Shown: piece by piece, positions 1-64,000 of the stretch | Layout of the letters: the number at the start of each line of letters is the position of its first letter | Numbering within the stretch: the stretch's first letter is position 1 | Assembly: GCF_005405905.1 (NCBI RefSeq) | Contig: NZ_BJHU01000030.1 | Coordinates: forward strand, 1 to 64,000 | From: Acidovorax sp. NB1 | GTDB lineage: Bacteria; Pseudomonadota; Gammaproteobacteria; Burkholderiales; Burkholderiaceae_C | Direction: 5' to 3' | Length of the DNA: 64,000 bases | The notes under the pieces: model-generated | What the model saw: only the letters and a program-made list of their open reading frames with translations | Database searches by the model: none | Told to the model about the DNA's origin: nothing | Position numbers and translations under genes: made by a program

Positions 1-88
1 AGCTCTGCGCCAGAGCCTGGGCGAGGGTGGTCTTTCCTGAGCCCGGCAGACCCGTGAGCCACCAGGTGGTGGCCTTTTTTGATTTCAT
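1..88 (-). CDS. cysC: Adenylyl-sulfate kinase (APS kinase), N-terminal fragment
   Basis: Only the first 29 codons are present; the gene runs off the left edge of the window. The visible peptide has the hydrophobic beta strand TTWWLTGLPGSGKTTLAQAL, in which GLPGSGKTT is a Walker A loop placed about 12 residues from the start. That arrangement (Trp-Leu-Thr-Gly before the P-loop) is typical of APS kinases, which phosphorylate adenylyl sulfate to PAPS in sulfate assimilation. Because only the P-loop is seen, another small-molecule kinase of the same fold is possible. Confidence 0.65.
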   Translation of the reverse strand, partial: MKSKKATTWWLTGLPGSGKTTLAQALAQS

Positions 89-350
89 GGAGATGTGCCG
101 CCTTTTGCGCCCCGCCGCCTACACATGGAGCAGATAGCGCTTGGGGGCCGTAAAGAGTGCGCCGTTTGGAATTAACAATTTGGAGACTATGGTTTTTAAC
201 CAATGTATTCCACCTTGTCGCTCTTTGTTTTTCATCACGCGCGGCATCCGGATCGAAAGCTTGCCTGACGGCTGCAGTGCTCCACTGCCCCCTTGCGCCG
301 CCAGGCGCCCTCCCCCCCCCGATACGACCCCAGGATCACCTGGATCAACG

Positions 351-803
351 CTACTGATACTCAGGCCCAAAAGCCACAAACTCCCCCTCCAGTTGCCCCG
401 CAGGCTGGCCCTGGTAGTGCAGCACTGAGGCCTGCACGATGCGCCCGATGCCCTTGCGCTGCAGCATGCGCGCAAAGGGCCGCCACACCTGTGCAGACGG
501 CGCCTGCGCCACGGCCGTGAAGGTGCCCGCCATCGGCGCCAGGTAGTCCATGGTGTTGCGCTGGATCACCAGCCGGCTGCCCAGCCCCTCGGCCGACAGC
601 CGCAGGTGCAACATGGACCACGCCGCCAGAATGGCCACGGCCGAGGCACTGCCGCCAAACACCGTGTCGCGGTGGTTGATGTTAGGTGCCAGGGGCGCGC
701 TCAGCACCACATGGTGGGGCGATGCCTCGACCACACTCACATCCATCGCATGAGACAGGGGAATGTGCTGGTGCAGATAGGCCTGGAGTTCAGAAGCATT
801 CAC
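351..803 (-). CDS. YiiD C-terminal-type thioesterase-like protein
   Basis: The 150-residue product matches the hotdog-fold YiiD_C type: it has the family-like stretch LAPNINHRDTVFGGSASAVA followed by a hydrophobic helix and a central LAPMAGTFTAVA strand. Such proteins are putative acyl-CoA thioesterases; the substrate is unknown. I chose the GTG at 803 because the alignable part begins right after it; the frame is open further upstream, where it would run into the patatin gene. It lies 82 bp downstream of the patatin-like lipase on the same strand, so the two may be co-transcribed and both act on acyl groups. No strong ribosome binding site is seen before the GTG, so the start is uncertain. 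Confidence 0.6.
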   Translation of the reverse strand: MNASELQAYLHQHIPLSHAMDVSVVEASPHHVVLSAPLAPNINHRDTVFGGSASAVAILAAWSMLHLRLSAEGLGSRLVIQRNTMDYLAPMAGTFTAVAQAPSAQVWRPFARMLQRKGIGRIVQASVLHYQGQPAGQLEGEFVAFGPEYQ

Positions 804-885
804 GGTGCGCGCCGGGGGAGCCGGTGAGTTGTGGTGGCGCGATTTTGATACAGACACACCGAACCCCTCACCGCCTCCCCCAGGC

Positions 886-1818
886 TCAGAGCCATACGTC
901 CCGCAGCCAATCCACCGTGCCCTGCAGCGGGTGCCCCATGGCAATTTCGTCCATGCGGTCCAGCTTGTCCACGGCGTCCAGCGCAATGGTTTCGTTGGGC
1001 TGGAAGACGATCTGCAGGCGGTGATAGCGATCGTCCAGCAGCTGCCGGGCCTGGTAGTCCGAGATGCCCGCTACGCCGTCCATCAGCACATTGATGAGCG
1101 GCTGCGCCCATTGCGCATAGCCCCAGTCCAGCGTCTGGCCCTTGATGTAGGTGAGGCTCACGCCCGTGCCCAGCGACAGCATCACCACCTCGTCCAGCGC
1201 AGCGCGTTCGGCGGGCTGGTTGCGGCGCGAAATCGCCTGGGCCAGTGCGACGATGCTGGGGTTGTTGGCATACACGCCGCCGTCGATGTAGCCGTCGGCC
1301 GAGGGGAAGTAGGTGGGCGCCGAGCTGGTGTACTGGGCGATGTGGGCCACCAGTTGCTCGCCGTCCGAGTCCGTGCCCTTGAAGTTGTGAAAAATCTTGG
1401 GCTTCCAGGTGCGTTTGGCGGGCACTTCCTCGTTGTCGAGGTCAAAGGTGGGGATGGCCACCTTGCGGGCCAGGTCGCGCAGCTTCAAATCACCAAACAC
1501 GGTTTTCAGCTCTGCCTTGAGTCCCTTGCTGGAGTAGTCGGCCCCCACCGTCTTGCCCAGGTCACGCACGTTGTCCCAGAAGCTGTCGTCAAAGATGACG
1601 CCGCCGCGCTCCTTGTAGACGGTGCAGATTTCCTCGGGCGTCTTGCCAGAAGCCAACCCTAGCGCCAGGATGCCGCCGGTAGAGGTGCCTGCAAACAGGT
1701 CCACGGTGTCGAGCCACCCCGCCACCTGCGGATCGGCATTGAGCCGGGCCAGCAGCCGCGCCGTGATCAGGCCGCGCAGGCCGCCGCCGTCCAGGCTGAG
1801 GATTCGGTACTTGGCCAT
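886..1818 (-). CDS. Patatin-like phospholipase
   Basis: A 310-residue patatin-family acyl hydrolase. The three family blocks are all present: the glycine-rich oxyanion loop DGGGLRG at residues 10-16, the nucleophile elbow GTSTGG with Ser46, and the catalytic DGG with Asp179. Together they form the Ser-Asp dyad of patatin lipases, which cleave acyl groups from phospholipids or related lipids. There is no signal peptide or membrane segment, so it is cytosolic. The start is supported by a strong AGGAGG site a few bases upstream. Bacterial patatins of this size include CBASS effectors, but no nucleotide cyclase gene is adjacent, so a housekeeping or lipid-remodelling role is more likely. Confidence 0.85.
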   Translation of the reverse strand: MAKYRILSLDGGGLRGLITARLLARLNADPQVAGWLDTVDLFAGTSTGGILALGLASGKTPEEICTVYKERGGVIFDDSFWDNVRDLGKTVGADYSSKGLKAELKTVFGDLKLRDLARKVAIPTFDLDNEEVPAKRTWKPKIFHNFKGTDSDGEQLVAHIAQYTSSAPTYFPSADGYIDGGVYANNPSIVALAQAISRRNQPAERAALDEVVMLSLGTGVSLTYIKGQTLDWGYAQWAQPLINVLMDGVAGISDYQARQLLDDRYHRLQIVFQPNETIALDAVDKLDRMDEIAMGHPLQGTVDWLRDVWL

Positions 1819-1914
1819 GGGCGCCTCCTGGTGTGCAAATAGGTGGCTCGGATGCTAGGCGGCGCCTCGGCGGATGCCAAGAAGAATCGTGCAGGCGATG
1901 GGCCCGCCACGGCT

Positions 1915-2814
1915 CTACCGCCGGTCCGGCCGCAGCCGCCCGCTCTCCCCCTGCCCCACTTCCTTCAAGAAACTCCACACCGCCTGCATGCGCGCCAGGT
2001 GCTTGGCCTCGGCGGGCATGCTCATCCAGAAGGTGCGGGTAAAGCGCGCCTCCTGCGGCAGCACGCGGGCCAGCACCGGATCGGTGTCGGCCAGAAAGGC
2101 GGGCAGCACGGCCAGCCCGGCCCCGGCGCGCACGGCCTCGTACTGGGCCGTGACGCTGGTGCTGCGCATGGCAAAACGCTCGGGCGGGTAGAGCTGGTCG
2201 AGAAACTGCAGCTCCTTGGTGAACAGCAGGTCGTCCACGTAGCTCACAAACGCGTGGTGGCGCAGGTCCTCGCGCGTGGCGACCAGGGGGCGGCGGGCCA
2301 GGTATTCGCGCTGGCCGTACAGGTGCAGCGTGTAGTCCGCCAGCTTGGTGACGATGACCGAGCCGCGCGTGGGCCGCTCCAGCGAGATGACGATGTCCGC
2401 CTCGCGCCGTGACAGGTGCAGCATGCGTGGCAGCGCCAGCAGGTCGATGGACAGATGCGGGTGCTTTTGCGTGAGCCGCGCCAGGTGCGCCGCCAGGATC
2501 AGCGTGCCAAACCCCTCGGTCGCCCCCACGCGCACCAGGCCCGAGGGCCCTGCCCCCGCCTGCGCCGGGGCTGCACGCTCCACACCCAACACGGCGGTTT
2601 CCATGGCCTCCACGGCGGGCAGCAGCTGGCGCCCGGCCTCGGTCAGCCGGTGGCCGCCTGCCTCGCGCGCAAACAGGGCGGCGCCCATCTGCTTTTCCAG
2701 CGCCTGGATGCGGCGGGCCACGGTGGTGTGCTCCACCCCCGCGCGGCGGGCGGCGGCGGCCAGGGTGCCAGAGCGGGCCAGCTCCAGGAAGTAACGCAGG
2801 TTGTCCCAGTCCAT
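1915..2814 (-). CDS. LysR-family transcriptional regulator
   Basis: A 299-residue LysR-type regulator. The N-terminal winged helix-turn-helix (residues 4-63) has the typical LAAAARRAGVEHTTVARRIQ core, and the rest forms a periplasmic-binding-protein-like effector domain. The gene is divergent from mmsA with about 200 bp between the starts, the classical arrangement for a LysR regulator controlling its neighbour, so control of the valine/methylmalonate-semialdehyde genes is inferred. The C-terminal end is rich in Arg and Gly, with no known meaning. Confidence 0.85.
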   Translation of the reverse strand: MDWDNLRYFLELARSGTLAAAARRAGVEHTTVARRIQALEKQMGAALFAREAGGHRLTEAGRQLLPAVEAMETAVLGVERAAPAQAGAGPSGLVRVGATEGFGTLILAAHLARLTQKHPHLSIDLLALPRMLHLSRREADIVISLERPTRGSVIVTKLADYTLHLYGQREYLARRPLVATREDLRHHAFVSYVDDLLFTKELQFLDQLYPPERFAMRSTSVTAQYEAVRAGAGLAVLPAFLADTDPVLARVLPQEARFTRTFWMSMPAEAKHLARMQAVWSFLKEVGQGESGRLRPDRR

Positions 2815-2894
2815 GATCCTAGAAACGGTAGTTGAACGCGCTCGCCAGTGCCCGGTGCCGTGATCGGCGTGCCAGACAAGGCGTGGCGATCAGT

Positions 2895-2956
2895 GCTGTG
2901 CAAATTTGCAAAACCAAAGTGCAGCATTGTCTATTGCTTCAGCAATTTTGCACAGC
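2895..2956. promoter_or_regulatory. Inverted repeat in the LysR/mmsA divergent promoter region
   Basis: The arms GCTGTGCAAATT (2895-2906) and AATTTTGCACAGC (2944-2956) are inverted with respect to each other apart from one extra T. The region between them is AT-rich (GCAAAACC...TTGCTTCAGC) and stands out from the GC-rich surroundings. It lies about 55 bp before the mmsA start, between divergent genes, and is a plausible binding site for the LysR regulator. The sequence alone does not show which protein binds. Confidence 0.4.
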
Positions 2957-3010
2957 TACGATGCGCCATTCGTCGGCAAACCGCCGCGTGCCAACCCAGG
3001 AGACAAATCC

Positions 3011-4534
3011 ATGAATGCACCGACTTCTTCGGCCGTGCTGGCCCCTACCGTCAAACTGCTGATCGGCGGCAAGTTCGTCGAGTCCAAGACCACGCAGTGG
3101 CGCGACGTGGTGAATCCCGCCACGCAAGAAGTGCTGGCCCGCGTGCCCTTTGCCACCCCTGAAGAAATCGACGCCGCCGTGGCTTCGGCCCAAGAGGCTT
3201 TCAAGACCTGGAAGAAGACCGCCATCGGCGCGCGCGCCCGCATCTTCCTGAAGTACCAGCAGCTCATCCGCGAAAACATGGCCGAGCTGGCCGCCATCCT
3301 GACGGCCGAGCAGGGCAAGACCCTGCCCGACGCCGAAGGTGACGTGTTCCGTGGCCTGGAAGTGGTCGAACACGCCGCCAGCATCGGCAACCTGCAGCTG
3401 GGCGAGCTGGCCAACAACGTGGCCGGTGGTGTGGACACCTACACGCTGATGCAGCCCCTGGGCGTGTGCGCAGGCATCACCCCCTTCAACTTCCCGGCCA
3501 TGATCCCGCTGTGGATGTTCCCCATGGCCATTGCCACGGGCAACACCTTCGTGCTCAAGCCGTCTGAGCAAGACCCCATGGTGACCATGCGCCTGGTCGA
3601 GCTGGCACTCGAAGCCGGCATCCCCCCCGGCGTGCTGAACGTGATCCACGGTGGCGAAGCCGCTGTGAACGCCATCTGCGACCACAAGGACATCAAGGCG
3701 ATCAGCTTTGTGGGCTCCACCAAGGTGGGCACGCATGTCTACAACCGCGCCAGCCTCAACGGCAAGCGCGTGCAATGCATGATGGGCGCCAAGAACCACG
3801 CCATCGTGATGCCCGACGCGAACAAGGAACAAACCCTGAACGCCCTGGCTGGTGCCGCCTTTGGTGCCGCAGGCCAGCGCTGCATGGCGCTGTCGGTGGT
3901 GGTGCTGGTGGGCGAAGCGCAAAAGTGGGTCCCCGAGCTGGTCGCCAAGGCCAAGACCCTGAAGGTGAGCGCCGGTGTCGAAAAGGGCACGGACGTGGGC
4001 CCCGTGGTGTCTTGCGCCGCCAAGGACCGCGTGCAAAGCCTGATCGAGCGCGGCATTGCCGACGGCGCCACGCTGGAGCTGGACGGCCGCAACCCGGAGG
4101 TGGCTGGCTACGAAAAGGGCAACTTCGTGGGCCCCACGGTGTTCAGCGGCGTCAAGCCCGGCATGAGCATCTACGACCAGGAAATCTTTGGCCCCGTGCT
4201 GTGCCTGTCGGCCGCGGCAGACATTGACGAAGCCATCGAGTTCATCAACAGCAACCCCAACGGCAACGGCACCGCCATCTTCACCCAGTCGGGTGCGGCC
4301 GCGCGCAAGTTCCAGGAAGAGATCGACGTGGGCCAGGTCGGCATCAACGTGCCAATCCCTGTGCCAGTGCCGCTGTTCTCGTTCTCGGGCTCGCGCGCTT
4401 CCAAGCTGGGCGACCTGGGCCCCTACGGCAAGCAGGTCGTGTTGTTCTACACGCAGACCAAGACCGTGACGGCGCGCTGGTTTGATGACAGCACCATCTC
4501 GCATGGTGTCAATACCACGATTAGCTTGAAGTAA
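3011..4534 (+). CDS. mmsA: CoA-acylating methylmalonate-semialdehyde dehydrogenase
   Basis: A 507-residue aldehyde dehydrogenase of the MmsA class, which converts methylmalonate semialdehyde and malonate semialdehyde to propionyl-CoA or acetyl-CoA with NAD in valine catabolism. Visible signatures are the cofactor-binding [20 protein letters not shown] block, FVGSTKVG, and the catalytic Cys291 in [10 protein letters not shown], a context typical of CoA-acylating MMSDH rather than ordinary aldehyde dehydrogenases. The ATG at 3011 was chosen because an AGGAG site lies just before it; the frame is open further upstream. The acyl-CoA dehydrogenase and mmsB downstream complete a partial valine pathway. 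A divergent LysR regulator precedes it. Confidence 0.93.
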
Positions 4535-4686
4535 CCCCCTGAGCGGCTGCGCCGCTTCCCCCTTTCTCTGCATCGCTGCGCGATGCGGAAGGGGGACGCC
4601 ACCCGTGCCTGAATCGCTGGATGGCGGCTCTTGCACGGTGGCACTGGCCTGGGCCGCGCCGGTTTCAACGACTGCGCGCGGTGGTA
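4535..4686. repeat. Dispersed ~130-150 bp GC-rich repeat, copy 1
   Basis: This intergenic block begins CCCCCTGAGCGGCTGCGCC and contains CTTCCCCCT, a GGGGGACGCC segment, a GGCACTGG segment and a CGCCGGTTTC end. The same blocks occur in the same order at 14215-14345. Both copies sit directly after a stop codon and end just before the next start. The internal CCCCCT/AGGGGG arms can pair, so the element may act as a terminator, but there is no T tract. Confidence 0.65.
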
Positions 4687-4696
4687 AAAGCGGGGC

Positions 4697-5113
4697 ATGC
4701 AAACTTTTCAGACAACGATGCGGGGATGGGCCATGGTCTTCGGTGCTGCGTGCGTGATGCTGGTGGGTGCAGATGCCCACGCGCAGGCGGGTGCCGCCTG
4801 CAAACCCGGCGGCACCGTGGAAGAAACCAATGCCTGCGCCGTGCAAGCCTTCCAGGCGGCAGATACCGAAATCGCCGTCCTTTACGGCGACGTGATGCGC
4901 GCCCTGTCGGCCCACGAGCGGCCCCAGCTGCGGCAGGAGCACACCACCTGGCAGCGCGAGCGCACCACACGCTGCAAACAGGCGCAGCGCAGCAACGAGT
5001 CGCAGCCCCAGTGGCCGCGCCTGTACCACGAGTGCCTCACGGCCGAGACCCAGGCGCGCCGCAAGGGCCTGATGCGCTGGCTGACGCTGGACCACCCGTC
5101 CGCCAAGCCCTGA
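4697..5113 (+). CDS. LprI-like (DUF1311) secreted protein
   Basis: A 138-residue protein with a Sec-type signal peptide (hydrophobic core AMVFGAACVMLVGADAHAQA, cleavage expected after AHA). The mature part has the spacing of Cys residues and the charged helical pattern of the DUF1311/LprI family: TNACAVQAFQAADTEIAVLY, then a helix ending in WQRERTTRC and a C-terminal YHECLTAETQARR. In mycobacteria LprI inhibits lysozyme; for proteobacterial members the role is not established. It sits inside the valine gene cluster but need not belong to it. Confidence 0.65.
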   Translation: MQTFQTTMRGWAMVFGAACVMLVGADAHAQAGAACKPGGTVEETNACAVQAFQAADTEIAVLYGDVMRALSAHERPQLRQEHTTWQRERTTRCKQAQRSNESQPQWPRLYHECLTAETQARRKGLMRWLTLDHPSAKP

Positions 5114-5155
5114 GCAAGGCCACCAGAACAACAAAAAGCCAAGAGACAGAACACC

Positions 5156-6322
5156 ATGGACTTTGAACTCACCGAAGAGCAGCGCGCCTTTGCCCAGACC
5201 GCACGCGACTTTGCCCAGGCAGAGCTGGCACCCCACGCCGCGCACTGGGACGAAGAAGGCATCTTCCCCAAAGAAGCGATCGCCAAGGCCGGCGAGCTGG
5301 GCTTTTGTGGCCTGTACGCGCCCGAAGCCGCCGGTGGCCTCGCCCTGCCCCGGCTGGATGCCACGCTGGTCTTTGAAGAAATGGCGGCCGTGGACCCCAG
5401 CACCACCGCCTTCATCACCATCCACAACATGGCCACCTGGATGCTGGGCACCTGGGCCACGCCCGCCGTGCGCGACCATTGGGGCCCCCTGCTCACCACG
5501 GGCGAAAAGCTCGCCAGCTACTGCCTCACCGAACCCGGCGCAGGCTCCGACGCCGCCTCGCTCAAGACCCGCGCCGAGCTGGTGGGCCACGAATACGTCA
5601 TCAACGGCGCCAAGGCCTTCATCAGCGGCGCGGGCAGCACCGACGTGCTGGTGCTCATGGCCCGCACGGGCGATGCGCAATCAGGCGCGGGCGGCATCAG
5701 CGCCTTTGCCGTGCCCGCCGATACGCCCGGCATCAGCTACGGCAAAAAGGAACAGAAGATGGGCTGGAACAGCCAGCCCACGCGCACCATCAGCTTTGAC
5801 AACGTGCGCATCCCTGCCGACCACCTGCTAGGCCGCGAGGGCGAAGGCTTCAAGATCGCGATGAAAGGCCTGGACGGCGGCCGCATCAACATCGCCACCT
5901 GCTCCGTGGGCGCGGCGCAAGGTGCGCTCAACGCTGCCCAGCAGTACATGCAAGACCGCAAGCAGTTCGGCAAACCCATCGCCAGCTTCCAGGCCCTGCA
6001 GTTCAAGCTGGCCGACATGGCGACAGAACTGGTCGCCGCCCGCCAGATGGTGCGCCTGGCCGCCAGCAAGCTGGACGCTGGTGCACGCGACGCATCCACC
6101 TACTGCGCCATGGCCAAGCGTTTTGCCACCGACGCAGGCTTTGCCGTGGTCAACGAGGCCCTGCAACTGCACGGCGGCTACGGCTACATCCGCGAATACC
6201 CGCTGGAGCGCCTGCTGCGCGACGCACGTGTGCACCAGATCCTGGAAGGCACCAACGAAATCATGCGGGTCATCATTGCGCGGCGCATGCTGGATGGGGA
6301 TGCGACGGAGGCGATTCGCTGA
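5156..6322 (+). CDS. Acyl-CoA dehydrogenase, probable isobutyryl-CoA dehydrogenase
   Basis: A 388-residue FAD-dependent acyl-CoA dehydrogenase. Seen are the FAD/substrate signature CLTEPGAGSDAASLKT, the second signature QLHGGYGYIREYPLERLLRD, and the catalytic base Glu364 in ILEGTNEI. It oxidises an acyl-CoA to the 2-enoyl-CoA and passes electrons to ETF. Its place between mmsA and mmsB and its overall resemblance to ACAD8-type enzymes make isobutyryl-CoA in valine breakdown the most likely substrate; 2-methylbutyryl-CoA is an alternative. The intervening enoyl-CoA hydratase and 3-hydroxyisobutyryl-CoA hydrolase are not in the window. Confidence 0.85.
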   Translation: MDFELTEEQRAFAQTARDFAQAELAPHAAHWDEEGIFPKEAIAKAGELGFCGLYAPEAAGGLALPRLDATLVFEEMAAVDPSTTAFITIHNMATWMLGTWATPAVRDHWGPLLTTGEKLASYCLTEPGAGSDAASLKTRAELVGHEYVINGAKAFISGAGSTDVLVLMARTGDAQSGAGGISAFAVPADTPGISYGKKEQKMGWNSQPTRTISFDNVRIPADHLLGREGEGFKIAMKGLDGGRINIATCSVGAAQGALNAAQQYMQDRKQFGKPIASFQALQFKLADMATELVAARQMVRLAASKLDAGARDASTYCAMAKRFATDAGFAVVNEALQLHGGYGYIREYPLERLLRDARVHQILEGTNEIMRVIIARRMLDGDATEAIR

Positions 6323-6326
6323 GCGC

Positions 6327-6385
6327 TTACTCCTGTTTTCATAGCTGCCAGCGCTTACCCAACGGGCGGTAGCAGCCCATTTGAA
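6327..6385. repeat. Short dispersed palindromic repeat, copy 1
   Basis: The intergenic segment contains CCTGTTTTCATAGCTGCCAGCG followed by GCTTACCC and GGTAGCAGCC. It shares the CTCCTGTTTT-ATAGC core with the copy inside the asparaginase gene and belongs to the degenerate GCTATCAAAT family seen at several other places in the window. Confidence 0.5.
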
Positions 6386-6394
6386 TCAGAAACC

Positions 6395-6850
6395 ATGCCC
6401 GCCCGCCCCCTCTCCGACGAAACCCTGCACCTGATCGACGCCATCCGCACGGCGCTCGCGCACCGCAGCGACGTGGAAGAGCGGCCGCTGTTCGGTACCT
6501 ATGCCTTCTTTGTGGACGGCAAGATGTGCATCGCCGTCAAGGGCGAGGACCTGCTGGTGCGCCTGCCGCCCGACCGCCACGGCGCATTGCAGGAGATGCA
6601 GAACACCCGCGAACTCTCGCCCGGCGGCGGCATGCAGGGCTACTTCTGGGTGGAGCCCAACGGCTACGCCACCCGCGCGCAATGGAACTACTGGCTGGAA
6701 GAAGCCCTGGCCTACAACCCGCTGGCCAAGGCATCGCCACGCAAGAAGACCGGCTCCCCAGCGGCGGGCAAAAAAGCGCCATCCGCCGCCCGCAAGACGC
6801 CGAAAAAAACCGCTGCCAAGAAGCACAGCATCTTCGAAGCCGACGACTGA
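6395..6850 (+). CDS. TfoX/Sxy N-terminal domain protein with basic C-terminal tail
   Basis: A 151-residue protein. Residues 1 to about 105 form a TfoX-N-type domain (VEERPLFGTYAFFVDGKMCI, then the GYFWVEPNGYA block), related to the N-terminal half of the competence regulator Sxy/TfoX. The C-terminal domain of Sxy is missing and replaced by a Lys/Ala/Pro-rich tail (KKTGSPAAGKKAPSAARKTP) like histone H1 tails, which suggests nucleic-acid contact. Its function is unknown. It lies between the acyl-CoA dehydrogenase and a DUF488 gene on the same strand. Confidence 0.75.
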   Translation: MPARPLSDETLHLIDAIRTALAHRSDVEERPLFGTYAFFVDGKMCIAVKGEDLLVRLPPDRHGALQEMQNTRELSPGGGMQGYFWVEPNGYATRAQWNYWLEEALAYNPLAKASPRKKTGSPAAGKKAPSAARKTPKKTAAKKHSIFEADD

Positions 6851-6883
6851 GCCGCCTTACCAACCACGACCCGGAGCCCCACC

Positions 6884-7288
6884 ATGCCCCTACGCATCGT
6901 CCGCCTTGGCACCCCGCGCGCCGCCGGGGAAGGCACCCGCATCGGCACCGTGCGCCGCCCACCGCGCGGCGTGCCCAAGGCAGAGTTTGCGAGCCGCGAC
7001 TACTACGACGTGTGGTACCCCCTGCTCTCGCCCACGCCCGAGCTGATGGCCCAGGGCCAGCAGGCGCAGCAACCCGGCAAGGAAGGCGACAAGGCATGGG
7101 AGGCTTTCGTCAAACAGTTCCGCAAGGAACTGGCCCTGCCCGAAGCCAGCCGCACGCTGGACCTGCTAGCCGCGCTGTCGCACCACAGCGCGATGTCGCT
7201 GGGCTGCTACTGCGAGGACGAAGCCCGCTGCCACCGCTCGGTGCTGCGCGTCGAGCTGGCCAGCCGTGGGGCCGACATCAGCACCTAG
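6884..7288 (+). CDS. DUF488 family protein
   Basis: A 134-residue DUF488 protein similar to E. coli YeaO. It carries the conserved N-terminal block (RIGTVRRPPRGVPKAEFASR) and the C-terminal Cys/His signature LGCYCEDEARCHRSVL, which resembles a metal-binding or redox motif. The biochemical role of the family is unknown. It is 33 bp downstream of the TfoX-N gene and may be co-transcribed with it. Confidence 0.8.
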   Translation: MPLRIVRLGTPRAAGEGTRIGTVRRPPRGVPKAEFASRDYYDVWYPLLSPTPELMAQGQQAQQPGKEGDKAWEAFVKQFRKELALPEASRTLDLLAALSHHSAMSLGCYCEDEARCHRSVLRVELASRGADIST

Positions 7289-7298
7289 ATTTCAAGCT

Positions 7299-7360
7299 TT
7301 TTAGGCCATTACCGCGCAATGGATATGCCTTTCTAGCTATCAAATTCATACTAGACCCGT
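7299..7360. repeat. Short dispersed palindromic repeat, copy 2
   Basis: The segment contains GCTTTTTAGGCCATTACCGCG followed by TTTCTAGCTATCAAATTCAT. The arrangement (TTTTTAGGCC, a GCGC region, then GCTATCAAAT) is the same as in the reversed copy at 31260-31327. It is intergenic between the DUF488 gene and mmsB. Confidence 0.65.
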
Positions 7361-7406
7361 CCCCATTCCCTTTCACCATCACAACGACATCCAGGAGCAA
7401 CACAGC

Positions 7407-8294
7407 ATGAAAATCGCATTCATCGGCCTCGGCAACATGGGCGGCCCCATGGCACACAACCTGCACAAGGCAGGCCACGAAGTGCGCGCGTTCGACCTCT
7501 CCCAACCCGCCCGCGACAAGCTGGCGACTGACGGCGTGCCCATCGCCACCGACGCCAAGGTGGCAGCCGCAGACGCCGAAGTCGTCATCAGCATGCTGCC
7601 CGCCAGCCAGCATGTGGAAGGCCTGTTCCTCGGCGCGGGCGAGCTGCTGGCCCAGCTGCCTGCGGGCACGCTGATCATCGACTGTTCCACCATCGCAGCC
7701 GCCACTTCCCGCAAGGTGGCCGAGGCCGCCAAGGCCAAGGGCGTGGCCTTTATCGACGCCCCCGTGTCGGGCGGCACCGGCGGCGCCATTGCAGGCACCC
7801 TCACCTTCATGGTGGGCGGCGACGCAGCCGACCTGGAACGCGCCCGCCCCGTGCTCGAAAAAATGGGTGCCAACATCTTCCACGCAGGCAGCGTGGGCGC
7901 AGGCCAGACGGCCAAGATCTGCAACAACATGCTGCTGGGCATCCTGATGGCGGGCACCAGCGAAGCCATTGCCCTGGGCGTAGCCAACGGCCTGGACCCG
8001 AAGGTGCTGAGCGAAATCATGCGCCGCAGCTCGGGCGGCAACTGGGCGCTGGAGAAGTACAACCCCTTCCCCGGCGTGATGGAAACCGCGCCCGCCAGCA
8101 AGGGCTACGCGGGTGGTTTTGGCACGGACCTGATGCTCAAGGACTTGGGGCTGGCGCAGGAGAACGCGATGGCGGTGAAGGCTGCCACGCCGCTGGGAGG
8201 CATGGCGCGCAATTTGTACGCGGCGCACAGCTTGGCGGGGCATGGGGGGCTGGATTTTTCCAGCGTGATCAAGATGGTGCAGAAAAAGGCTTGA
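7407..8294 (+). CDS. mmsB: 3-hydroxyisobutyrate dehydrogenase
   Basis: A 295-residue beta-hydroxyacid dehydrogenase, the usual length for MmsB. It has the NAD-binding motif GLGNMG (residues 7-12), the substrate-binding signature DAPVSGGTGGA, and the catalytic Lys170 in GQTAKICNNM. It oxidises 3-hydroxyisobutyrate to methylmalonate semialdehyde, the substrate of mmsA upstream. A CCAGGAGCAAC ribosome binding site precedes the ATG. A strong terminator follows the stop, so this is the end of the transcription unit. Confidence 0.93.
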   Translation: MKIAFIGLGNMGGPMAHNLHKAGHEVRAFDLSQPARDKLATDGVPIATDAKVAAADAEVVISMLPASQHVEGLFLGAGELLAQLPAGTLIIDCSTIAAATSRKVAEAAKAKGVAFIDAPVSGGTGGAIAGTLTFMVGGDAADLERARPVLEKMGANIFHAGSVGAGQTAKICNNMLLGILMAGTSEAIALGVANGLDPKVLSEIMRRSSGGNWALEKYNPFPGVMETAPASKGYAGGFGTDLMLKDLGLAQENAMAVKAATPLGGMARNLYAAHSLAGHGGLDFSSVIKMVQKKA

Positions 8295-8330
8295 TGGAGC
8301 TTTGCGGGGCTGCGGCCCTTTGCGGATGAG

Positions 8331-8371
8331 AATGGGCGCTGTAGCATGTAGTTACAGCGCCCATTGTTTTT
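8331..8371 (+). terminator. Rho-independent terminator after mmsB
   Basis: A perfect 13-bp stem AATGGGCGCTGTA / TACAGCGCCCATT with a 9-base loop is followed by GTTTTTTC. It lies 37 bp after the mmsB stop and separates the catabolic genes from the AT-rich cassette block. Confidence 0.85.
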
Positions 8372-8449
8372 TCATCCGGAAGTTTTTAGGTTTGACTAAA
8401 CAGGGGGTTGGATGAGCTGCTCTGGAGAAAACAATGTAAGACTTTTTAT

Positions 8450-8494
8450 ATGACCCACTACCGCGTTTATGGCGTCATCCATTTCTAGTTAGGC
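8450..8494 (+). other. Possible cassette junction (attI-like or degenerate attC) at the start of the array
   Basis: A perfect integron core GTTAGGC (consensus GTTRRRY) lies at 8488-8494, 14 bp before the first cassette start codon. Just upstream, ATGACCC (8450-8456) pairs with GGCGTCAT (8471-8478) leaving one extrahelical base, which is the attC type of fold. A left RYYYAAC core is not evident, so this may be an attI remnant, a secondary insertion site or a decayed attC. Confidence 0.4.
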
Positions 8495-8507
8495 CTTGGA
8501 ACAACGT

Positions 8508-9071
8508 ATGGTTAGCTTCCCGTCAACTGAATCGCTTACCGCAAAAGATTTTGAGCTACTGGTTAAGAGCTGGCTCGAAGCGGAATCGGACGATTTGTGC
8601 GATTTCTCTGCGTCTCACCTTGAGTCGATGAAGGGGCAAGACGGTGAGTTCACCTTTGATGTGACTGCGAAATTCTGTATTTTTGGAGGGATGAAGGTGC
8701 AGGTCGTCGTTGAGTGCAAAAAGCACTCCAATCCTATTAAGCGTGAATTGGTTCAAGTGCTTAACGAGAAAAAGCGGTCTGTTGGAGCCCACAAAGCAAT
8801 ACTTGTTGCAACGGCCCCGTTCCAGTCTGGCGCAATCGAGTATGCTGAAAAAAACGGAATCGGCTTGGTGCAGATCGCCTCTAGCAACGTGCTATTTATT
8901 AAGGCAAGTAGAAACCGATCTGCACCGCTGCCTAGAGCCATCGAGAACGTGGCACTACAAGAACCATTCGTAGGCTTATTCTACGGAATGAATCCTAATG
9001 GAGATCTAGTGTTTCCGCAGGTGTTGCGGCGGGGAATGACTCATGAGCTTGGTATCTTCCTCCGTGGATAG
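8508..9071 (+). CDS. Mrr-like restriction endonuclease domain protein (cassette 1)
   Basis: A 187-residue protein with a PD-(D/E)XK nuclease core of the Mrr_cat type. The N-terminal helix LTAKDFELLVKSWLEAESDD is followed by the strand pair EFTFDVTAKF and VQVVVECKKHSNPIKRELV, which provide the Asp and the Glu-x-Lys of the catalytic site; a later ATAPFQSGAIEYAEKNGIGLV helix-strand is also typical. Mrr-like enzymes cleave DNA, often modified DNA. The ATG lies 14 bp after an integron GTTAGGC core, and the stop is 3 bp before an attC-like site, so the gene fills a cassette-sized unit. Codon use is less GC-rich than the flanking genes, a sign of transfer. Confidence 0.7.
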   Translation: MVSFPSTESLTAKDFELLVKSWLEAESDDLCDFSASHLESMKGQDGEFTFDVTAKFCIFGGMKVQVVVECKKHSNPIKRELVQVLNEKKRSVGAHKAILVATAPFQSGAIEYAEKNGIGLVQIASSNVLFIKASRNRSAPLPRAIENVALQEPFVGLFYGMNPNGDLVFPQVLRRGMTHELGIFLRG

Positions 9072-9073
9072 TT

Positions 9074-9140
9074 GTCTACCAAGCTTTGTGAGTGCCCTCC
9101 GTGCTTTGCACTCAGGCGCGGCCTACCTTGGGCGTTAGCC
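9074..9140 (+). other. attC-like recombination site 1
   Basis: A 67-bp site starts with GTCTACC (a 6/7 match to RYYYAAC) and ends with TTGGGCGTTAGCC, whose GTTAGCC is a 6/7 match to GTTRRRY. Inside, CCAAG pairs with CTTGG and TGAGTGC pairs with GCACTCA around a CCTCCGTGCTTT loop. Imperfect inverted arms with conserved outer cores immediately after a stop codon are the structure of integron attC sites. Confidence 0.6.
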
Positions 9141-9148
9141 GTACTTAT

Positions 9149-9622
9149 ATGAGCCAAAACATAGCAAATACTATTAAGATCGAGTTCAAACGACTAACAA
9201 ATATTGAAGTTTCTGCAGTATATATGCCAAAAGGAACCACGCACATTCCAACCACACTCCAAAATGGAATGTGCGGCGTATATATTTTCTTGTCTGGCAA
9301 ATACTGTTTCAAAGTCGGGAAAGCCGGTGCAAAGAGCAAAGCTCGCTGGAATTCTCATCACTACAATCTTGATGATACGACGCCTAGCACGATGCCCAAA
9401 TCGATAGTAAAAAACAAAGAAAAATTTAAAACGTATTTTTCTAGTGAAATGGGTGACGCAATAGACAAGTTAAACAAATCTAACATTCAAGCTTGGGTCA
9501 AAGAAAATTTATGCCGAATTGAGCTATTGATTCCGGAGCAAGAAGATTCTTTCGCACTTAATCTTCTTGAAGCACTGGCGCAGTTTCACCTGCGCCCAAT
9601 ATTCGAGGGAAAAAATGCTTAG
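9149..9622 (+). CDS. GIY-YIG-like protein (cassette 2)
   Basis: A 157-residue protein with a likely GIY-YIG nuclease-type fold. The motif CGVYIFLSGKYCFKVGKAG (about residues 43-61) matches the GVYxF...KVGxAG pattern, followed by KARWNSHHYN supplying Arg and His, and a C-terminal LLEALAQFHLRPIFEG in place of the usual Glu/Asn helix. Whether it cuts DNA cannot be told. The ATG at 9149 is 8 bp after the attC1 core; the same frame is open upstream through the attC, but starting there would translate the recombination site. The TAG stop overlaps the next attC-like site. The gene is AT-rich compared with the chromosome. Confidence 0.55.
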   Translation: MSQNIANTIKIEFKRLTNIEVSAVYMPKGTTHIPTTLQNGMCGVYIFLSGKYCFKVGKAGAKSKARWNSHHYNLDDTTPSTMPKSIVKNKEKFKTYFSSEMGDAIDKLNKSNIQAWVKENLCRIELLIPEQEDSFALNLLEALAQFHLRPIFEGKNA

Positions 9623-9686
9623 CCCGGCATTCGAGCGGACTGGCCAACGGCCAGCCGCTTACCTTGAACATCATGACTTGTTAAAT
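9617..9686 (+). other. attC-like recombination site 2
   Basis: A 70-bp site runs from GCTTAGC (6/7 match to RYYYAAC) to GTTAAAT (7/7 match to GTTRRRY). The central hairpin AGCGGACTGGCC-AAC-GGCCAGCCGCT has one unpaired A, the extrahelical base expected for integrase recognition of the folded strand, and TTCGAG can pair with CTTGAA further out. The stop codon of cassette 2 lies within the left core and the next ATG is 8 bp after the right core. This is the best of the three sites. Confidence 0.75.
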
Positions 9687-9693
9687 AAATAAT

Positions 9694-10479
9694 ATGTCGC
9701 AAAAGAAATTTTTACTTGGTCTAGGAGCATTTTCTTCATTAGCAATAACTTTGTTCGCACTGCAAAAACTTATTCTCAATGATTTTCCAAGCAAATCCAA
9801 TATTGCAATGATTTACTTTTTGTATGCAAGTGCTTTACTAGCAACACTGCATACAGCTATTTTTTGGTTGCGCCTAGAATTGCTGGAAACAAGAGGTTGC
9901 GGCCTACCAAAAAATACACCTCGCTATATTGACTACTGCATAACAATAATTATTGCGGTTGGACTTTTCCAAATAAATTTTTCGGAAGACTCCATGGCGA
10001 AGTACATCACAACAATATCAGGCACAAAGCAAGATATATTGACTAATATTCAAAACGCTGCACAGAAGCATTTGGACACGGACTGCAAGCCCGATTCTGG
10101 ACTCCTAGTGGAGGTTTGCGAATCCATGGGCCGGGAGAATTGCAAACAAAAGAAAAGATTCACGACTGAGTTCTGTATGAAAACAGCAGAAATACTCAAT
10201 CAGAAAAATATGGAAAATTACATACTAGAGGTCACAAGCAAAGATACAGAGTATCTAAACCATCCAATTGAATTCATTGCAACAAATGGGGGCCCGCAAG
10301 CAGTATACTCACCGCTTAAGAGATTTGTAAACCAACTTTCGTCAAGTGTCGAATATTCAAAAACCTCAATTAATTCCGAATCAAAGCTTGCGCTAAATTG
10401 GATTATAATAATACTATTACCATTGATTATAGCACTGCGAGCACTCAAAACATCCGTTGAAATATTTGGGAAACTGTAA
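9694..10479 (+). CDS. Predicted membrane protein of unknown function (cassette 3)
   Basis: A 261-residue protein not recognised. It has hydrophobic segments at about residues 5-25, 36-58, 82-97 and 233-252, so it is an integral membrane protein with a large soluble region (about 98-232) containing five Cys residues (DCKPDSGLLVEVCESMGREN, then NCKQKK and FCMKTA). It is very AT-rich and Lys/Ile/Asn-rich compared with neighbouring genes, indicating a foreign origin. It occupies the whole unit between attC-like sites 2 and 3. Confidence 0.65.
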   Translation: MSQKKFLLGLGAFSSLAITLFALQKLILNDFPSKSNIAMIYFLYASALLATLHTAIFWLRLELLETRGCGLPKNTPRYIDYCITIIIAVGLFQINFSEDSMAKYITTISGTKQDILTNIQNAAQKHLDTDCKPDSGLLVEVCESMGRENCKQKKRFTTEFCMKTAEILNQKNMENYILEVTSKDTEYLNHPIEFIATNGGPQAVYSPLKRFVNQLSSSVEYSKTSINSESKLALNWIIIILLPLIIALRALKTSVEIFGKL

Positions 10480-10573
10480 AAACCGCTTATACGAGCGCGC
10501 ACAGTTGTCCGACTATTGAAATCGCTGACACCATTTCGATTGAAGAAAGGGTGACAGCCGTATTTCAAGAAGT

Positions 10574-10640
10574 ATCTAATCCGGCAGTCAAGTGGACTGG
10601 CCTACGGCCATCCGCTTACTTTGATCTACAAGGGCTTCCC
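10574..10640 (+). other. attC-like recombination site 3, right end lost
   Basis: The left core ATCTAAT (6/7 to RYYYAAC) at 10574-10580 is followed by the hairpin AGTGGACTGGCC-TAC-GGCCATCCGCTTAC, nearly the same as that of site 2 and again with an extrahelical base. After TTTGA the sequence changes into coding-like DNA (TCTACAAGGGCTTCCC) and no GTTRRRY core is found. The site looks truncated by a deletion or rearrangement that fused the array to other sequence. Confidence 0.6.
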
Positions 10641-11273
10641 CACCCATGCAAGCGCAACCCATCCCAAGCTGATTGCAGCGCGATCGACTCAAGCAAACGG
10701 TTTGCGGTTTTCAACCCAGATCGACTCCCAAACCAGTGTTGGCGGCCATGCCCCCTTCACCGCCTCAACGCTCTGGATCATCAAAACCGGCGATGCACTG
10801 CCGTCGCTACGTGCGGTGCATGGTGACTTTGAAGACTGGATTGCCCGTGGGCTGGTTCAGGACAACAACAACCTCTCGGCGCTGCCCGTGCAAACCCTGA
10901 ATGCGCACACAACCACGGCATGGCCCGCGATGGAGTCCGTGGCGGGGGTCGTAGTCACGGCGATCTGCCCATCGAATTTGCGACCCACGTGGTGCACGAA
11001 CAGTCGGTACGCCGCTTACCGCCTCGGGCGGTAGCACTGGCGGCCAATGCCCACGAAGCCCACCAAGCGTTTCGTGTGGGGCCCAGCGCCTGGGGCATGC
11101 AGTTCCACCCCTATTTCAGCGATGCCGTCATACGCGACTACGTGCAATGTTTTGCGCCGTCGCTGCAGCGCACGGGGATGGATACCGACGCTTTGCAGCA
11201 GCGGGTGCAGGCCACGCCGCGCGCTGCCAGCCTGCTCACGCGCTCTGCGCAGTTGGCGGAAGTCAAGCCTTAA
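10621..11273 (+). pseudogene. Remnants: possible hydrolase tail fused to a broken class I glutamine amidotransferase
   Basis: One reading frame gives IYKGFPTHASATHPKLIA, which resembles the C-terminal YxGFPHG...TH segment of alpha/beta hydrolases (weak). After about 45 codons it continues as LWIIKTGDALPSLRAVHGDF and EDWIARGL, the N-terminus of GMP-synthase-like glutamine amidotransferases. The C-terminal half appears in another frame: PIEFATHVVHEQSVRRLPP and then FRVGPSAWGMQFHPYFSDAV, with the catalytic His of the triad. The central segment with the catalytic Cys (GxCxGHQ) is missing, so the gene is frameshifted and internally deleted. It directly follows the truncated attC-like site. Confidence 0.6.
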
Positions 11274-11282
11274 AATATTGAT

Positions 11283-11340
11283 GAAAATTGGCTCTAGCGC
11301 TTATCTATAAAGCGCTAGTAGCTATCAAATATATAGTCCA
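11283..11340. repeat. Short dispersed palindromic repeat, copy 3
   Basis: The segment reads CTAGCGCTTATCTATAAAGC followed by GCTAGTAGCTATCAAATATA. CTAGCGCTT and AAGCGCTAG form a perfect 9-bp inverted repeat, followed by the family core GCTATCAAAT. It lies between the amidotransferase remnant and the DUF2946 gene. Confidence 0.7.
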
Positions 11341-11448
11341 ATCAGTCATCCGCGCCGGTGCCAGCGCCTCGGTCGCGCCCACCAGACTGGCGCCGATGTC
11401 CAACAGGGACATGACTGGCACGCCGTGGACTCACTTCAAACCCCGCAG

Positions 11449-11468
11449 TTGAGTATGATTCGCATCCC
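11449..11468 (+). promoter_or_regulatory. Possible Fur box upstream of the iron/metallophore locus
   Basis: TTGAGTATGATTCGCATCC lies 3 bp before the ATG of the DUF2946 gene. It resembles the core of the Fur consensus (GATAATGATAATCATTATC), with TATGATT followed by a CAT half. Its position before a TonB receptor locus fits iron regulation, but the match is partial. Confidence 0.4.
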
Positions 11469-11471
11469 CTC

Positions 11472-11861
11472 ATGCTGCACCGCACCATCCCCGCCCTGCC
11501 TTTCCACATCGTGCTTCTGCTGGTGGCGTTGTTCAACGCGCTGGCGGGTGCACCCTTGCATGAGGCACGGCACATTCAGGAGCTGGTGCGCAGCGCCACG
11601 GCCTCGGTAGCCGCAGGCGATGTGGAGGGCTTCGCGGCAAACACCGCAGCCAGCGACGATCACAGCGAAGAGACACACACCACCTGCGCTTGGTGCCTGA
11701 CCCACGCGCTGGAGGCGGGGCTGGCGCATGCACCGGCGCGCCAACCGCAACCGCCCGCTGAACCCGGCGCCATTGCGCCGCAAGGCGCAAACCCCTTCAC
11801 GGCCCAGCAGGTGCGCTGGCCGTTTGCTGCACGCGATCCTCCACCCGCCAGCCAGGCCTGA
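11472..11861 (+). CDS. DUF2946-like small secreted protein
   Basis: A 129-residue protein with an N-terminal signal/anchor (residues about 8-26, PFHIVLLLVALFNALAGA) and a short CAWC motif at about residues 75-78 preceded by acidic and His residues (ASDDHSEETHTT). These are features of the DUF2946 group, small proteins often found beside TonB-dependent receptors and copper or iron genes; metal binding through the CxxC and His residues is plausible but unproven. The TonB receptor starts about 165 bp downstream. Confidence 0.55.
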   Translation: MLHRTIPALPFHIVLLLVALFNALAGAPLHEARHIQELVRSATASVAAGDVEGFAANTAASDDHSEETHTTCAWCLTHALEAGLAHAPARQPQPPAEPGAIAPQGANPFTAQQVRWPFAARDPPPASQA

Positions 11862-12026
11862 CACGCGTCAAGCCCCAGCCAGCCTGCGCTCTCCAGCGCA
11901 TCCCCTTTTCGTTTTCGCCCTTGCCCGCGCCCCGTGGTCGTGTGCGGGCTGCAACCTCGTGCGCCTCATCTCCAGGCGCGCCGGGCCCCGTTTTTGCGTT
12001 CATCTGTTTTTTTGGACTGGTTAGCC

Positions 12027-14207
12027 ATGCGCACCTCCCCTTCTTCTGTTTCTTCTTCACGCCCTGCGCCCCTGCCGCGCCCCACTTTGACGGCCCTGGC
12101 GGCGGCGGCCCTGCTGGCTTCCCTGCACCCCGCCCAGGCCGCAGACGGCGATGTGGTCACGCCGCCCACCCTGTCGGCCGTAGACGTGGTGGGCCGCAGT
12201 GCCTCGGGCACCTACTACGCCGACGAGGCCGAGGGCGCCAAGACTAGCCTGCCGCTGCGCGAGCTGCCGCAATCCGTGCGCGTGATGTCGCGCCAGACGC
12301 TGGACGACCTGGGCGCCACGCGGCTGGATGATGTGCTGGACTATGTGGGCGGTGTCTCGCGCCAGAACAACTTTGGCGGGCTGTGGGACAACATCGCCAT
12401 CCGGGGCCTGCCGGGCAATGAGAACACGGGCATGGCGACGCTGCTCAACGGCTTTTCGTCCAACCGGGGGTTTAACGCGCCGCGCGACTTGGCGGGGGTG
12501 GAGCGGGTGGAGTTTTTGAAAGGCCCCGCCGCCGCGCTGTATGGCAGCAGCGAGCCCGGCGGCACGCTCAACATCGTGAGCAAGAAGCCGCTGTGGAAGG
12601 CCGCGCATTCGGTGGAGGCCTACGCGGGCAGCTACGGCCTGGGCCGGGCGGCGCTGGACACCACCGGCCCCATCAACGACCGGCTGGCCTACCGCCTGAA
12701 TGTGGCGGTGGAAGACAAGGGCAGCTTTCGCGACCATGTGCGCGCGCAGCGGCAGGTGGTGGCTCCGGCCTTTACCTGGAAGCTCTCGCCCGACACGGTG
12801 CTGGAGTACACGGCCGAATTTCTGCGCCACGCCACGCCGCTGGACCGGGGCGTGGTGGCGGTCAACAACCGCCTGGGCGCGGTGCCTGCCAGCCGCTTTT
12901 TGGGCGAGCCTGCCGATGGCGATGTGACGGTGACCAACCAGACGCACCAGCTGGTGCTGTCGCACGAGTGGAACCCCGACTGGCGCAGCCGCGTGGGGCT
13001 GTCATACCGCGAGACGGGGCTGGAGGGCTTCTCGACCGAGGCCACGGCGCTGCAGGCCAATGGCCGCACGCTGACGCGCCAGCGGCGCTTTCGCGACTAC
13101 CAGTCAGACGACGTGGCGGTGCAGGCCGAGCTGCAGGGCAACCTGCGCACGGGCGGGCTGGAGCATGAGCTGCTTATGGGGGTGGAGAGCTTCCGGTTCA
13201 GCATGGATTCGGTGATGCTGCGGGTGAACCCCAGCGCTGCCGCGCCCTATGCCATCGACATCTTCAACCCCGTGTACGGCCAGGCGCAGCCCACGCCGGG
13301 GCGCAACACCGACACGCTGGAAAAGCAGCGCAACACGGCGCTGTATGTGCAAGACACCCTGAAGCTGGGCGAGCAATGGCGCGTGATGGCCGGGCTGCGG
13401 GCCGACAACTATGACCAGAGCCTGCAAAACCGCATCACCAACCGCACCACGGCGCAAAGCCCCTCGGCCGTGTCGCCGCGCCTGGGCGTGAGCTGGCTGC
13501 CGCTGCAAGGCGTAACGGTGTATGCCAATGCGGGCACGTCGTTCCGCCCCAACGCAGGCAGCGATGCTGCAGGCAATGCCTTCGACCCCGAAAAGGCCCG
13601 CGCGCTGGAGCTGGGCGCCAAGTGGGAGAGCGCCGACCAGCGCCTGGGCGCCACCGCCGCGCTGTTTGACATCAAAAAGCGCAACGCCCTGACCAGCGAC
13701 CCGCTGAACGCAGGCTTTTCGGCCGCCGCTGGCGAGGTGCGCAGCCGGGGGCTGGAGCTGGACTTGTCGGGCCGCGTGAGCGCGCATTGGCGGGTGAACG
13801 CCAGCCTGGTGTTCAACGACGTGGAAGTGACCCGCGACAACACGCTGGAAGTGGGCGGCCGCCTGCTGAACGTGCCCAAGGTCAACGGCAGTGTGCTGGC
13901 GGTGTACGAAAACGCACTGGCCAACGGCCAGCGCTACGGCGTGGGCGGCGGCGTAACCCACATGGGCAAGCGCCTGGGCCAGGCCCGCACGCAGGCCGAG
14001 GCCAATGCGGGCACCGCCGCGTTTGAGCTGCCCAGCTACACGACAGCCAAACTGATGGCGTACTGGCGCCTGAGCCCTACGCTGAACCTGTCGCTGGATG
14101 TGGACAACGTTTTTGACAAGGTGCACTACACCAGCTCGTACAGCCGCGTGTGGGTGACGCCGGGAGCGGCGCGGACCGTCACGGTGGGTTTGCAAGCGAA
14201 GTTTTGA
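12027..14207 (+). CDS. TonB-dependent siderophore receptor
   Basis: A 726-residue outer-membrane receptor. A signal peptide (LTALAAAALLASLHPAQAAD) is followed by the plug domain, which begins ELPQSVRVMSRQTLDDLG and contains the siderophore-receptor signature IRGLPGNENTGMATLLNGF and VERVEFLKGPAAALYGSSEPGG-type block (split here). The beta-barrel ends in a C-terminal Phe (VTVGLQAKF), as required for outer-membrane assembly. It imports a ferric or other metal chelate using TonB energy. The ATG at 12027 was chosen as it puts the signal peptide at the N-terminus; the frame is open upstream. An ABC transporter follows, so the two probably handle the same ligand. Confidence 0.9.
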   Translation: MRTSPSSVSSSRPAPLPRPTLTALAAAALLASLHPAQAADGDVVTPPTLSAVDVVGRSASGTYYADEAEGAKTSLPLRELPQSVRVMSRQTLDDLGATRLDDVLDYVGGVSRQNNFGGLWDNIAIRGLPGNENTGMATLLNGFSSNRGFNAPRDLAGVERVEFLKGPAAALYGSSEPGGTLNIVSKKPLWKAAHSVEAYAGSYGLGRAALDTTGPINDRLAYRLNVAVEDKGSFRDHVRAQRQVVAPAFTWKLSPDTVLEYTAEFLRHATPLDRGVVAVNNRLGAVPASRFLGEPADGDVTVTNQTHQLVLSHEWNPDWRSRVGLSYRETGLEGFSTEATALQANGRTLTRQRRFRDYQSDDVAVQAELQGNLRTGGLEHELLMGVESFRFSMDSVMLRVNPSAAAPYAIDIFNPVYGQAQPTPGRNTDTLEKQRNTALYVQDTLKLGEQWRVMAGLRADNYDQSLQNRITNRTTAQSPSAVSPRLGVSWLPLQGVTVYANAGTSFRPNAGSDAAGNAFDPEKARALELGAKWESADQRLGATAALFDIKKRNALTSDPLNAGFSAAAGEVRSRGLELDLSGRVSAHWRVNASLVFNDVEVTRDNTLEVGGRLLNVPKVNGSVLAVYENALANGQRYGVGGGVTHMGKRLGQARTQAEANAGTAAFELPSYTTAKLMAYWRLSPTLNLSLDVDNVFDKVHYTSSYSRVWVTPGAARTVTVGLQAKF

Positions 14208-14214
14208 TGAAGCA

Positions 14215-14345
14215 CCCCCTGAGTCGCTTCGCGCCTTCCCCCTCTCTCGCTACGCGGGAGGGGGACGCCCCCAGCGCGGCGGGGCGGCCCTTGCGCGGGG
14301 GCACTGGTCTTTGGCAGCGCCAGTTTCGTCGGTTGCGGCGAACGC
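14215..14345. repeat. Dispersed ~130-150 bp GC-rich repeat, copy 2
   Basis: This block begins CCCCCTGAGTCGCTTCGCGC, continues with CTTCCCCCTCTC, GGGAGGGGGACGCC, CGGCCCTTGCGCGGGGGCA and ends near GCGCCAGTTTCGTCGG. The order of blocks is the same as in copy 1 at 4535-4686. It lies between the TonB receptor and the ABC transporter operon. CCCCCTCTC can pair with GGGAGGGGG to form a hairpin without a T tract. Confidence 0.7.
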
Positions 14346-14366
14346 GCAGGGCTATGGAAAACTGAA

Positions 14367-15980
14367 ATGAACACCTTCTCGACTTTTCTTCGGCCACTGA
14401 GACGGCGCCATGCCCTGCAGGGCTCAGTGGCCGCGCTGGCGGCGGGCGCCCTGCCCGCTGCCTGGGCACAGGGCACACCACCCGCCTCCACCCCCGCACC
14501 GCTGCAAATCGTCGGCCCGTGGGAGATCAGCGGCCTGGCGCCCGCCAGCAGCGGTTATGTGTTCACACGCATGCAGGTCACAGAAACCCTGCTGGACGCT
14601 GCAGACGACGGCCAGCCACGGCCCGCGCTGGCACGGCTCTGGCGCCGGTCGGCGGATGGGCTGGTGTGGCAGTTTGAGCTGCGGCCCGGGGCGCGTTTTC
14701 ATGACGGCACGCGGGTGACCGCCGCCGCCGTGGTGCGCAGCCTGCAGGCCGCGCAGGTGGCGCCTGCGCTGCTGAGCCAGGCGCCCATCGAATCCATCAC
14801 CGCGCCCGACGAGGGCACGGTGATCATCCGCCTGCAGCGCCCCTACACCGCCCTGCCCGCGCTTTTGGCGCACTCCAGCACCATGGTGCTGGCCCCGGCC
14901 AGCTATGGGGCCGACGGCAAGGTGCGCAGCATCATTGGCAGCGGCCCCTACCGCATTGCGGTGCTGGTGCCGCCGCAGCAGGTGGAGACCATGGTGTTTG
15001 ACGCCTACGACGGCCCGCGCCCTGCCATTGCCGCCGTGAGCTACCTGGCCGCCAGCCGTGCCGAAACCCGCGCGCTGATGGCCGAGAGCGGCCAGGCCGA
15101 CCTGGCCTATGGCCTGGACCCGGCCAGCCTGCGGCGGTTGCAGCGCCATGCGCAAAACCCGGCGCTGGCGCGCCGCACGCCGGTGCGCATTGCCTCGGTC
15201 ACGCTGCCGCGCACCGTCATCGTCAAGCTCAACGCGGGCTTGCCCGCGTTGCGCGATGTGCGCGTGCGCCAGGCGCTGAGCCTGGCCATCGACCGCGCAG
15301 GCATTGCGCTGGCGCTGATGGGCGACGAGGCGCTGGCCGCCACGCAGCTGCTGCCGCCCACGCTGGGCGCGTGGCACAACCCCGACCTGCCCCCGCTGCA
15401 GCACGACCCCGAAGCCGCCGCGCGCCTGCTGCGGGCCGCTGGCTGGCAGCGCCACAGCGGCGGCCTGCGCGATGCCGAGGGCCTGCCGCTGCACCTGGTG
15501 ATCCGCACCTTTGTGGACCGGCCCGAGCTGCCGCTGATTGCTACCGCCTTGCAGGAGCAATGGAGGCTGGCGGGCATTGCGGTGAAGGTGAGCATCGGCA
15601 ACTCGGGCGACGTGCCCCGGGGCCACCGCGACGGCAGCCTGCAACTGGCGCTGGCGGCACGCAACTACGCCAACGTGCCCGACCCCACAGGCACGCTGGC
15701 GGGCGACTTTGCCGCCCAGGGCGGCGACTGGGGCGCCATGGGCTGGCACAGCGACGCCGTGGTGCAGGCCCTGCAGGAGCTGACGCGCACCCAGACCACG
15801 CCCGAGCGCACGCGCGCGCTGCGGCAAACCATCACGCACACCCTGCAAACCGAGCTGCCCGTGATCCCCTTGGCGTGGTACCGCCAGCATGTGGCCGTGG
15901 CGCCCCGGCTGGCGGGCGTCACGCTGGACCCGCTGGAGCGTTCTTACCGCCTGACCGGCATGGAGTGGAACAACCCATGA
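14367..15980 (+). CDS. ABC transporter substrate-binding protein, family 5 (peptide/metal-chelate type)
   Basis: A 537-residue extracytoplasmic binding protein of the DppA/NikA family. The N-terminus has a double-Arg containing signal peptide (RRRHALQGSVAALAAGALPA, cleavage near AWA-QG). The SBP_bac_5 features GRFHDG-like block (GARFHDGTRVTAAAVVRSLQ) and the conserved VRQALSLAIDRAGI segment are visible. Such proteins bind di/oligopeptides, nickel chelates or opine-type metallophores. The stop codon overlaps the next start (ATGA), so it is translationally coupled to the permease. Its place behind a siderophore receptor suggests a metallophore or small peptide ligand. Confidence 0.85.
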   Translation: MNTFSTFLRPLRRRHALQGSVAALAAGALPAAWAQGTPPASTPAPLQIVGPWEISGLAPASSGYVFTRMQVTETLLDAADDGQPRPALARLWRRSADGLVWQFELRPGARFHDGTRVTAAAVVRSLQAAQVAPALLSQAPIESITAPDEGTVIIRLQRPYTALPALLAHSSTMVLAPASYGADGKVRSIIGSGPYRIAVLVPPQQVETMVFDAYDGPRPAIAAVSYLAASRAETRALMAESGQADLAYGLDPASLRRLQRHAQNPALARRTPVRIASVTLPRTVIVKLNAGLPALRDVRVRQALSLAIDRAGIALALMGDEALAATQLLPPTLGAWHNPDLPPLQHDPEAAARLLRAAGWQRHSGGLRDAEGLPLHLVIRTFVDRPELPLIATALQEQWRLAGIAVKVSIGNSGDVPRGHRDGSLQLALAARNYANVPDPTGTLAGDFAAQGGDWGAMGWHSDAVVQALQELTRTQTTPERTRALRQTITHTLQTELPVIPLAWYRQHVAVAPRLAGVTLDPLERSYRLTGMEWNNP

Positions 15981-16945
15981 ACCCTTTGACTTCAAAACCC
16001 TGGGCCGCCGTGGTCGGCCGCAGGCTGGTGCAGGTGCTGGCCGTGTCCCTGCTGATCGGCACGCTGTGTTTTTTGATGGTGCGCGCCCTGCCGGGCGACC
16101 TGGCCATGCGCGTGGCGGCGGGCCGCTATGGCTACGACCTGGTGAGCAACGCCGCTGCCGACGCCGTGCGCGCAGAGCTGGGGCTGGACCGACCCGGCTG
16201 GCTGGCGCTGCTGCACTGGTGGCGCGACATGGCCACGTTCAACCTGGGCCAGTCGCTGGTGTCACAGCGATCGGTGTGGCATGAGGTGGCGCACCACCTG
16301 GGCGCCACGCTGCGCCTGTCTGCCGCCGCGCTGGCAATTGCCTTTGCCGTGGGTGTGCCGCTGGGCGTGTGGGCCGGGCTGCGCCCCCAGGGCTGGGTGG
16401 ACAAGGCCAGCTGGCTGATGGCCGTGGTGCTGCGCGCGCTGCCGCCGTTTTTGCTGTCGGTGCTGCTCATCCTGCTGGTGGCTGTGCAGTGGGGCTTTTT
16501 GCCTGCGGGCGGTGACGAGAGCCAGGCCAGCCTGGTGCTGCCTGCGCTCACGCTGGGGCTGGGCCTGGCCGCCGGGCTGGCGCGCGTGACCCGCGCTGCG
16601 ATGCTGGAGGTGGTGGTGTCGCCCTTTTTTGAATTTGCGCGCACCAAGGGCCTGAGCGACTGGCAGGCGCTGGTGCACCACGGCCTGCGCAATGCCGCCG
16701 TACCGGTGACGGCCTACCTGGGCGTGCAGGCGCTGTTTCTGGTGGAGGGTGCGCTGGTGGTCGAGACGCTGTTTGCCTGGCCCGGCATCGGCCATGCGCT
16801 GGTGCACGCCGTGTTTGGGCGCGACATTCCGGTGGTGCAGGGCACGGCCCTGTGCATGGGACTCCTGTTCGTCGTTTTCAACCTGCTGGTGGATGCGGCC
16901 TGTTTGGCGCTGGACCCCCGGCATGCGCAAAAGGTAGCCGCATGA
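15977..16945 (+). CDS. ABC transporter permease, DppB/OppB type
   Basis: A 322-residue inner-membrane permease. It has an N-terminal transmembrane helix (VLAVSLLIGTLCFLMVRALP) with the LPGD motif typical of DppB-type permeases, five further hydrophobic segments, and the ATPase-contact EAA loop (EFARTKGLSDWQALVHHGLR). It overlaps the substrate-binding gene by ATGA and the second permease by ATGA. It forms the membrane channel with the next gene. Confidence 0.9.
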   Translation: MNPLTSKPWAAVVGRRLVQVLAVSLLIGTLCFLMVRALPGDLAMRVAAGRYGYDLVSNAAADAVRAELGLDRPGWLALLHWWRDMATFNLGQSLVSQRSVWHEVAHHLGATLRLSAAALAIAFAVGVPLGVWAGLRPQGWVDKASWLMAVVLRALPPFLLSVLLILLVAVQWGFLPAGGDESQASLVLPALTLGLGLAAGLARVTRAAMLEVVVSPFFEFARTKGLSDWQALVHHGLRNAAVPVTAYLGVQALFLVEGALVVETLFAWPGIGHALVHAVFGRDIPVVQGTALCMGLLFVVFNLLVDAACLALDPRHAQKVAA

Positions 16946-17784
16946 ACGCCGTGACTTCCACTCTTTCATCGCCCGTGGGCGACGTGGTGGCCCAGCCCCG
17001 CTGGCCGCTGCGCACCACACTCGGCCTGGCCCTGCTCGGCCTGCTGGCGCTGTTTGCCCTGCTAGGCCCCTGGCTGGTGGGTGCAAGCCCGGTGGTGCAA
17101 GACCTGCGCAACACCCTGGCGCCCCCCAGCGCCCAGCACTGGCTGGGCACCGATGTGCTGGGCCGCTCTGCGCTGGCGCGGCTGGCGCATGCGGCGCAGC
17201 TGTCGCTGGGCATGGCACTGCTGGCGGCCGTGAGCGCCGCCGTACCCGGCACGCTGCTGGGCATCGTCGCAGCATGGCGCGGCGGGCGCACCGAGCGGGC
17301 GCTGCTCATGCTGTCGGACTCGGTGCTGGCAATCCCTGGTCTGCTGCTGGTGTTGCTGGTGGCCGCCCTGGCGCCCGGTGCGTTGTGGGCGCTGTATGCG
17401 GGCCTGTCGGCTGCGCTGTGGGTCGAATACTTTCGTGTGAGCCGCGCGGTGGCCCGGCCTGTGCTGGCGGGCGATGCGGTGCAGGCATCGCGCCTGCTGG
17501 GTTTTGGGCGCAGCTATGTGCTGCGCCGCCACCTGCTGCCCGCGCTGGCGCCAACGCTGGGCACGTTGCTGGCCTTCACCACATCCCAAGCCGTGCTGGC
17601 GCTGGCCGCGCTGGGCTTTGTGGGTGTGGGCATGCAGCCGCCCACGCCCGAGCTGGGCCTGATGATGACCGAGGCCATGCCGTACTACGAAGAAGCCCCG
17701 TGGCTCATTGCCGCCCCCACCGCCCTGCTGGTGTGGCTAGTGGCCGCGATGATGCTGCTCAACCCCGACCGGGAGACCGCATGA
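16942..17784 (+). CDS. ABC transporter permease, DppC/OppC type
   Basis: A 280-residue permease with the DppC hallmark HWLGTDVLGRSALARLAHAA following the first membrane helix, several transmembrane helices, and the EAA loop around VQASRLLGFGRSYVLRRHLL. It pairs with the preceding DppB-type permease. The start at 16942 was chosen for the ATGA overlap with the upstream stop; the stop again overlaps the start of the ATPase gene. Confidence 0.9.
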   Translation: MNAVTSTLSSPVGDVVAQPRWPLRTTLGLALLGLLALFALLGPWLVGASPVVQDLRNTLAPPSAQHWLGTDVLGRSALARLAHAAQLSLGMALLAAVSAAVPGTLLGIVAAWRGGRTERALLMLSDSVLAIPGLLLVLLVAALAPGALWALYAGLSAALWVEYFRVSRAVARPVLAGDAVQASRLLGFGRSYVLRRHLLPALAPTLGTLLAFTTSQAVLALAALGFVGVGMQPPTPELGLMMTEAMPYYEEAPWLIAAPTALLVWLVAAMMLLNPDRETA

Positions 17785-19217
17785 CCACGCCTTTGAAATC
17801 CGACACGCTGCTGGTCATGGAAGGCCTGGGCATCCAGGTGGGCGGCAAGCGGCTGCTGCGCGATATCAGCTTCACCCTCCGGCCGGGCGAGGCGCTCACG
17901 CTGGTGGGCGAAAGCGGCGCGGGCAAGTCGCTGCTGGCCCAGGCCATCATGGGCAACCTGCCGCCCGCGCTGCAGGCCACGGGCCAGATCACGCTGGATG
18001 GCACCACCACCCGCGCCCAAGACGCCGCCGCGCGCCGCGCCCTGTGGGGCCGCAAGCTGGCGCTGCTGCCGCAGGAGCCCTCGCTGGCGCTCAACCCCCT
18101 GGCCCGCGTGGCACCGCAGTTGGCCGAGGTGTACCGCGTGCTGCACCAGCAATCCACTGACTCCGCCAGCGCACAGGCCAAACAGGTGCTGGGCGCTGCG
18201 GGCCTGGCCAGTGCAGGCAGCCACTACCCCTGGCAACTTTCGGGCGGCATGGCCCAGCGCGCCGTGGCCGCCATCACCCTGGCCGGGGGCGCGCCGGTGC
18301 TGATGGTGGACGAGCCCACCAAGGGCCTGGACGCGCATTGGCGCGGCCGCATGGTGGAGTTGTTCCGGGGCGTGCTGCAGGCGGGCGGCTGCCTGCTCAC
18401 CATCACCCACGACATGGAGGTGGCCCAGGCGCTGGGTGGCCAGGTGATCGTGCTGCGCCACGGGCTGGCGGTGGAGCAAGGCGACATCCACACCGTGGCC
18501 GCCGCGCCGCAGCACGCGTTTACGCGCCAGCTGCTGCAGGCCGACCCGGCGCGATGGCTGCCCTTTGCCGATCCTGTGACGGGCGAACCCGTGGTGCAGG
18601 CGCGGGGCATCTCCAAAGCCTATGGCACACAAAAGCTGTTTGCGCCGCTGGACCTGGACTTGCGCAGCGGCGAACGCCTGGCCGTGCAGGGCCCCAGTGG
18701 CACCGGCAAAAGCACGCTCGGCAATGTGCTGCTGGGCCTGGTGGCGCCCGACACGGGCCGTGTGGAGCGCAGCGCCAGGCTGCGCCCGCATGCGTTTCAA
18801 AAGCTCTACCAGGACCCGGTCAGTTCTTTTGCGCCGCACATCAGCCTGGCCCAGTCGCTGCGCGATGCCGCCCTGCTGCACCGCTGCGACTGGAAGGCGG
18901 TGCAACAGCGCCTGGCGCAGCTGCGCGTGCCCGAAGACCTGCTGACCCGCAGGCCCGACCAGGTGTCGGGCGGCGAGCTGCAGCGCATTGCGCTGGCGCG
19001 GGTGCTAGTGGCGCAACCGGCGCTGCTGTTTGCCGACGAACCCACCTCGCGCCTGGACCCGATCACGCAGCAGGAGGCCATCCAGGTGCTGATGGGCGCC
19101 GTGCAAGAGACCGGCGCCGCGCTGATGCTGGTGACCCACGACCCGCACCTGGCCGCCGCCGTGGGCACGCGCACGCTGGATTTTGCGCAGGGCGACACAC
19201 TGGCCTGCGCTGCGTGA
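17781..19217 (+). CDS. Tandem-domain ABC transporter ATPase (DppD-DppF fusion type)
   Basis: A 478-residue protein carrying two ABC ATPase domains in one chain. Domain 1 has Walker A GESGAGKS, signature LSGGMAQR and Walker B VLMVDEPT; domain 2 has Walker A GPSGTGKST, signature VSGGELQR and Walker B LLFADEPTSRLDP. In most dipeptide/nickel systems these are two genes, so this is a fused form. It powers the two permeases encoded upstream. The ATG at 17781 overlaps the permease stop (ATGA). It is the last gene of a four-gene coupled operon and is followed by a hairpin terminator. Confidence 0.9.
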   Translation: MTTPLKSDTLLVMEGLGIQVGGKRLLRDISFTLRPGEALTLVGESGAGKSLLAQAIMGNLPPALQATGQITLDGTTTRAQDAAARRALWGRKLALLPQEPSLALNPLARVAPQLAEVYRVLHQQSTDSASAQAKQVLGAAGLASAGSHYPWQLSGGMAQRAVAAITLAGGAPVLMVDEPTKGLDAHWRGRMVELFRGVLQAGGCLLTITHDMEVAQALGGQVIVLRHGLAVEQGDIHTVAAAPQHAFTRQLLQADPARWLPFADPVTGEPVVQARGISKAYGTQKLFAPLDLDLRSGERLAVQGPSGTGKSTLGNVLLGLVAPDTGRVERSARLRPHAFQKLYQDPVSSFAPHISLAQSLRDAALLHRCDWKAVQQRLAQLRVPEDLLTRRPDQVSGGELQRIALARVLVAQPALLFADEPTSRLDPITQQEAIQVLMGAVQETGAALMLVTHDPHLAAAVGTRTLDFAQGDTLACAA

Positions 19218-19262
19218 CTCCACGAGTGGGGCCAGGCAGTGAACGCCCCAGGTGCTCGCCCC

Positions 19263-19299
19263 AAAGCGCCCTCCTCCTACCCAGGCCAGGGCGCTTTTC
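19263..19299 (+). terminator. Probable terminator of the ABC transporter operon
   Basis: AAAGCGCCCT and AGGGCGCTTT form a perfect 10-bp stem with a 15-base loop, ending in a short T run (TTTTCC). It lies 46 bp after the ATPase stop. Confidence 0.55.
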
Positions 19300-19314
19300 C
19301 GCTAAGGTGGTGGG

Positions 19315-20193
19315 ATGCACCTGAAACGACCCCATACACCCAGCGGCGGGCGCCCCGCCTTCGGCAAGGCCCTGGTGGCCGCCACCCTTGCAACCCTGCT
19401 GGCAGCCTGCAGCAGCCAGCCCCAGGGAGCCCCCATGACGCAGCCCCCGTCTTCTTCCCCTTCTTCTTCCACCTCCGCCCCATCGTCTTCCGCCCACACG
19501 CTGCAGGCCTACGACTGGGACCTGGTCTCCGCCCACGATGCCCGGGGCCAGGCCGCACCCGGCTGGCTGCTGGCGGGCAAGCGGGCGCTGCGCCTGCACT
19601 TTGAGGGGCAGCGGCTGTCGGTGCAGAACCTTTGCAACATGATGGGCGCTGGCTATACGCTGAGCGGCCCGAACCTGCAGGTGGGGCAGTTCGTGTCCAC
19701 CAAACGCGCCTGCGCCGAGCGCGACTTGATGGATCTGGAGCAACGTGTGGCCAGCCTGCTGCCCCAGGCCCAGCGTTTGGAACTGCGGGGCGCCACCGCC
19801 ACCAGCGCGCCGCAGCTGACCCTGTGGTTTGCCGACGGCAGCCGCTGGGAGCTGGCAGGCTCGCCCACGCCCGCCACGCGTTTTGGCTCGACGGGCGAGA
19901 GGCTGTTTCTGGAAGTGGCCCCCGAGCGCGTGGCCTGCAACCACCCGCTGATGCCCCAGGCCCAGTGCCTGCGTGTGCGTGATGTGCGCTATGCCGACAA
20001 CGGCGTGCGGCAAGGGGTGGGCGAGTGGCGCATCTTCCAGGGCGAGATTGAGGGCTACCGCCACGAACCGGGCCTGCGCAATGTGGTGCGCGTGCAGCGC
20101 TACTCGCTGGCGCGCAATGGGCAGTTGCCTGCCGATGCACCCAGCCATGCCTATGTGCTGGATCTGGTGGTAGAGACCGAACGGGTGCGCTGA
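19315..20193 (+). CDS. META/DUF4377-domain lipoprotein
   Basis: A 292-residue lipoprotein: the signal peptide ends in a lipobox LAAC (Cys31), followed by a Ser/Pro-rich linker of about 35 residues. The first globular part (about 65-175) begins with the YDWDLVSAHDARGQ and contains GQRLSVQNLCNMMGAGYTLS, as in META/HslJ domains. The second part (about 195-290) has the LFLEVAPERVACNHPLMPQA and CLRVRDVRYADNG pattern of DUF4377. HslJ-like proteins are linked to outer-membrane stress, but the role here is unknown. It is probably anchored in the outer membrane. Confidence 0.75.
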   Translation: MHLKRPHTPSGGRPAFGKALVAATLATLLAACSSQPQGAPMTQPPSSSPSSSTSAPSSSAHTLQAYDWDLVSAHDARGQAAPGWLLAGKRALRLHFEGQRLSVQNLCNMMGAGYTLSGPNLQVGQFVSTKRACAERDLMDLEQRVASLLPQAQRLELRGATATSAPQLTLWFADGSRWELAGSPTPATRFGSTGERLFLEVAPERVACNHPLMPQAQCLRVRDVRYADNGVRQGVGEWRIFQGEIEGYRHEPGLRNVVRVQRYSLARNGQLPADAPSHAYVLDLVVETERVR

Positions 20194-20202
20194 AGCCTCA
20201 AA

Positions 20203-20270
20203 CTTCAAGCAAAAAATGCCGTTACCGCGCTATCACCATGCTTTTGCAGCTATCAAATAAATAGCATTAC
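20203..20270. repeat. Short dispersed palindromic repeat, copy 4
   Basis: The segment contains AAAAAATGCCGTTACCGCGC and TTTTGCAGCTATCAAATAAA followed by TAGC. The terminal GCTATCAAATAAATAGC is itself a near palindrome. It lies between two convergent genes and its end touches the stop of the EAL-domain gene. Confidence 0.7.
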
Positions 20271-23200
20271 GGCGAAACAGGCACTGAAGCAGGCACCGCC
20301 GAGGGCGCTACCGCGCGCAGAAAGCGCTGCTCGAACAGGCCGGCAGGCAGCGGCTTGCTGAGCAGATAGCCCTGCATCTCGTCGCAGCCCAGCTGCGCCA
20401 GCCGCCGGGACTGGTCTTCGGTCTCCACCCCTTCGGCTACCACCTTCAGGCGCAGGGCATGCCCGAGGTTGATGATGGTGGACACCAGCGACTGCCCCTG
20501 GGGCCCCGAGGCCATGCCCATGATGAAGGAGCGATCAATCTTGAGCGTGTCCACCGGCAGCCGGGCCAGGTAGCTCAGCGACGAGAACCCGGTGCCGAAG
20601 TCGTCGATGGCGATGCTGATGCCCATCTCCCGCAGGGCGTGCAGGCTGCGTATGCTGCGCTCCACGTCGTCCATCACCATGCTTTCGGTGATCTCCAGCT
20701 CCAGCCCCTGGGCGGCCAGGGCGTCGTGGGCCACGGCGTCACGCACCTCGGCAATGAAGCCCTGGTGCCGCAGCTGCAGGATGGAGACATTCACGGCCAC
20801 CCGCAGCGGGGCCAGGCCCGCCTGGCGCCAGCGCAAGTTGTCGGCCAGCGCCTGCCGCAGCGCCCAGCGGCCCACGTCGTAGATCAGGCCGGTTTCTTCC
20901 AGGATGGGGATGAACTGCGCGGGGGGCACCAGGCCCCTGCGTGGGTCGTTCCAGCGGATCAGGGCTTCGGCCCCCGCGATGGCGCCACTGGCCAGGTGCT
21001 GCTTGGGCTGGTAGTGCAGCACAAACTGGCCTTGTTCCAGCGCCGCACGCAGCCGCCCTTCCAGGCTCAGCGCCTCGGCCACGCGGGTGTTCATCTCGGA
21101 GGTGTAGAACAACAGGCTGTCGGCCGCGGCCTTGGCCTTGTTGACTGCGGCTTCGGCGTTGCGCAGCAGTGTTTCAGCGTCGGCGCCATCCATGGGATAC
21201 AGGGCCACCCCGGCCTTGGCGGCCATGCGCAGCTCGGTGCCACCCACCACAAACGGGGTGTCGAAGCAGGCCCGCATGAGCAGATCCACCGCCACGGCCA
21301 CGGCACCCGCGTCGCGGGCCTCGGTCACGGCGATGCCAAAGCTGTTGATGCCGATGCGCGCCACGTCGTACAGGTTGCCCGCTGCATGCTGCAGCCGCAA
21401 GGCCACCTGCTGGAGCAGTTCGTCGCCCACCTGGCGCCCCAGGGTGTCGTTGACGATGCGAAACCGGCTGATGTCCATCAGCGCCACGCCTTGCAGCGCC
21501 TTGGCGGATTCGCGGGTCCGCAGGTGCTGCCCGGTGCGTTCGAGGAACAGCGTGCGGTTGGGCAGGCCGGTGATTTCGTCGTAGTAGGCCAGGTAGCTCA
21601 GGCGGTCTTCCTTGTCGAGGTGGTCCATGGCAAAGCCGATGTCCCCGGTCAGCTCCTGCAGCAGCTTCATCTCGGTGTCGTCGAAAAAGCCCACCTCGTC
21701 CGCCAGCAGGGCCAGCACGGCCACCACCTCTTGCCCCACCAGGATGGGCAGCACCGCAATGCTGGCCACCCCGCGCGCCTGCAGCTGGTCGCGCAGCATC
21801 ACACTCGGGTCGCCGGTGATGTCGTCGCACAGCACCGGCCGCCCCGACCGCACCACGGCGGAGGCCAGGCTTTCGCCGGGCGTGGGCACGTCGAACAGGC
21901 CCAACCGGTCGTGGATGTTGTGGATAAAGTCGGCCTCGGCCCCTGACACGCCCACCGGCAGCACCCGCCGCGCCGCGCGGTCCACACGGCCAATCCAAGC
22001 GATGCGGAAGTGGCCGTGGTCCACAGCGATCCGGCAGGCCTCGCGGAACAGCTCGTCGCGCTGGCGCACGCGCACGATCAGGGTGTTGATGCCGCTGAGC
22101 ATGGCGTACACGCGGTTCAGGCGCTTGATCTTGCGCTCAGCCTCGCGCCGCTCGGTGATGTCTTCGCCCAGGCTGGCCACGCCGGTCACCTGCCCACCCA
22201 CCGAGCGCAGCACGGTGTTGTTCCAGTGCACCAGGCGGCGCTCGCCCGAGCGGGTGAGGATTTCGTTGTCGTAGTGCCAGGCCGAGGGCCGATCGGCCAT
22301 CAGGTCGGCAAACACATCGCGCACATGGGCCGTCTCGGGCGGCACAAACAGCTCAAACCAGTTGCGGCCAAACACTTCTTCGCGCTGCCAGCCCGTCACA
22401 CGCAGCAGGTAGTCGTTGCAGTAGGTGATCTGGCCTTCGCAATCGAGCATCAGCGAGATCATCTCGACCTTGTCGAGCATGGTGTTGAAGCGCCGGTCAC
22501 TTTCGTGCAGTTCTTCTTCGGCGCGTTTTTCCTTGGTCACGTCCTGGATGGTGTTGAACCAGCGCCCGCCCTCGCCCCGGCCCGCCTCGTCCTCCAGCGG
22601 CTCCATCACCTGCCGCAGGTACTGCAACCCGCCGGATGGGGCCAGCACGCGGTAGGTGAAGTCCACCCGCATTTGCTGGCGCGCAGCCAACAGCGCGTGG
22701 TGGCGGAAGGTTCCCCGGTCATGGGGGTGCACCAGCTCCAGCCAGTCGCGCGCAGACCGGGGCACGCGGTCGGCGGGCAGGCCCAGAATGTCGGGCAAGG
22801 TGTCCTGCCAGCTCTCGAACGCGCCATCGCGCCCGCTGATCACGTGGGTGATCTTGGCCAGTGCCTGCGCCCGGCGCAGGCTGGCCTTGCTGGCGCGCAG
22901 CTCTTCCATGGCGCGCTGGCGCTCGAACACCTCGATCTGCAGTTGCTCGGCATGTTTCTGGATCTCCATGTAGAGGCTGCCGTTTTCGTAGATGCGCCCC
23001 ACCTGCGCGCCCAGGATGGCCAGGACTTTTTCATCGTCGGCACTGAAGGCCTCGGCCCCCTCCTTGTTGGCCAGGCAGATCCAGCCGTACGAGAACGACA
23101 GCGAGGTGATGGGCGCGATCAGCCCCGTGTGCAGCGGTGGGTAGCCCTCAGGCAAGCCGATCACGCTGGGGTTGCCGCTGGGGTTGGTCACGCGCTCGGA

Positions 23201-23938
23201 GCGGCGCTCGGCGCGCAGTTGCCCGAGCAGGCCGTGCGAGACGACGGGCAGGTCCAGCGGTGTGTCCTGCGGACCGGGGTGGGCCGACTCGATGCCGCTG
23301 GAGCAGGCGATGGTGCTGTCGCTGTGCTTGCGCACCACACACAGCACCGCATACTGCGCGCCCACCAGTGCACGTGCCCCCCTGCACACGTTGGCCAGCA
23401 GCACCTGCGGGTCGCGCTCGGAGGCAAGCTGCAGGTTCAGGTCGGTCAGCGCCGCCAGGCGCCGGTTCATGGCCTCCAGCTCGGCCATGTTGCCGGTGAG
23501 CTTGTCGGTCATGAGCTGCAGGTGCCGGGTCTGGAAGCCATGCTCCAGCTCCACCGAGGGCCGGGGTGCAATCTGCGTGAGCGCCTGCTCGATGGCGGCC
23601 AGGATGTCCTGCGGCTCGCAGGGCTTGACCAGCACCTGCGTGACCCCGCAGGCCAGTGCCAGGCTGCGCGCCTCTTGTTCGCGGTAGTGCACGCTGTAGA
23701 AGATCACCTGCGTGGCCGACAGGTGGTGGTCGGCCCGCAACTGGCGCACAAACTCGTAGCCGTCCATGGTCGGCATCAGGATGTCGGAGATCACCAGGTC
23801 GGGCCGCTCGGCGCGTACCCGCTCCAGCGCCTCGGCGCCATCGGAGGCTTCCAGGGCCTGGTGGCCGCTGTGCCCGATGAGCGTGACCACCAGCGCCCGG
23901 TTGGCAGGAAGGTCGTCAACGACGAGGATCTTGGCCAT
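20267..23938 (-). CDS. Receiver-GAF-PAS-PAS-GAF-GGDEF(degenerate)-EAL signalling protein, probable c-di-GMP phosphodiesterase
   Basis: A 1223-residue multidomain regulator. An N-terminal receiver (residues 1-120, phospho-acceptor Asp52) is followed by a GAF-like domain (~170-330), two PAS/PAC units (~350-600), a second GAF (~620-770), a GGDEF domain (~790-950) and an EAL domain (~970-1205). The GGDEF active-site loop reads GINSF (around residue 865), so diguanylate cyclase activity is very unlikely. The EAL domain keeps its catalytic motifs: EALIRW, LEITES, IDDFGTGFSSLSYL, KIDRSFI and VAEGVET, so c-di-GMP hydrolysis is expected. Just upstream are a single-domain receiver and a histidine kinase that could phosphorylate Asp52. 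No membrane segments are seen. Confidence 0.9.
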   Translation of the reverse strand: MAKILVVDDLPANRALVVTLIGHSGHQALEASDGAEALERVRAERPDLVISDILMPTMDGYEFVRQLRADHHLSATQVIFYSVHYREQEARSLALACGVTQVLVKPCEPQDILAAIEQALTQIAPRPSVELEHGFQTRHLQLMTDKLTGNMAELEAMNRRLAALTDLNLQLASERDPQVLLANVCRGARALVGAQYAVLCVVRKHSDSTIACSSGIESAHPGPQDTPLDLPVVSHGLLGQLRAERRSERVTNPSGNPSVIGLPEGYPPLHTGLIAPITSLSFSYGWICLANKEGAEAFSADDEKVLAILGAQVGRIYENGSLYMEIQKHAEQLQIEVFERQRAMEELRASKASLRRAQALAKITHVISGRDGAFESWQDTLPDILGLPADRVPRSARDWLELVHPHDRGTFRHHALLAARQQMRVDFTYRVLAPSGGLQYLRQVMEPLEDEAGRGEGGRWFNTIQDVTKEKRAEEELHESDRRFNTMLDKVEMISLMLDCEGQITYCNDYLLRVTGWQREEVFGRNWFELFVPPETAHVRDVFADLMADRPSAWHYDNEILTRSGERRLVHWNNTVLRSVGGQVTGVASLGEDITERREAERKIKRLNRVYAMLSGINTLIVRVRQRDELFREACRIAVDHGHFRIAWIGRVDRAARRVLPVGVSGAEADFIHNIHDRLGLFDVPTPGESLASAVVRSGRPVLCDDITGDPSVMLRDQLQARGVASIAVLPILVGQEVVAVLALLADEVGFFDDTEMKLLQELTGDIGFAMDHLDKEDRLSYLAYYDEITGLPNRTLFLERTGQHLRTRESAKALQGVALMDISRFRIVNDTLGRQVGDELLQQVALRLQHAAGNLYDVARIGINSFGIAVTEARDAGAVAVAVDLLMRACFDTPFVVGGTELRMAAKAGVALYPMDGADAETLLRNAEAAVNKAKAAADSLLFYTSEMNTRVAEALSLEGRLRAALEQGQFVLHYQPKQHLASGAIAGAEALIRWNDPRRGLVPPAQFIPILEETGLIYDVGRWALRQALADNLRWRQAGLAPLRVAVNVSILQLRHQGFIAEVRDAVAHDALAAQGLELEITESMVMDDVERSIRSLHALREMGISIAIDDFGTGFSSLSYLARLPVDTLKIDRSFIMGMASGPQGQSLVSTIINLGHALRLKVVAEGVETEDQSRRLAQLGCDEMQGYLLSKPLPAGLFEQRFLRAVAPSAVPASVPVSP

Positions 23939-23956
23939 GCAACGCCTGCTCCAGTG

Positions 23957-24352
23957 TCAGCCCTCGGCGGGGGGATTGAAAGGGGGCCCCAGAAACGCCT
24001 CGACCTGCTGGACGAAGGTTTCGGGCGTGATGGGCTTGGACAGATGGTCATTAAAACCCACATCCAGCGCCTTTTCGCGGTCGCCCGGCATCGAGAACGC
24101 CGTGACCGCCACCAGCGGCACCACGCGCCACAGCATGCTGGTGCGCAGGCTGCGCGCCACCTCGTAGCCGTTCATCACGGGCATCTGCAAATCGCACAGG
24201 ATGATGTCCGGGCTCTCTGCCAGCGCAATGCGCACGCCCACGGCACCGTTCTCGGCGGCCAGCACGCGGTGGCCTGCAGCTTCCAGCAGATAGGTCACCA
24301 GCTGCCGGCTGGCGTCGTCGTCTTCAATGACCAGGATGGTGGCTCGGGTCAT
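23957..24352 (-). CDS. Single-domain response regulator (CheY-like)
   Basis: A 131-residue receiver domain with the acidic pocket EDDD at residues 10-13, phospho-acceptor Asp54 in ILCDLQMP, the Thr/Ser switch in VAVTAFS and the Lys in HLSKPITPE. It has no output domain, so it works by protein-protein contact or phosphotransfer. Its start overlaps the stop of the upstream histidine kinase gene (ATGA), and the EAL protein gene follows by 18 bp, making a three-gene signalling operon. Confidence 0.9.
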   Translation of the reverse strand: MTRATILVIEDDDASRQLVTYLLEAAGHRVLAAENGAVGVRIALAESPDIILCDLQMPVMNGYEVARSLRTSMLWRVVPLVAVTAFSMPGDREKALDVGFNDHLSKPITPETFVQQVEAFLGPPFNPPAEG

Positions 24353-26202
24353 GCGCTGCGCTCCTGGAGTTCAAGGACAAAGGTGCTGCCGCGCCCTTCT
24401 TCGCTGTCAAAGCCCAGGGTGCCCCCCAGGGCTTCGGCCAGCTTGCGGCTCAGGTGCAGGCCCAGGCCCGTGCCTTCGTGGTGGCGGCGGTCGGCGCTCT
24501 CCACGCGCGAGAAGGCCTCGAACAGGCGCGGCTGCTCCTGCAGCGCAATGCCGGGGCCGGTGTCCTGCACGCGCAGTTGCACGCTGCGGCCGCCGTCGGG
24601 CATGGGCAGCTCGTGCAGCACCACATCGACCCGGCCCTCCTGCGTGAACTTGATGGCATTGCCCACCAGGTTGATGAGGATCTGGCTCAACGCCCGCCGA
24701 TCGGTCTGCAAGGCCACGGCCTGCGTCGGCACCTGGACCGCAAACGCCAGCCCCTTGCGCCGGGCCTCCAGCTCCAGGGTGGCCGACACCTCCTCGATCA
24801 GGGCCTTGCAGTCCACCAGCTCCAGGTTCAGCGTCACCTTGTTGGCGCTGAGCTTGGCCACATCAAGCAGGTCGTTGATGAGGGACAGCAGGTGCTTGGC
24901 GCCCGTCTGCACGATGCGCAGCTGTTTTTCCTGCTCGGGATTGAGGGGCCCCGGCAGCTTCATGAGGAGCGTGCCCGTGAAGCCAATGATGGCGTTGAGC
25001 GGCGTGCGCAATTCGTGCGACATGCTGGCCAGGAAACGGTCCTTGACCAGGGCCGCGTTCTCCAGCTCCAGGTTCTTGTCGCGCAGCACCTGCTCGATGC
25101 GCTTGCGCTCGGTCACATCGCGGATGGCGCTCGATACAAACAGCCCTTCTTCGGTCTCCAGCGGGCTCAGGCTGATCTCGACCGGGAACTCGGATTTGTC
25201 CTTGCGCAGGCCATACAGGTCCAGCCCCGCGCCCATGGAGCGTGAGCGTGGCTCCGCAAAAAAGCGGTGCCGGTGTTCGGGGTGGCGAGCGCCAAAGCGC
25301 TCGGGCACCAGCAGCTCGATGGGCTGGCCCAGCAGCTCGTCGCGGCTCCAGCCAAACAGCTTCACGGCCTGCGAGTTGACGAGCACGATGCGCCCCTCGC
25401 GGTTGACGATGACCATGGCGTCGGGCGCGGCTTCGAGCAGGTCCTTGAACTTCTGGTCGGCCCGCTTGCGGTCGGTGATGTCGCGGATGGCGCTCATCAC
25501 CATGGTGCCCTCTTCGGTATCGATGGGGCTCAGGCTGATCTCTACCGGGAACTCGCCCCGGTCCTTGTGCAGGCCATGCAGCTCCAGCCCCGCCCCCATG
25601 GTGCGCGTGCGCGGCTGGCCAAAAAAACCGCTGCGGTGGCCCAGGTGGGCGCCCCGGTAGCGGTGGGGCAGCAGCATCTCCACCGCCTGGCCCAGCAATT
25701 CGGTGCGGGCGTAGCCAAACACCCGCTCGGCCTGCGAATTGACGAGCACGATGCGCCCCGTCACATTGACCATCACAATGGCGTCGGGCGTGGATTCGAG
25801 CAGATCGCGAAAGCGCGCCTCCAGCAGCTTGGCCTCGCGCTCCACCTTCAGCTGGGTCACGTCCTTCTTGCTCGACAGGAAGTACAGCAACTGGCCGCTG
25901 GCATCGAGAACCGCCTTGGTAGACACATTGATGTGGACCAGCGTGCCATCCTGGCGGCGGCGCACCGTCTCTCGCACCGAACTCCCCAGGCGCACGGCCT
26001 CTGCCCGCATGAGGTCTTCTTCATGGGCCCGGTCCTTGGGCACGATGAGATCGAGCAGGGAGCGCCCTTGCACATCGGCCTGCCGGTAGCCAAAGATCGA
26101 TTCAGCGGCCGGGTTCCACTCCAGCACCAGCCCCTCCGGGGACAGTACCAGCAGGGCGTCGGGGTTTTGCTCCCAGTACGCGACAGAAAGTTTGGATCCC
26201 AT
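24349..26202 (-). CDS. Multi-PAS sensor histidine kinase
   Basis: A 617-residue soluble histidine kinase. Three PAS/PAC units (about 8-130, 135-255, 260-380) are followed by a HisKA domain with His396 in ASMSHELRTPLNAIIGF and a HATPase_c domain with the N box (LVGNAIKF), DTGPGIA and GTGLGLHLS. PAS units two and three are close copies: both carry MGAGL-L-GL-KD followed by FPVEISLSP, which indicates internal duplication. The ATG at 26202 was chosen because a GAGGG site precedes it; a longer frame to 26268 is open but adds an unlike leader. It probably phosphorylates the adjacent receiver and the receiver domain of the EAL protein. Confidence 0.88.
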   Translation of the reverse strand: MGSKLSVAYWEQNPDALLVLSPEGLVLEWNPAAESIFGYRQADVQGRSLLDLIVPKDRAHEEDLMRAEAVRLGSSVRETVRRRQDGTLVHINVSTKAVLDASGQLLYFLSSKKDVTQLKVEREAKLLEARFRDLLESTPDAIVMVNVTGRIVLVNSQAERVFGYARTELLGQAVEMLLPHRYRGAHLGHRSGFFGQPRTRTMGAGLELHGLHKDRGEFPVEISLSPIDTEEGTMVMSAIRDITDRKRADQKFKDLLEAAPDAMVIVNREGRIVLVNSQAVKLFGWSRDELLGQPIELLVPERFGARHPEHRHRFFAEPRSRSMGAGLDLYGLRKDKSEFPVEISLSPLETEEGLFVSSAIRDVTERKRIEQVLRDKNLELENAALVKDRFLASMSHELRTPLNAIIGFTGTLLMKLPGPLNPEQEKQLRIVQTGAKHLLSLINDLLDVAKLSANKVTLNLELVDCKALIEEVSATLELEARRKGLAFAVQVPTQAVALQTDRRALSQILINLVGNAIKFTQEGRVDVVLHELPMPDGGRSVQLRVQDTGPGIALQEQPRLFEAFSRVESADRRHHEGTGLGLHLSRKLAEALGGTLGFDSEEGRGSTFVLELQERSA

Positions 26203-26366
26203 GCCGCCCTCTTGTGCCTTTTGTTCCAAGTGGTGTTCCTTCCCCGCACCGCACTGCCAGGGTGCCAAACCATATTAGGTGGGAACGCATGAAAACACCA
26301 ACACAGAAGTGCCAGCCCAAGGCCCCGGGCACAAGCAGTTGCGCCACAGGGCTTCAGCCACAGAAA

Positions 26367-26396
26367 AGCCCCTGATACCGCAAGGGCCTTAGGGGC
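26367..26396 (-). terminator. Possible terminator below the NTF2-like gene
   Basis: On the minus strand GCCCCT and AGGGGC form a short stem around an A-G-rich 17-base loop, followed by TTTTCTG. It lies about 80 bp after the stop of the NTF2-like gene and before the histidine kinase. The stem is short, so the call is weak. Confidence 0.3.
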
Positions 26397-26423
26397 GATG
26401 TCGAGGGATGCCGGGGCGTCCTT

Positions 26424-26465
26424 AGAGCCTGTTTACGATCTCCCAGGGGATCGTAAACAGGCTCT
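26424..26465. repeat. Perfect 17-bp inverted repeat with AGAGCCTGTTTA ends
   Basis: AGAGCCTGTTTACGATC (26424-26440) and its exact reverse complement (26449-26465) flank the 8-base loop TCCCAGGG. The outer AGAGCCTGTTTA end resembles the ends of the element at 33806-34073 and the element end at 42075-42087. It has no T tract on either side, so it looks like a small mobile or repetitive element rather than a terminator. Confidence 0.65.
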
Positions 26466-26475
26466 TCTTAGTGAC

Positions 26476-26856
26476 TCAATCCCGTATGTCGTAGTGAAAG
26501 ACCTTGGAGACGATCTGCCAGCGCCCGTCCAGCCAGAGCAGCGTGAGCAGGTCAATAAAGTGCTTGGGCGCAATGGAGCACTGCAGCTTGGCCAGCGCAG
26601 TCACGGGGCCCACGAGGTCGATGGAGAGCACACGGTCGGTGCGCGGCTGGCCGCTCGCCGCTGGGGCTGGGCGGGCGTCCACCACCGGGAAGTATTCGTG
26701 CATGCGCCAGAAGTTGGGTTGCTCACCCACCGCCGTGGCATACAGGGCCTGCGGATGGAACACCTGGGCCAGGCGCTTTGTGTCGCTGTGGTACAGACCG
26801 TCGAGGTACAGCTCCAGCACCGCGTGGATGGCGGCAAAGTCGGCGGCGCTGCTCAT
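26476..26856 (-). CDS. NTF2/SnoaL-like fold protein
   Basis: A 126-residue protein of the nuclear-transport-factor-2-like fold, close to the lumazine-binding-like (DUF4440-related) group: an N-terminal helix AIHAVLELYLDGLYHSDTKR, the FHPQALYATAVG strand, and a C-terminal LLWLDGRWQIVSKVFHYDI strand pair. Members include small enzymes and binding proteins; the substrate cannot be deduced. Its start overlaps the stop of the tautomerase gene (ATGA), and a GST gene is upstream, so these three form a small detoxification-type operon. Confidence 0.75.
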   Translation of the reverse strand: MSSAADFAAIHAVLELYLDGLYHSDTKRLAQVFHPQALYATAVGEQPNFWRMHEYFPVVDARPAPAASGQPRTDRVLSIDLVGPVTALAKLQCSIAPKHFIDLLTLLWLDGRWQIVSKVFHYDIRD

Positions 26857-27071
26857 TGCGCGCCGCCTTGTCTGGCCCGCTCGCGCAGCACGGTCACGGT
26901 TTCACCCGCGATGCCCCAGTGGTCGGTGTCCACCTCTTCGATCACAACAAAGGTGGTGGCCGGGTTCTTGCCCAGCAACCGCACCACCAGGTCGGTCGCG
27001 CCACGGATCAGCTGGGCTTTTTGTTCACGCGATGCACCCTCGCGGGTGATCTGGATGTTGATGTAGGGCAT
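26853..27071 (-). CDS. 4-oxalocrotonate tautomerase family protein
   Basis: A 72-residue tautomerase-superfamily protein. It begins MPYINIQIT, giving the catalytic N-terminal Pro after Met removal, followed by the typical first helix GASREQKAQLIRGATDLVVR and the strand TTFVVIEEVDTDHWGIAG. Enzymes of this family convert enol to keto forms and act as oligomers. It overlaps the NTF2-like gene by 4 bp and lies 11 bp after the GST gene. Confidence 0.85.
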   Translation of the reverse strand: MPYINIQITREGASREQKAQLIRGATDLVVRLLGKNPATTFVVIEEVDTDHWGIAGETVTVLRERARQGGAQ

Positions 27072-27082
27072 GGCTCGCGTCC

Positions 27083-27703
27083 TCAGCCCACCAGGCCTTC
27101 GGTTTGCATCGCTGCACGGACCTCGGGGCGGGCTGTCACGCGTGCCATGAAGCTGCCGATGTGCTGCAGGTCGCCCAGGTCAATCTGCACAAACTTGGCC
27201 CAGCCGAGCACCACAAACAGATAGGCGTCGGCGGCGGTGAAATCGTTGCCCGTGAGGTAGCTCTTGCCCGCCAGTTGTCCGTCGAGCCAGGCCAGCTTTT
27301 TGTAAAGCACCGCAGCCAGGGCCTTCTTGGCAGTGGCATCCACATCGCTGTGGAACAGCGGTGTGAAAGACTTGTGCAGCTCGGCCGTCACGTAGTTTTG
27401 CCATTCCATGACGCGATATCGCTCCAGGCTGCCCGCAGGCGGCATCAGGGTGTGGGCGCCCGCAAGGTCGGCCACGTACTGGGCGACCACCGGCCCTTCG
27501 GTGATCCGCGTCCCGTCCGGGAGTTCGATCACCGGCACCTGGCCTTTGGGGCTGATGGCATAGAAGTCACCGCCGCCGCTGGTGGTGTGCTTGCCGGTAT
27601 CGACCTTCTCCAGCGTGAAGGGGGTGCCGGTTTCACGCAGAAGAATGTGTGTGGCCAGCGAGCATGCGCCGGGGGCGTAATAGAGCTTGATAGAGGTCTG
27701 CAT
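27083..27703 (-). CDS. Glutathione S-transferase, beta class
   Basis: A 206-residue GST. The N-terminal thioredoxin-like domain starts with KLYYAPGACSLATHILLRE, where the Cys-Ser pair is typical of bacterial beta-class GSTs, and contains the cis-Pro loop GQVPVIEL and the glutathione-binding ITEGPVVAQYVA. The C-terminal domain is all-helical with the SYLTGNDFTAADAYLFVVL N-capping motif. It conjugates glutathione to electrophiles or acts as a peroxidase. It leads a three-gene unit and is divergent from a LysR regulator. Confidence 0.9.
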   Translation of the reverse strand: MQTSIKLYYAPGACSLATHILLRETGTPFTLEKVDTGKHTTSGGGDFYAISPKGQVPVIELPDGTRITEGPVVAQYVADLAGAHTLMPPAGSLERYRVMEWQNYVTAELHKSFTPLFHSDVDATAKKALAAVLYKKLAWLDGQLAGKSYLTGNDFTAADAYLFVVLGWAKFVQIDLGDLQHIGSFMARVTARPEVRAAMQTEGLVG

Positions 27704-27808
27704 CGGGGACTCCTTATGTCCGTGGTTGGTGATGCAGTGACTGTATTGACGATGAAATTGACAATAAACTAGATTAATTTCAAATCACAAATTACACAGA
27801 AATCATTA
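27704..27808. promoter_or_regulatory. AT-rich divergent promoter region between the GST operon and a LysR gene
   Basis: The 105-bp spacer is far more AT-rich than its surroundings and contains two ATTGAC repeats (ATTGACGATGAAATTGACAA) close to the LysR start. On the minus strand a GAGTCCC segment lies just before the GST start. Divergent LysR arrangements commonly place the operator here. No exact promoter boxes can be fixed by eye. Confidence 0.45.
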
Positions 27809-28720
27809 ATGGACCGGCAATTCGACAATCTTCGCCTGGGCAGCATCGAGTTGTTCTGCCTCACGGCGCAGCACCAGGGGTTCACGGCGGCGGCCAAGGC
27901 CACGGGCCTCACGGCAGCGGCCGTGAGCCGGTCCGTAGCACGGCTGGAGGAGCGCATGGGCGTGCGCCTGCTCATGCGCACCACACGCCAAGTGAGGCTG
28001 ACGGAGGTCGGTCAGCGCTACCACGACCAGTGCCGCCAGGCGCTCACCCAACTCAGCGAGGCCGAGCGCGAGGCATCGGGCCAGCAGCTCAAGCCCGCAG
28101 GCCTGGTGCGCATGAGCCTGCCCACCTCGTACGGGCACCACCGCGTGCTGCCGCTGCTGCCGGCCTTCAGCACCAAGTACCCCGACATCGAGATCGAGCT
28201 GCAGCTGTCCAACCGCAATGTGGACTTCACCGAAGAAGGCTTTGACCTTGCCATCCGGGGCCGCACGCCCCCCGATTCGAGCCTGGTGGCCCGCAAGCTG
28301 GAGGACGCTGACCTGGTTGTGGTTGCTGCGCCGGCCTACCTCCAGCGCCACCGCGCCCCCCACACGCCCGAGGAGCTGGCGCAGCATGAATGTGTGCAGT
28401 TTGTGCTGCCCAGCAGCGGGCAGGTCGTGCCCTGGCTGCTGATGCGCGACGGTCAGACCGTCGAATGGCCCACGCAAGGCAAGCTGCGCTGCGCCGACGA
28501 CATCCTGGGCCAGGTTACGCTGGCCCGCGCGGGCGCAGGGCTGGTACAGACCTACCGCTTCCTGGTCGAGGACGATCTGCGCAGCGGCCAGCTGGTCGAG
28601 GTGCTGGCCGCACACGCAGGCGCATCGCGGCCGTTCTCGCTGATCTACCCGGGCAACCGGCACATGCCTTTGCGGGTGCGGGTGTTGATTGACTACCTGG
28701 TGCGTGCGCTGGGGCACTGA
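27809..28720 (+). CDS. LysR-family transcriptional regulator
   Basis: A 303-residue LysR regulator. The helix-turn-helix lies at about residues 12-66 (FTAAAKATGLTAAAVSRSVA), followed by the linker helix and an effector-binding domain with the common FDLAIRGRTPPDSSLVARKL block. It is divergent from the GST-tautomerase-NTF2 operon, which it probably controls. The downstream hairpin terminator separates it from the convergent icd gene. Confidence 0.87.
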   Translation: MDRQFDNLRLGSIELFCLTAQHQGFTAAAKATGLTAAAVSRSVARLEERMGVRLLMRTTRQVRLTEVGQRYHDQCRQALTQLSEAEREASGQQLKPAGLVRMSLPTSYGHHRVLPLLPAFSTKYPDIEIELQLSNRNVDFTEEGFDLAIRGRTPPDSSLVARKLEDADLVVVAAPAYLQRHRAPHTPEELAQHECVQFVLPSSGQVVPWLLMRDGQTVEWPTQGKLRCADDILGQVTLARAGAGLVQTYRFLVEDDLRSGQLVEVLAAHAGASRPFSLIYPGNRHMPLRVRVLIDYLVRALGH

Positions 28721-28744
28721 GGCGTTGAGGCTGCACCAACAAAA

Positions 28745-28779
28745 AACCCTGGTCCGATCAACATACCAGGGTTCTTTTT
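28745..28779. terminator. Terminator between the LysR gene and icd
   Basis: AACCCTGGT and ACCAGGGTT form a 9-bp stem with an 11-base loop, followed by CTTTTT on the plus strand; on the minus strand the stem is followed by TTTTTTGTT. It can therefore end transcription from both convergent genes. Confidence 0.8.
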
Positions 28780-28811
28780 ATGAGGCGTTTTGAGCCGCCC
28801 CGAAGCCAGGA

Positions 28812-30071
<1,260 letters not shown>

Positions 30072-30297
30072 GGGTGGGGAGTCTCCGGTATGCGCCGAAT
30101 GGAATTCGGTCGATGAAGGGAAAAAGCAAGAAAAGGGAGCACCGCCAACGGCAAGGCGGTGTGGTTTCAAACCATTCTAATGACAAAATTTTTCATCCAA
30201 GACCCTGTCAACGCGCTGGGCGCTGCTATCGTTGCGAGTGGAGCCGTACGGTTTTCGCACGGCCCTTCAACCTTCGTTCACACTGGAATCGGCATAT

Positions 30298-30501
30298 ATG
30301 AAAAAACTCCTCGCTGTCCTCGTGGCCGGTCTGTTCACTGCTGGTGCTTTTGCACAGGCACCTGCGGCCGCCCCCACCACCACCGCTCCTGCTGCAGCCC
30401 CCATGACGGCCCAGGCCACGGCTCCGGCCACCAAGAAGGTCGCCAAGAAAAAGGCCACCAAGAAGGTCGCCAAGAAAAAGACCGCCCACAAGGCCGCCTG
30501 A
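30298..30501 (+). CDS. Small exported Lys/Ala-rich protein
   Basis: A 67-residue protein not assigned to a family. It has a clear signal peptide (MKKLLAVLVAGLFTAGAFAQ, cleavage after AFA), an Ala/Pro/Thr-rich middle (APAAAPTTTAPAAAPMTAQ), and a highly basic tail with two copies of KKVAKKKAT-like repeats. The mature peptide of about 49 residues is strongly cationic and presumably disordered. Composition resembles acid-shock (Asr-like) periplasmic proteins and histone H1 tails, but this is not evidence of homology. It has its own terminator and lies divergent from icd. Confidence 0.65.
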   Translation: MKKLLAVLVAGLFTAGAFAQAPAAAPTTTAPAAAPMTAQATAPATKKVAKKKATKKVAKKKTAHKAA

Positions 30502-30563
30502 AGCAGTCCCGCAAGGCCTGAGCCACCCGCTCCCGGGTTTTCGGGCCTTCACTGATTCAAAAT

Positions 30564-30589
30564 CGCCCGCATCTGCGGGCGTTTTCTTT
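30564..30589 (+). terminator. Rho-independent terminator after the Lys/Ala-rich gene
   Basis: CGCCCGC and GCGGGCG form a 7-bp GC stem with an ATCT loop, followed by TTTTCTTT. Confidence 0.8.
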
Positions 30590-30703
30590 GGTGCTGCAGC
30601 CCCTCCCTGCCTGCACAGCCAGAACTTTCTGCTCACCGTGCAGTCCCCTCCTGGCCCCGCCCGCTGTTTTGCCTTGTTTTCCGTTGACCAGAAAGCCTCG
30701 CCC

Positions 30704-31246
30704 ATGACCGCCTCACGCGCTACCCCCACCCTTCCGTTTGGCGCCCTGCGCGCAGCCATGGGCATTCCCCGCCTCGCCCGCCACGTGGCCGGGGCCTGGG
30801 GTGCCTTGCTGGTGGCTGGTGCCCTGGTGGCCACGCCCACCACCGCCGTTCAGGCCCAGGAAGGCCCGCAGCTGAATCTGCAGCGCGTGGAGTTGACCGC
30901 TGGCATGCACCGCATCGACGCTCAGGTGGCCGCAACCCCCCAGGAGCGCCAGACAGGGCTCATGCACCGCAAGGAGATGCCCCAGCACGAGGGCATGCTG
31001 TTTGTGTTTGAACAGCCTGCGCAGCAATGCTTCTGGATGAAAAACACGCTGCTGCCGCTCACGGCCGCGTTTGTGGATGACGACGGCACCATCGTCAACC
31101 TGGCCGACATGAAGCCCCAGACGCTGGACTCCCACTGCTCGGCCAAGCCCGTGCGGTATGTGCTGGAGATGAACCAGGGCTGGTTTGCCAAGAAGGGCAT
31201 CAAGGCAGGCGCCAAACTGGCCGGTGCGCCGTTCAGCCGCAAATGA
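30704..31246 (+). CDS. DUF192 family exported protein
   Basis: A 180-residue protein with a DUF192 domain from about residue 60 to the end: VELTAGMHRIDAQVAATPQE, RQTGLMHRKEMPQHEGMLFV, the CFWMKNTLLPL motif (residues around 108-118) and VLEMNQGWFAKKGIKAG. DUF192 proteins are small beta-barrel proteins of unknown function, usually exported. The N-terminal region has a hydrophobic segment (GALLVAGALVATPTTAVQAQ) that fits a signal peptide; an alternative start at 30758 (MGIPRLARH) would make this signal peptide more typical. Confidence 0.8.
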   Translation: MTASRATPTLPFGALRAAMGIPRLARHVAGAWGALLVAGALVATPTTAVQAQEGPQLNLQRVELTAGMHRIDAQVAATPQERQTGLMHRKEMPQHEGMLFVFEQPAQQCFWMKNTLLPLTAAFVDDDGTIVNLADMKPQTLDSHCSAKPVRYVLEMNQGWFAKKGIKAGAKLAGAPFSRK

Positions 31247-31259
31247 CCGTTCCGCTGCG

Positions 31260-31327
31260 CCTCAATTGCTATTATTTGAATAGCAAATATCGCTTGATGG
31301 ACGCGCGCAAACGGCCTAAAAAGTTTT
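31260..31327. repeat. Short dispersed palindromic repeat, copy 5 (reversed)
   Basis: AATTGCTATTATTTGAATAG opens the element, which ends with GGCCTAAAAAGTTTT. Read on the minus strand it shows the same order as copy 2: CTTTTTAGGCC, a GCGCGTCC region, then GCTATTCAAATAATAGC. It lies between the convergent DUF192 and sodB genes. Confidence 0.75.
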
Positions 31328-31334
31328 AAAGCAC

Positions 31335-31369
31335 CAACAAAAAAACGGCCCGAGGGCCGTTTTTTGTTG
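31335..31369. terminator. Bidirectional terminator between DUF192 gene and sodB
   Basis: CAACAAAAAAACGGCC and GGCCGTTTTTTGTTG pair around a CGAG loop. The A and T runs at the stem base serve as T tracts on both strands, so the hairpin serves both convergent genes. Confidence 0.85.
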
Positions 31370-31411
31370 CTCAGCCGCCGGGCACACAACCCGGCAGCCT
31401 GACGCTCTGGA

Positions 31412-31993
31412 TCAGGCGAAGTTGGCTTCAGCAAACTTCCAGTTCACCAGCTTGTCGAGGAAGGTCTCGACAAACTTGGGACGCATGTTGCGGTAGTCGA
31501 TGTAGTAGGCGTGTTCCCACACGTCCACCGTCAGCAGGGCCTTGTCGGCCGTGGTCAGGGGCGTGCCGGCGGCGCCGGTGTTGACGATGTCCACGCTGCC
31601 ATCGGCCTTCTTCACCAGCCAGGTCCAGCCCGAACCGAAGTTGCCAACGGCAGACTTCACAAAGGCTTCCTTGAAGGCGGCGTAGCTGCCCCACTTGGCG
31701 TTGATGGCTGCAGCCAGCGCGCCCGAAGGCTCACCGCCCCCCTGGGGGGCCATGCAGTTCCAGAAGAAGGTGTGGTTCCAGATCTGCGCAGCGTTGTTGT
31801 AGATGCCGCCGCTCGACTTCTTGACGATCTCTTCGAGCGTCATGGATTCGAACTCGGTGCCCTTTTGCAGGTTGTTGAGGTTCACCACGTAGGCGTTGTG
31901 GTGCTTGCCGTGGTGGTACTCCAGGGTTTCCTGGCTGTAGTTCGGAGCCAGGGCGTCGATGGCGTAGGGCAGCGGGGGAAGGGTGTGTTCCAT
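31412..31993 (-). CDS. sodB: Superoxide dismutase, iron type
   Basis: A 193-residue Fe/Mn superoxide dismutase of normal SodB length. The metal ligands can be placed as His in [13 protein letters not shown], His in IWNHTFFW, and Asp and His in [14 protein letters not shown]. The [14 protein letters not shown] and FGSGWTWLV contexts favour the iron form. It dismutates superoxide in the cytoplasm. The gene stands alone, with a terminator after it. Confidence 0.95.
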
Positions 31994-32184
31994 GGTGGTG
32001 TTTCCTCGTGGTTTGAAATTCTGGGATGCCGTCTGCAGCAGGTTCTTTCCTGAGCAATGCAGTCGGACACAGCGCGAGGGGGCATTGTAGGAACATCAGG
32101 TGACCTGTGCAGGCTCAGGGAGACATCGATGGACCCCAATGCCCTGAAAAATTCGGCTGCCTGGGTCCTCCTGCCCCTGCACGC

Positions 32185-33510
32185 TCACAACAAGCGCGGG
32201 GGCGCCACCGTCACATCCACCGCCCCATCGGCCAGCGTGGCGCGCAGTGCAGCACCCAGCGGCGCCTGCCGCACACTGGTCACCGCCCGCCCATCGGTAT
32301 CGGTCAGAAGCGCATAGCCGCGCTGCAGCACCAGGCGCGGGTCCAGCAGGTCCAGGCGCAGAGCGGCACGTTCCAGCCGTTCGCTGTGCTGCGCCAGGGC
32401 GCGCTGCAGTTTTTGGGGAAAATCGGCCTCTAGCGCCTGCTGGGATTGGCCCATGCGCTGCATTTTCAGGAGCACACCATGGCGCATGCGCTGGGCCAGG
32501 CGGGCCAGTTGCAGCTGCTCGCGCGCCACCAGGCCCGAGGGGCGGCCCAGCCGCGCGGCGGCCTGGTCCAGCCGCTGGTGGCGCGCGTCGAGCTGGCGTT
32601 CCACGCCATCGGCCAGGCGCCCAGCCAGCAAGCCCAGTGCACCCAGCCACACATCGCGCGGCTGCGCCACCAGCTCGGCCGCCGCCGTGGGCGTGGGCGC
32701 GCGCAGGTCGGCGCAGAAGTCGGCAATGGTGAAGTCGGTCTCATGCCCCACGCCGCTGATGAGGGGCACGGGGCTTTGCACGATGGTGCGGGCCAGCTGT
32801 TCGTCGTTGAAGGCCCACAGGTCTTCGATGGAGCCGCCACCGCGCACCAGCAGGATCACATCGATGGGCGGATGGGCAGGCAAACTGCCCTCTTCCGCCC
32901 GCCCCGCTTGCGCAAGCAGATACAGTTTTGATAGCGCCGCAACAATCGATGGCGGCGCGGCCGCCCCCTGGACCTGCGCTGGCACCAGCACCACCGGAAT
33001 GTGCGGCACCCGGCGGCGCAACGCAGTCACCACATCGTGCAATGCGGCTGCACCGGTCGAGGTGACGAGGCCGATGCCCCGTGGCTGCAGCGGCAGCGGG
33101 CGCTTGCGGGCGGTGTCGAACAAGCCTTCGGCATCCAGCTGGGCCTTCAGGCGCAGGAACTGCTCGAACAACGCGCCCTGCCCCGCGCGTTGCATGCTTT
33201 CCACGATGAACTGAAGGTCGCCGCGCGCCTCGTACACACCGAGGCGCCCGCGCACTTCCACCAATTCGCCATCGCGCGGTGAAAAGTCAAGCAGGCTGGC
33301 GGCACGGCGGAACATGGCGCAGCGCAACTGGCCGTTGGCGTCCTTGATCGAAAAATAACAATGCCCGCTGGATGCGCGCGAGAAGCCCGTTATCTCGCCG
33401 CGCACCGCCACAGGATTGAAGCGGGCCTCCAGCGCATCAGCAATGGCGCGGCACAGCGCGCCAACTTCCCACACACGCGGCGCCACGCCTGGGTTGGTGC
33501 GCTCAAACAT
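32185..33510 (-). CDS. xseA: Exodeoxyribonuclease VII large subunit
   Basis: A 441-residue XseA. The N-terminal OB fold (about 10-105, with RVWEVGALCRAIADALEARF and GEITGFSRASSGHCYFSIKD) is followed by the nuclease domain containing RGIGLVTSTGAAALHDVV, LLVRGGGSIEDLWAFNDEQL and ISGVGHETDFTIADFCADLR, then a long coiled-coil region and a short C-terminal strand. With XseB it degrades single-stranded DNA to oligonucleotides. The ATG at 33510 (MFERTNPG) was chosen as the family start; upstream codons are Arg-rich and unlike the family. No xseB is adjacent. Confidence 0.93.
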   Translation of the reverse strand: MFERTNPGVAPRVWEVGALCRAIADALEARFNPVAVRGEITGFSRASSGHCYFSIKDANGQLRCAMFRRAASLLDFSPRDGELVEVRGRLGVYEARGDLQFIVESMQRAGQGALFEQFLRLKAQLDAEGLFDTARKRPLPLQPRGIGLVTSTGAAALHDVVTALRRRVPHIPVVLVPAQVQGAAAPPSIVAALSKLYLLAQAGRAEEGSLPAHPPIDVILLVRGGGSIEDLWAFNDEQLARTIVQSPVPLISGVGHETDFTIADFCADLRAPTPTAAAELVAQPRDVWLGALGLLAGRLADGVERQLDARHQRLDQAAARLGRPSGLVAREQLQLARLAQRMRHGVLLKMQRMGQSQQALEADFPQKLQRALAQHSERLERAALRLDLLDPRLVLQRGYALLTDTDGRAVTSVRQAPLGAALRATLADGAVDVTVAPPRLL

Positions 33511-33725
33511 GAGAAACGGCGGGCGTTTGCGCCGCGCGCGCCGCGCAAGTACTCCACAGAATCTGGCCAACGGCGGTTACCACAGGCACATAACCAAAAA
33601 TTGCCCGCAAAACACCAGCGGACGTACAAGTCATTGATTTATAAGGACTTTTCATTGCGCAATTTTTCATCAATCTGTTGCAAGCACGGCGTGGAGCCAC
33701 TTTGCAAGGCCTGGAACAGGGGTTT

Positions 33726-33754
33726 CCCACAAAGTTATCCACAGATTTTGTGGG
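33726..33754. promoter_or_regulatory. DnaA box inside a hairpin
   Basis: CCCACAAA (33726-33733) and TTTGTGGG (33747-33754) form an 8-bp inverted repeat whose loop holds TTATCCACA (33735-33743), an exact consensus DnaA box. It lies upstream of xseA on the divergent side. A single box may regulate a promoter or titrate DnaA; there is no box cluster here to suggest an origin. Confidence 0.5.
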
Positions 33755-33805
33755 TGAGCGGGAAGGCGGGGGACACGCGCAGCAAGGTAACGGTTTGTGA
33801 CGTCA

Positions 33806-34073
33806 AGAGCGTGTTCATAGCCTTTCCATGGTGCCCGTTGCCCCGCAAAGGCAGTGGATGCAAGACGCCCACCGCAAGGCGCACTCCTGTGCGGCGAGGA
33901 TGGGCAACGCCACAGACGCTGCCTTTGCGGGGCAACCCTTCGGGCAAAAAAGCAAACAGCCGCACTCGTTGTTGCCCGCCTTGTCCAGGCCACCAGCCTG
34001 GCCTGCGGCGGGCGCCTAGATTGCGGCTATTTGCTGCTTTGCGGGCACCATGGAAAGGCTATGAACACGCTCT
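33806..34073. mobile_element. 268-bp element with perfect 32-bp terminal inverted repeats (MITE-like)
   Basis: The left end AGAGCGTGTTCATAGCCTTT and following bases (33806-33837) are repeated exactly in reverse complement at 34042-34073. Directly inside, an 18-bp arm (33837-33854, GTTGCCCCGCAAAGGCAG) pairs exactly with 33919-33936. The element encodes no protein of its own. No clear target duplication is seen at its borders (TGACGTCA before, AGGGCC after). It sits just upstream of exbB. The outer AGAG-x-x-TGTT-x-A ends resemble two other elements in the window. Confidence 0.65.
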
Positions 34074-34131
34074 AGGGCCCCCGCAAGCTGGGCCATAATC
34101 GCCGATTGCTTTCATCTGCGCGGAGAGAGAT

Positions 34132-34779
34132 TTGCTGTCCATCATACAAGCCGCAGGCTGGCCGATCTGGCCCCTGATTGCGTGTTCCGTCCTGGGAATG
34201 GCGCTGATTTTCGAACGTTTTGTGGCCCTCAAGACGGCCCGCGTCGCCCCCCCGAAATTGCTGGATGAAGCGATCACCGTGTCGTCCAAGGCCCTGCCCA
34301 CCCCCGATGTGGTGAACCAGCTGGCGCAGAACTCGGCCCTGGGCGAAGTGCTGGCCAGCGGCCTGCGCACCCTCAACAGCAACCCCCAGTGCAGCGAAAC
34401 CGACCTGCGCGCCGCCATGGAAGGCACGGGCCGCGCGGTGGCGCATCGGCTGGAGAAGTACCTCTCGGCCCTGGCCACCATCGCCTCGGCCGCGCCCCTG
34501 CTGGGCCTGCTGGGCACCGTGATCGGCATGATCGAGATCTTTGGCTCGCAGTCGGGCGGCGGTGGCGTGGGCCAGGCCATGGGAGGCGGTAACCCGGCCC
34601 AGCTGGCGCATGGCATCTCGATTGCGCTCTACAACACGGCGTTTGGCCTCATCGTGGCCATCCCGGCGCTGATCTTCTGGCGCTACTTCCGCGCCCGCGT
34701 GGATGCGTATCTGCTCACGCTGGAGCTGGCTTCGGAGCAATTCGTGCGCCACATCCTGCGTCTGCGCAAAGCCAAGTAA
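34132..34779 (+). CDS. exbB: ExbB-type proton channel subunit (MotA/TolQ/ExbB family)
   Basis: A 215-residue inner-membrane protein. Three hydrophobic segments are visible: residues 7-27 ([20 protein letters not shown]), about 118-140 (the [20 protein letters not shown] block, a family signature) and about 160-185 ([20 protein letters not shown]). With ExbD it uses the proton gradient to energise TonB or a related system. The start is TTG, preceded by GGAGAG. It is followed by exbD at 17 bp. In this family of bacteria the pair stands before lpxK, as here. Confidence 0.9.
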
Positions 34780-34796
34780 AGTCAACCCCAAGCCCC

Positions 34797-35243
34797 ATGA
34801 ACTTCCGCCCCCGCGCCAAGGAAGAGCCGGAGATCAACCTGATCCCGTTCATCGACGTGCTGCTGGTGATCCTCATCTTTCTGATGCTGACCACCACCTA
34901 CAGCAAGTTCACCGAGCTGCAGCTCACCCTGCCCGTGGCCGACGCCGAGCAGCAGCGCGACCACCCCAAGGAAATCATCGTCGCCGTGGCGGCCGATGGC
35001 CGTTATGCGGTCAACAAGAACGGCGTGGACGGCAAGGGCGTGGACTCCATCGCCCAGGCCCTGCGCGTTGCAGCCACAGCGGGCCCGGGCAGCGTGGTCA
35101 TCATCAGCGCCGACGCCATGGCGCCGCACCAGTCCGTGGTCACGGTGATGGAGGCCGCACGCCGCGTGGGCCTCACGCAGATCACCTTTGCCACACAGTC
35201 GTCGTCTGCGTCCGCACGCGCGACCGGCGCGGCCAGCCGCTGA
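34797..35243 (+). CDS. exbD: ExbD/TolR-type biopolymer transport protein
   Basis: A 148-residue ExbD: a short cytoplasmic N-terminus ([20 protein letters not shown]), one transmembrane helix (residues 17-36) with the conserved Asp in [14 protein letters not shown], and a periplasmic domain ending [12 protein letters not shown]. The membrane Asp is the proton-conducting residue. It forms the motor with ExbB and could power the TonB receptor encoded in this window, although a tonB gene is not seen nearby. Confidence 0.9.
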
Positions 35244-35248
35244 CGCGC

Positions 35249-36379
35249 ATGGGCGCCCCCGGGCCACAGCCGCCCCCGGCAGCGCCCTCCTCATCCTCCT
35301 CCCGCCCGCCTGCCGGGCGCGCCACCGCCGAACAAGGCCTGCAACAGATCTGGCAAAAGCGCGGCTGGGCCGCCTGGGCCTTGTGGCCCATCTCGCTGCT
35401 GTATGGCGCCCTGGTGGCGCTGCGCCGCACGCTCTACCGCATCGGCCTGCTGCACGCTGAGCACACAGGCCGCCCCGTGATCGTCGTGGGCAACGTGATT
35501 GCCGGGGGCGCAGGCAAGACCCCGGTGGTCATCGCGCTGGTGAAACATCTGCAGGCACAGGGCCTGCGGGTGGGTGTGATCTCGCGTGGCTATGGTCGCA
35601 GCACCCAGGACTGCCGAGCGGTACTGCCTGACAGCCCAGCCGCTGAAGTGGGCGACGAGCCCGCACTGATCGCACGCAGTTTTGCAGGCGATGCCGCCGT
35701 GCCGGTGTTTGTGGCGCCGCACCGCATCGCGGCCGCGCGCGCACTGCTGGCGGCACATCCTGGCACCGATGTGATCGTCTGCGACGACGGCCTGCAGCAC
35801 CTGGCGCTGAAGCGCGACCTGGAAATCTGCATCTTCAACGACCAGGGCGTAGGCAACGGCTGGCTGCTGCCTGCCGGGCCGTTGCGCGAACCCTGGCCGC
35901 GCCGGGTGGACTTTGTGCTGCATGCGGGCGATGCAGCGCCCGTTGGATCATCCGCCCCCGCCCCAACCGCAGTATTCGGCCTGCAGCGCCGCCTGGCGCC
36001 CTGGGCGGTGCGGTCCGACGGCAGCCAGGTGCCGCTGGCCCAACTGCGTGGCCAGCCCCTGCACGCGCTGGCAGCCGTGGCGCGGCCAGGTGACTTCTTT
36101 GCCATGCTGCAGTCCGAAGGCCTGACCCTGGAACACACCGAGGCCTTGCCGGATCACTATGATTTCAATAGCTGGAGGCGACCACTGGATGCGCGGAAGG
36201 CCGTGATTTGCACCGAAAAAGATGCCGTCAAGCTATGGGCCTTGCACCCCAACGTGCTGGCCGTGCCCTTGGCCGTGCACATCGACCCCCGCTTTTTTGC
36301 CGCGCTGGATGCCAAGCTGTCGGCACTGATCGCCAAGGCCGCAGCACACAGGCCGCCGCTATCATCCCCCCCTGCCTGA
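35249..36379 (+). CDS. lpxK: Tetraacyldisaccharide 4'-kinase
   Basis: A 376-residue LpxK that phosphorylates the lipid A disaccharide at the 4' position on the inner face of the inner membrane. Present are the N-terminal membrane helix ([20 protein letters not shown]), the modified P-loop [20 protein letters not shown] (residues 81-100), SRGYGR, the [16 protein letters not shown] block and the C-terminal [13 protein letters not shown]. The first 25 residues are a Pro/Ser-rich extension. The stretch [17 protein letters not shown] near residue 305-320 coincides with a copy-like segment of the dispersed repeat. The ATG at 35249 was chosen as the first start after exbD. It leads the lpxK-kdsB-adk set. 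Confidence 0.9.
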
Positions 36380-36425
36380 ATGGGCCTGCCCCACCCTGCT
36401 GAACCCTCCCGGAAAGCCCTGCCCC

Positions 36426-36608
36426 ATGGACCCCAAACTGCTTGAACTGCTGGTCTGCCCCGTCACCAAAGGCCCCCTGACCTACAACCGCGAGGCGCAG
36501 GAACTCGTCTCGCGCAGCGCGCGGCTGGCCTACCCCGTGCGTGACGGCATTCCGGTGCTGCTGGAAAACGAAGCCCGCACCCTCACCGACGAGGAACTGG
36601 AGCAGTGA
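36426..36608 (+). CDS. Trm112-like/UPF0434 small protein
   Basis: A 60-residue protein of the YcaR/UPF0434 group: [20 protein letters not shown] at the N-terminus, then [20 protein letters not shown] and an acidic C-terminus. E. coli ycaR also stands directly before kdsB. The family is related to the Trm112 zinc-ribbon protein, but only one Cys (Cys11) remains here, so zinc binding is doubtful. Its stop overlaps the kdsB start (GTGA). Confidence 0.88.
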
Positions 36609-37435
36609 GCGCCACAGCCACCCCGGCAGCCGCCAGCCCCTTCACGGTGCTGATCCCGGCGCGCATGGCGTCAAGCCGCCTGCCCGACAAGCCGCTGGCC
36701 GACATCGCCGGGCTGCCCATGGTGGTGCGTGTGGCCCAGCGCGCAGCGCGGAGTGCCGCCTCCCGCGTGGTGGTGGCCGCTGACGATGCCCGCATCCTGC
36801 AGGCCTGCGCAGCCCATGGCGTGCAGGCCATCATGACCCGCCCCGACCACGCCAGCGGCAGCGACCGCCTGGCAGAGGCCTGCACGCAGCTGGGCCTGGA
36901 CGGCGACGACATCGTGGTCAACGTGCAGGGCGACGAACCCTTGATGGACCCGGCGCTCATCAACGCCGTGGCGGGCCTGCTGCAGGACAGCGACGCGCAG
37001 CGGCCCGAAGCCAGCATGGGCACGGCAGCCCATGCCATTGCCTCACTGACCGACGTGACCAACCCCAATGTGGTGAAGGTGGTGCTGGACGCACGGGGCC
37101 TGGCGCACTACTTCAGCCGCGCGCCCATCCCCTTTGCGCGCGACCATGTGGGCACCGCCTGGTGGCAGGGCGCTGCGCAAGCTGCGGCCCCGGGTGTGGC
37201 GGCGCTGGCGGGGTTTGCACCGCTGCGGCACATCGGCATCTACAGCTACCGCGCCGGTTTCTTGCGGCAGTTCCCGCAACTGGCCCCGGCACCGACCGAG
37301 GCGGTCGAGGCGCTGGAGCAACTGCGTGCCCTCTGGCATGGCCACCGCATTGCCGTGCACTTGGCCGAAACGGCCCCAGGCCCGGGCGTGGACACGCCCG
37401 AAGACCTGGAGCGGGTGCGCAGCCTGTTCCGCTGA
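36605..37435 (+). CDS. kdsB: 3-deoxy-manno-octulosonate cytidylyltransferase
   Basis: A 276-residue CMP-KDO synthetase that activates KDO for lipopolysaccharide synthesis. It has the nucleotide-binding start [20 protein letters not shown], the [16 protein letters not shown] block, [13 protein letters not shown], and the [18 protein letters not shown] segment. It begins with GTG, overlapping the upstream stop by 4 bp. It is slightly longer than the E. coli enzyme because of an Ala-rich insertion near residue 185 ([20 protein letters not shown]). Confidence 0.94.
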
Positions 37436-37619
37436 GCACCTCGCCCCACCCGCACCGCCCCGCTGTGGTGCGGCGGCGGGAAGACAGTCGCCCATGTAAG
37501 TCAGCGCAAGGTGGTCGCATGCTATCCTCGACCGCAACGAGAGCACCGCATCCCGGGCGCACAGAACGGCTACAGGCGCCCTTCGAACGTCCCCGCCAGC
37601 GGCGCCACCCGATTTCTAA

Positions 37620-38291
<672 letters not shown>

Positions 38292-38372
38292 GACGCACCG
38301 GCGGGGGAAGGCAGACGCAACACACCGCCCGCCGCCGCCCCACAAATCCACCGCGCTGATAGAGCGGTCCCG

Positions 38373-38403
38373 GCGACGCCCTGCACAAGGGCGTCGCTTT
38401 TTT
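38373..38403 (+). terminator. Rho-independent terminator after adk
   Basis: GCGACGCCCT and AGGGCGTCGC form a 10-bp stem with a GCACA loop, followed by TTTTTTC. Confidence 0.85.
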
Positions 38404-38460
38404 CATGGTGCCAAGGTTCTCACCGGCGCGGCATCTCACCTGCCTTGTATCGCGCCCCCG

Positions 38461-38931
38461 TCAAGCCGGGCTGGACCGCAGGCCATAGGCCTTGCCATCG
38501 ACATACAGGTATTCGGCACGCAGCACCGGATCCCCCTTCTCTTCGCGCAAGGTGAACCCCACCACCGACACCAGGGCGCCTGGCCGGATCTCCTGCACCT
38601 GCCATGCCTGCATGCGCGTGAGGGGCGCCAGCTCGACCTCCCAGAGCCGGTCCTTGCGGGTGGGCAGCACGGCCTTGGCCAGCAGCGCCCGGCCATCCAC
38701 CGGCGCCGTCTGCGCTGGCACGGGGCGCTGCGCCAGATCGGGAGGCAGCTTCAGGCTGGCGGCAACCTCCAGCGACAGTTCAGCGTGGGGGTTCTGCCAG
38801 CGCACCTTGCGCGCGGTGCCTTCCAGATAGATGGGGCGGTCCGGGTCAAAACTGCTCCAGCCATGGTGCGCCTGCGCCCCCAGGGGCCAGACGGAGGCGG
38901 CAAGCAGCAGGTGGCGGCGCGGCAAGTTCAT
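38461..38931 (-). CDS. DUF6152 family exported protein
   Basis: A 156-residue protein with a signal peptide (MNLPRRHLLLAASVWPLGAQ, cleavage before AHHGWSSF). The mature N-terminal HHGWSSFDPDRPIYLEGTAR and the KVRWQNPHAELSLEV block are characteristic of DUF6152, small periplasmic beta-rich proteins whose function is not known. The twin-Arg at the start could mean Tat export. The membrane-protein gene upstream (35 bp) is on the same strand and is probably in the same operon. Confidence 0.7.
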   Translation of the reverse strand: MNLPRRHLLLAASVWPLGAQAHHGWSSFDPDRPIYLEGTARKVRWQNPHAELSLEVAASLKLPPDLAQRPVPAQTAPVDGRALLAKAVLPTRKDRLWEVELAPLTRMQAWQVQEIRPGALVSVVGFTLREEKGDPVLRAEYLYVDGKAYGLRSSPA

Positions 38932-38966
38932 AGGGACTCCTCAAGGAAAAAGGAACCGGACAGGCT

Positions 38967-39386
38967 TCACAAATAGGCGATCCAGCGGCCACACACCACC
39001 ACGGCCAGCCAGACCACCGTGGAAGCCAGCATCTGCGCGCGGGCCAGGCCGTCCAGCCGCGTGAGCGAGCCGCGCCCATGAAACCATGCCGCATTGCACC
39101 CGGCAAGCATTAACAACAGCATCTTCAAGGTAAATGCCCGGCTGCTGAGCAGCTCGGCAGGCTGCGTGGCAAACATCAGCAGACCCGAGGCGGCGGCCAG
39201 CCCGAAACCGCACAGTGCCAGCGACAGGCTCAGCCGGGCCAAGTCCTTCACCGGCAGCGCTACACCCCGGCCAAACACCCGCAACTCCAGCAACACGAGG
39301 TTGCCCAGCAGCAGCGCAATGCCCACGATGTGCACCACCTCCAGTGCCGGGTAGGCCCAGGCATGCGTCTTGAGTGCTGCAAACAT
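38967..39386 (-). CDS. Small membrane protein, four predicted helices
   Basis: A 139-residue integral membrane protein, not firmly assigned to a family. Four hydrophobic segments are seen: about residues 17-35 (VVHIVGIALLLGNLVLLEL), 51-71, 84-100 and 118-136. A conserved-looking HAWAYPALEVVHIVGIALL N-terminus is shared with small membrane proteins often found next to DUF6152 genes, which agrees with its neighbour. The ATG at 39386 was chosen; the frame upstream would overlap the asparaginase gene on the same strand. Confidence 0.65.
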   Translation of the reverse strand: MFAALKTHAWAYPALEVVHIVGIALLLGNLVLLELRVFGRGVALPVKDLARLSLSLALCGFGLAAASGLLMFATQPAELLSSRAFTLKMLLLMLAGCNAAWFHGRGSLTRLDGLARAQMLASTVVWLAVVVCGRWIAYL

Positions 39387-39400
39387 CGACAGCCGTCCCG

Positions 39401-40360
39401 TCAGCCTGCCTGCAGCAAGTCGAGCAGCAGCACCACCCGCGCCTTCACCGGCGACAGCCCCTGAGAATCCGGCAATTGGTCGCCAGGCTTGGGCAGCACC
39501 TGGCCCTCGGCACACCGGGTGGCCCGCACCACGCGCACACCGGCCTGCTGTGCCCGTAGCAAGGCGGCCTCCAGCGCATGGTGGATGGTCCCGTTGCCTG
39601 TGCAGGCCACCACCAGGCCCCGCACACCAGCATGCACCAGCGCATCCACGGTCTGGGCCCGCGCCCCTGCGTGGCTCAGCACCACCTCCACCCAGGGCCA
39701 TTCGGCGGCTTTTACTCCTGTTTTGATAGCAGAAAAAGCCCGTCCAACAGGCGACAGAGGCCAATTTTGCACAAGACGCACCCGACCCTCTTCCACCCAG
39801 CCCAGCGGGCCCACATCGCCAGAGGTAAATGCATGCACCCGGTAAGGGTGGACCTTCTGGACATGCCGTGCGGCATGAATTTCCCCGGCTGCCACAGCCA
39901 CCACCCCGGTGGCACCAGGGGCCAGCACCACGGCCACGGAGTCCAGCAGGTTCTGCGGGCCATCGGGTGTCAGAGCCGTCGCGGGGCGCATGGCGCAGGT
40001 CAGTACCACAGGCTTACTGGTGCCCAGCACCTCGTGCAGAAACCAAGCCGTTTCTTCCAGCGTATCGGTGCCGTGGGTGATGACCAGCCCCCGCACATCC
40101 GGGTCTGCCAAATGGTGTGCGCAGCGCTGGGCCAGCGCCCACCATACGCCGTCATCCATGTCCTTGCTGTCCACCTGGGCCACCTGCTCGGCCACCAGCA
40201 TGCCTCCGGCCAGCGCCTGCAGGCCCGGCACGGCGGCCAGCAGTTGTTCCACACCGACCTGGGCGGCGGTGTAGCCGATGTTGTCTCCTGCCTGCGCCGA
40301 GGTGCCTGCAATGGTGCCCCCGGTGCCCAAAACCACAATTTTTTGCCCACTCACTTGCAT
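39401..40360 (-). CDS. Asparaginase
   Basis: A 319-residue asparaginase/glutaminase-family protein that hydrolyses asparagine to aspartate and ammonia. The first signature VVLGTGGTIAGT contains the nucleophilic Thr16; the second, LVITHGTDTLEETAWFL, contains the Thr-Asp pair. No signal peptide is seen, so a cytoplasmic enzyme is expected. Residues about 195-216 (NWPLSPVGRAFSAIKTGVKA) are encoded by a copy of the dispersed palindromic repeat inserted in frame, between conserved blocks. It is divergent from lexA; the shared 83-bp spacer carries two LexA boxes. Confidence 0.88.
   Translation of the reverse strand: MQVSGQKIVVLGTGGTIAGTSAQAGDNIGYTAAQVGVEQLLAAVPGLQALAGGMLVAEQVAQVDSKDMDDGVWWALAQRCAHHLADPDVRGLVITHGTDTLEETAWFLHEVLGTSKPVVLTCAMRPATALTPDGPQNLLDSVAVVLAPGATGVVAVAAGEIHAARHVQKVHPYRVHAFTSGDVGPLGWVEEGRVRLVQNWPLSPVGRAFSAIKTGVKAAEWPWVEVVLSHAGARAQTVDALVHAGVRGLVVACTGNGTIHHALEAALLRAQQAGVRVVRATRCAEGQVLPKPGDQLPDSQGLSPVKARVVLLLDLLQAG
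39713..39775. repeat. Dispersed palindromic repeat, copy inside the asparaginase gene (reversed)
   Basis: CTTTTACTCCTGTTTTGATA opens the segment and GAGGCCAATTTTG closes it. On the minus strand it reads CAAAATTGGCCTC, a TTGGACGGGCTTTTTCT region, then GCTATCAAAACAGGAGTAAA, the same order as the intergenic copies. It is translated as part of the enzyme. Confidence 0.7.
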
Positions 40361-40370
40361 ACTCCGAAAA

Positions 40371-40407
40371 ACTGGTGAAAAATACAGTTACTGGATTAAA
40401 AAACAGT
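40371..40407. promoter_or_regulatory. Two LexA (SOS) boxes
   Basis: CTG-N10-CAG pairs occur at 40372-40387 (CTGGTGAAAAATACAG) and 40391-40406 (CTGGATTAAAAAACAG). Both match the gamma/betaproteobacterial LexA consensus and lie about 40-70 bp before lexA, as expected for autoregulation. They are equally close to the divergent asparaginase start. Confidence 0.85.
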
Positions 40408-40443
40408 TGTTCGCCACTGTAACCGCCGCCACCGGAAACCACC

Positions 40444-41118
40444 ATGCTCGACAACCCCAAACTCACCGCCCGCCAGCAGCAGATTCTGGACCTCATCCAG
40501 ACCGCCATCGCACGCACCGGCGCACCCCCTACCCGCGCAGAAATCGCGGCCGAGCTGGGTTTCAAATCGGCCAATGCGGCCGAAGAACACCTTCAGGCCC
40601 TGGCCCGCAAAGGTGTGATCGAACTGGTCAGCGGCACATCGCGGGGCATTCGCCTGCGTGGCGATACGGTGCGCTCCATCAACGCAGCACGTGGCAGCCA
40701 GTTCAACCTGCCTATTCCAGGCCTGTCACAACTGGTGCTGCCCCTGGTGGGGCGCGTGGCAGCAGGGTCGCCCATTCTCGCGCAGGAACATGTGGACCAG
40801 ACCTACAGCGTGGAGAACAGCCTTTTCCAGCACAAGCCCGACTACCTGCTCAAGGTGCGCGGCATGTCCATGCGCGATGCCGGCATCATGGACGGCGACC
40901 TGCTGGCCGTGCAGTCCACCCGCGAAGCCCGCAACGGGCAGATCATCGTGGCCCGCCTGGGTGACGATGTCACCGTCAAGCGCCTTCGCCGCACGGCCAC
41001 AGCCATCGAACTGCTGCCCGAAAACCCCGACTACCCCGTCATCGTGGTCCAGCCCGGCGAGCCCTTCGAAATCGAAGGCCTGGCTGTGGGGCTCATCCGC
41101 AACACCATGCTGATGTAG
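40444..41118 (+). CDS. lexA: LexA repressor
   Basis: A 224-residue SOS repressor. The N-terminal winged helix (residues 1-70) contains [20 protein letters not shown] and the recognition helix [20 protein letters not shown]. Self-cleavage elements are intact: the Ala107-Gly108 bond in RVAAGSP, Ser142 in RGMSMRDAG and Lys179 in VTVKRL. RecA filaments trigger cleavage after DNA damage. Two LexA boxes precede the gene. Confidence 0.97.
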
Positions 41119-41363
41119 GCCCATCCTTTTGGGCTGCACTGCGGGTGGCGGGCGTTTGGTAGGCTGAAACAGCACACCAGCCCTGCGGTGCAGACCCCAC
41201 GCCATGCCCCAGCCGGTGCAAACGCGGCGCTGTTGATTTGCCTTGTGGTGCGATTCACGCGCCGCAGGGTTTATCACGCCCTCTGGCCATCGGCAAAAAA
41301 GCATGGCGTGAAATCACTTCGCAATCCTGCCTGTGTTCAACCCCCGACCTTCGGAGTTTTCAC

Positions 41364-41819
41364 ATGGGAATTGCCTTGTTTACCCTTACCGCCTTGCAAA
41401 ATCCGCTGCGCGGCCTGAAACGCCTGCTGGTACACCCTGCGCGCGCAGATAGCGCAGCAGACGAAAACATCGTCGTAGTAGAACGCCCGCGCCCGCCTAC
41501 CCCGCAGATGGGCCCACGGCCATTGCGTGGCAACTGGCCTTTCACGGTGAAGCCTCCACTTCGCCCATCCGAGACCCCCAATCGACAGCCTGCGCCAGCA
41601 GGCAGGTCTTTTCTGCCCATGGCCACCCCCATGGGCAGCCACCGCCACGCATTTTTGTCAGCACTGCCCACCGATCCCCATGCCAGCAGCCTGCGGTCGC
41701 CCAAAGTCGTGCGGCGGGTATCTGACGCAGGCACAGGTCGCTTGGTGATTGCCGGCCGGATGGCCGATGTATGTGCAGAGCTGGATCGCATGGTGGCCTC
41801 TGAGGCCATGCGGGCCTAG
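41364..41819 (+). CDS. Hypothetical protein
   Basis: A 151-residue protein that I do not recognise. The N-terminal 20 residues are amphipathic (MGIALFTLTALQNPLRGLKR), the middle is Pro/Arg-rich and probably disordered, and the end has a well-formed segment VVRRVSDAGTGRLVIAGRMA followed by DVCAELDRMVASEAMRA, which looks like a small conserved module. A CGGAG site precedes the ATG at 41364. It follows lexA on the same strand by 245 bp, but there is no evidence that it belongs to the SOS response. Confidence 0.5.
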   Translation: MGIALFTLTALQNPLRGLKRLLVHPARADSAADENIVVVERPRPPTPQMGPRPLRGNWPFTVKPPLRPSETPNRQPAPAGRSFLPMATPMGSHRHAFLSALPTDPHASSLRSPKVVRRVSDAGTGRLVIAGRMADVCAELDRMVASEAMRA

Positions 41820-42037
41820 CGCCTGTCCACAATCAGTTCATGGGACTCGCTGCGCCACCCATGCGGTAAATGCGGGACGCACACCCACAAGCTGCAATGA
41901 TCGGTAGCAAAGATGGGCAGCCCTGCAAGCTCCGCCCTTTGCGGAGCGATCGCAAGGACATGGCAGCCGGTAGCTACGCTCGTTGTTGCTCGCTTTGCTC
42001 GTGCCGACACATGGGATTCGGCGCGTGCCCGAAGGAT

Positions 42038-42087
42038 AAGCGCTCCCTGTCGCTCAGCCTCCAGGAACAGCGCTTAAACAGACTCTG
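42038..42087. repeat. Element end with hairpin, AGAGTCTGTTTA type
   Basis: AAGCGCT (42038-42044) and AGCGCTT (42069-42075) are inverted, and the sequence continues TTAAACAGACTCT to 42087. On the minus strand this gives AGAGTCTGTTTAAGCGCT, similar to the ends of the elements at 26424 and 33806. No matching opposite end was found, so this may be a remnant. Confidence 0.5.
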
Positions 42088-42209
42088 ACAATCCATCTGG
42101 TACAGCAGCCTCATGGAGCAAACACCCCGCCAACGCCGCCCTACCAGGCGGTGCACCAGTCTGGATAGCAGATCCACCCGGGCCCAGGCGCCTGCGCCAG
42201 CATTACCGT

Positions 42210-42255
42210 GGCGCACCAACACTCCGTCACCAAAAGCCGGGGATTTTGGTGCGCC
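42210..42255. promoter_or_regulatory. Inverted repeat upstream of the dehydrogenase gene
   Basis: GGCGCACCAA (42210-42219) and TTGGTGCGCC (42246-42255) are exact inverted repeats 51 bp before the start codon; within them ACCAAAA and TTTTGGT can also pair. The GCACCA/TGGTGC half sites resemble NtrC sites, but the spacing is wrong for the standard NtrC dimer site. Confidence 0.35.
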
Positions 42256-42305
42256 AAGCGGCCACCCGCTGCGGTGCGCAGTTCCCGCCAAGGCACAATG
42301 TCGGG

Positions 42306-43313
42306 ATGAACATTGTGATCCTCGACGACTACCAGGATGCAGTGCGCAAGCTGCATTGCGCTTCCCGGCTCGACGCGTACACCGCCAAGGTTTACACCAA
42401 CACCGTCAAGGGACTGGGCCAGCTCTCTGTGCGGCTCAAAGACGCAGACATCATCGTGCTGGTGAGGGAGCGCACGCAGATCACGCGCCAGCTCGTCGAG
42501 AAGCTGCCCCGCCTCAAACTCATTGCCCAAACAGGCAAGATCGGCGGCCACATTGATGTGGCGGCCTGCACCGAGCGCGGGATCGCCGTGGCAGAAGGTG
42601 TGGGATCGCCTGTGGCGCCTGCCGAGCTGACATGGGCACTTGTGATGGCCTCCATGCGCAGGCTGCCGCAGTACATCTCCAACCTCAAACATGGCGCCTG
42701 GCAGCAGTCCGGATTGAAGACCGCGTCCATGCCTGCCAATTTTGGGCTGGGCAATGTGCTGCGTGGAAAAACACTCGGCATCTGGGGCTACGGGCGTATC
42801 GGGCAACTGGTGGCGGGTTACGGCCGGGCTTTCGGCATGAATGTGCGCGTCTGGGGCCGCGAGGGTTCGCGCGCCCAGGCACTCACAGATGGCTACCAGG
42901 CCGCTACCACACGCGAGGAGTTCTTTTCGCAGTGCGACGTTATCTCATTGCATCTGCGCCTGAATGATGAGACCCGGGGCATCATTTCGCTGGAAGACCT
43001 GTCGTGCATGAAGCCCACGTCCCTGCTGGTCAACACCTCGCGCGCCGAACTCATTGAACCCGACGCATTGATTGCAGCCCTCAACCGGGGACGCCCCGGC
43101 ATGGCCGCCGTCGATGTCTTCGAAAGCGAACCCATCCTGCAAGGCCACGCCTTGCTGCGCCTGGAGAACTGCATCTGCACGCCCCATATCGGGTATGTCG
43201 AGCAAGACAGCTACGAGCTGTACTTTGGTGCGGCCTTCGACAACGTGGTGAACTTCATCAAGGGCACACCAACCAACATCGTGAACCCTGGCTCACTGCA
43301 AGTGCGCCGATAG
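42306..43313 (+). CDS. D-2-hydroxyacid dehydrogenase family protein
   Basis: A 335-residue NAD-dependent dehydrogenase of the SerA/D-lactate dehydrogenase superfamily. The Rossmann motif LGIWGYGRIGQLVAGYGRAF is followed by the catalytic Arg in LVNTSRAELIEPDALIAAL, the Glu in AAVDVFESEPILQGH and the His in CTPHIGYVEQDSYELYF. It reduces a 2-keto acid or oxidises a 2-hydroxy acid; the specific substrate is unknown. The IAQTGKIGGHIDVAACTERG block is typical of a group annotated generally as D-2-hydroxyacid dehydrogenases in Burkholderiales. A bidirectional terminator follows. Confidence 0.88.
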   Translation: MNIVILDDYQDAVRKLHCASRLDAYTAKVYTNTVKGLGQLSVRLKDADIIVLVRERTQITRQLVEKLPRLKLIAQTGKIGGHIDVAACTERGIAVAEGVGSPVAPAELTWALVMASMRRLPQYISNLKHGAWQQSGLKTASMPANFGLGNVLRGKTLGIWGYGRIGQLVAGYGRAFGMNVRVWGREGSRAQALTDGYQAATTREEFFSQCDVISLHLRLNDETRGIISLEDLSCMKPTSLLVNTSRAELIEPDALIAALNRGRPGMAAVDVFESEPILQGHALLRLENCICTPHIGYVEQDSYELYFGAAFDNVVNFIKGTPTNIVNPGSLQVRR

Positions 43314-43383
43314 GACAGCAGCAGCCCATTACTCCGCCCAAGACAGAGGCGCAGACCGAGGGTTCGCTTATCCGTCCATCACA

Positions 43384-43419
43384 ACAAAAAAGGCTTCCCG
43401 AAGGAAGCCTTTTTTTTGT
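43384..43419. terminator. Bidirectional terminator between the dehydrogenase gene and the binding-protein gene
   Basis: AAAAAAGGCTTCC and GGAAGCCTTTTTTTT pair around a short CGA loop, giving T/A runs on both sides of the stem. It serves the two convergent genes. Confidence 0.88.
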
Positions 43420-43460
43420 CTACAAGGCGCCTAAGCGCCCCGCAGAATGAAGACGCTCCA

Positions 43461-44588
43461 TTACAGAGGGGTCTTCTTGCCGTCCTTGTAAACGTACAGC
43501 GTGATCGCTGGGTTCTTCATTTCGCCGTTGGGTTCGAAGGCGATCGTGGAGGTCACGCCCTTGAAGTTGGACTTGGCCAGCTCAGGCGTGTAGACCTTGG
43601 GGTCCACCGAGTTGGCACGCTTCATGGCGTCCACGATCAGGAACGTGGCGTCGTAGGTGTAGGGGCTGTACACCTGGAACTGGTTGGGGTACTTGGCGTC
43701 GTACTTGGCCTTCCAGGCCGTACCGCCAGGCATCTTGGCCAGCGAAGAACCACCTTCGGCGCAGATCACGTTGCCCAGGGTCTTGGCACCAGCGGCCAGC
43801 TTGGCGATTTCAGAAGTGCAGATGCCGTCACCACCGAAATACTTCACGTTGCCCATGCCCAGTTGTTCCATCTGGCGCAGCATTGGGCCGCCTTGGGGGT
43901 CCATACCGCCGTAGAAGATGGCGTCGGGGTTCTTGGCCTTGATGGCGGTCAGGATCGCCATGAAGTCGGTGGCCTTGTCGGTCGTGAACTGCTCGTCCAC
44001 CACCTTCATGCCCTTGGCTGCAGCAGTCTTCTTGAACACGTCTGCCACGCCTTGGCCGTAAGCGGTACGGTCGTCGATGATCGCGACGGTCTTCAGCTTC
44101 AGCGTGTCCACAGCGTAGAACGCCAGACCAGCGCCCAGGGCGTTGTCGTTGGCGATGATACGGAAGGTGGTCTTGTAGCCGGGCTTGGTCAGGTTGGGGT
44201 TGGTGGCAGCACCGGTGACGTGGGGAATGCCGCAGTCGTTGTAGACCTTGGAAGCGGGGATGGTGGTACCGGAGTTGAGGTGGCCAACCACGCCAGCCAC
44301 CTTGGCATCGCACAGTTTCTGTGCAGCAGCGGTGCCTTGCTTTGGATCAGCAGCGTCGTCTTCAGCGACCAGTTCGAACTTGATCTTCTTGCCACCGATG
44401 GTGACACCTTGAGCGTTCAGCTCTTCAATGGCCATGCGGGCGCCATTTTCGTTGTCCTTGCCGTAGTGGGCTTGGGCGCCGGAAACCGGAGCCACGTGGC
44501 CGATCTTGACCACCTGCTCTTGTGCAGAGGCCACACCAGCTGCAGCTGCGATAGCAGCAACCACGGTCAGTTTCAACTTCAATTGCAT
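43461..44588 (-). CDS. Branched-chain amino-acid ABC transporter substrate-binding protein
   Basis: A 375-residue LivJ/LivK-type periplasmic binding protein (Peripla_BP_6). The signal peptide is MQLKLKLTVVAAIAAAAGVA with cleavage after ASA; the mature part starts QEQVVKIGHVAPVSGAQAHY and contains GVVGHLNSGTTIPASKVYND and the AIIDDRTAYGQGVADVFKKT hinge regions. It binds Leu/Ile/Val or a related ligand and delivers it to a permease that is not encoded nearby, so the gene is an orphan. A GGAG site precedes the ATG at 44588. An imperfect inverted repeat, CGCTGAG and CTCAACG at 44611-44637, lies in the leader and may be an operator. Confidence 0.92.
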   Translation of the reverse strand: MQLKLKLTVVAAIAAAAGVASAQEQVVKIGHVAPVSGAQAHYGKDNENGARMAIEELNAQGVTIGGKKIKFELVAEDDAADPKQGTAAAQKLCDAKVAGVVGHLNSGTTIPASKVYNDCGIPHVTGAATNPNLTKPGYKTTFRIIANDNALGAGLAFYAVDTLKLKTVAIIDDRTAYGQGVADVFKKTAAAKGMKVVDEQFTTDKATDFMAILTAIKAKNPDAIFYGGMDPQGGPMLRQMEQLGMGNVKYFGGDGICTSEIAKLAAGAKTLGNVICAEGGSSLAKMPGGTAWKAKYDAKYPNQFQVYSPYTYDATFLIVDAMKRANSVDPKVYTPELAKSNFKGVTSTIAFEPNGEMKNPAITLYVYKDGKKTPL

Positions 44589-44718
44589 ATCAATCTCCAG
44601 TAAAGATAAACGCTGAGAATGTTCTTGTGTCTCAACGCAGGCGAACATATCGCAATTTACGGGCCAGATCATTAGGGAACACGATTAAATGCGGGGGAAA
44701 CCACAAGGGAATACCCTG

Positions 44719-45300
44719 TCATCCCTTGCCAGCCTTGGGCGCGCCGCTGGCCAGCTCCTCCGCCACGGCCTCGTACACCGCGTGGCGGACCACCGATTCA
44801 ATCTCTTCCCGCAGCCTGGGCAGCACCGATCTTGTCTGCTCTTGCACCACCGTGGCGATCGCTTCACGCAGACGTTGATCCAGCACAACGTCCACACGCT
44901 GCATGACACGGTGCACCATGTATTCCTCCATGCCTTCGGGCATGGGCCGTGCCACCACCGCAGTCACTGGCGGCGGGGTGGTGTCTGGTGCACGCGCCTG
45001 GATACCCGGCGGATGCGGCGGATTTCCAGGCACCTGAGCGCCGCTGGCATGTATCCGCGCACCACCCAACCCACCGGCAGTTGCAGCCACCGGTGCGCTC
45101 GCGGGCCGGGGCATGGCAGGCAATGAAGCACCACCGGGCTGCCGCACAACGCCTGCGGGCGCAGGGGTGTGCGGCGGTGGCATGACGGTGGTACGCGCCC
45201 GGGGCTCCACCGGCTTGGGCGCCGGCGGTGTGCCCGGCACCTGCACCACTTCGGTGAGCGTGGGCACAAAACGGGGGGGACCTTTGGGCGGCGTAGCCAT
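44719..45300 (-). CDS. Hypothetical Pro-rich protein with helical C-terminus, downstream of holC
   Basis: A 193-residue protein, not assigned. Residues 1-115 are extremely Pro/Ala-rich and probably disordered (for example PPHTPAPAGVVRQPGG). The C-terminal 75 residues are helical and charged: EEYMVHRVMQRVDVVLDQRL, REAIATVVQEQTRSVLPRLR and EEIESVVRHAVYEAVAEELA, resembling a short coiled coil or dimerisation module. Its start overlaps the holC stop by one base (TGATG), so it is translationally coupled to the DNA polymerase III chi subunit gene and may act with it. Confidence 0.65.
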   Translation of the reverse strand: MATPPKGPPRFVPTLTEVVQVPGTPPAPKPVEPRARTTVMPPPHTPAPAGVVRQPGGASLPAMPRPASAPVAATAGGLGGARIHASGAQVPGNPPHPPGIQARAPDTTPPPVTAVVARPMPEGMEEYMVHRVMQRVDVVLDQRLREAIATVVQEQTRSVLPRLREEIESVVRHAVYEAVAEELASGAPKAGKG

Positions 45301-45734
45301 CAGCCGCCTTTCAGCACCAGATCGTGGCGCGTGATGGCGTAGCCCCGCGAGGCATAGTGGCGCCAGCGCGTACGCGCTCCGGCACGGTCGGCTTCATCAT
45401 GGGCGCTGACCACTTCCACCAGCCGGTCAAACCGGCCAAAACCTTCCGGAACCTCGGCGTGGAGATTCAGCAGCACCTCATGGTGCGCCGCCGAACGCAC
45501 ATCGACCGCCAACAACACCGGAGATGCCAGAACCAGCTCTTCGTCCGCATCGCTGCGGCAGTGGGCCACAAAGTCCTGCGGCGCCAGGGCCCAGAGCATA
45601 CGGTCCAGGGTCTCCAGCGCCTCAGTGGGGGCCGTAATCACCAGGCGCGCCCCGCTGCGCTGCACCTTGCGCGCAAAACGGCACGCATAGGCCAGCTTGT
45701 CGGGCGCATTGAAGTGGAAGGCGACCTCGGTCAT
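45300..45734 (-). CDS. holC: DNA polymerase III chi subunit
   Basis: A 144-residue HolC. The start TEVAFHFNAPDKLAYACRFA and RKVQRSGARLVITAPTEALE are typical of chi, and the LDRMLWALAPQDFVAHC block aligns with its Rossmann-like core. Chi links the clamp-loader complex to single-strand-binding protein. The gene follows pepA by 19 bp on the same strand, the common pepA-holC order of proteobacteria. The ATG at 45734 was chosen; the frame upstream overlaps pepA. Confidence 0.9.
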   Translation of the reverse strand: MTEVAFHFNAPDKLAYACRFARKVQRSGARLVITAPTEALETLDRMLWALAPQDFVAHCRSDADEELVLASPVLLAVDVRSAAHHEVLLNLHAEVPEGFGRFDRLVEVVSAHDEADRAGARTRWRHYASRGYAITRHDLVLKGG

Positions 45735-45753
45735 GGTGAGCCCACGCAACCCA

Positions 45754-47277
45754 TCAAGCCGCTTTGGAGCGGGGCGCGCGCTTCGCCGTCGGCTTGGCAG
45801 CCACACGCGGCACGGATGCTGCCTTGCCGGCCGCCTTTGCTTGCGCCTGGCCGAGCAGGTAGTGCACCAGCAACCCCACAGGGCGCCCCGTGGACCCCTT
45901 GGCGGCACCGCCACGCCAGGCCGTGCCAGCAATGTCCAGATGCGCCCAGGGCATGTCGCCCACAAACTTCTGCAGAAACTTGGCGGCCGTGATCGAACCA
46001 CCCGCACGCCCGGCCACATTGCCCATGTCGGCAAAGTTGCTCTTGAGGCCATCGGCGTAGTCGTCGTCCAGGGGCATGCGCCAGCAGGGATCCTGCGCGG
46101 ATTCACCCGCCTGCTGCAGCGCTGCAGCCAGGCCATCGTTGTTGGCGAACAGGCCGCTGCGAACACCGCCCAGCGCAATCACACAGGCACCGGTCAGGGT
46201 GGCAATGTCCACCACAGCGGCAGGCTTGAAGCGGGTTGCATACGTCAACGCATCGCACAGCACCAGACGCCCTTCCGCGTCGGTGTTCAAAATCTCGATG
46301 GTCTGGCCGCTCATGCTGGTGACCACATCCCCGGGCTTCACCGCGCGGCCATCGGGCATGTTCTCGCAGGCGGGTACCAGTCCCACCACGTTGATGGCGG
46401 GCTGCAGTTCGCCCAGCGCGCGGAACGTGCCCAGCACGCTGGCCGCACCACACATGTCGAACTTCATCTCGTCCATTTCGGGCGCGGGCTTGATCGAGAT
46501 GCCACCCGTGTCAAAAGTGATGCCCTTGCCCACCAGCACCACCGGCGCCTTGTCCTTGGCAGCACCGTTGTAGCGCAGCTCGATAAACCGCAGAGGCTCT
46601 TCGGAGCCACGGGCCACGGCCATGAATGCGCCCATGCCCAGGCGGCTGACCTCTGCCGGGCCATGCACCTTGCACTGGATGCGTGGCAGCTTGGCCAGCG
46701 TCTTGGCGGCATCGGCCAGCAGGCTGGGCGTTGCATGGTTGGCCGGGCGATTGCCCCATTCGCGGGCAAACTCCACCCCCGCCACCAACGCCACGCCGCT
46801 GTCAAAACCCTCTCGCACATCGGCGGGACTGGCGACACCGATCACACAACGCCCCAGACTGCGGGCCTCGGCCTTCGATTTGGTCGTGGTGTAGACATAG
46901 CTGGCCTCGGCCACCGCCTGCACAGCGGCGCCCACGGCATCCGCCGCAGCAGCACCTGCCCAGCACAACACCACCCGCTTGGTGTGTGGGGCCTTGATTG
47001 CGCCGCCCGCTGCCAGCACGGCCTGCCGCACCGCACGGGCAGCACCATCGCCGCCGCCCACCAGAACCACGCGGCGCGCGGCCAAAGCGGGCACCTGGTA
47101 CAGCTGCAGCTGTTTGCCAGCCTTCAGCGAAAGATCTCCGTTCTTGAGCGCCAGCGCCACCAGGGCAGACAGGGCATCCGCCCCCGGTTTGAAACCTTCC
47201 GGAATCAGCACCACCAGCAGGTCGCATTTTTCCGAAGCAGCCGCCGCCAAATCCAGGGTCTTGAGATCAAAGTTCAT
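45754..47277 (-). CDS. pepA: Leucyl aminopeptidase (cytosol aminopeptidase)
   Basis: A 507-residue M17 aminopeptidase. The metal-binding and signature motifs are present: VLVGKGITFDTGGISIKPAP, KFDMCGAASVLGTF, and NTDAEGRL at residues 329-336, followed by LTGACVIALGG. It removes N-terminal residues from peptides in the cytoplasm and in some bacteria also binds DNA in site-specific recombination. The C-terminal tail is Lys/Ala/Arg-rich (VPRVAAKPTAKRAPRSKAA), an extension beyond the usual end. It is divergent from lptF with a 73-bp spacer. Confidence 0.95.
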   Translation of the reverse strand: MNFDLKTLDLAAAASEKCDLLVVLIPEGFKPGADALSALVALALKNGDLSLKAGKQLQLYQVPALAARRVVLVGGGDGAARAVRQAVLAAGGAIKAPHTKRVVLCWAGAAAADAVGAAVQAVAEASYVYTTTKSKAEARSLGRCVIGVASPADVREGFDSGVALVAGVEFAREWGNRPANHATPSLLADAAKTLAKLPRIQCKVHGPAEVSRLGMGAFMAVARGSEEPLRFIELRYNGAAKDKAPVVLVGKGITFDTGGISIKPAPEMDEMKFDMCGAASVLGTFRALGELQPAINVVGLVPACENMPDGRAVKPGDVVTSMSGQTIEILNTDAEGRLVLCDALTYATRFKPAAVVDIATLTGACVIALGGVRSGLFANNDGLAAALQQAGESAQDPCWRMPLDDDYADGLKSNFADMGNVAGRAGGSITAAKFLQKFVGDMPWAHLDIAGTAWRGGAAKGSTGRPVGLLVHYLLGQAQAKAAGKAASVPRVAAKPTAKRAPRSKAA

Positions 47278-47350
47278 AATCGGTGTTTTCCTTTTGAGCG
47301 GGCCATGCGCTTTGATGCGCTCGCAAAAATGCATAGCACGCGCTGAGCCA

Positions 47351-48466
47351 ATGTTATTCGATTCATCCCTTCGCAAAGAGCTGGCACGCAGCTTCGGCGC
47401 GACGCTTGTGGTGCTGGTGACCGTGGTCATGACCATGATGCTCATCCGCACGCTCGGCCAGGCCTCCAAAGGCAGCGTGAGCCCCTCCGATGTGATGCTG
47501 GTCATGGGCTTCACCGTCCTGGGGCAATTGCCCATCATCCTCAGCCTGAGCCTGTTCATTGCCGTGGTCGGCACCCTCTCGCGCATGTACCGCGACAGCG
47601 AAATGGTGATCTGGTTTGCCAGCGGCCGGGGCCTGATGAGCCTGGTCAAGCCGCTGCTGCGGTTTGCCTGGCCCGTGATGGTGGTGATTGCTGTGCTGTC
47701 CCTGCTGGTCTGGCCCTGGGCCAACTCGCAGATCCAGGAACTCAAGACCCGCTACGAGCAGCGCAGCGACATCGACCGCATCGCACCCGGTGAATTCCAG
47801 GAGTCATCCAACGGTAGCCGGGTGTTCTTCATTGACAAGGACAGCCCCGACACCCAGGCCGCCAACAACGTCTTCATTGCAGCCAACGACGGCACGCGCG
47901 AATCCGTCACCTCGGCACGCAGCGCGCGGCTGGAGACCCAGGCAGGCGAGCGCATGGTGCTGCTCAGCAACGGCCAGCGGCTGGAGACCTCGCGCGACAA
48001 GCCAGGCGTCAAGATCAGTGATTTCTCCGAATACGGGACCCGCATCGGCACCGCATCACCGGGCTCCGCCGAAGAGCTGGCGGTGAAGACACGCACCACC
48101 TTCGAACTGCTCATGCGCCCCCTGCCCGCCTACCAGGCTGAACTGGGCTGGCGCCTGGGCCTGGCACTGGCCGCCCTAAACTTTGTGCTGCTGGGCCTGG
48201 CCCTGGCCAGCGCCAACCCGCGCGCCGCACGCAGCACCAGCCTGGTGTTTGCACTGTTCGCGTTCATCGTCTACTACAACCTCATGACCCTGGGCCAAAG
48301 CTGGGTGGGTGCGGGGCGGCTGGGCCTGGTGAGCTTCATGGTTCTGCTGCATGGCGGCATGCTGGCCGTGTCGCTGCTGGTGCTGGCCGTGCGGCACAAC
48401 CAGTGGACCGTGCGGCGCCTGCTGTCGCCACGGCCTGCACAGGCGTCCGGAGGGCAGCCCGCATGA
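47351..48466 (+). CDS. lptF: LPS export permease LptF
   Basis: A 371-residue permease of the LptF/LptG family. It starts with MLFDSSLRKELARSFGATLV, has three N-terminal transmembrane helices (about 14-36, 56-82, 98-120), a periplasmic beta-jellyroll domain (about 125-270) and three C-terminal helices (LALAALNFVLLGLALASANP and following). With LptG and the ATPase LptB it extracts lipopolysaccharide from the inner membrane. It overlaps lptG by ATGA. Confidence 0.94.
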   Translation: MLFDSSLRKELARSFGATLVVLVTVVMTMMLIRTLGQASKGSVSPSDVMLVMGFTVLGQLPIILSLSLFIAVVGTLSRMYRDSEMVIWFASGRGLMSLVKPLLRFAWPVMVVIAVLSLLVWPWANSQIQELKTRYEQRSDIDRIAPGEFQESSNGSRVFFIDKDSPDTQAANNVFIAANDGTRESVTSARSARLETQAGERMVLLSNGQRLETSRDKPGVKISDFSEYGTRIGTASPGSAEELAVKTRTTFELLMRPLPAYQAELGWRLGLALAALNFVLLGLALASANPRAARSTSLVFALFAFIVYYNLMTLGQSWVGAGRLGLVSFMVLLHGGMLAVSLLVLAVRHNQWTVRRLLSPRPAQASGGQPA

Positions 48467-49581
48467 AGACCATCCGCCGCCTGATCCACCGCGAAGCCCT
48501 GTCCGCCGTCACCTTCGTCACGGTCGGCTTCCTGGCACTGTTCTTCTTCTTCGACCTGGTCGATGAGTTGCGCTGGGTGGGCCGCACCGGGTCCGAGGGC
48601 TACCAACTCTCGCACGCCCTGTTGTTTGTGGTGCTGAGCATTCCCAGCCACCTCTACGAGCTGCTCCCCATCACCGTGCTCATCGGCACCATCTTTGTGA
48701 TGGCGCGACTGGCCCAAAGCTCCGAATTCACCATCATGCGCACCAGCGGCATGGGGCCCTGGCGCGCACTGCGCACCCTGGTCACCCTGGGCGGGGTGTT
48801 TGTGGTGCTGACCTTTGCCGTGGGCGACTACCTGGCACCGCTGACGGACCGTACCGCCCAGCTCATCAAGGTGCGCTACCTCGGCAAACTGACGACTGGC
48901 GCCACCGGAGCGTGGCTCAAGGAACGGCAGGACAACCACTCCTTTGCCGTCAACGTGCGCGCGCTCACCCCCAATGGCGGCATGCTGGATGTGCGCATTT
49001 TCGAGTTTGACGACAAAGGGCGCCTCGCCTCGCAGACCCGGGCCGCGTCGGGCCAGTTCGGCTCGGATGGCGCCTGGGCACTGGAGAAAGTGCAACGCAG
49101 CCGCTTTGAACACCGCAGCGCCACCGACGACAAGGGCGAAGCACGCGTCGAACACCTCGACACCCCCAGCCTTCAATGGCCCACGCGCATCAGTGCCGAC
49201 ATGGTGGCCGCCTCCCTGCTCAAACCAGACCGCATGGCCACGCTGGACCTGTTCCAGTTCATCCGGCACCTGAACGCCAACGGCCAATCGGCCCAGAAGT
49301 ACGAGATCGAGTTCTGGCGCAAGGTGTTCTACCCCCTCTCCTGCCTGGTGATGGTGGTGCTGGCCCTGCCCTTTGCCTATCTGCATTTCCGCTCGGGCGG
49401 CATTGCGGGCTATGTGTTTGGCGGCGTGATGGCGGGCATCAGCTTCTTCCTGCTGAACAACGTGTTCGGCTACGCGGGCAACCTCCAGAACTGGTCGCCC
49501 ATGCTCACGGCGGCGGCGCCGGGGCTGATCTATTCCGTGCTCTCCCTGGCAGCCTTCGGCTGGCTGGTGCTGCGGCGCTGA
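48463..49581 (+). CDS. lptG: LPS export permease LptG
   Basis: A 372-residue partner of LptF with the same six-helix plus periplasmic jellyroll layout. The start MKTIRRLIHREALSAVTFVT and the FTIMRTSGMGPWRAL coupling segment are typical of LptG, and the C-terminal helices contain FWRKVFYPLSCLVMVVLALP and FAYLHFRSGGIAGYVFGGVM. It overlaps lptF by 4 bp. The pepA/lptFG divergent order is widespread in proteobacteria. Confidence 0.95.
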   Translation: MKTIRRLIHREALSAVTFVTVGFLALFFFFDLVDELRWVGRTGSEGYQLSHALLFVVLSIPSHLYELLPITVLIGTIFVMARLAQSSEFTIMRTSGMGPWRALRTLVTLGGVFVVLTFAVGDYLAPLTDRTAQLIKVRYLGKLTTGATGAWLKERQDNHSFAVNVRALTPNGGMLDVRIFEFDDKGRLASQTRAASGQFGSDGAWALEKVQRSRFEHRSATDDKGEARVEHLDTPSLQWPTRISADMVAASLLKPDRMATLDLFQFIRHLNANGQSAQKYEIEFWRKVFYPLSCLVMVVLALPFAYLHFRSGGIAGYVFGGVMAGISFFLLNNVFGYAGNLQNWSPMLTAAAPGLIYSVLSLAAFGWLVLRR

Positions 49582-49608
49582 CCGCGGCAGCACCCCATTC
49601 CACACCCC

Positions 49609-49980
49609 ATGCACAACGCCATCGTCCTGTTCTCCCACGGCTCCCGCGACCCGCTGTGGCGTGCGCCCATCGAAGCCGTGGCCGCGCGCATTGCAGCGCA
49701 GCACCCCACACGCCCCGTGGCGTGCGCCTATCTGGAGCTGTGCACCCCTAGCCTGGCAGATGCGACCCAGCAGCTCGTCAACCAGGGCGCCACCCACGTC
49801 ACCGTGGTGCCCATGTTCCTCGGCACGGGCAAACATGCGCGCGAAGACCTGCCCGTGCTGGCGCAGGAACTCCTTGCCGCCCACCCCGGCGTGCAGTTCC
49901 ACGTCCAGGCCGCGATCGGAGAAGACCCGCGCATGACGGCCCTGATGGCGGACATCGCCTGCGAGGCTCCGGGGGGCTGA
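49609..49980 (+). CDS. CbiX/SirB-type chelatase
   Basis: A 123-residue single-domain chelatase of the short CbiX family. It carries His10 in VLFSHGSRDPLWRAPIEAVA, the catalytic region, and the metal-binding TVVPMFLGTGKHAREDLPVL segment with a second His. Such proteins insert Fe2+ or Co2+ into sirohydrochlorin to make siroheme or cobalamin precursors. The location directly before cysB suggests siroheme for sulfite reduction. It is 27 bp behind lptG but functionally unrelated to it. Confidence 0.88.
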   Translation: MHNAIVLFSHGSRDPLWRAPIEAVAARIAAQHPTRPVACAYLELCTPSLADATQQLVNQGATHVTVVPMFLGTGKHAREDLPVLAQELLAAHPGVQFHVQAAIGEDPRMTALMADIACEAPGG

Positions 49981-50054
49981 AAATTCTGTGAAGGTGCCCG
50001 ATAGCGCTTAGACGATTGCAGCATAATGATGCAAATCTTTAGGCGATATTCGAT

Positions 50055-50996
50055 ATGAATCTGCACCAATTCCGCTTTGTTCAAGAGGCTGCGCGCCGCA
50101 ACCTCAACCTGACCGAAGCCGCCAAGGCCCTGCACACCTCGCAGCCGGGCGTCTCCAAAGCCATCATCGAGCTGGAAGAAGAACTGGGCGTGGACATCTT
50201 TGCCCGCCACGGCAAGCGCCTCAAGCGCATCACCGAGCCCGGCCAGCATGTGCTCAAGAGCATCGAAGTCATCATGCGCGAGGTGGGTAACTTGAAGCGC
50301 ATTGGCGAGCAATTCAGCGCGCAAGACAGCGGCACCCTCAGCATCGCCACCACCCACACCCAAGCGCGCTATGTGCTGCCCGTGCCCGTGGCGCGCCTGC
50401 GCGAGGCCTACCCCAAGGTCAACGTGAGCCTGCACCAGGCCACGCCGCACGAAGTGGCCCGCATGATCATCGACGAGGTGGCCGAGATCGGCATGGCCAC
50501 CGAATCGCTGGCCGACTACCCCGAACTCGTCACCCTGCCCTGCTACGAATGGCAGCACGTGCTCGTCGTGCCCAACGACCACCCACTGGCGCAAAAGGAA
50601 CGTATTGGCCTGGACGACCTGGCCCATGAGGCCCTGATCACCTACCACCCCTCCTTCACCGGCCGGGGCAAGATCGACCACGCCTTTGCGGCGCGCAAAC
50701 TCACGCCCCGCATCGTGCTCGAAGCCATCGACTCCGACGTGATCAAGACCTATGTGCGCCTGGGCCTGGGCATCGGCATCGTGGCCGAGATGGCCATGCG
50801 CGATGACCCAGTAGGCGACCTGGCCGTGCGCCCCGTGGGCCACCTGTTCGGCCAGAGCGTGGCCCGCGTGGCCTTCAAGCGCGGGGCCTACCTGCGCAAC
50901 TTTGTCTACAAGTTTGCCGAGCTGCTCAGCGACCGCCTGAGCCGCGAGCTGATTGCCCGCGCGATGACGGGGCATGTCAACGACTACGAGCTGTAA
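50055..50996 (+). CDS. cysB: CysB-type LysR regulator of sulfur assimilation
   Basis: A 313-residue LysR regulator of the CysB/Cbl group. The start MNLHQFRFVQEAARRNLNLT and the helix-turn-helix EAAKALHTSQPGVSKAIIEL match CysB, as do the LSIATTHTQARYVLPVPVAR and LITYHPSFTGRGKIDHAF effector-domain blocks. In enteric bacteria CysB activates sulfate-assimilation genes in response to N-acetylserine. The spacer upstream is AT-rich (CAGCATAATGATGCAAATCT) and likely carries its promoter. Confidence 0.93.
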   Translation: MNLHQFRFVQEAARRNLNLTEAAKALHTSQPGVSKAIIELEEELGVDIFARHGKRLKRITEPGQHVLKSIEVIMREVGNLKRIGEQFSAQDSGTLSIATTHTQARYVLPVPVARLREAYPKVNVSLHQATPHEVARMIIDEVAEIGMATESLADYPELVTLPCYEWQHVLVVPNDHPLAQKERIGLDDLAHEALITYHPSFTGRGKIDHAFAARKLTPRIVLEAIDSDVIKTYVRLGLGIGIVAEMAMRDDPVGDLAVRPVGHLFGQSVARVAFKRGAYLRNFVYKFAELLSDRLSRELIARAMTGHVNDYEL

Positions 50997-51064
50997 ACAA
51001 CCAGCAGCCCAGCCTCAGCTCTTCTTTCAGCCCATCCAGATCCCTTCTTTCACGCCGTTGTGCC

Positions 51065-52231
51065 ATGACCCAAGCCATCGCCCGCACCCCCGCTTTCCCC
51101 AGCAAGCTGCCCAACGTCGGCACCACCATCTTCACCGTGATGTCCGCCCTGGCTGCAGAGCACAAGGCCGTCAACCTGGGCCAAGGTTTCCCCGACTTTG
51201 AATGCGCCCCCGAGCTGGTGAACGCCGTCACCGCCGCCATGCAAGCCGGCCACAACCAGTACCCGCCCATGCCCGGCGTGCCCGCCCTGCGCGAAGCCGT
51301 GGCCCGCAAGATCGAGGCGCTGCACGGCCGCGCCTACAACCCCAACACCGAGATCACCATCACTGCAGGCGCCACGCAGGCCATCATCACCGCCATCCTG
51401 GCCATCGTGCACGCGGGCGACGAAGTGATCGTGCTCGACCCCTGCTACGACAGCTATGTGCCCAACATCGAGCTGGCGGGCGGCAAAGCCGTGCGCGTGC
51501 CCCTCACGCCCGGCACCTTCCGCCCCGACTTCGCAAAGATCAGCGCGGCCATCACGCCCCGCACCCGCGCCATCATCATCAACAGCCCGCACAACCCCAG
51601 CGCCACCATTTGGACGGCCGAGGAAATGCACCAGCTGGAAGACCTGCTCGCTCCCACCGACATCCTGCTCATCAGCGACGAGGTGTACGAGCACATGGTG
51701 TTCGACGGCGCCGAGCACCAAAGCGCCGCGCGCTTTGCAGGCCTGGCCGCCCGTGCGTTCATCGTCTCCAGCTTTGGCAAAACCTTCCACGTCACCGGCT
51801 GGAAGGTCGGCACCGTGGCGGCCCCCGCAGCGCTGACGGCCGAGTTCCGCAAAGTGCACCAGTTCAACGTGTTCACCGTCAACACCCCCGTGCAGCACGG
51901 GCTGGCCGCCTACCTGCAGGACCCCACACCCTACCTGCAGTTGCCCGCGTTCTACCAGGCCAAGCGCGACCTGTTCCGCGAAGGGCTGGCAGGCTCGCGC
52001 TTCAAGCTGCTGCCCAGCACCGGCAGCTACTTCCAGTGCGTGGACATCTCGGCGTTCAGCGATTTGAACGAGGCCGATTTCTGCCAGTGGCTCACCCGTG
52101 AGGTGGGCGTGGCGGCGATTCCGCTGTCCGCGTTTTATGGCGACGGGTTTGACCAGCGTGTGGTTCGGTTCTGCTTTGCCAAGAAGGACGAGACACTGCG
52201 CGCGGCGCTGGAACGGCTGCGCAAACTCTGA
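51065..52231 (+). CDS. Pyridoxal-phosphate aminotransferase (methionine aminotransferase-like)
   Basis: A 388-residue class I/II aminotransferase. It has the family start NVGTTIFTVMSALAAEHKAV, VNLGQGFPDFECAPELVNAV, and the PLP Lys239 in SSFGKTFHVTGWKVGTVAAP. The similarity in pattern is to E. coli YbdL (methionine/aromatic aminotransferase). It converts an amino acid and a 2-oxo acid. It lies 69 bp after cysB, and its sulfur-amino-acid link with cysB is suggestive but unproven. Confidence 0.9.
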   Translation: MTQAIARTPAFPSKLPNVGTTIFTVMSALAAEHKAVNLGQGFPDFECAPELVNAVTAAMQAGHNQYPPMPGVPALREAVARKIEALHGRAYNPNTEITITAGATQAIITAILAIVHAGDEVIVLDPCYDSYVPNIELAGGKAVRVPLTPGTFRPDFAKISAAITPRTRAIIINSPHNPSATIWTAEEMHQLEDLLAPTDILLISDEVYEHMVFDGAEHQSAARFAGLAARAFIVSSFGKTFHVTGWKVGTVAAPAALTAEFRKVHQFNVFTVNTPVQHGLAAYLQDPTPYLQLPAFYQAKRDLFREGLAGSRFKLLPSTGSYFQCVDISAFSDLNEADFCQWLTREVGVAAIPLSAFYGDGFDQRVVRFCFAKKDETLRAALERLRKL

Positions 52232-52241
52232 GGCCGTTGCC

Positions 52242-52658
52242 ATGGTTGCACTGACCGGGTCTCTCCAGCCCATCGTCGCGCCGACGCCCACCGACCAACT
52301 GTTGCCGTTTGAGAAAGCGCTGCTCCAAGCCACCGCTTCCGCACTGCCACCGGCTGAGGCGTTGTTGCTGGCGAAACAGCTGGACTGCATCAACAACATT
52401 CGCCGTCCGTCGGACTGGAAGCGCATTGAATTCCAGTGCAAACGCTGGTTTCAGGTCCGATGGCCGGCACCGCTTCTCTTTGCTCGCACGGACACATTCC
52501 GCGTCGCCACCATTGCCTGCCAGTTTGGAGCGAAAGATGCGCTGGTGGATGTGTGGGCGGAGGGCGGCCATGTGTCTGCGCTGGAATCCTCCATGGGTTT
52601 CAGCGGGCTCTCCATTTCGGGGCCACTGAACATCGTTGCCGTGCACCCCGCTGCCTGA
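52242..52658 (+). CDS. Hypothetical protein
   Basis: A 138-residue protein that I do not recognise. The N-terminal part is a helix (LLPFEKALLQATASALPPAE, then ALLLAKQLDCINNIRRPSDW), followed by a beta-rich part with repeated Phe/Trp (EFQCKRWFQVRWPAPLLFAR and VATIACQFGAKDALVDVWAE). The ATG is 10 bp after the aminotransferase stop, so they may be co-transcribed. The length and fold impression fit a small alpha+beta domain without known motifs. Confidence 0.5.
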   Translation: MVALTGSLQPIVAPTPTDQLLPFEKALLQATASALPPAEALLLAKQLDCINNIRRPSDWKRIEFQCKRWFQVRWPAPLLFARTDTFRVATIACQFGAKDALVDVWAEGGHVSALESSMGFSGLSISGPLNIVAVHPAA

Positions 52659-52694
52659 CAGGGCCCATATCATTCAGCAGCAAGCAAAAATTCA

Positions 52695-52765
52695 AGAAAA
52701 AGTGGCCTTTGCGCGCATCCACAAAGCGCAAACAGCTACAAATACAATAGCAAACTCTCTACACA
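52695..52765. repeat. Short dispersed palindromic repeat, copy 6
   Basis: AAGAAAAAGTGGCCTTTGCG opens the element, followed by CGCATCCACAAAGCGC and CAGCTACAAATACAATAGCA. The pattern (AAAA-GGCC, GCGCATCCA...GCGC, then AGCTA-AAAT-AATAGCA) matches copy 7 closely. Confidence 0.65.
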
Positions 52766-52826
52766 TCACCAAGGCTGCCACACCAACCCTGTGTTTTCCA
52801 CGGAGTCGCATGGCAGTGCCCCACCC

Positions 52827-53729
52827 TCACCTCGTCTGCCGCGCCAGCCACACACCCGCCGCCGCCAACGCCATCCCCGCCAGCGCCCAGCCGGTGAGCG
52901 TCTCACCAAACATGGCCCAGGCGATCAGGGCCGTGGTGGGCGGTGTCAGGTAGAACAAGCTGGCCACGTTCACCGCGCCGCCCCGGCGAATCAGCAGGTT
53001 CAACAGGCTCACCGCGCCCAGTGACAACACCAGCACCAGCCAGCCCAGCGCAAACACAAACTCACCCGTCCATGTGATGGCCATGGACCCGGTGGCATAG
53101 GCCAGCGCAGCCATGGCGATGGCACAGGGCAGGTATTGGATGACCGAGCCCGTGCGCAGATCGAACGAGGGGCAAAAGCGCTTTTGGTACAGCGTGCCCG
53201 CCGTGATGCCCAGCAACGCCACCACGGCAGGCAGCAGCATGCCCAGCAAAGCACCTGCGGGCACCGTCGCCACCTTGCCCGCCACCACCAGCGCCACGCC
53301 GCCGAACCCCAGCCCCAGCCCCGCCCACTGCGCGGGCCGCACCTTCTCGCCCAGCAAGGCGCCCGCCACCAGCGCAGTCAACAGCGGCTGTAAGCCCACC
53401 ACCAGTGCCGTGATGCCCGACGGCAGCCCGTGCCCAATGGCCATGAACACCCCGCCCAGGTACACGCCATGCACCAGCAGGCCCGACACCGCGATGTGGC
53501 CCCAGGCCCTGCCCGCCGGTGGCCAGGGCGCACGCACCACCGCCACCACAGCCAGCATGAGCACGGTGACGATGGCAAAGCGCAGCCCGAGAAAGGTCAG
53601 CGGCTCCACATACGGCAGACCCAGCTTGGCGCCGATGAAACCCGTGCTCCAGAGCGCGACAAACAGCAATGGGACGAGTGAATCCAGCGGATTCGACACG
53701 GGGGATGAATGGGGTGTTGCCTGGGTCAT
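52827..53729 (-). CDS. EamA-family transporter (drug/metabolite transporter)
   Basis: A 300-residue inner-membrane protein with ten predicted helices in two EamA repeats (about 15-140 and 150-295), for example LVPLLFVALWSTGFIGAKLG and the SGITALVVGLQPLLTALVAG block at the end of the first repeat. Such carriers export amino acids or small metabolites. The start at 53729 was chosen, since the residues before it are not membrane-like. It lies 94 bp below a LysR gene on the same strand. Confidence 0.85.
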   Translation of the reverse strand: MTQATPHSSPVSNPLDSLVPLLFVALWSTGFIGAKLGLPYVEPLTFLGLRFAIVTVLMLAVVAVVRAPWPPAGRAWGHIAVSGLLVHGVYLGGVFMAIGHGLPSGITALVVGLQPLLTALVAGALLGEKVRPAQWAGLGLGFGGVALVVAGKVATVPAGALLGMLLPAVVALLGITAGTLYQKRFCPSFDLRTGSVIQYLPCAIAMAALAYATGSMAITWTGEFVFALGWLVLVLSLGAVSLLNLLIRRGGAVNVASLFYLTPPTTALIAWAMFGETLTGWALAGMALAAAGVWLARQTR

Positions 53730-53823
53730 GGAGTATGAAAACAAAGCGCCTGGCTGCGGCAGCCAGGCCAGACAGGAAGAAAGGCCCGGGGCGGTGGGCA
53801 AAACAGAGAGAGGACGCGGCCCA

Positions 53824-54774
53824 TCATCGCAGCGTCTGCCCCACGCCCGGTGCTTCGTCCGCACGGGCCCTGGCCGCAAACCAGTCCACCACCCACGCGC
53901 GAAACGCCGCCATGGCCGCCGTGCTGAACCGGCCCGAGGGCCGCACCAGGTAGATGCCTGCATCTGCATTGAGCTGCCACTGGGGCAGCACACGCACCAG
54001 CTGGCCTGCGTCAATGCAAGGCTGGATCAGCCAGTCGCCCCCGGCCAGGATGCCTGCGCCGAGCGTGGCGGCTGTCAGCAGCGCTTCGTTGTCATTGCTC
54101 ACCAGGCTGCTGTGCACCACCACCGTGTGGCTGGCGCCCGCGCGTGAGGTGAGCTGCCATTCGGGATACGACGCCAGGCCCGTGAAGCCCAGGCACTGGT
54201 GCTGCGCCAGGTCGGCGGGCGCCTGTGGCATGCCATGCTGCTGCAGATAGGACGGCGCTGCGGCCATGATGCGCCGGTGGCCGCACAGCCGCGTGGCCAC
54301 CAGCCCGCTGTCGGCCAGCTTGCCAATGCGGATGGCGGCGTCAAAGCGCTCGCCCACAATGTCCACCAGCCGGTCGGCGTATTCCACCTCCAGCGTGACC
54401 TGCGGATGGGCCAGCGCAAACTCTGCCAGCATGCCGCTGAGCAGCCGCCGCCCCATGGCCGCAGGCACCGACACGCGCAATCGCCCGCGCACCTGCTGTG
54501 CGCCCTCGGCCGCCTCTGTCTGCGCCTGTGCGATCAGGCCCATGGCCTCGCGCACTTTCTCCACCAGCTGCAGCCCTGCGTGTGTCAGGTGCAGCTGGCG
54601 CGTGGTGCGCTCCACCAGCCGCACGCCCAGGCGACGCTCCAGCGCATTCAGGCGTTTGGACAGCACCGAGGGGTGGCGCTGCAAGGCGCGGCCCGCGGCA
54701 GCAAACGAGCCCCCATCGCTCAGGGCAAGAAGGGTCGCCAACTCATCGGCATGCTGGCTGTCGAGCAGGTCCAT
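53824..54774 (-). CDS. LysR-family transcriptional regulator
   Basis: A 316-residue LysR regulator. The helix-turn-helix is at about residues 8-66 (LATLLALSDGGSFAAAGRAL then QRHPSVLSKRLNALERRLGV), and the remainder is the effector domain. It stands between the quinone reductase and EamA genes, all on the minus strand; it probably controls one of them. The ATG at 54774 was chosen over a TTG one codon upstream. Confidence 0.85.
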   Translation of the reverse strand: MDLLDSQHADELATLLALSDGGSFAAAGRALQRHPSVLSKRLNALERRLGVRLVERTTRQLHLTHAGLQLVEKVREAMGLIAQAQTEAAEGAQQVRGRLRVSVPAAMGRRLLSGMLAEFALAHPQVTLEVEYADRLVDIVGERFDAAIRIGKLADSGLVATRLCGHRRIMAAAPSYLQQHGMPQAPADLAQHQCLGFTGLASYPEWQLTSRAGASHTVVVHSSLVSNDNEALLTAATLGAGILAGGDWLIQPCIDAGQLVRVLPQWQLNADAGIYLVRPSGRFSTAAMAAFRAWVVDWFAARARADEAPGVGQTLR

Positions 54775-54811
54775 CAAAGATCAAGGCGCCACGGCGTGGC
54801 ACCACACAAGG

Positions 54812-55786
54812 TCACGGGGTAAGGATGATCGCACCTTGCGATCGCCCCTGCTCCAGGTCGGCGTGGGCCGCCGCCACATCGGCCAGCGCATAGCGGCGCC
54901 AGATGTGCAGCGTGATGATGCCGGCGGCCACAGCCTGCAGAACGTCCTGGGCGCGCTCCTGGTACTCCGCCGCCGTGGCCGTGTGCGCGGCCAGCGACGG
55001 GCGGGTGAGGAACAGCGAGCCCTTGGCATTGAGCGTGCCCACCTCGATGGGTGCGGGCAGGCCCGAGGTGGCGCCAAACGACACCAGCAGGCCGCGCGGA
55101 CGCAGGCAGTCCAGAGACGCGTTGAGCGTGACCCGTCCGATGGGGTCGTACACCACGTCCGCCTTGTGCCCCAGCGTGACCTCCAGCACCTGCGCGGGCA
55201 AGGTGGCGGGGTCAAAGACAAACACCGCGTCGCACCCTGCCGCACGGGCCCGCTCCACGCTCTCTGGTTTGGAGACCACCCCCATCACCAACGCACCCAG
55301 GTGCCGGGCCCAGGCGCACATGAGCTGCCCCAGCGCTCCGCCCGCCCCATAGATCAGTACCTTGGTTCCGGGCACGACGGCATAGGTTGTCTTGAGCAGG
55401 TACTGCGCCGTGATGCCTTTGAACAGCACCGCCGCCGCCTCGTCAAAACCCAGCGCATCGGGCAGCTTGACCAGCCGCTCGGCCGGGAACAGGCGGGCGC
55501 TGGCATAGGCCCCCAGCGGCCCGGTGGCATAACCCACACGGTCGCCCACCGCCACATTCAGCACCCCTGGGCCCACGGCCACCACCCGCCCTGCGCCCTC
55601 CAGCCCCAGGCCGGACGGGAACGGGATGGTCACCGCGCCTTTGCGCTGGCCCACGTCCAGCGGGTTCACGCCGATGGCCGCCTGTTCGAGCCACACCTGC
55701 CCGGGGCCGGGCACCTGAGGCTCAACCGCCTCCAGTCGCAGGGCCTCTGGCCCACCTGCCGCATTGATCCGAACGCTCACTGCCAT
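54812..55786 (-). CDS. Zinc-independent quinone oxidoreductase (QOR family)
   Basis: A 324-residue medium-chain reductase. The start SVRINAAGGPEALRLEAVEP is followed by the substrate domain and the NADPH-binding motif VLIYGAGGALGQLMCAWARH (residues about 144-163). There are no zinc-ligating Cys residues, as in quinone oxidoreductases, which reduce quinones with NADPH. The ATG at 55786 was chosen because AAGGAAAG lies before it; an ATG ten codons upstream is possible. Confidence 0.9.
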   Translation of the reverse strand: MAVSVRINAAGGPEALRLEAVEPQVPGPGQVWLEQAAIGVNPLDVGQRKGAVTIPFPSGLGLEGAGRVVAVGPGVLNVAVGDRVGYATGPLGAYASARLFPAERLVKLPDALGFDEAAAVLFKGITAQYLLKTTYAVVPGTKVLIYGAGGALGQLMCAWARHLGALVMGVVSKPESVERARAAGCDAVFVFDPATLPAQVLEVTLGHKADVVYDPIGRVTLNASLDCLRPRGLLVSFGATSGLPAPIEVGTLNAKGSLFLTRPSLAAHTATAAEYQERAQDVLQAVAAGIITLHIWRRYALADVAAAHADLEQGRSQGAIILTP

Positions 55787-56129
55787 GGGGCTTTCCTTGG
55801 GGATGAATTTCATGCCCCGAGCGTAGGTTTTGGCGCCGGGCTGATCAATCCGCTGGCCTGCAGTTGACTCCTGCACCGGCTGCACGAAACCCCAAGGCAC
55901 AGGTGGGAAGCCCGTTGGTGAGCGCAGGGCAGGCCAGCGCAAAAAAACACAAGAAAATGCGGCCCTCCGCGCATCCATCATGCGCTTTAAGCTATCCAAT
56001 TAATAGCAAATTATGGATTCACTCCGTCGCGATAGAAAGAGCGGGTGTGAGCAGCCCCACCATCTGCCCACACCCTCCCTTCGCAAACCGGTCGGCTTCG
56101 GGGGCCGGTACGCCAACGGAAAACACGCG
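55787..56129. other. 343-bp gene-free region between the quinone reductase and RimK genes
   Basis: No credible gene is seen. The central part holds a dispersed repeat copy (55940-56012). The part next to the quinone reductase start presumably holds its promoter (GCGTAGGTTTTGGCGCCGGG region). No good terminator for the RimK gene is visible after its stop at 56130. Confidence 0.6.
55940..56012. repeat. Short dispersed palindromic repeat, copy 7
   Basis: CACAAGAAAATGCGGCCCTC opens the element, followed by CGCGCATCCATCATGCGC and TTTAAGCTATCCAATTAATA, ending GCAAATT. It matches copy 6 in order and spacing. Confidence 0.7.
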
Positions 56130-57665
56130 CTAGCCCGCAGCCACCGCCAGGCCCAAGGCGGGCTGGTGATCCAGGCCGCCCACCACCCGGCTGGTGCTGA
56201 AGCGCTGCTCCACCTGCCTGAGGAAATGCGTGAGCAGCAAGCGGTACAGGCCATCGCCCAGGGCGGCGTCCTCCACCCCCACATCCAGGTTCGGGTTGTC
56301 GTTGATCTCGATCACGTACACCCCGGATGCCGTGGCCTTCAGGTCCACGCCATAAAAACCATGACCCACCAGGCGGGCAGAGCTGACTGCCGCCGCCAGC
56401 ACCTGCGGGGGCACCTGGTCCAGCGGTACGGCCTGCACCCGGCCTTCGGTGTACTTGCCATTGGCCGTGTGTTGCAGGATCTGCCAGTGGCCGTCGCACA
56501 TGAAGTACTTCGCTGCGAAGATGGCCTGGCCTGCCAGCACGCCGATGCGCCAGTCGAAGTCGGTGTACATGAACTCCTGCACGAGGATGATTTCCGACTC
56601 CTTGAGCATGTCCCGGGCGATGCCATGCAGCTGTTCAAAGTTCTCCGCCTTTTTCACACTGCGGCTGAACGCGCCGTCCGGCACCTTCACCACCACCGGG
56701 TAGGCCAGCCGGTGCTGCATGTCGGCCAGCGTGCGGCGGCTGACCATGTGCGTGAGCGGGGTGGCAATGGCATGCTCGCGCAGCAGCTCTGCCAGAAAAG
56801 CCTTGTTAGTGCAGCGCAGGATGGACGCGGGGTCGTCGATGACCGGCATGCCCTCCGCCATGGCTTTGCGCGCGAACTGGAAGGTGTGGTGGGTCACGGC
56901 CGTGGTCTCGCGGATGAAGAGTGCATCAAACTGGGTCAGCCGCGCCAAGTCCTTTTTTTCGATCAGCTCCACGGCAATACCCATCTCCTGCCCCACATCG
57001 ACCAGCTTGCGCAGGGTCTTGAGGTTGGACGGCGGCAAGCGATCGTGCGGGTCGTGCAGCACCGCCAGGTCCATGCGCGGCTGGGGCATCGCGATCATGG
57101 GGCGCCAACTTCGCCGTGTGTACTGGAGCAGCGCTTGCACGAAGACCTCGTCGCGCGCGGCATCCACATCGCGCAGGTCCAGCGCCTGTATGCCACCGAT
57201 CTGCCAATGGGCCGACTGCTCCTGCCTCTCCAGCGTAACCTCCATCAGTGGGCAACGGAACAGCTCGAAGCTTTTGCGAGCCAGCGCAGCCAGTGCGGGG
57301 TCTTCCATGATCCCGAAGAAGACATGCAGCGTCAGTGTGTTCACAGAGCGCGGTATTTCCTTGAGCGGGCCAATCAGCCGGTTGAGCTGCGCCAGCGCCG
57401 ATGGCTCGATGCGTTTGCGCTGCAGGCTCAGGATGGTGTCCACGCTGGGCGTTACGCGGTCACCACGCGCCTCGGCCAGCAGCGAGCAGTAGTAGCCCAT
57501 GCTGAGGTAGCCGTAGCTCCTGCACAGGTTGGTGACCTTGCGCACGCGCCCACGGTGAAGCGGCTGTTCTGCAACGAATTGCTCTGCTGTGATGACCTTG
57601 ATGTCGGGCTGGCTCCATCGAAAGTCGGCCAGCTTCTCCACCACGATGACATGTTCTGAGGACAA
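56130..57665 (-). CDS. RimK-family ATP-grasp ligase with RimK-like N-terminal domain
   Basis: A 511-residue ATP-grasp enzyme. Residues about 1-150 form a RimK-like ATP-grasp N-terminal domain (DIKVITAEQFVAEQPLHRGR, LCRSYGYLSMGYYCSLLAEA). The catalytic ATP-grasp region (about 300-500) has the nucleotide-binding strand YPVVVKVPDGAFSRSVKKAE, WRIGVLAGQAIFAAKYFMCD and the Mg-binding YVIEINDNPNLDVGVEDAAL. RimK-type enzymes join amino acids, often glutamate, to a protein or peptide carboxylate; the substrate here is unknown. I chose the TTG at 57665, one base after the stop of the GNAT/C39 gene and with GGAAAG before it. It is the last gene of the unit. Confidence 0.85.
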   Translation of the reverse strand: MSSEHVIVVEKLADFRWSQPDIKVITAEQFVAEQPLHRGRVRKVTNLCRSYGYLSMGYYCSLLAEARGDRVTPSVDTILSLQRKRIEPSALAQLNRLIGPLKEIPRSVNTLTLHVFFGIMEDPALAALARKSFELFRCPLMEVTLERQEQSAHWQIGGIQALDLRDVDAARDEVFVQALLQYTRRSWRPMIAMPQPRMDLAVLHDPHDRLPPSNLKTLRKLVDVGQEMGIAVELIEKKDLARLTQFDALFIRETTAVTHHTFQFARKAMAEGMPVIDDPASILRCTNKAFLAELLREHAIATPLTHMVSRRTLADMQHRLAYPVVVKVPDGAFSRSVKKAENFEQLHGIARDMLKESEIILVQEFMYTDFDWRIGVLAGQAIFAAKYFMCDGHWQILQHTANGKYTEGRVQAVPLDQVPPQVLAAAVSSARLVGHGFYGVDLKATASGVYVIEINDNPNLDVGVEDAALGDGLYRLLLTHFLRQVEQRFSTSRVVGGLDHQPALGLAVAAG

Positions 57666-57666
57666 T

Positions 57667-58785
57667 TTATTTCTTTCCAGAAAGGATGACGGCCGCAGTG
57701 CGCCCACGGCGCCCATACCTTGCGACTTTCTTGAATTCACTCCAACTGATGGACACACCGCCGTCCGGGTCACCGGAACGTGCCATGGGGTCCAGCAGGC
57801 GAAACACCGCACCGTCGAAGCCTGTGATGACCACCCAGTGCGGCGTCTTCTGCCGGTGCAGGCGCCACAAACTGATGAGCACAATGGGCAGGCGCCCCGC
57901 CCGCAGCTGCTCGATCACGCTGTCGGGCGACACGGGCCGCGCATGGATCGGCACCTGGCGCGCCTCCAGCGCCGCCCTGAAGTCGTTCTCCACCAACTGG
58001 ATCACGTCCTTCTTGCGGGGGTCGCGCACGCTGTCCATGAACAGCGAGGCACCGGCAGCCGCATACACCGACACCTCAAAACCGTGGGCCAGCGCGGCAT
58101 GCGCCAACCCAAAAGGCCCACACCCGCCATGGCCTGCGGCCATGAACACCGTGGTGGCCTCGCGCCACAGGCGGATCTCGGCCGCCTGATTCACCGGCAT
58201 GGCGGGGTCCATGGCGGACATCGCCATCAGCAGCGCACAGGGGCCGCAGGTGAAGTCCAGCGTCTGTGCATAGTGGCGCACCTGGTACGACGCCGCTGCC
58301 TGGGCCAATGCGCCATCGAACAGGTCCTTCTGAAAACACAGGGCCTGTTCGCCATCCTCGTAGTAGGCATTTTTGCAACCGGTGTGCACAAAGCCGTGGC
58401 GCGCGAAGAGACGGTGCGCCGACAGGTTGCCTGCCCTGCTCTCGAGCCGCAGCACTGCGCAGCCCGCATCGCGCGCACCCTGGATTGCCGCCGCCAGCAG
58501 CCCGCTGGCCACGCCTGCGCGCCGCATGGACGGCGCCACCGCAATGGAATACAGGCGTGCCACAGACGACCCTTCGCGGCGCAATACCACGCAGGCCCCG
58601 TCCAATGTCTGCCCTGATCTGACCACCAGTACACGTGCCGAGGGGCTCAACAACAGACGCCCCCAGCTCCTGCGCGAAATCCGATCGCTGGAGAACGCGG
58701 TGTTTTCCAGCTGCTCCAGTGCGGGCAAATCTGCAGGACCCGCCGTTGCGACGCCCCGCACATCCGTCGATGGTTGTCGCTTCAC
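57667..58785 (-). CDS. GNAT N-acetyltransferase fused to a peptidase C39-like domain
   Basis: A 372-residue two-domain protein. Residues about 10-155 are a GNAT domain with the acetyl-CoA loop LYSIAVAPSMRRAGVASGLL. Residues about 165-370 are a papain-like C39 domain: the nucleophile Cys180 in LDFTCGPCALLMAM, the His in KTPHWVVITGFDG and the Asp in FRLLDPMARSGD. C39 peptidases typically cut leader peptides after Gly-Gly; this one lacks an ABC exporter. The GTG start overlaps the stop of a 40-codon gene (GTGA), and the RimK gene starts one base after its stop, so ligase and peptidase are made together. Confidence 0.82.
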   Translation of the reverse strand: MKRQPSTDVRGVATAGPADLPALEQLENTAFSSDRISRRSWGRLLLSPSARVLVVRSGQTLDGACVVLRREGSSVARLYSIAVAPSMRRAGVASGLLAAAIQGARDAGCAVLRLESRAGNLSAHRLFARHGFVHTGCKNAYYEDGEQALCFQKDLFDGALAQAAASYQVRHYAQTLDFTCGPCALLMAMSAMDPAMPVNQAAEIRLWREATTVFMAAGHGGCGPFGLAHAALAHGFEVSVYAAAGASLFMDSVRDPRKKDVIQLVENDFRAALEARQVPIHARPVSPDSVIEQLRAGRLPIVLISLWRLHRQKTPHWVVITGFDGAVFRLLDPMARSGDPDGGVSISWSEFKKVARYGRRGRTAAVILSGKK

Positions 58786-58904
58786 GGGCAGTCCCCACGG
58801 GGCCGCTGCGCCTTGCGGTCAGACAGCTTCAATGCCACCCACCCCACTCCGATCGGAACGACAAGCACCAGCACGGCCAATAGCAACGCGATCCAATCAG
58901 CCAT
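58782..58904 (-). CDS. Small membrane peptide of 40 residues
   Basis: MADWIALLLAVLVLVVPIGV continues for another 20 residues: a single transmembrane helix (about residues 4-25) followed by a basic cytoplasmic tail LKLSDRKAQRPRGDCP. It is too short for usual gene-length filters. Its TGA stop overlaps the GTG start of the GNAT/C39 gene (GTGA), as is usual for translationally coupled genes. It could be a small membrane anchor or regulator, or a substrate of the enzymes. No family is recognised. Confidence 0.55.
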   Translation of the reverse strand: MADWIALLLAVLVLVVPIGVGWVALKLSDRKAQRPRGDCP

Positions 58905-58991
58905 GGCGCTGCAGCTCCGGGCCCACGCCACGCAGGGCGCTGCGCACAGAGCCTGCCTCAATGGCCTGGCAACGTCGCGCGCTGCAATGGT

Positions 58992-59330
58992 TCAATGGCA
59001 TGAAAACGCCCCCGCGCAAGCAACACTGGCCACACAACCGAGTTCGAGCTGGGGCAGGCCAGAGACCAGGCAACGCTTGGCACTCTCCAGGTCGCGCCGG
59101 TGGATGTACAAAGTGCCCCTGGCCGTGTGGCGGGGCACGTCGAACGCCAGGCTGTATCCGCGCAGCTGCCGCCCCAGCACGGCCTGCAGCCTTGCACGCA
59201 GGCTTTTCCCATCGGCATACGGTGTGGTGAACGGAACCAGCACCAACGCGGTGGGATCGCTATCGCTCTCACCCAAAGGCAACAGGGATACCCGGTGCAA
59301 GCCCATACTGGGACAACTCTTCATCAGCAT
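58992..59330 (-). CDS. Hypothetical 112-residue protein heading the RimK unit
   Basis: The product is not recognised. Its core VLVPFTTPYADGKSLRARLQ and AVLGRQLRGYSLAFDVPRHT, TARGTLYIHRRDLESAKRCL looks like a small compact alpha+beta domain. The last residues, LELGCVASVACAGAFSCH, are hydrophobic and contain three Cys. It is the first gene of the unit that continues with the 40-residue membrane peptide, GNAT/C39 and RimK genes, and lies 87 bp upstream of the peptide gene. Whether the Cys-rich end is processed by the C39 domain is an open question. The ATG at 59330 has only a weak ribosome site, and 59306 is an alternative. Confidence 0.45.
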   Translation of the reverse strand: MLMKSCPSMGLHRVSLLPLGESDSDPTALVLVPFTTPYADGKSLRARLQAVLGRQLRGYSLAFDVPRHTARGTLYIHRRDLESAKRCLVSGLPQLELGCVASVACAGAFSCH

Positions 59331-59506
59331 GTTTTCACCACACGGAGCCCCCGGCAGGGGCGCTTGTGGCCGGTGTTGAACATGCTTTCAGTCTAGAAAA
59401 TCCGGCGTAAATCGTTCGTAAAAAATGCGGGGGAAGACATCAAATCGCTGTCAATCCAGCGGGGCTGGCCACGCATGTGCGCGGGTGCGAAGGGCTGGCG
59501 CCAGCC

Positions 59507-60211
59507 CTACACCGCCAGGCGGTATCCCACCCCCGACTCGGTGAGCAGGTGGCGGGGCTGCGCAGGGTCGGCCTCCAGCTTTTGGCGCAGGTGCCCCATG
59601 TAGATGCGCAGGTAGTGGCTCTGGTCCGACCGCATGGGCCCCCACACTTCGCGCAACAGCTGCTTTTGGGTGATGACCCGCCCCGCATTGGCCACCAGCA
59701 CCATGAGCATGCGGTACTCGGTGGGGGTCAAGTGCACCTCCACACCCGCCTTGCGCACCAGGCGCGCACTGCGGTCCACCTCGACATCGCCGAAATGGAA
59801 CAGGGGCTCCGCCGCCTCCTGCACCAGCCCGTTGCCGGTGGCGGCGCGGGGCCTGCGCAGGTTGGCCCGCACCCGCGCCAGCAACTCGCCGGTGCCAAAG
59901 GGTTTGGTGAGGTAGTCGTCTGCACCGGCATCGAGTGCGGCGATCTTGTCGGTCTCATCGGTGCGTGCAGACAGCACGATGATGGGCACGGCGGACCAGC
60001 CCCGCACATCGCGGATCAGCTCCACCCCATCGCCATCGGGCAGCCCCAGGTCCAGCACCAGCAGGTCGGGGTGGCGGGTGCCAGCAGCCGACAGCCCCTC
60101 GCGCAGGGTTCCCGCCTCGTGCACCTGCCAGCCCTCGGCCTCCAGCGCGCTGCGCACAAAGCGCCGGATCTGTGGCTCGTCCTCGATCACCAAAACGGTA
60201 CGTATCTGCAT
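59507..60211 (-). CDS. kdpE: KdpE response regulator
   Basis: A 234-residue OmpR-family regulator: a receiver domain (acidic pocket EDE at 10-12, phospho-acceptor Asp54) and a winged helix-turn-helix C-terminal domain ending SDQSHYLRIYMGHLRQKLEA and LLTESGVGYRLAV. It activates the kdp operon when potassium is limiting. It follows kdpD by 8 bp on the same strand. Confidence 0.95.
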   Translation of the reverse strand: MQIRTVLVIEDEPQIRRFVRSALEAEGWQVHEAGTLREGLSAAGTRHPDLLVLDLGLPDGDGVELIRDVRGWSAVPIIVLSARTDETDKIAALDAGADDYLTKPFGTGELLARVRANLRRPRAATGNGLVQEAAEPLFHFGDVEVDRSARLVRKAGVEVHLTPTEYRMLMVLVANAGRVITQKQLLREVWGPMRSDQSHYLRIYMGHLRQKLEADPAQPRHLLTESGVGYRLAV

Positions 60212-60219
60212 TGTTTTCT

Positions 60220-62991
60220 TCAGGGGGCAGAAATGCCCCGCTCCATCTCACTCAAACCGGGGTCGGGCGGCGGCTCGCGCCGCGCCAGGGTCACCGTGAA
60301 TTCTGCCCCGCCCCCTTCTACGCTGGCGGCGGAGATCGCACCGCCATGCGCTTGCACGACGGCCTTGCAGATCGCCAGCCCCAGGCCCACGCCCGGGGTC
60401 GCGGATTCCGCCTGGCCCCGGGTGAATTTTTCAAACAGGGTGTGTTCTTTGCCACGCACCGAGGCGGGCAGGCCCGGGCCATGGTCTCGCACCTTCAGCA
60501 CCAGCATGTTGTCTGTGGTGGATGCTTTCACCACCACCGGCCCCGCGCCGTATTTGGCTGCATTCTCCAGAAGATTGACCAGCACGCGCTCGATGAGCAC
60601 AGGGTCGAACTCCACCAGCGGCAAGTCGGCGGGCACCTCGGTGCGCACAGGCATGTCGCCCAGCGCGGGTCGGGCGGCCCGGATGGCAGAGCCAACCACC
60701 TCTTCCACCGACTGCCAGTCCCGCCGCAGATGGACGCTCTGCCCCGACACATCGCTCTCCAGGCGCGCCATGTCCAGCAGGTTGCTGACCAGCGCATTGA
60801 GCTGGTGCGCCTGGTGCACGATGGCCTTGGCCACGGCGCCGGTTTCTTGCGGCGGCGCGCTCCGCAGCGATTCGGCGAGCGTGATCAGAGCCGTGAGGGG
60901 GGTGCGCACATCGTGCGACACCGCGCCCAGCAGGGCATTGCGCAGCCGTTCAGACTCCATGTCCACCACGGCCTGCTGCGCAATGTCCACGTAGTGCACA
61001 CGCTCCAGGGCAATGGCGATCTGCCGGGCCAGGGTGTCGAGTTGCTGCGCCTGTTCGGGGATCAGCAGCCAGCGGGGCTGGGCGGGTTCCAGCGCCAGCA
61101 CACCACGCACGCGCATGGGGGCCTTCAGCGGCACGTAGCGCCAGGCCTGCGCGGCCAGGGTGCTGGTTGCCAGCCCGGCGCTCTGGCCCTGGCGCAGCGT
61201 CCAGTCCGCCACGCTTTTGTCGAAGCCCGGCGGCAAATCGTCGGGGTACTGAAGGCGGTCCGACGCGTCCAGCGCCACCACCACGGCGCGGCCCCCGAAG
61301 TGCCCCTGCACGGCCGCCGCGCCGATCTCGATGACCTGGCTGGTCTCCAGCGCCGCAGACAGCTCGCGCGTCAGCTCAAACAGCGACTGGGCCCGCCGCT
61401 CCCGGCTGATCGACACCCCAGCGGCAAACCGCAACCCGGCCGTGAGCTGCCCCACCAGCAGCCCCACACCCAGCATCACCGCAAAGGTGACGATGTACTG
61501 CACATCGCTCACCGCGAACGACAGGCGCGGTGAGACGAAGAAAAAATCGAACGCCAGCACATTCAGCAAGGCCGCCATCGCTGCGGGCACGCGCCCAAAA
61601 CGCATGGCCACCGCGACAACCCCCACCAGGTAGAGCATCACGATGTTGGTCAGCTCCAGCAAACCATGCAGCGGTGTCGCCAGCACCGTAACGGCAACGC
61701 TGGCGCCCAGCGCCCACAAAAACCCCTGCCAGCGATAGCGCCCTGCGCCGGGCTCGCCCACATCCCCGTCATCATCCAGGCCCATGTTGCGGTCCCACAG
61801 CGCCCGAGGCAGGCGCCGCGAGCTACCCGCATGCGCTGCCTCCACGATGTCGAGTGATGGCGCCCGTTCGGCCAAATCGCGCGCAACACCTTTGGATGCG
61901 AGAAGTTTGCGCCACCCCGCCCGCGCGGCGGGGCGCCCCAGCACCAGGGTGGCGCAGTTCAGATGCAGCGCCTGGGCCGCCAAGGCGGGCGCCACGCGGT
62001 CGCCCGTGAGCACGGCCGTTTCGGCTCCCAGCTCCTGCGCCAGTTGCAGCACGGCCAGAATCTTGTCGCGCAGGGCTGCGCCCAGGCGCTGCAGCCTTGG
62101 CGTCTCCACATAAGCGGCATGCCATTTCACATTGAGCTGCCCCGCCAGGCGGGCGGCTGTGCGCACCGTCTGTGCCGCGTCTTCATGGGGCCCGACACAG
62201 GCCAGGATGCTGCCCGAGGTGTTCCAGGCACTGGCCACGCGGCTGCCGGAAGCGCCCGACTGCTCCACCCGCCAGCCCAGCACATCGTCTTCCACATGCT
62301 CCGCCGTGCGCCGCAGCGCAATCTCCCGCAGGGCGATCAAGTTACCCTTGCGGAAAAAGCTCTGCGCCGCGCGTTCGGCCTGCTGGGGCACGTAGACCTT
62401 GCCAGCGCCCAGGCGGGCGATCAGCTCGTCGGGCGTCGCATCGACCAGCACCACTTCGTCGGCGTTGTCCAGAACGGTGTCGGGCACCGTTTCGTGCACA
62501 CGCACACCGGTGATGGCCCCCACCGTGCCGTTCAGGCTCTCCAGGTGCTGAACATTGAGCGCGGTCCACACGTCGATGCCAGCGGCCAGCAGCTCCTGCA
62601 CATCCTGCCAGCGCTTGGCGTGGCGGGAACCCTGCACATTGGAGTGCGCAAGTTCATCCACCAGCAAGATGGCAGGCTTGCGGGCCAGGGCCGCATCCAG
62701 ATCGAACTCGGAAAGCGTCCGGCCCCGGTACTCCACCTGCTTCAGGGGCAGCGACTCCAGCCCCTCCAGCAACGCAGCGGTTTCCGCGCGACCATGGGTT
62801 TCCACCACGCCGATGAGGATGTCGCGCCCCGCGCGCCGCTCGCGCTGCGCGGCACTGAGCATGGCCCAGGTCTTGCCGACCCCGGCATTGGCACCGAAGT
62901 AGATGCGCAGCCTGCCCCGCTGGGTCTGCTCTTCCTGGGCGCGCAGTTGCGCAATCAAAGCATCGGGGTCGGGGCGCTGGATGTCAGTCAT
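60220..62991 (-). CDS. kdpD: KdpD potassium sensor histidine kinase
   Basis: A 923-residue KdpD. The N-terminal cytosolic domain has a Walker A motif GANAGVGKT (residues 33-41) and the DVWTALNVQHLESLN block; a USP-like segment follows. Four closely spaced transmembrane helices lie at about residues 425-515, then a GAF-like region, the HisKA domain with His693 in GAVSHDVRTPLTALITLAE, and the HATPase_c domain with NLLENAAKYGAG and GVGLGLAICK. It senses low potassium or turgor and phosphorylates KdpE. The length and layout are those of standard KdpD. Confidence 0.96.
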   Translation of the reverse strand: MTDIQRPDPDALIAQLRAQEEQTQRGRLRIYFGANAGVGKTWAMLSAAQRERRAGRDILIGVVETHGRAETAALLEGLESLPLKQVEYRGRTLSEFDLDAALARKPAILLVDELAHSNVQGSRHAKRWQDVQELLAAGIDVWTALNVQHLESLNGTVGAITGVRVHETVPDTVLDNADEVVLVDATPDELIARLGAGKVYVPQQAERAAQSFFRKGNLIALREIALRRTAEHVEDDVLGWRVEQSGASGSRVASAWNTSGSILACVGPHEDAAQTVRTAARLAGQLNVKWHAAYVETPRLQRLGAALRDKILAVLQLAQELGAETAVLTGDRVAPALAAQALHLNCATLVLGRPAARAGWRKLLASKGVARDLAERAPSLDIVEAAHAGSSRRLPRALWDRNMGLDDDGDVGEPGAGRYRWQGFLWALGASVAVTVLATPLHGLLELTNIVMLYLVGVVAVAMRFGRVPAAMAALLNVLAFDFFFVSPRLSFAVSDVQYIVTFAVMLGVGLLVGQLTAGLRFAAGVSISRERRAQSLFELTRELSAALETSQVIEIGAAAVQGHFGGRAVVVALDASDRLQYPDDLPPGFDKSVADWTLRQGQSAGLATSTLAAQAWRYVPLKAPMRVRGVLALEPAQPRWLLIPEQAQQLDTLARQIAIALERVHYVDIAQQAVVDMESERLRNALLGAVSHDVRTPLTALITLAESLRSAPPQETGAVAKAIVHQAHQLNALVSNLLDMARLESDVSGQSVHLRRDWQSVEEVVGSAIRAARPALGDMPVRTEVPADLPLVEFDPVLIERVLVNLLENAAKYGAGPVVVKASTTDNMLVLKVRDHGPGLPASVRGKEHTLFEKFTRGQAESATPGVGLGLAICKAVVQAHGGAISAASVEGGGAEFTVTLARREPPPDPGLSEMERGISAP

Positions 62992-63037
62992 GCATCAACA
63001 AGTATCGGTGCCAAAAGTCAGAGCATGTCAGCGCACG

Positions 63038-63610
63038 TCAGCGCAAGCCGTCGAGCGCCAGGTTCAGCGCCAGCACGTTCACCCGGGGTTCGCCCAGCAG
63101 CCCCCACAGCGGCTGCTCCGCGTGCTTGCCAATCACGGCATTCACGCTGACCACCGGCAGGCTGCGGGCCCGCGCCACGCGCCCTGCCTGGTACTGCGCC
63201 GCAGCCAGGCTGATGTGTGGGTCCAGGCCACTGGCCGAGGCCGTGACCAGATCCACCGGCACGGGGGCCGTGTTGCCGGGGTCGGCCGCGCGCAGGGCTT
63301 CCACGCGCGCTTTCACCGCATCGGCCAGCGCCGGATTGAGCGGCCCCTGGTTGGAACCGCTGGACGCCGCCGCGTTGTACGGCATGGGCGCCGTGGCCGA
63401 TGGGCGGCCCCAGAAATGCCCGGGGTCTGAAAAGTTCTGGCCGATGAGCGACGAACCGACGGTCTGGCCATTGCGCTGCACCAGGCTGCCAGCTGCCTGC
63501 TGGGGGAACACCGCCTGGGCGGCGCCCGTCACCACCAGCGGATACAGCAGCCCGGTCAGCACGCTCAACAAGGCAAACAGCACCAGCGCGGGGCGAAGAA
63601 TGTTTTTCAT
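63038..63610 (-). CDS. kdpC: Potassium-transporting ATPase subunit KdpC
   Basis: A 190-residue KdpC with one N-terminal membrane helix ([20 protein letters not shown]) and the conserved periplasmic blocks [20 protein letters not shown] and [20 protein letters not shown]. It is the assembly/affinity subunit of the KdpFABC complex. It follows kdpB by 10 bp and is followed by kdpD. Confidence 0.96.
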
Positions 63611-63620
63611 CAGAATCTCC

Positions 63621-64000
63621 TCAGATCAGCCCGACGGCCACAAGTATCCAGTCAATCAGCTTGATGCCCACAAACGGCACCAGCAGCCCGCCCAGCCCAT
63701 AGATGGCCAGGTTGCGACGCAGCAGCGCCGCCGCACCCACCGGGCGGTAGCGCACACCGCGCAAGGCCAGGGGAATCAGGAACACGATCACCAGCGCATT
63801 GAAGATCACGGCCGACAGGATGGCGGACGACGGACTTGCCAGCTGCATGACATTGAGCGCGGACAGCTGCGGGTAGGTAGACACGAAGATGGCCGGCACG
63901 ATGGCGAAGTATTTCGCCACGTCGTTCGCAATCGAGAACGTGGTGAGCGAGCCGCGTGTCATCAAGAGCGCCTTGCCGGTCTCCACCACCTCCAGCAACT
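63621..64000 (-). CDS. kdpB: Potassium-transporting ATPase subunit KdpB, C-terminal part
   Basis: The gene begins beyond the right edge; about 126 C-terminal residues are visible. They contain the family block [40 protein letters not shown], and the membrane-helix region [20 protein letters not shown], ending [20 protein letters not shown]. The [13 protein letters not shown] signature is typical of the KdpB P-type ATPase that pumps potassium. The presence of kdpBCDE in this order suggests kdpFA lie just outside the window. Confidence 0.96.

Follow-up and report, generated by a model that had tools for sequence, protein, structure and literature searches.

Background

The integration site attI is usually regarded as the fixed partner of the integrase gene intI. 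Passages of a study on Treponema assume one attI per integron (PMC3607928), and the part of the IntegronFinder 2.0 paper that deals with this site notes that, beyond class 1, attI has been poorly described and goes undetected by the program (PMC9024848). Groups of several attC sites without a neighbouring intI are treated as CALINs in sections of two papers (PMC9024848, PMC12444791), the first of which sets the threshold at two attC sites, and the second of which describes the CALINs found at conserved places away from intI in Xanthomonas as mobilisable in trans. Portions of a further paper report delta-attI cassettes of clinical integrons, according to which pieces of attI can travel, together with attG sites (PMC12901181). 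Among the papers listed by a search of the open-access literature, we recognised none on lone attI platforms.

Here we describe a short cassette array of Acidovorax that resembles each of these systems in part. With the sedentary chromosomal integrons of the genus (G025, G046, G004) it shares the attI family, the attC family and the layout and orientation of the cassettes, but unlike them it has no integrase gene at the locus and occupies another position, behind an mmsB-type gene. The preliminary description had classed it as a CALIN, a label that holds insofar as at least two attC sites occur without a nearby intI; however, an attI precedes the first cassette, so that the array is not a cluster of attC sites only (the words "attC sites only" being our own reading of the term), and a lone attI is found at the same place in at least three genera, unlike the CALINs portrayed in the sections cited above. 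It is comparable to the delta-attI cassettes and attG sites, as presented in those portions of PMC12901181, in that IntI acts on attI-derived or genomic sites that do not lie where attI usually stands, but differs from them in that an attI of about 123 bases stands at fixed chromosomal places and leads an array. We consider it probable that the window contains what is left of an integron with several platforms, the orphan attI sites of which would have been loaded with cassettes in trans.

Organization of the locus

The window is the whole stretch of 64,000 nucleotides that was analysed, positions 1 to 64000 of contig C30 in a draft genome of 5.49 Mb and 60 contigs; all features given below lie on its forward strand. 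The genome was assigned to Acidovorax from the named records closest to its mmsB gene. As first described, three ORFs on a single strand with attC sites between them make up an AT-rich block, the GC fraction being 0.39-0.48 in 500-base windows spanning 8250 to 10749 and 0.61-0.76 in the flanks (500-base windows entirely before 8250 or from 10750 to 15999), and no integrase gene is present alongside. The conserved left neighbour of the platform is an mmsB-type gene of the 3-hydroxyisobutyrate dehydrogenase family (7407..8294; Pfam NAD_binding_2, 2.8e-53). Between this gene and the attI lies a terminator-like hairpin with a 15-pair stem and a T run (8331..8365), from a scan that overall found 2 such structures against 2.5 expected in shuffled sequences. 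The orphan attI follows (8372..8494, about 123 bp), with its core GTTAGGC at 8488-8494 and no adjoining intI, and it places the left boundary of the array about 80 bases further left than originally reported.

The first cassette ORF (8511..9071, read from an ATG) encodes an Mrr-type endonuclease domain (Pfam Mrr_cat, 6e-11); a TTG at 8496 is a possible alternative start. It is followed by attC site 1 (9074..9140), the second cassette ORF (9149..9622), attC site 2 (9617..9686), the third cassette ORF (9694..10479) and attC site 3 (10574..10629), which forms the right end of the array. Neither the second nor the third ORF matches a family above the cut-off. The ORFs had been described as starting 8-14 bp after a core, but the actual gaps from core to ATG are 16, 8 and 7 bases for cassettes 1, 2 and 3 respectively. 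On the right flank is a broken glutamine-amidotransferase-like gene (10774..11273; GATase Pfam match at only 0.037), which lacks about 220 bases present in the relative G035 (blastn against L091).

Relatives in plasmid records were found for cassette 1 (in three), cassette 2 (in one) and cassette 3 (in none), and among 399 genomes of the family, own genome included, they number two, one and one respectively. The one cassette-1 relative besides the own genome, L282, showed no attC match at E up to 0.1 with R1, a covariance model for which 18 attC sites were taken from nine other Acidovorax genomes and none from the window. In a DNA search of plasmids, the matches among the 20 of 349 records listed were confined to mmsB. 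PADLOC gave only weak matches to the cassette ORFs and no confident name, and NCBIfam gave none over the cut-off; among solved structures, cassette 1 had no match with an E of 0.1 or below and cassette 2 a single chance-level one (E 0.53). The structure prediction for cassette 2 (mean pLDDT 44.2) was too poor for use.

The left end of the array

The GTTAGGC core noted earlier before the first ORF is indeed present, but it had not been recognised as the end of a longer site. The homology of two Acidovorax genomes (G039 and G026) to the window passes through mmsB and stops at 8492, inside the core, and beyond the core each of them carries a different cassette from that of the window. Positions 8372-8492/8495 align end to end with the region from the intI start to the core at eight Acidovorax intI loci (G025, G046, G004, G039, G031, G027, G013 and G043). 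Local alignment scores against these eight intI-adjacent attI range from 47 to 75, the best of 212 shuffles reaching 40; two loci outside these sets, L022 and L097, scored 45 and 42, above this shuffle maximum, and the lowest of the attI scores therefore rest on the profile and not on local alignment. A profile made from the eight intI-adjacent attI only matched the window with E 8.7e-7 in 1.48 Mb of loci, which are largely mmsB and intI loci, and its remaining matches at E up to 10 were intI loci or sites just behind mmsB. Going by this homology, we identify the first core as the end of the attI of the genus's own integron family. A simple scan of the attI for a promoter found no sigma-70-like one. 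Of the components of a complete integron, the locus has the attI and cassettes with attC sites, and lacks an adjoining intI.

The mmsB-linked site in related genomes

Six of the 35 Acidovorax genomes whose mmsB flank was examined, own genome included, have a lone attI behind mmsB, as do two genomes each of the genera g73 (G118, G421) and g5 (G397, G270). Among 80 named mmsB loci three gave a strong attI match, namely L112, L116 and a Giesbergeria MAG (L162). The lone attI downstream of mmsB is thus conserved in position at 11 loci from at least three genera, a count that leaves aside L112 and L116, taken as repeats of G039 and G029, Simplicispira hankyongi (L183), whose attI match is partial (E 6.3e-5) and lies behind a transposase-like ORF, and Oryzisolibacter (L171), with a match at E 2.8. 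In pairwise comparison of the 11 loci, identity averages 0.76 for the hairpin (8333-8363), 0.80 for block 1, 0.37 for the middle of the site, 0.64 for box 2, 0.72 for block 3 and 0.31 beyond the core; the block conservation of four of them (G118, G421, G397, G270) is in part a selection effect, as these were found with the attI sequence model R2 (see below), the other seven having been found by synteny, local alignment or the intI-only profile. In certain other Acidovorax loci (L115, L117, L118, L123) attC matches lie downstream of mmsB on the opposite strand, so that cassettes may also reach this region by other routes.

The first cassettes at this single site mostly differ among the loci. 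Those of the G025 and G421 platforms are related (68% over 243 bases), the first cassette of G025 resembles the second of G026, and in G270 the core is followed by an insert that is also present in L223 and L225; for the Giesbergeria locus the comparison covers only 122 bases.

These loci bear on the alternative that a complete integron once stood here, which each lineage filled in cis before losing its intI, with no loading in trans. We regard this course of events as unlikely. None of the 11 mmsB loci yielded an intI piece, and the junction from hairpin to attI is alike and readable in 10 of them, the hairpin of G270 having diverged; hence any loss would predate the split of the genera. Yet the cassettes mostly differ between these genera.

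Distribution of orphan attI sites and their integrases

Model R2, built from 15 attI including that of the window, matched 42 of the 399 genomes of the family at 84 places, with one to six places per genome. We examined 60 stretches around such matches (each running from 2 kb before the site to as much as 6 kb behind it), which cover part of the 84 places and contain 58 attI matches. No intI piece was present within 1.4 kb upstream of 34 of these (three of them, L256, L258 and L272, being partial matches), 11 had a nearly full intI, and the remaining 13 had an intI remnant or a more distant piece, a class that also takes in a site whose long intI match is about 1.1 kb distant. The fragments in this last class suggest that orphan attI sites may have originated through loss of intI, and they are what the alternative of filling in cis would predict as stages of loss; the delta-attI cassettes mentioned above (PMC12901181), on the other hand, indicate that orphan sites may also have arisen from travelling pieces of attI.

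Same-strand attC matches downstream (R1, E up to 0.1) follow 28 of the 34 orphans and nine of the 11 intI-adjacent attI. When attC are tallied for each attI match separately, 175 are downstream of it on its own strand and four are elsewhere; the stretch lengths favour the downstream side, the chance expectation for which is about 3 in 8, and the four strays go with another attI of their stretch, three being double-counted in L258. A strict set (nhmmer E of 1e-7 or lower, at least 101 model positions spanned) comprised 21 orphan attI in 15 genomes, with attC behind 20 of these orphans on the expected strand, and without the E limit it comprised 31 orphans, 25 with attC. As a control we searched 260 genomes from across the order with R2, and 14 matched at E up to 0.01: G000, three more of its family and ten from other families. 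Nine of these ten fell between 9.9e-5 and 0.0065, and such weak matches were accordingly not counted as strong; G691 alone matched strongly (1.3e-15).

An uninterrupted full-length IntI co-occurs with strong orphan attI in seven of the 15 genomes of the strict set (G050, G152, G187, G270, G274, G300 and G421), and in all but G152 it adjoins an attI of the same family; none was found in the other eight, some of which are drafts. Loaded orphans are thus present in genomes with an uninterrupted IntI, which argues against the alternative of filling in cis. We take this distribution, together with the differently loaded sites behind mmsB, to suggest that one integrase could serve several docking places across a genome.

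Cassette sharing between platforms is more frequent within a genome than between genomes, a suggestive pattern. By a criterion of at least 150 bases, at least 85% identity and the same strand, five of 51 same-genome platform pairs share cassettes, as against 61 of 2225 between-genome pairs (Fisher p 0.015, the pairs not being independent). This count excludes pairs within L223, L225 and L255, which have a common insert at the core, and the same-genome pair L225-L242, whose common element has an ORF that is IS110-like by eye; with the IS110-like pair kept, the figures are six of 51 and p 0.003. The intI array and an orphan platform share cassettes in G187, G274, G270 and G025; in G025 the orphan platform concerned is that behind mmsB. 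The enrichment within genomes is mild, and cassettes pass between genomes as well.

In the own genome, a search with TIGR02249 at E up to 0.001 recovered distant recombinases and, on contig C23, an intI that is broken into two pieces and has internal stops; the sole match on C30 is at 201 kb. This intI adjoins opposite-strand ORFs with two attC matches. The intI that the preliminary description proposed to look for elsewhere in the genome is thus present in broken form, but it is of another type: its better piece shares 66.8% identity with the integrase of G026, as against 42.1% with the type beside the present attI family, and the C23 attI region differs in sequence from this family. We accordingly rejected the C23 integron as a simple answer to the question of which integron built the array. 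A broken intI in the same genome, even one of another type, is in line with filling in cis followed by loss. The draft genome, which may miss parts, yielded no matching intI, and R2 found no second attI in it; by itself this absence of a matching integrase would fit plain decay. That the block was built by an integron integrase encoded elsewhere, as was originally proposed, nevertheless seems to us the best account of its origin.

A second alternative is that the locus is an ordinary CALIN, with no attI, arising from insertion into a chance secondary target of the attG kind or from a stranded piece of an array. The conserved positions of CALINs reported in the pertinent section on Xanthomonas (PMC12444791) provide a precedent for this, and the opposite-strand attC matches downstream of mmsB mentioned above also speak for it. 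It is highly improbable given that the array is led by a site of about 123 bases with conserved blocks and homologous to intI-adjacent attI; the target in attG insertion is a site other than attI, but the homology here extends from end to end.

The attC sites and the present state of the array

As no Rfam family reached its gathering score, the attC sites were tested with purpose-built models. With filters off, the two top matches of R1 in the window are site 3 (10574-10629, 40.1 bits, E 4.5e-9) and site 2 (9617-9672, 35.4 bits, E 9.9e-8), with site 1 (9074-9140) in fifth place (9.7 bits, E 2.8). A broader model, R3, for which the top 150 of 200 matches from relatives were used and which is likewise free of window sequences, also placed site 3 (E 6.8e-8) and site 2 (E 8.5e-7) first, followed by site 1 (10.2 bits, E 2.7). 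In folding comparisons on the forward strand, 13 of 200 shuffles were as good as site 1, 4 of 200 as site 2 and none of 200 as site 3 (70, 4 and 12 of 200 on the reverse strand); folding thus supports sites 2 and 3, and that of site 1 is not clearly better than shuffles. Site 1 is instead upheld by its right half, the last 23 nucleotides of which agree with the attC of a relative at 20 of 23 positions, a result equalled by none of 2000 shuffles, and score 17, the second best of the window's 1240 GTT-anchored 23-mers scoring 9. The left half of site 1 has diverged to chance level, with 403 of 2000 shuffles as good. In the family alignment, which was fitted to the model, 96.7% of the cells in paired columns are paired, against 81.9% in shuffles. 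A rule-based attC scan missed sites 1 and 3, recovered site 2 but with its left end displaced, and reported several further places in the window, which we took to be chance. No site-2-like hairpins beyond sites 2 and 3 were seen in the own genome, a second search giving only short weak matches besides the query.

Given the origin of R1 in other Acidovorax genomes, these rankings clearly place sites 2 and 3 in the resident attC type of the genus, in agreement with the earlier claim. That the block consists of unrelated small genes and chance hairpins in a variable spot, with no integron product at all, is scarcely credible, for despite the lack of an Rfam family and the weakness of site 1 in models and folding, sites 2 and 3 are found at E below 1e-6 by models that contain no sequence of the window, and the right half of site 1, the end of homology at the core in relatives and the paired attC columns all oppose it.

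The canonical architecture RYYYAAC...GTTRRRY, which had been attributed to the sites, is only in part preserved. At family spacing, site 2 has a degenerate ATCATGA where the right core is expected, with a GTTAAAT ten bases beyond (9680-9686), and site 3 has TACAAGG, its right core being lost; site 1 ends in GTTAGCC, which is not a strict GTTRRRY, and many sites of the family end likewise. With sites 2 and 3 devoid of a right core at normal spacing, the array, though real, is partly decayed. As the matching integrase was not found and two of the three attC sites are without their right cores, the platform is probably inert at present, and probably a fossil.

Conclusions

We propose that the lone attI past the mmsB terminator-like hairpin would be an old, inherited docking site, which a resident integrase encoded at another chromosomal locus would have recognised and bound in trans, inserting cassettes at the orphan core as it does at its own attI. 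Related genomes retain a full-length integrase together with one or more orphan platforms, and in the own genome the matching integrase was not found. With somewhat more confidence than doubt, we extend this proposal to many Comamonadaceae, which would possess a distributed integron, in which one IntI serves several attI platforms at separate loci that are kept by selection and inherited over genus-level time, such that cassettes are held and expressed in several contexts; the window would then represent a decaying mmsB platform. If lone attI sites are working platforms, some of the loci filed as CALINs may be capture sites run in trans, the size of integrons and the traffic of cassettes would have been undercounted, and the origin of cassette clusters far from an integrase would become directly testable.

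Inserts behind attI cores and the right flank of the cassette array

Directly 3' of the attI core (in the window GTTAGGC, 8488-8494), three of the fetched loci (L223, L225 and L255) carry a near-identical insert with the first bases TTCTTCGACATTAGAGC, as if an insertion element targeted the attI core. The start of the sequence following the core in two further loci, L231 and L248, resembles this insert (CCGCCG), and the same insert is perhaps present there.

The right flank of the array in the window is formed by an amidotransferase-like gene (10774-11337), which is missing about 220 bases that its counterpart in genome G035 (locus L091) has; in G029 (L096) only the 3' part of this gene adjoins the array. 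At about 11285-11337 of the window is a short element with the inverted repeat GCGCTTATCTATAAAGCGC, copies of which were found in many fetched Acidovorax loci.

Integrase genes and cassette orientation

Contig C23 of the same NB1 genome (locus L009, 11568 bases) encodes a broken intI (5486-6429), which is in two pieces with internal stops, and is thus host to a second integron type within the genome, besides the array in the window. With the broken intI go ORFs on the opposite strand, with two attC matches. Elsewhere, integron integrase pieces are found about 4.5-5 kb from mmsB, on its upstream side, in Comamonas granuli (L150, 2-512) and in L152 (3-350). In four Acidovorax-type loci (L115, L117, L118 and L123) attC matches were detected downstream of mmsB on the opposite strand, and the lone attI was not found behind mmsB in these loci. 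The region behind mmsB may take up cassettes in both orientations.
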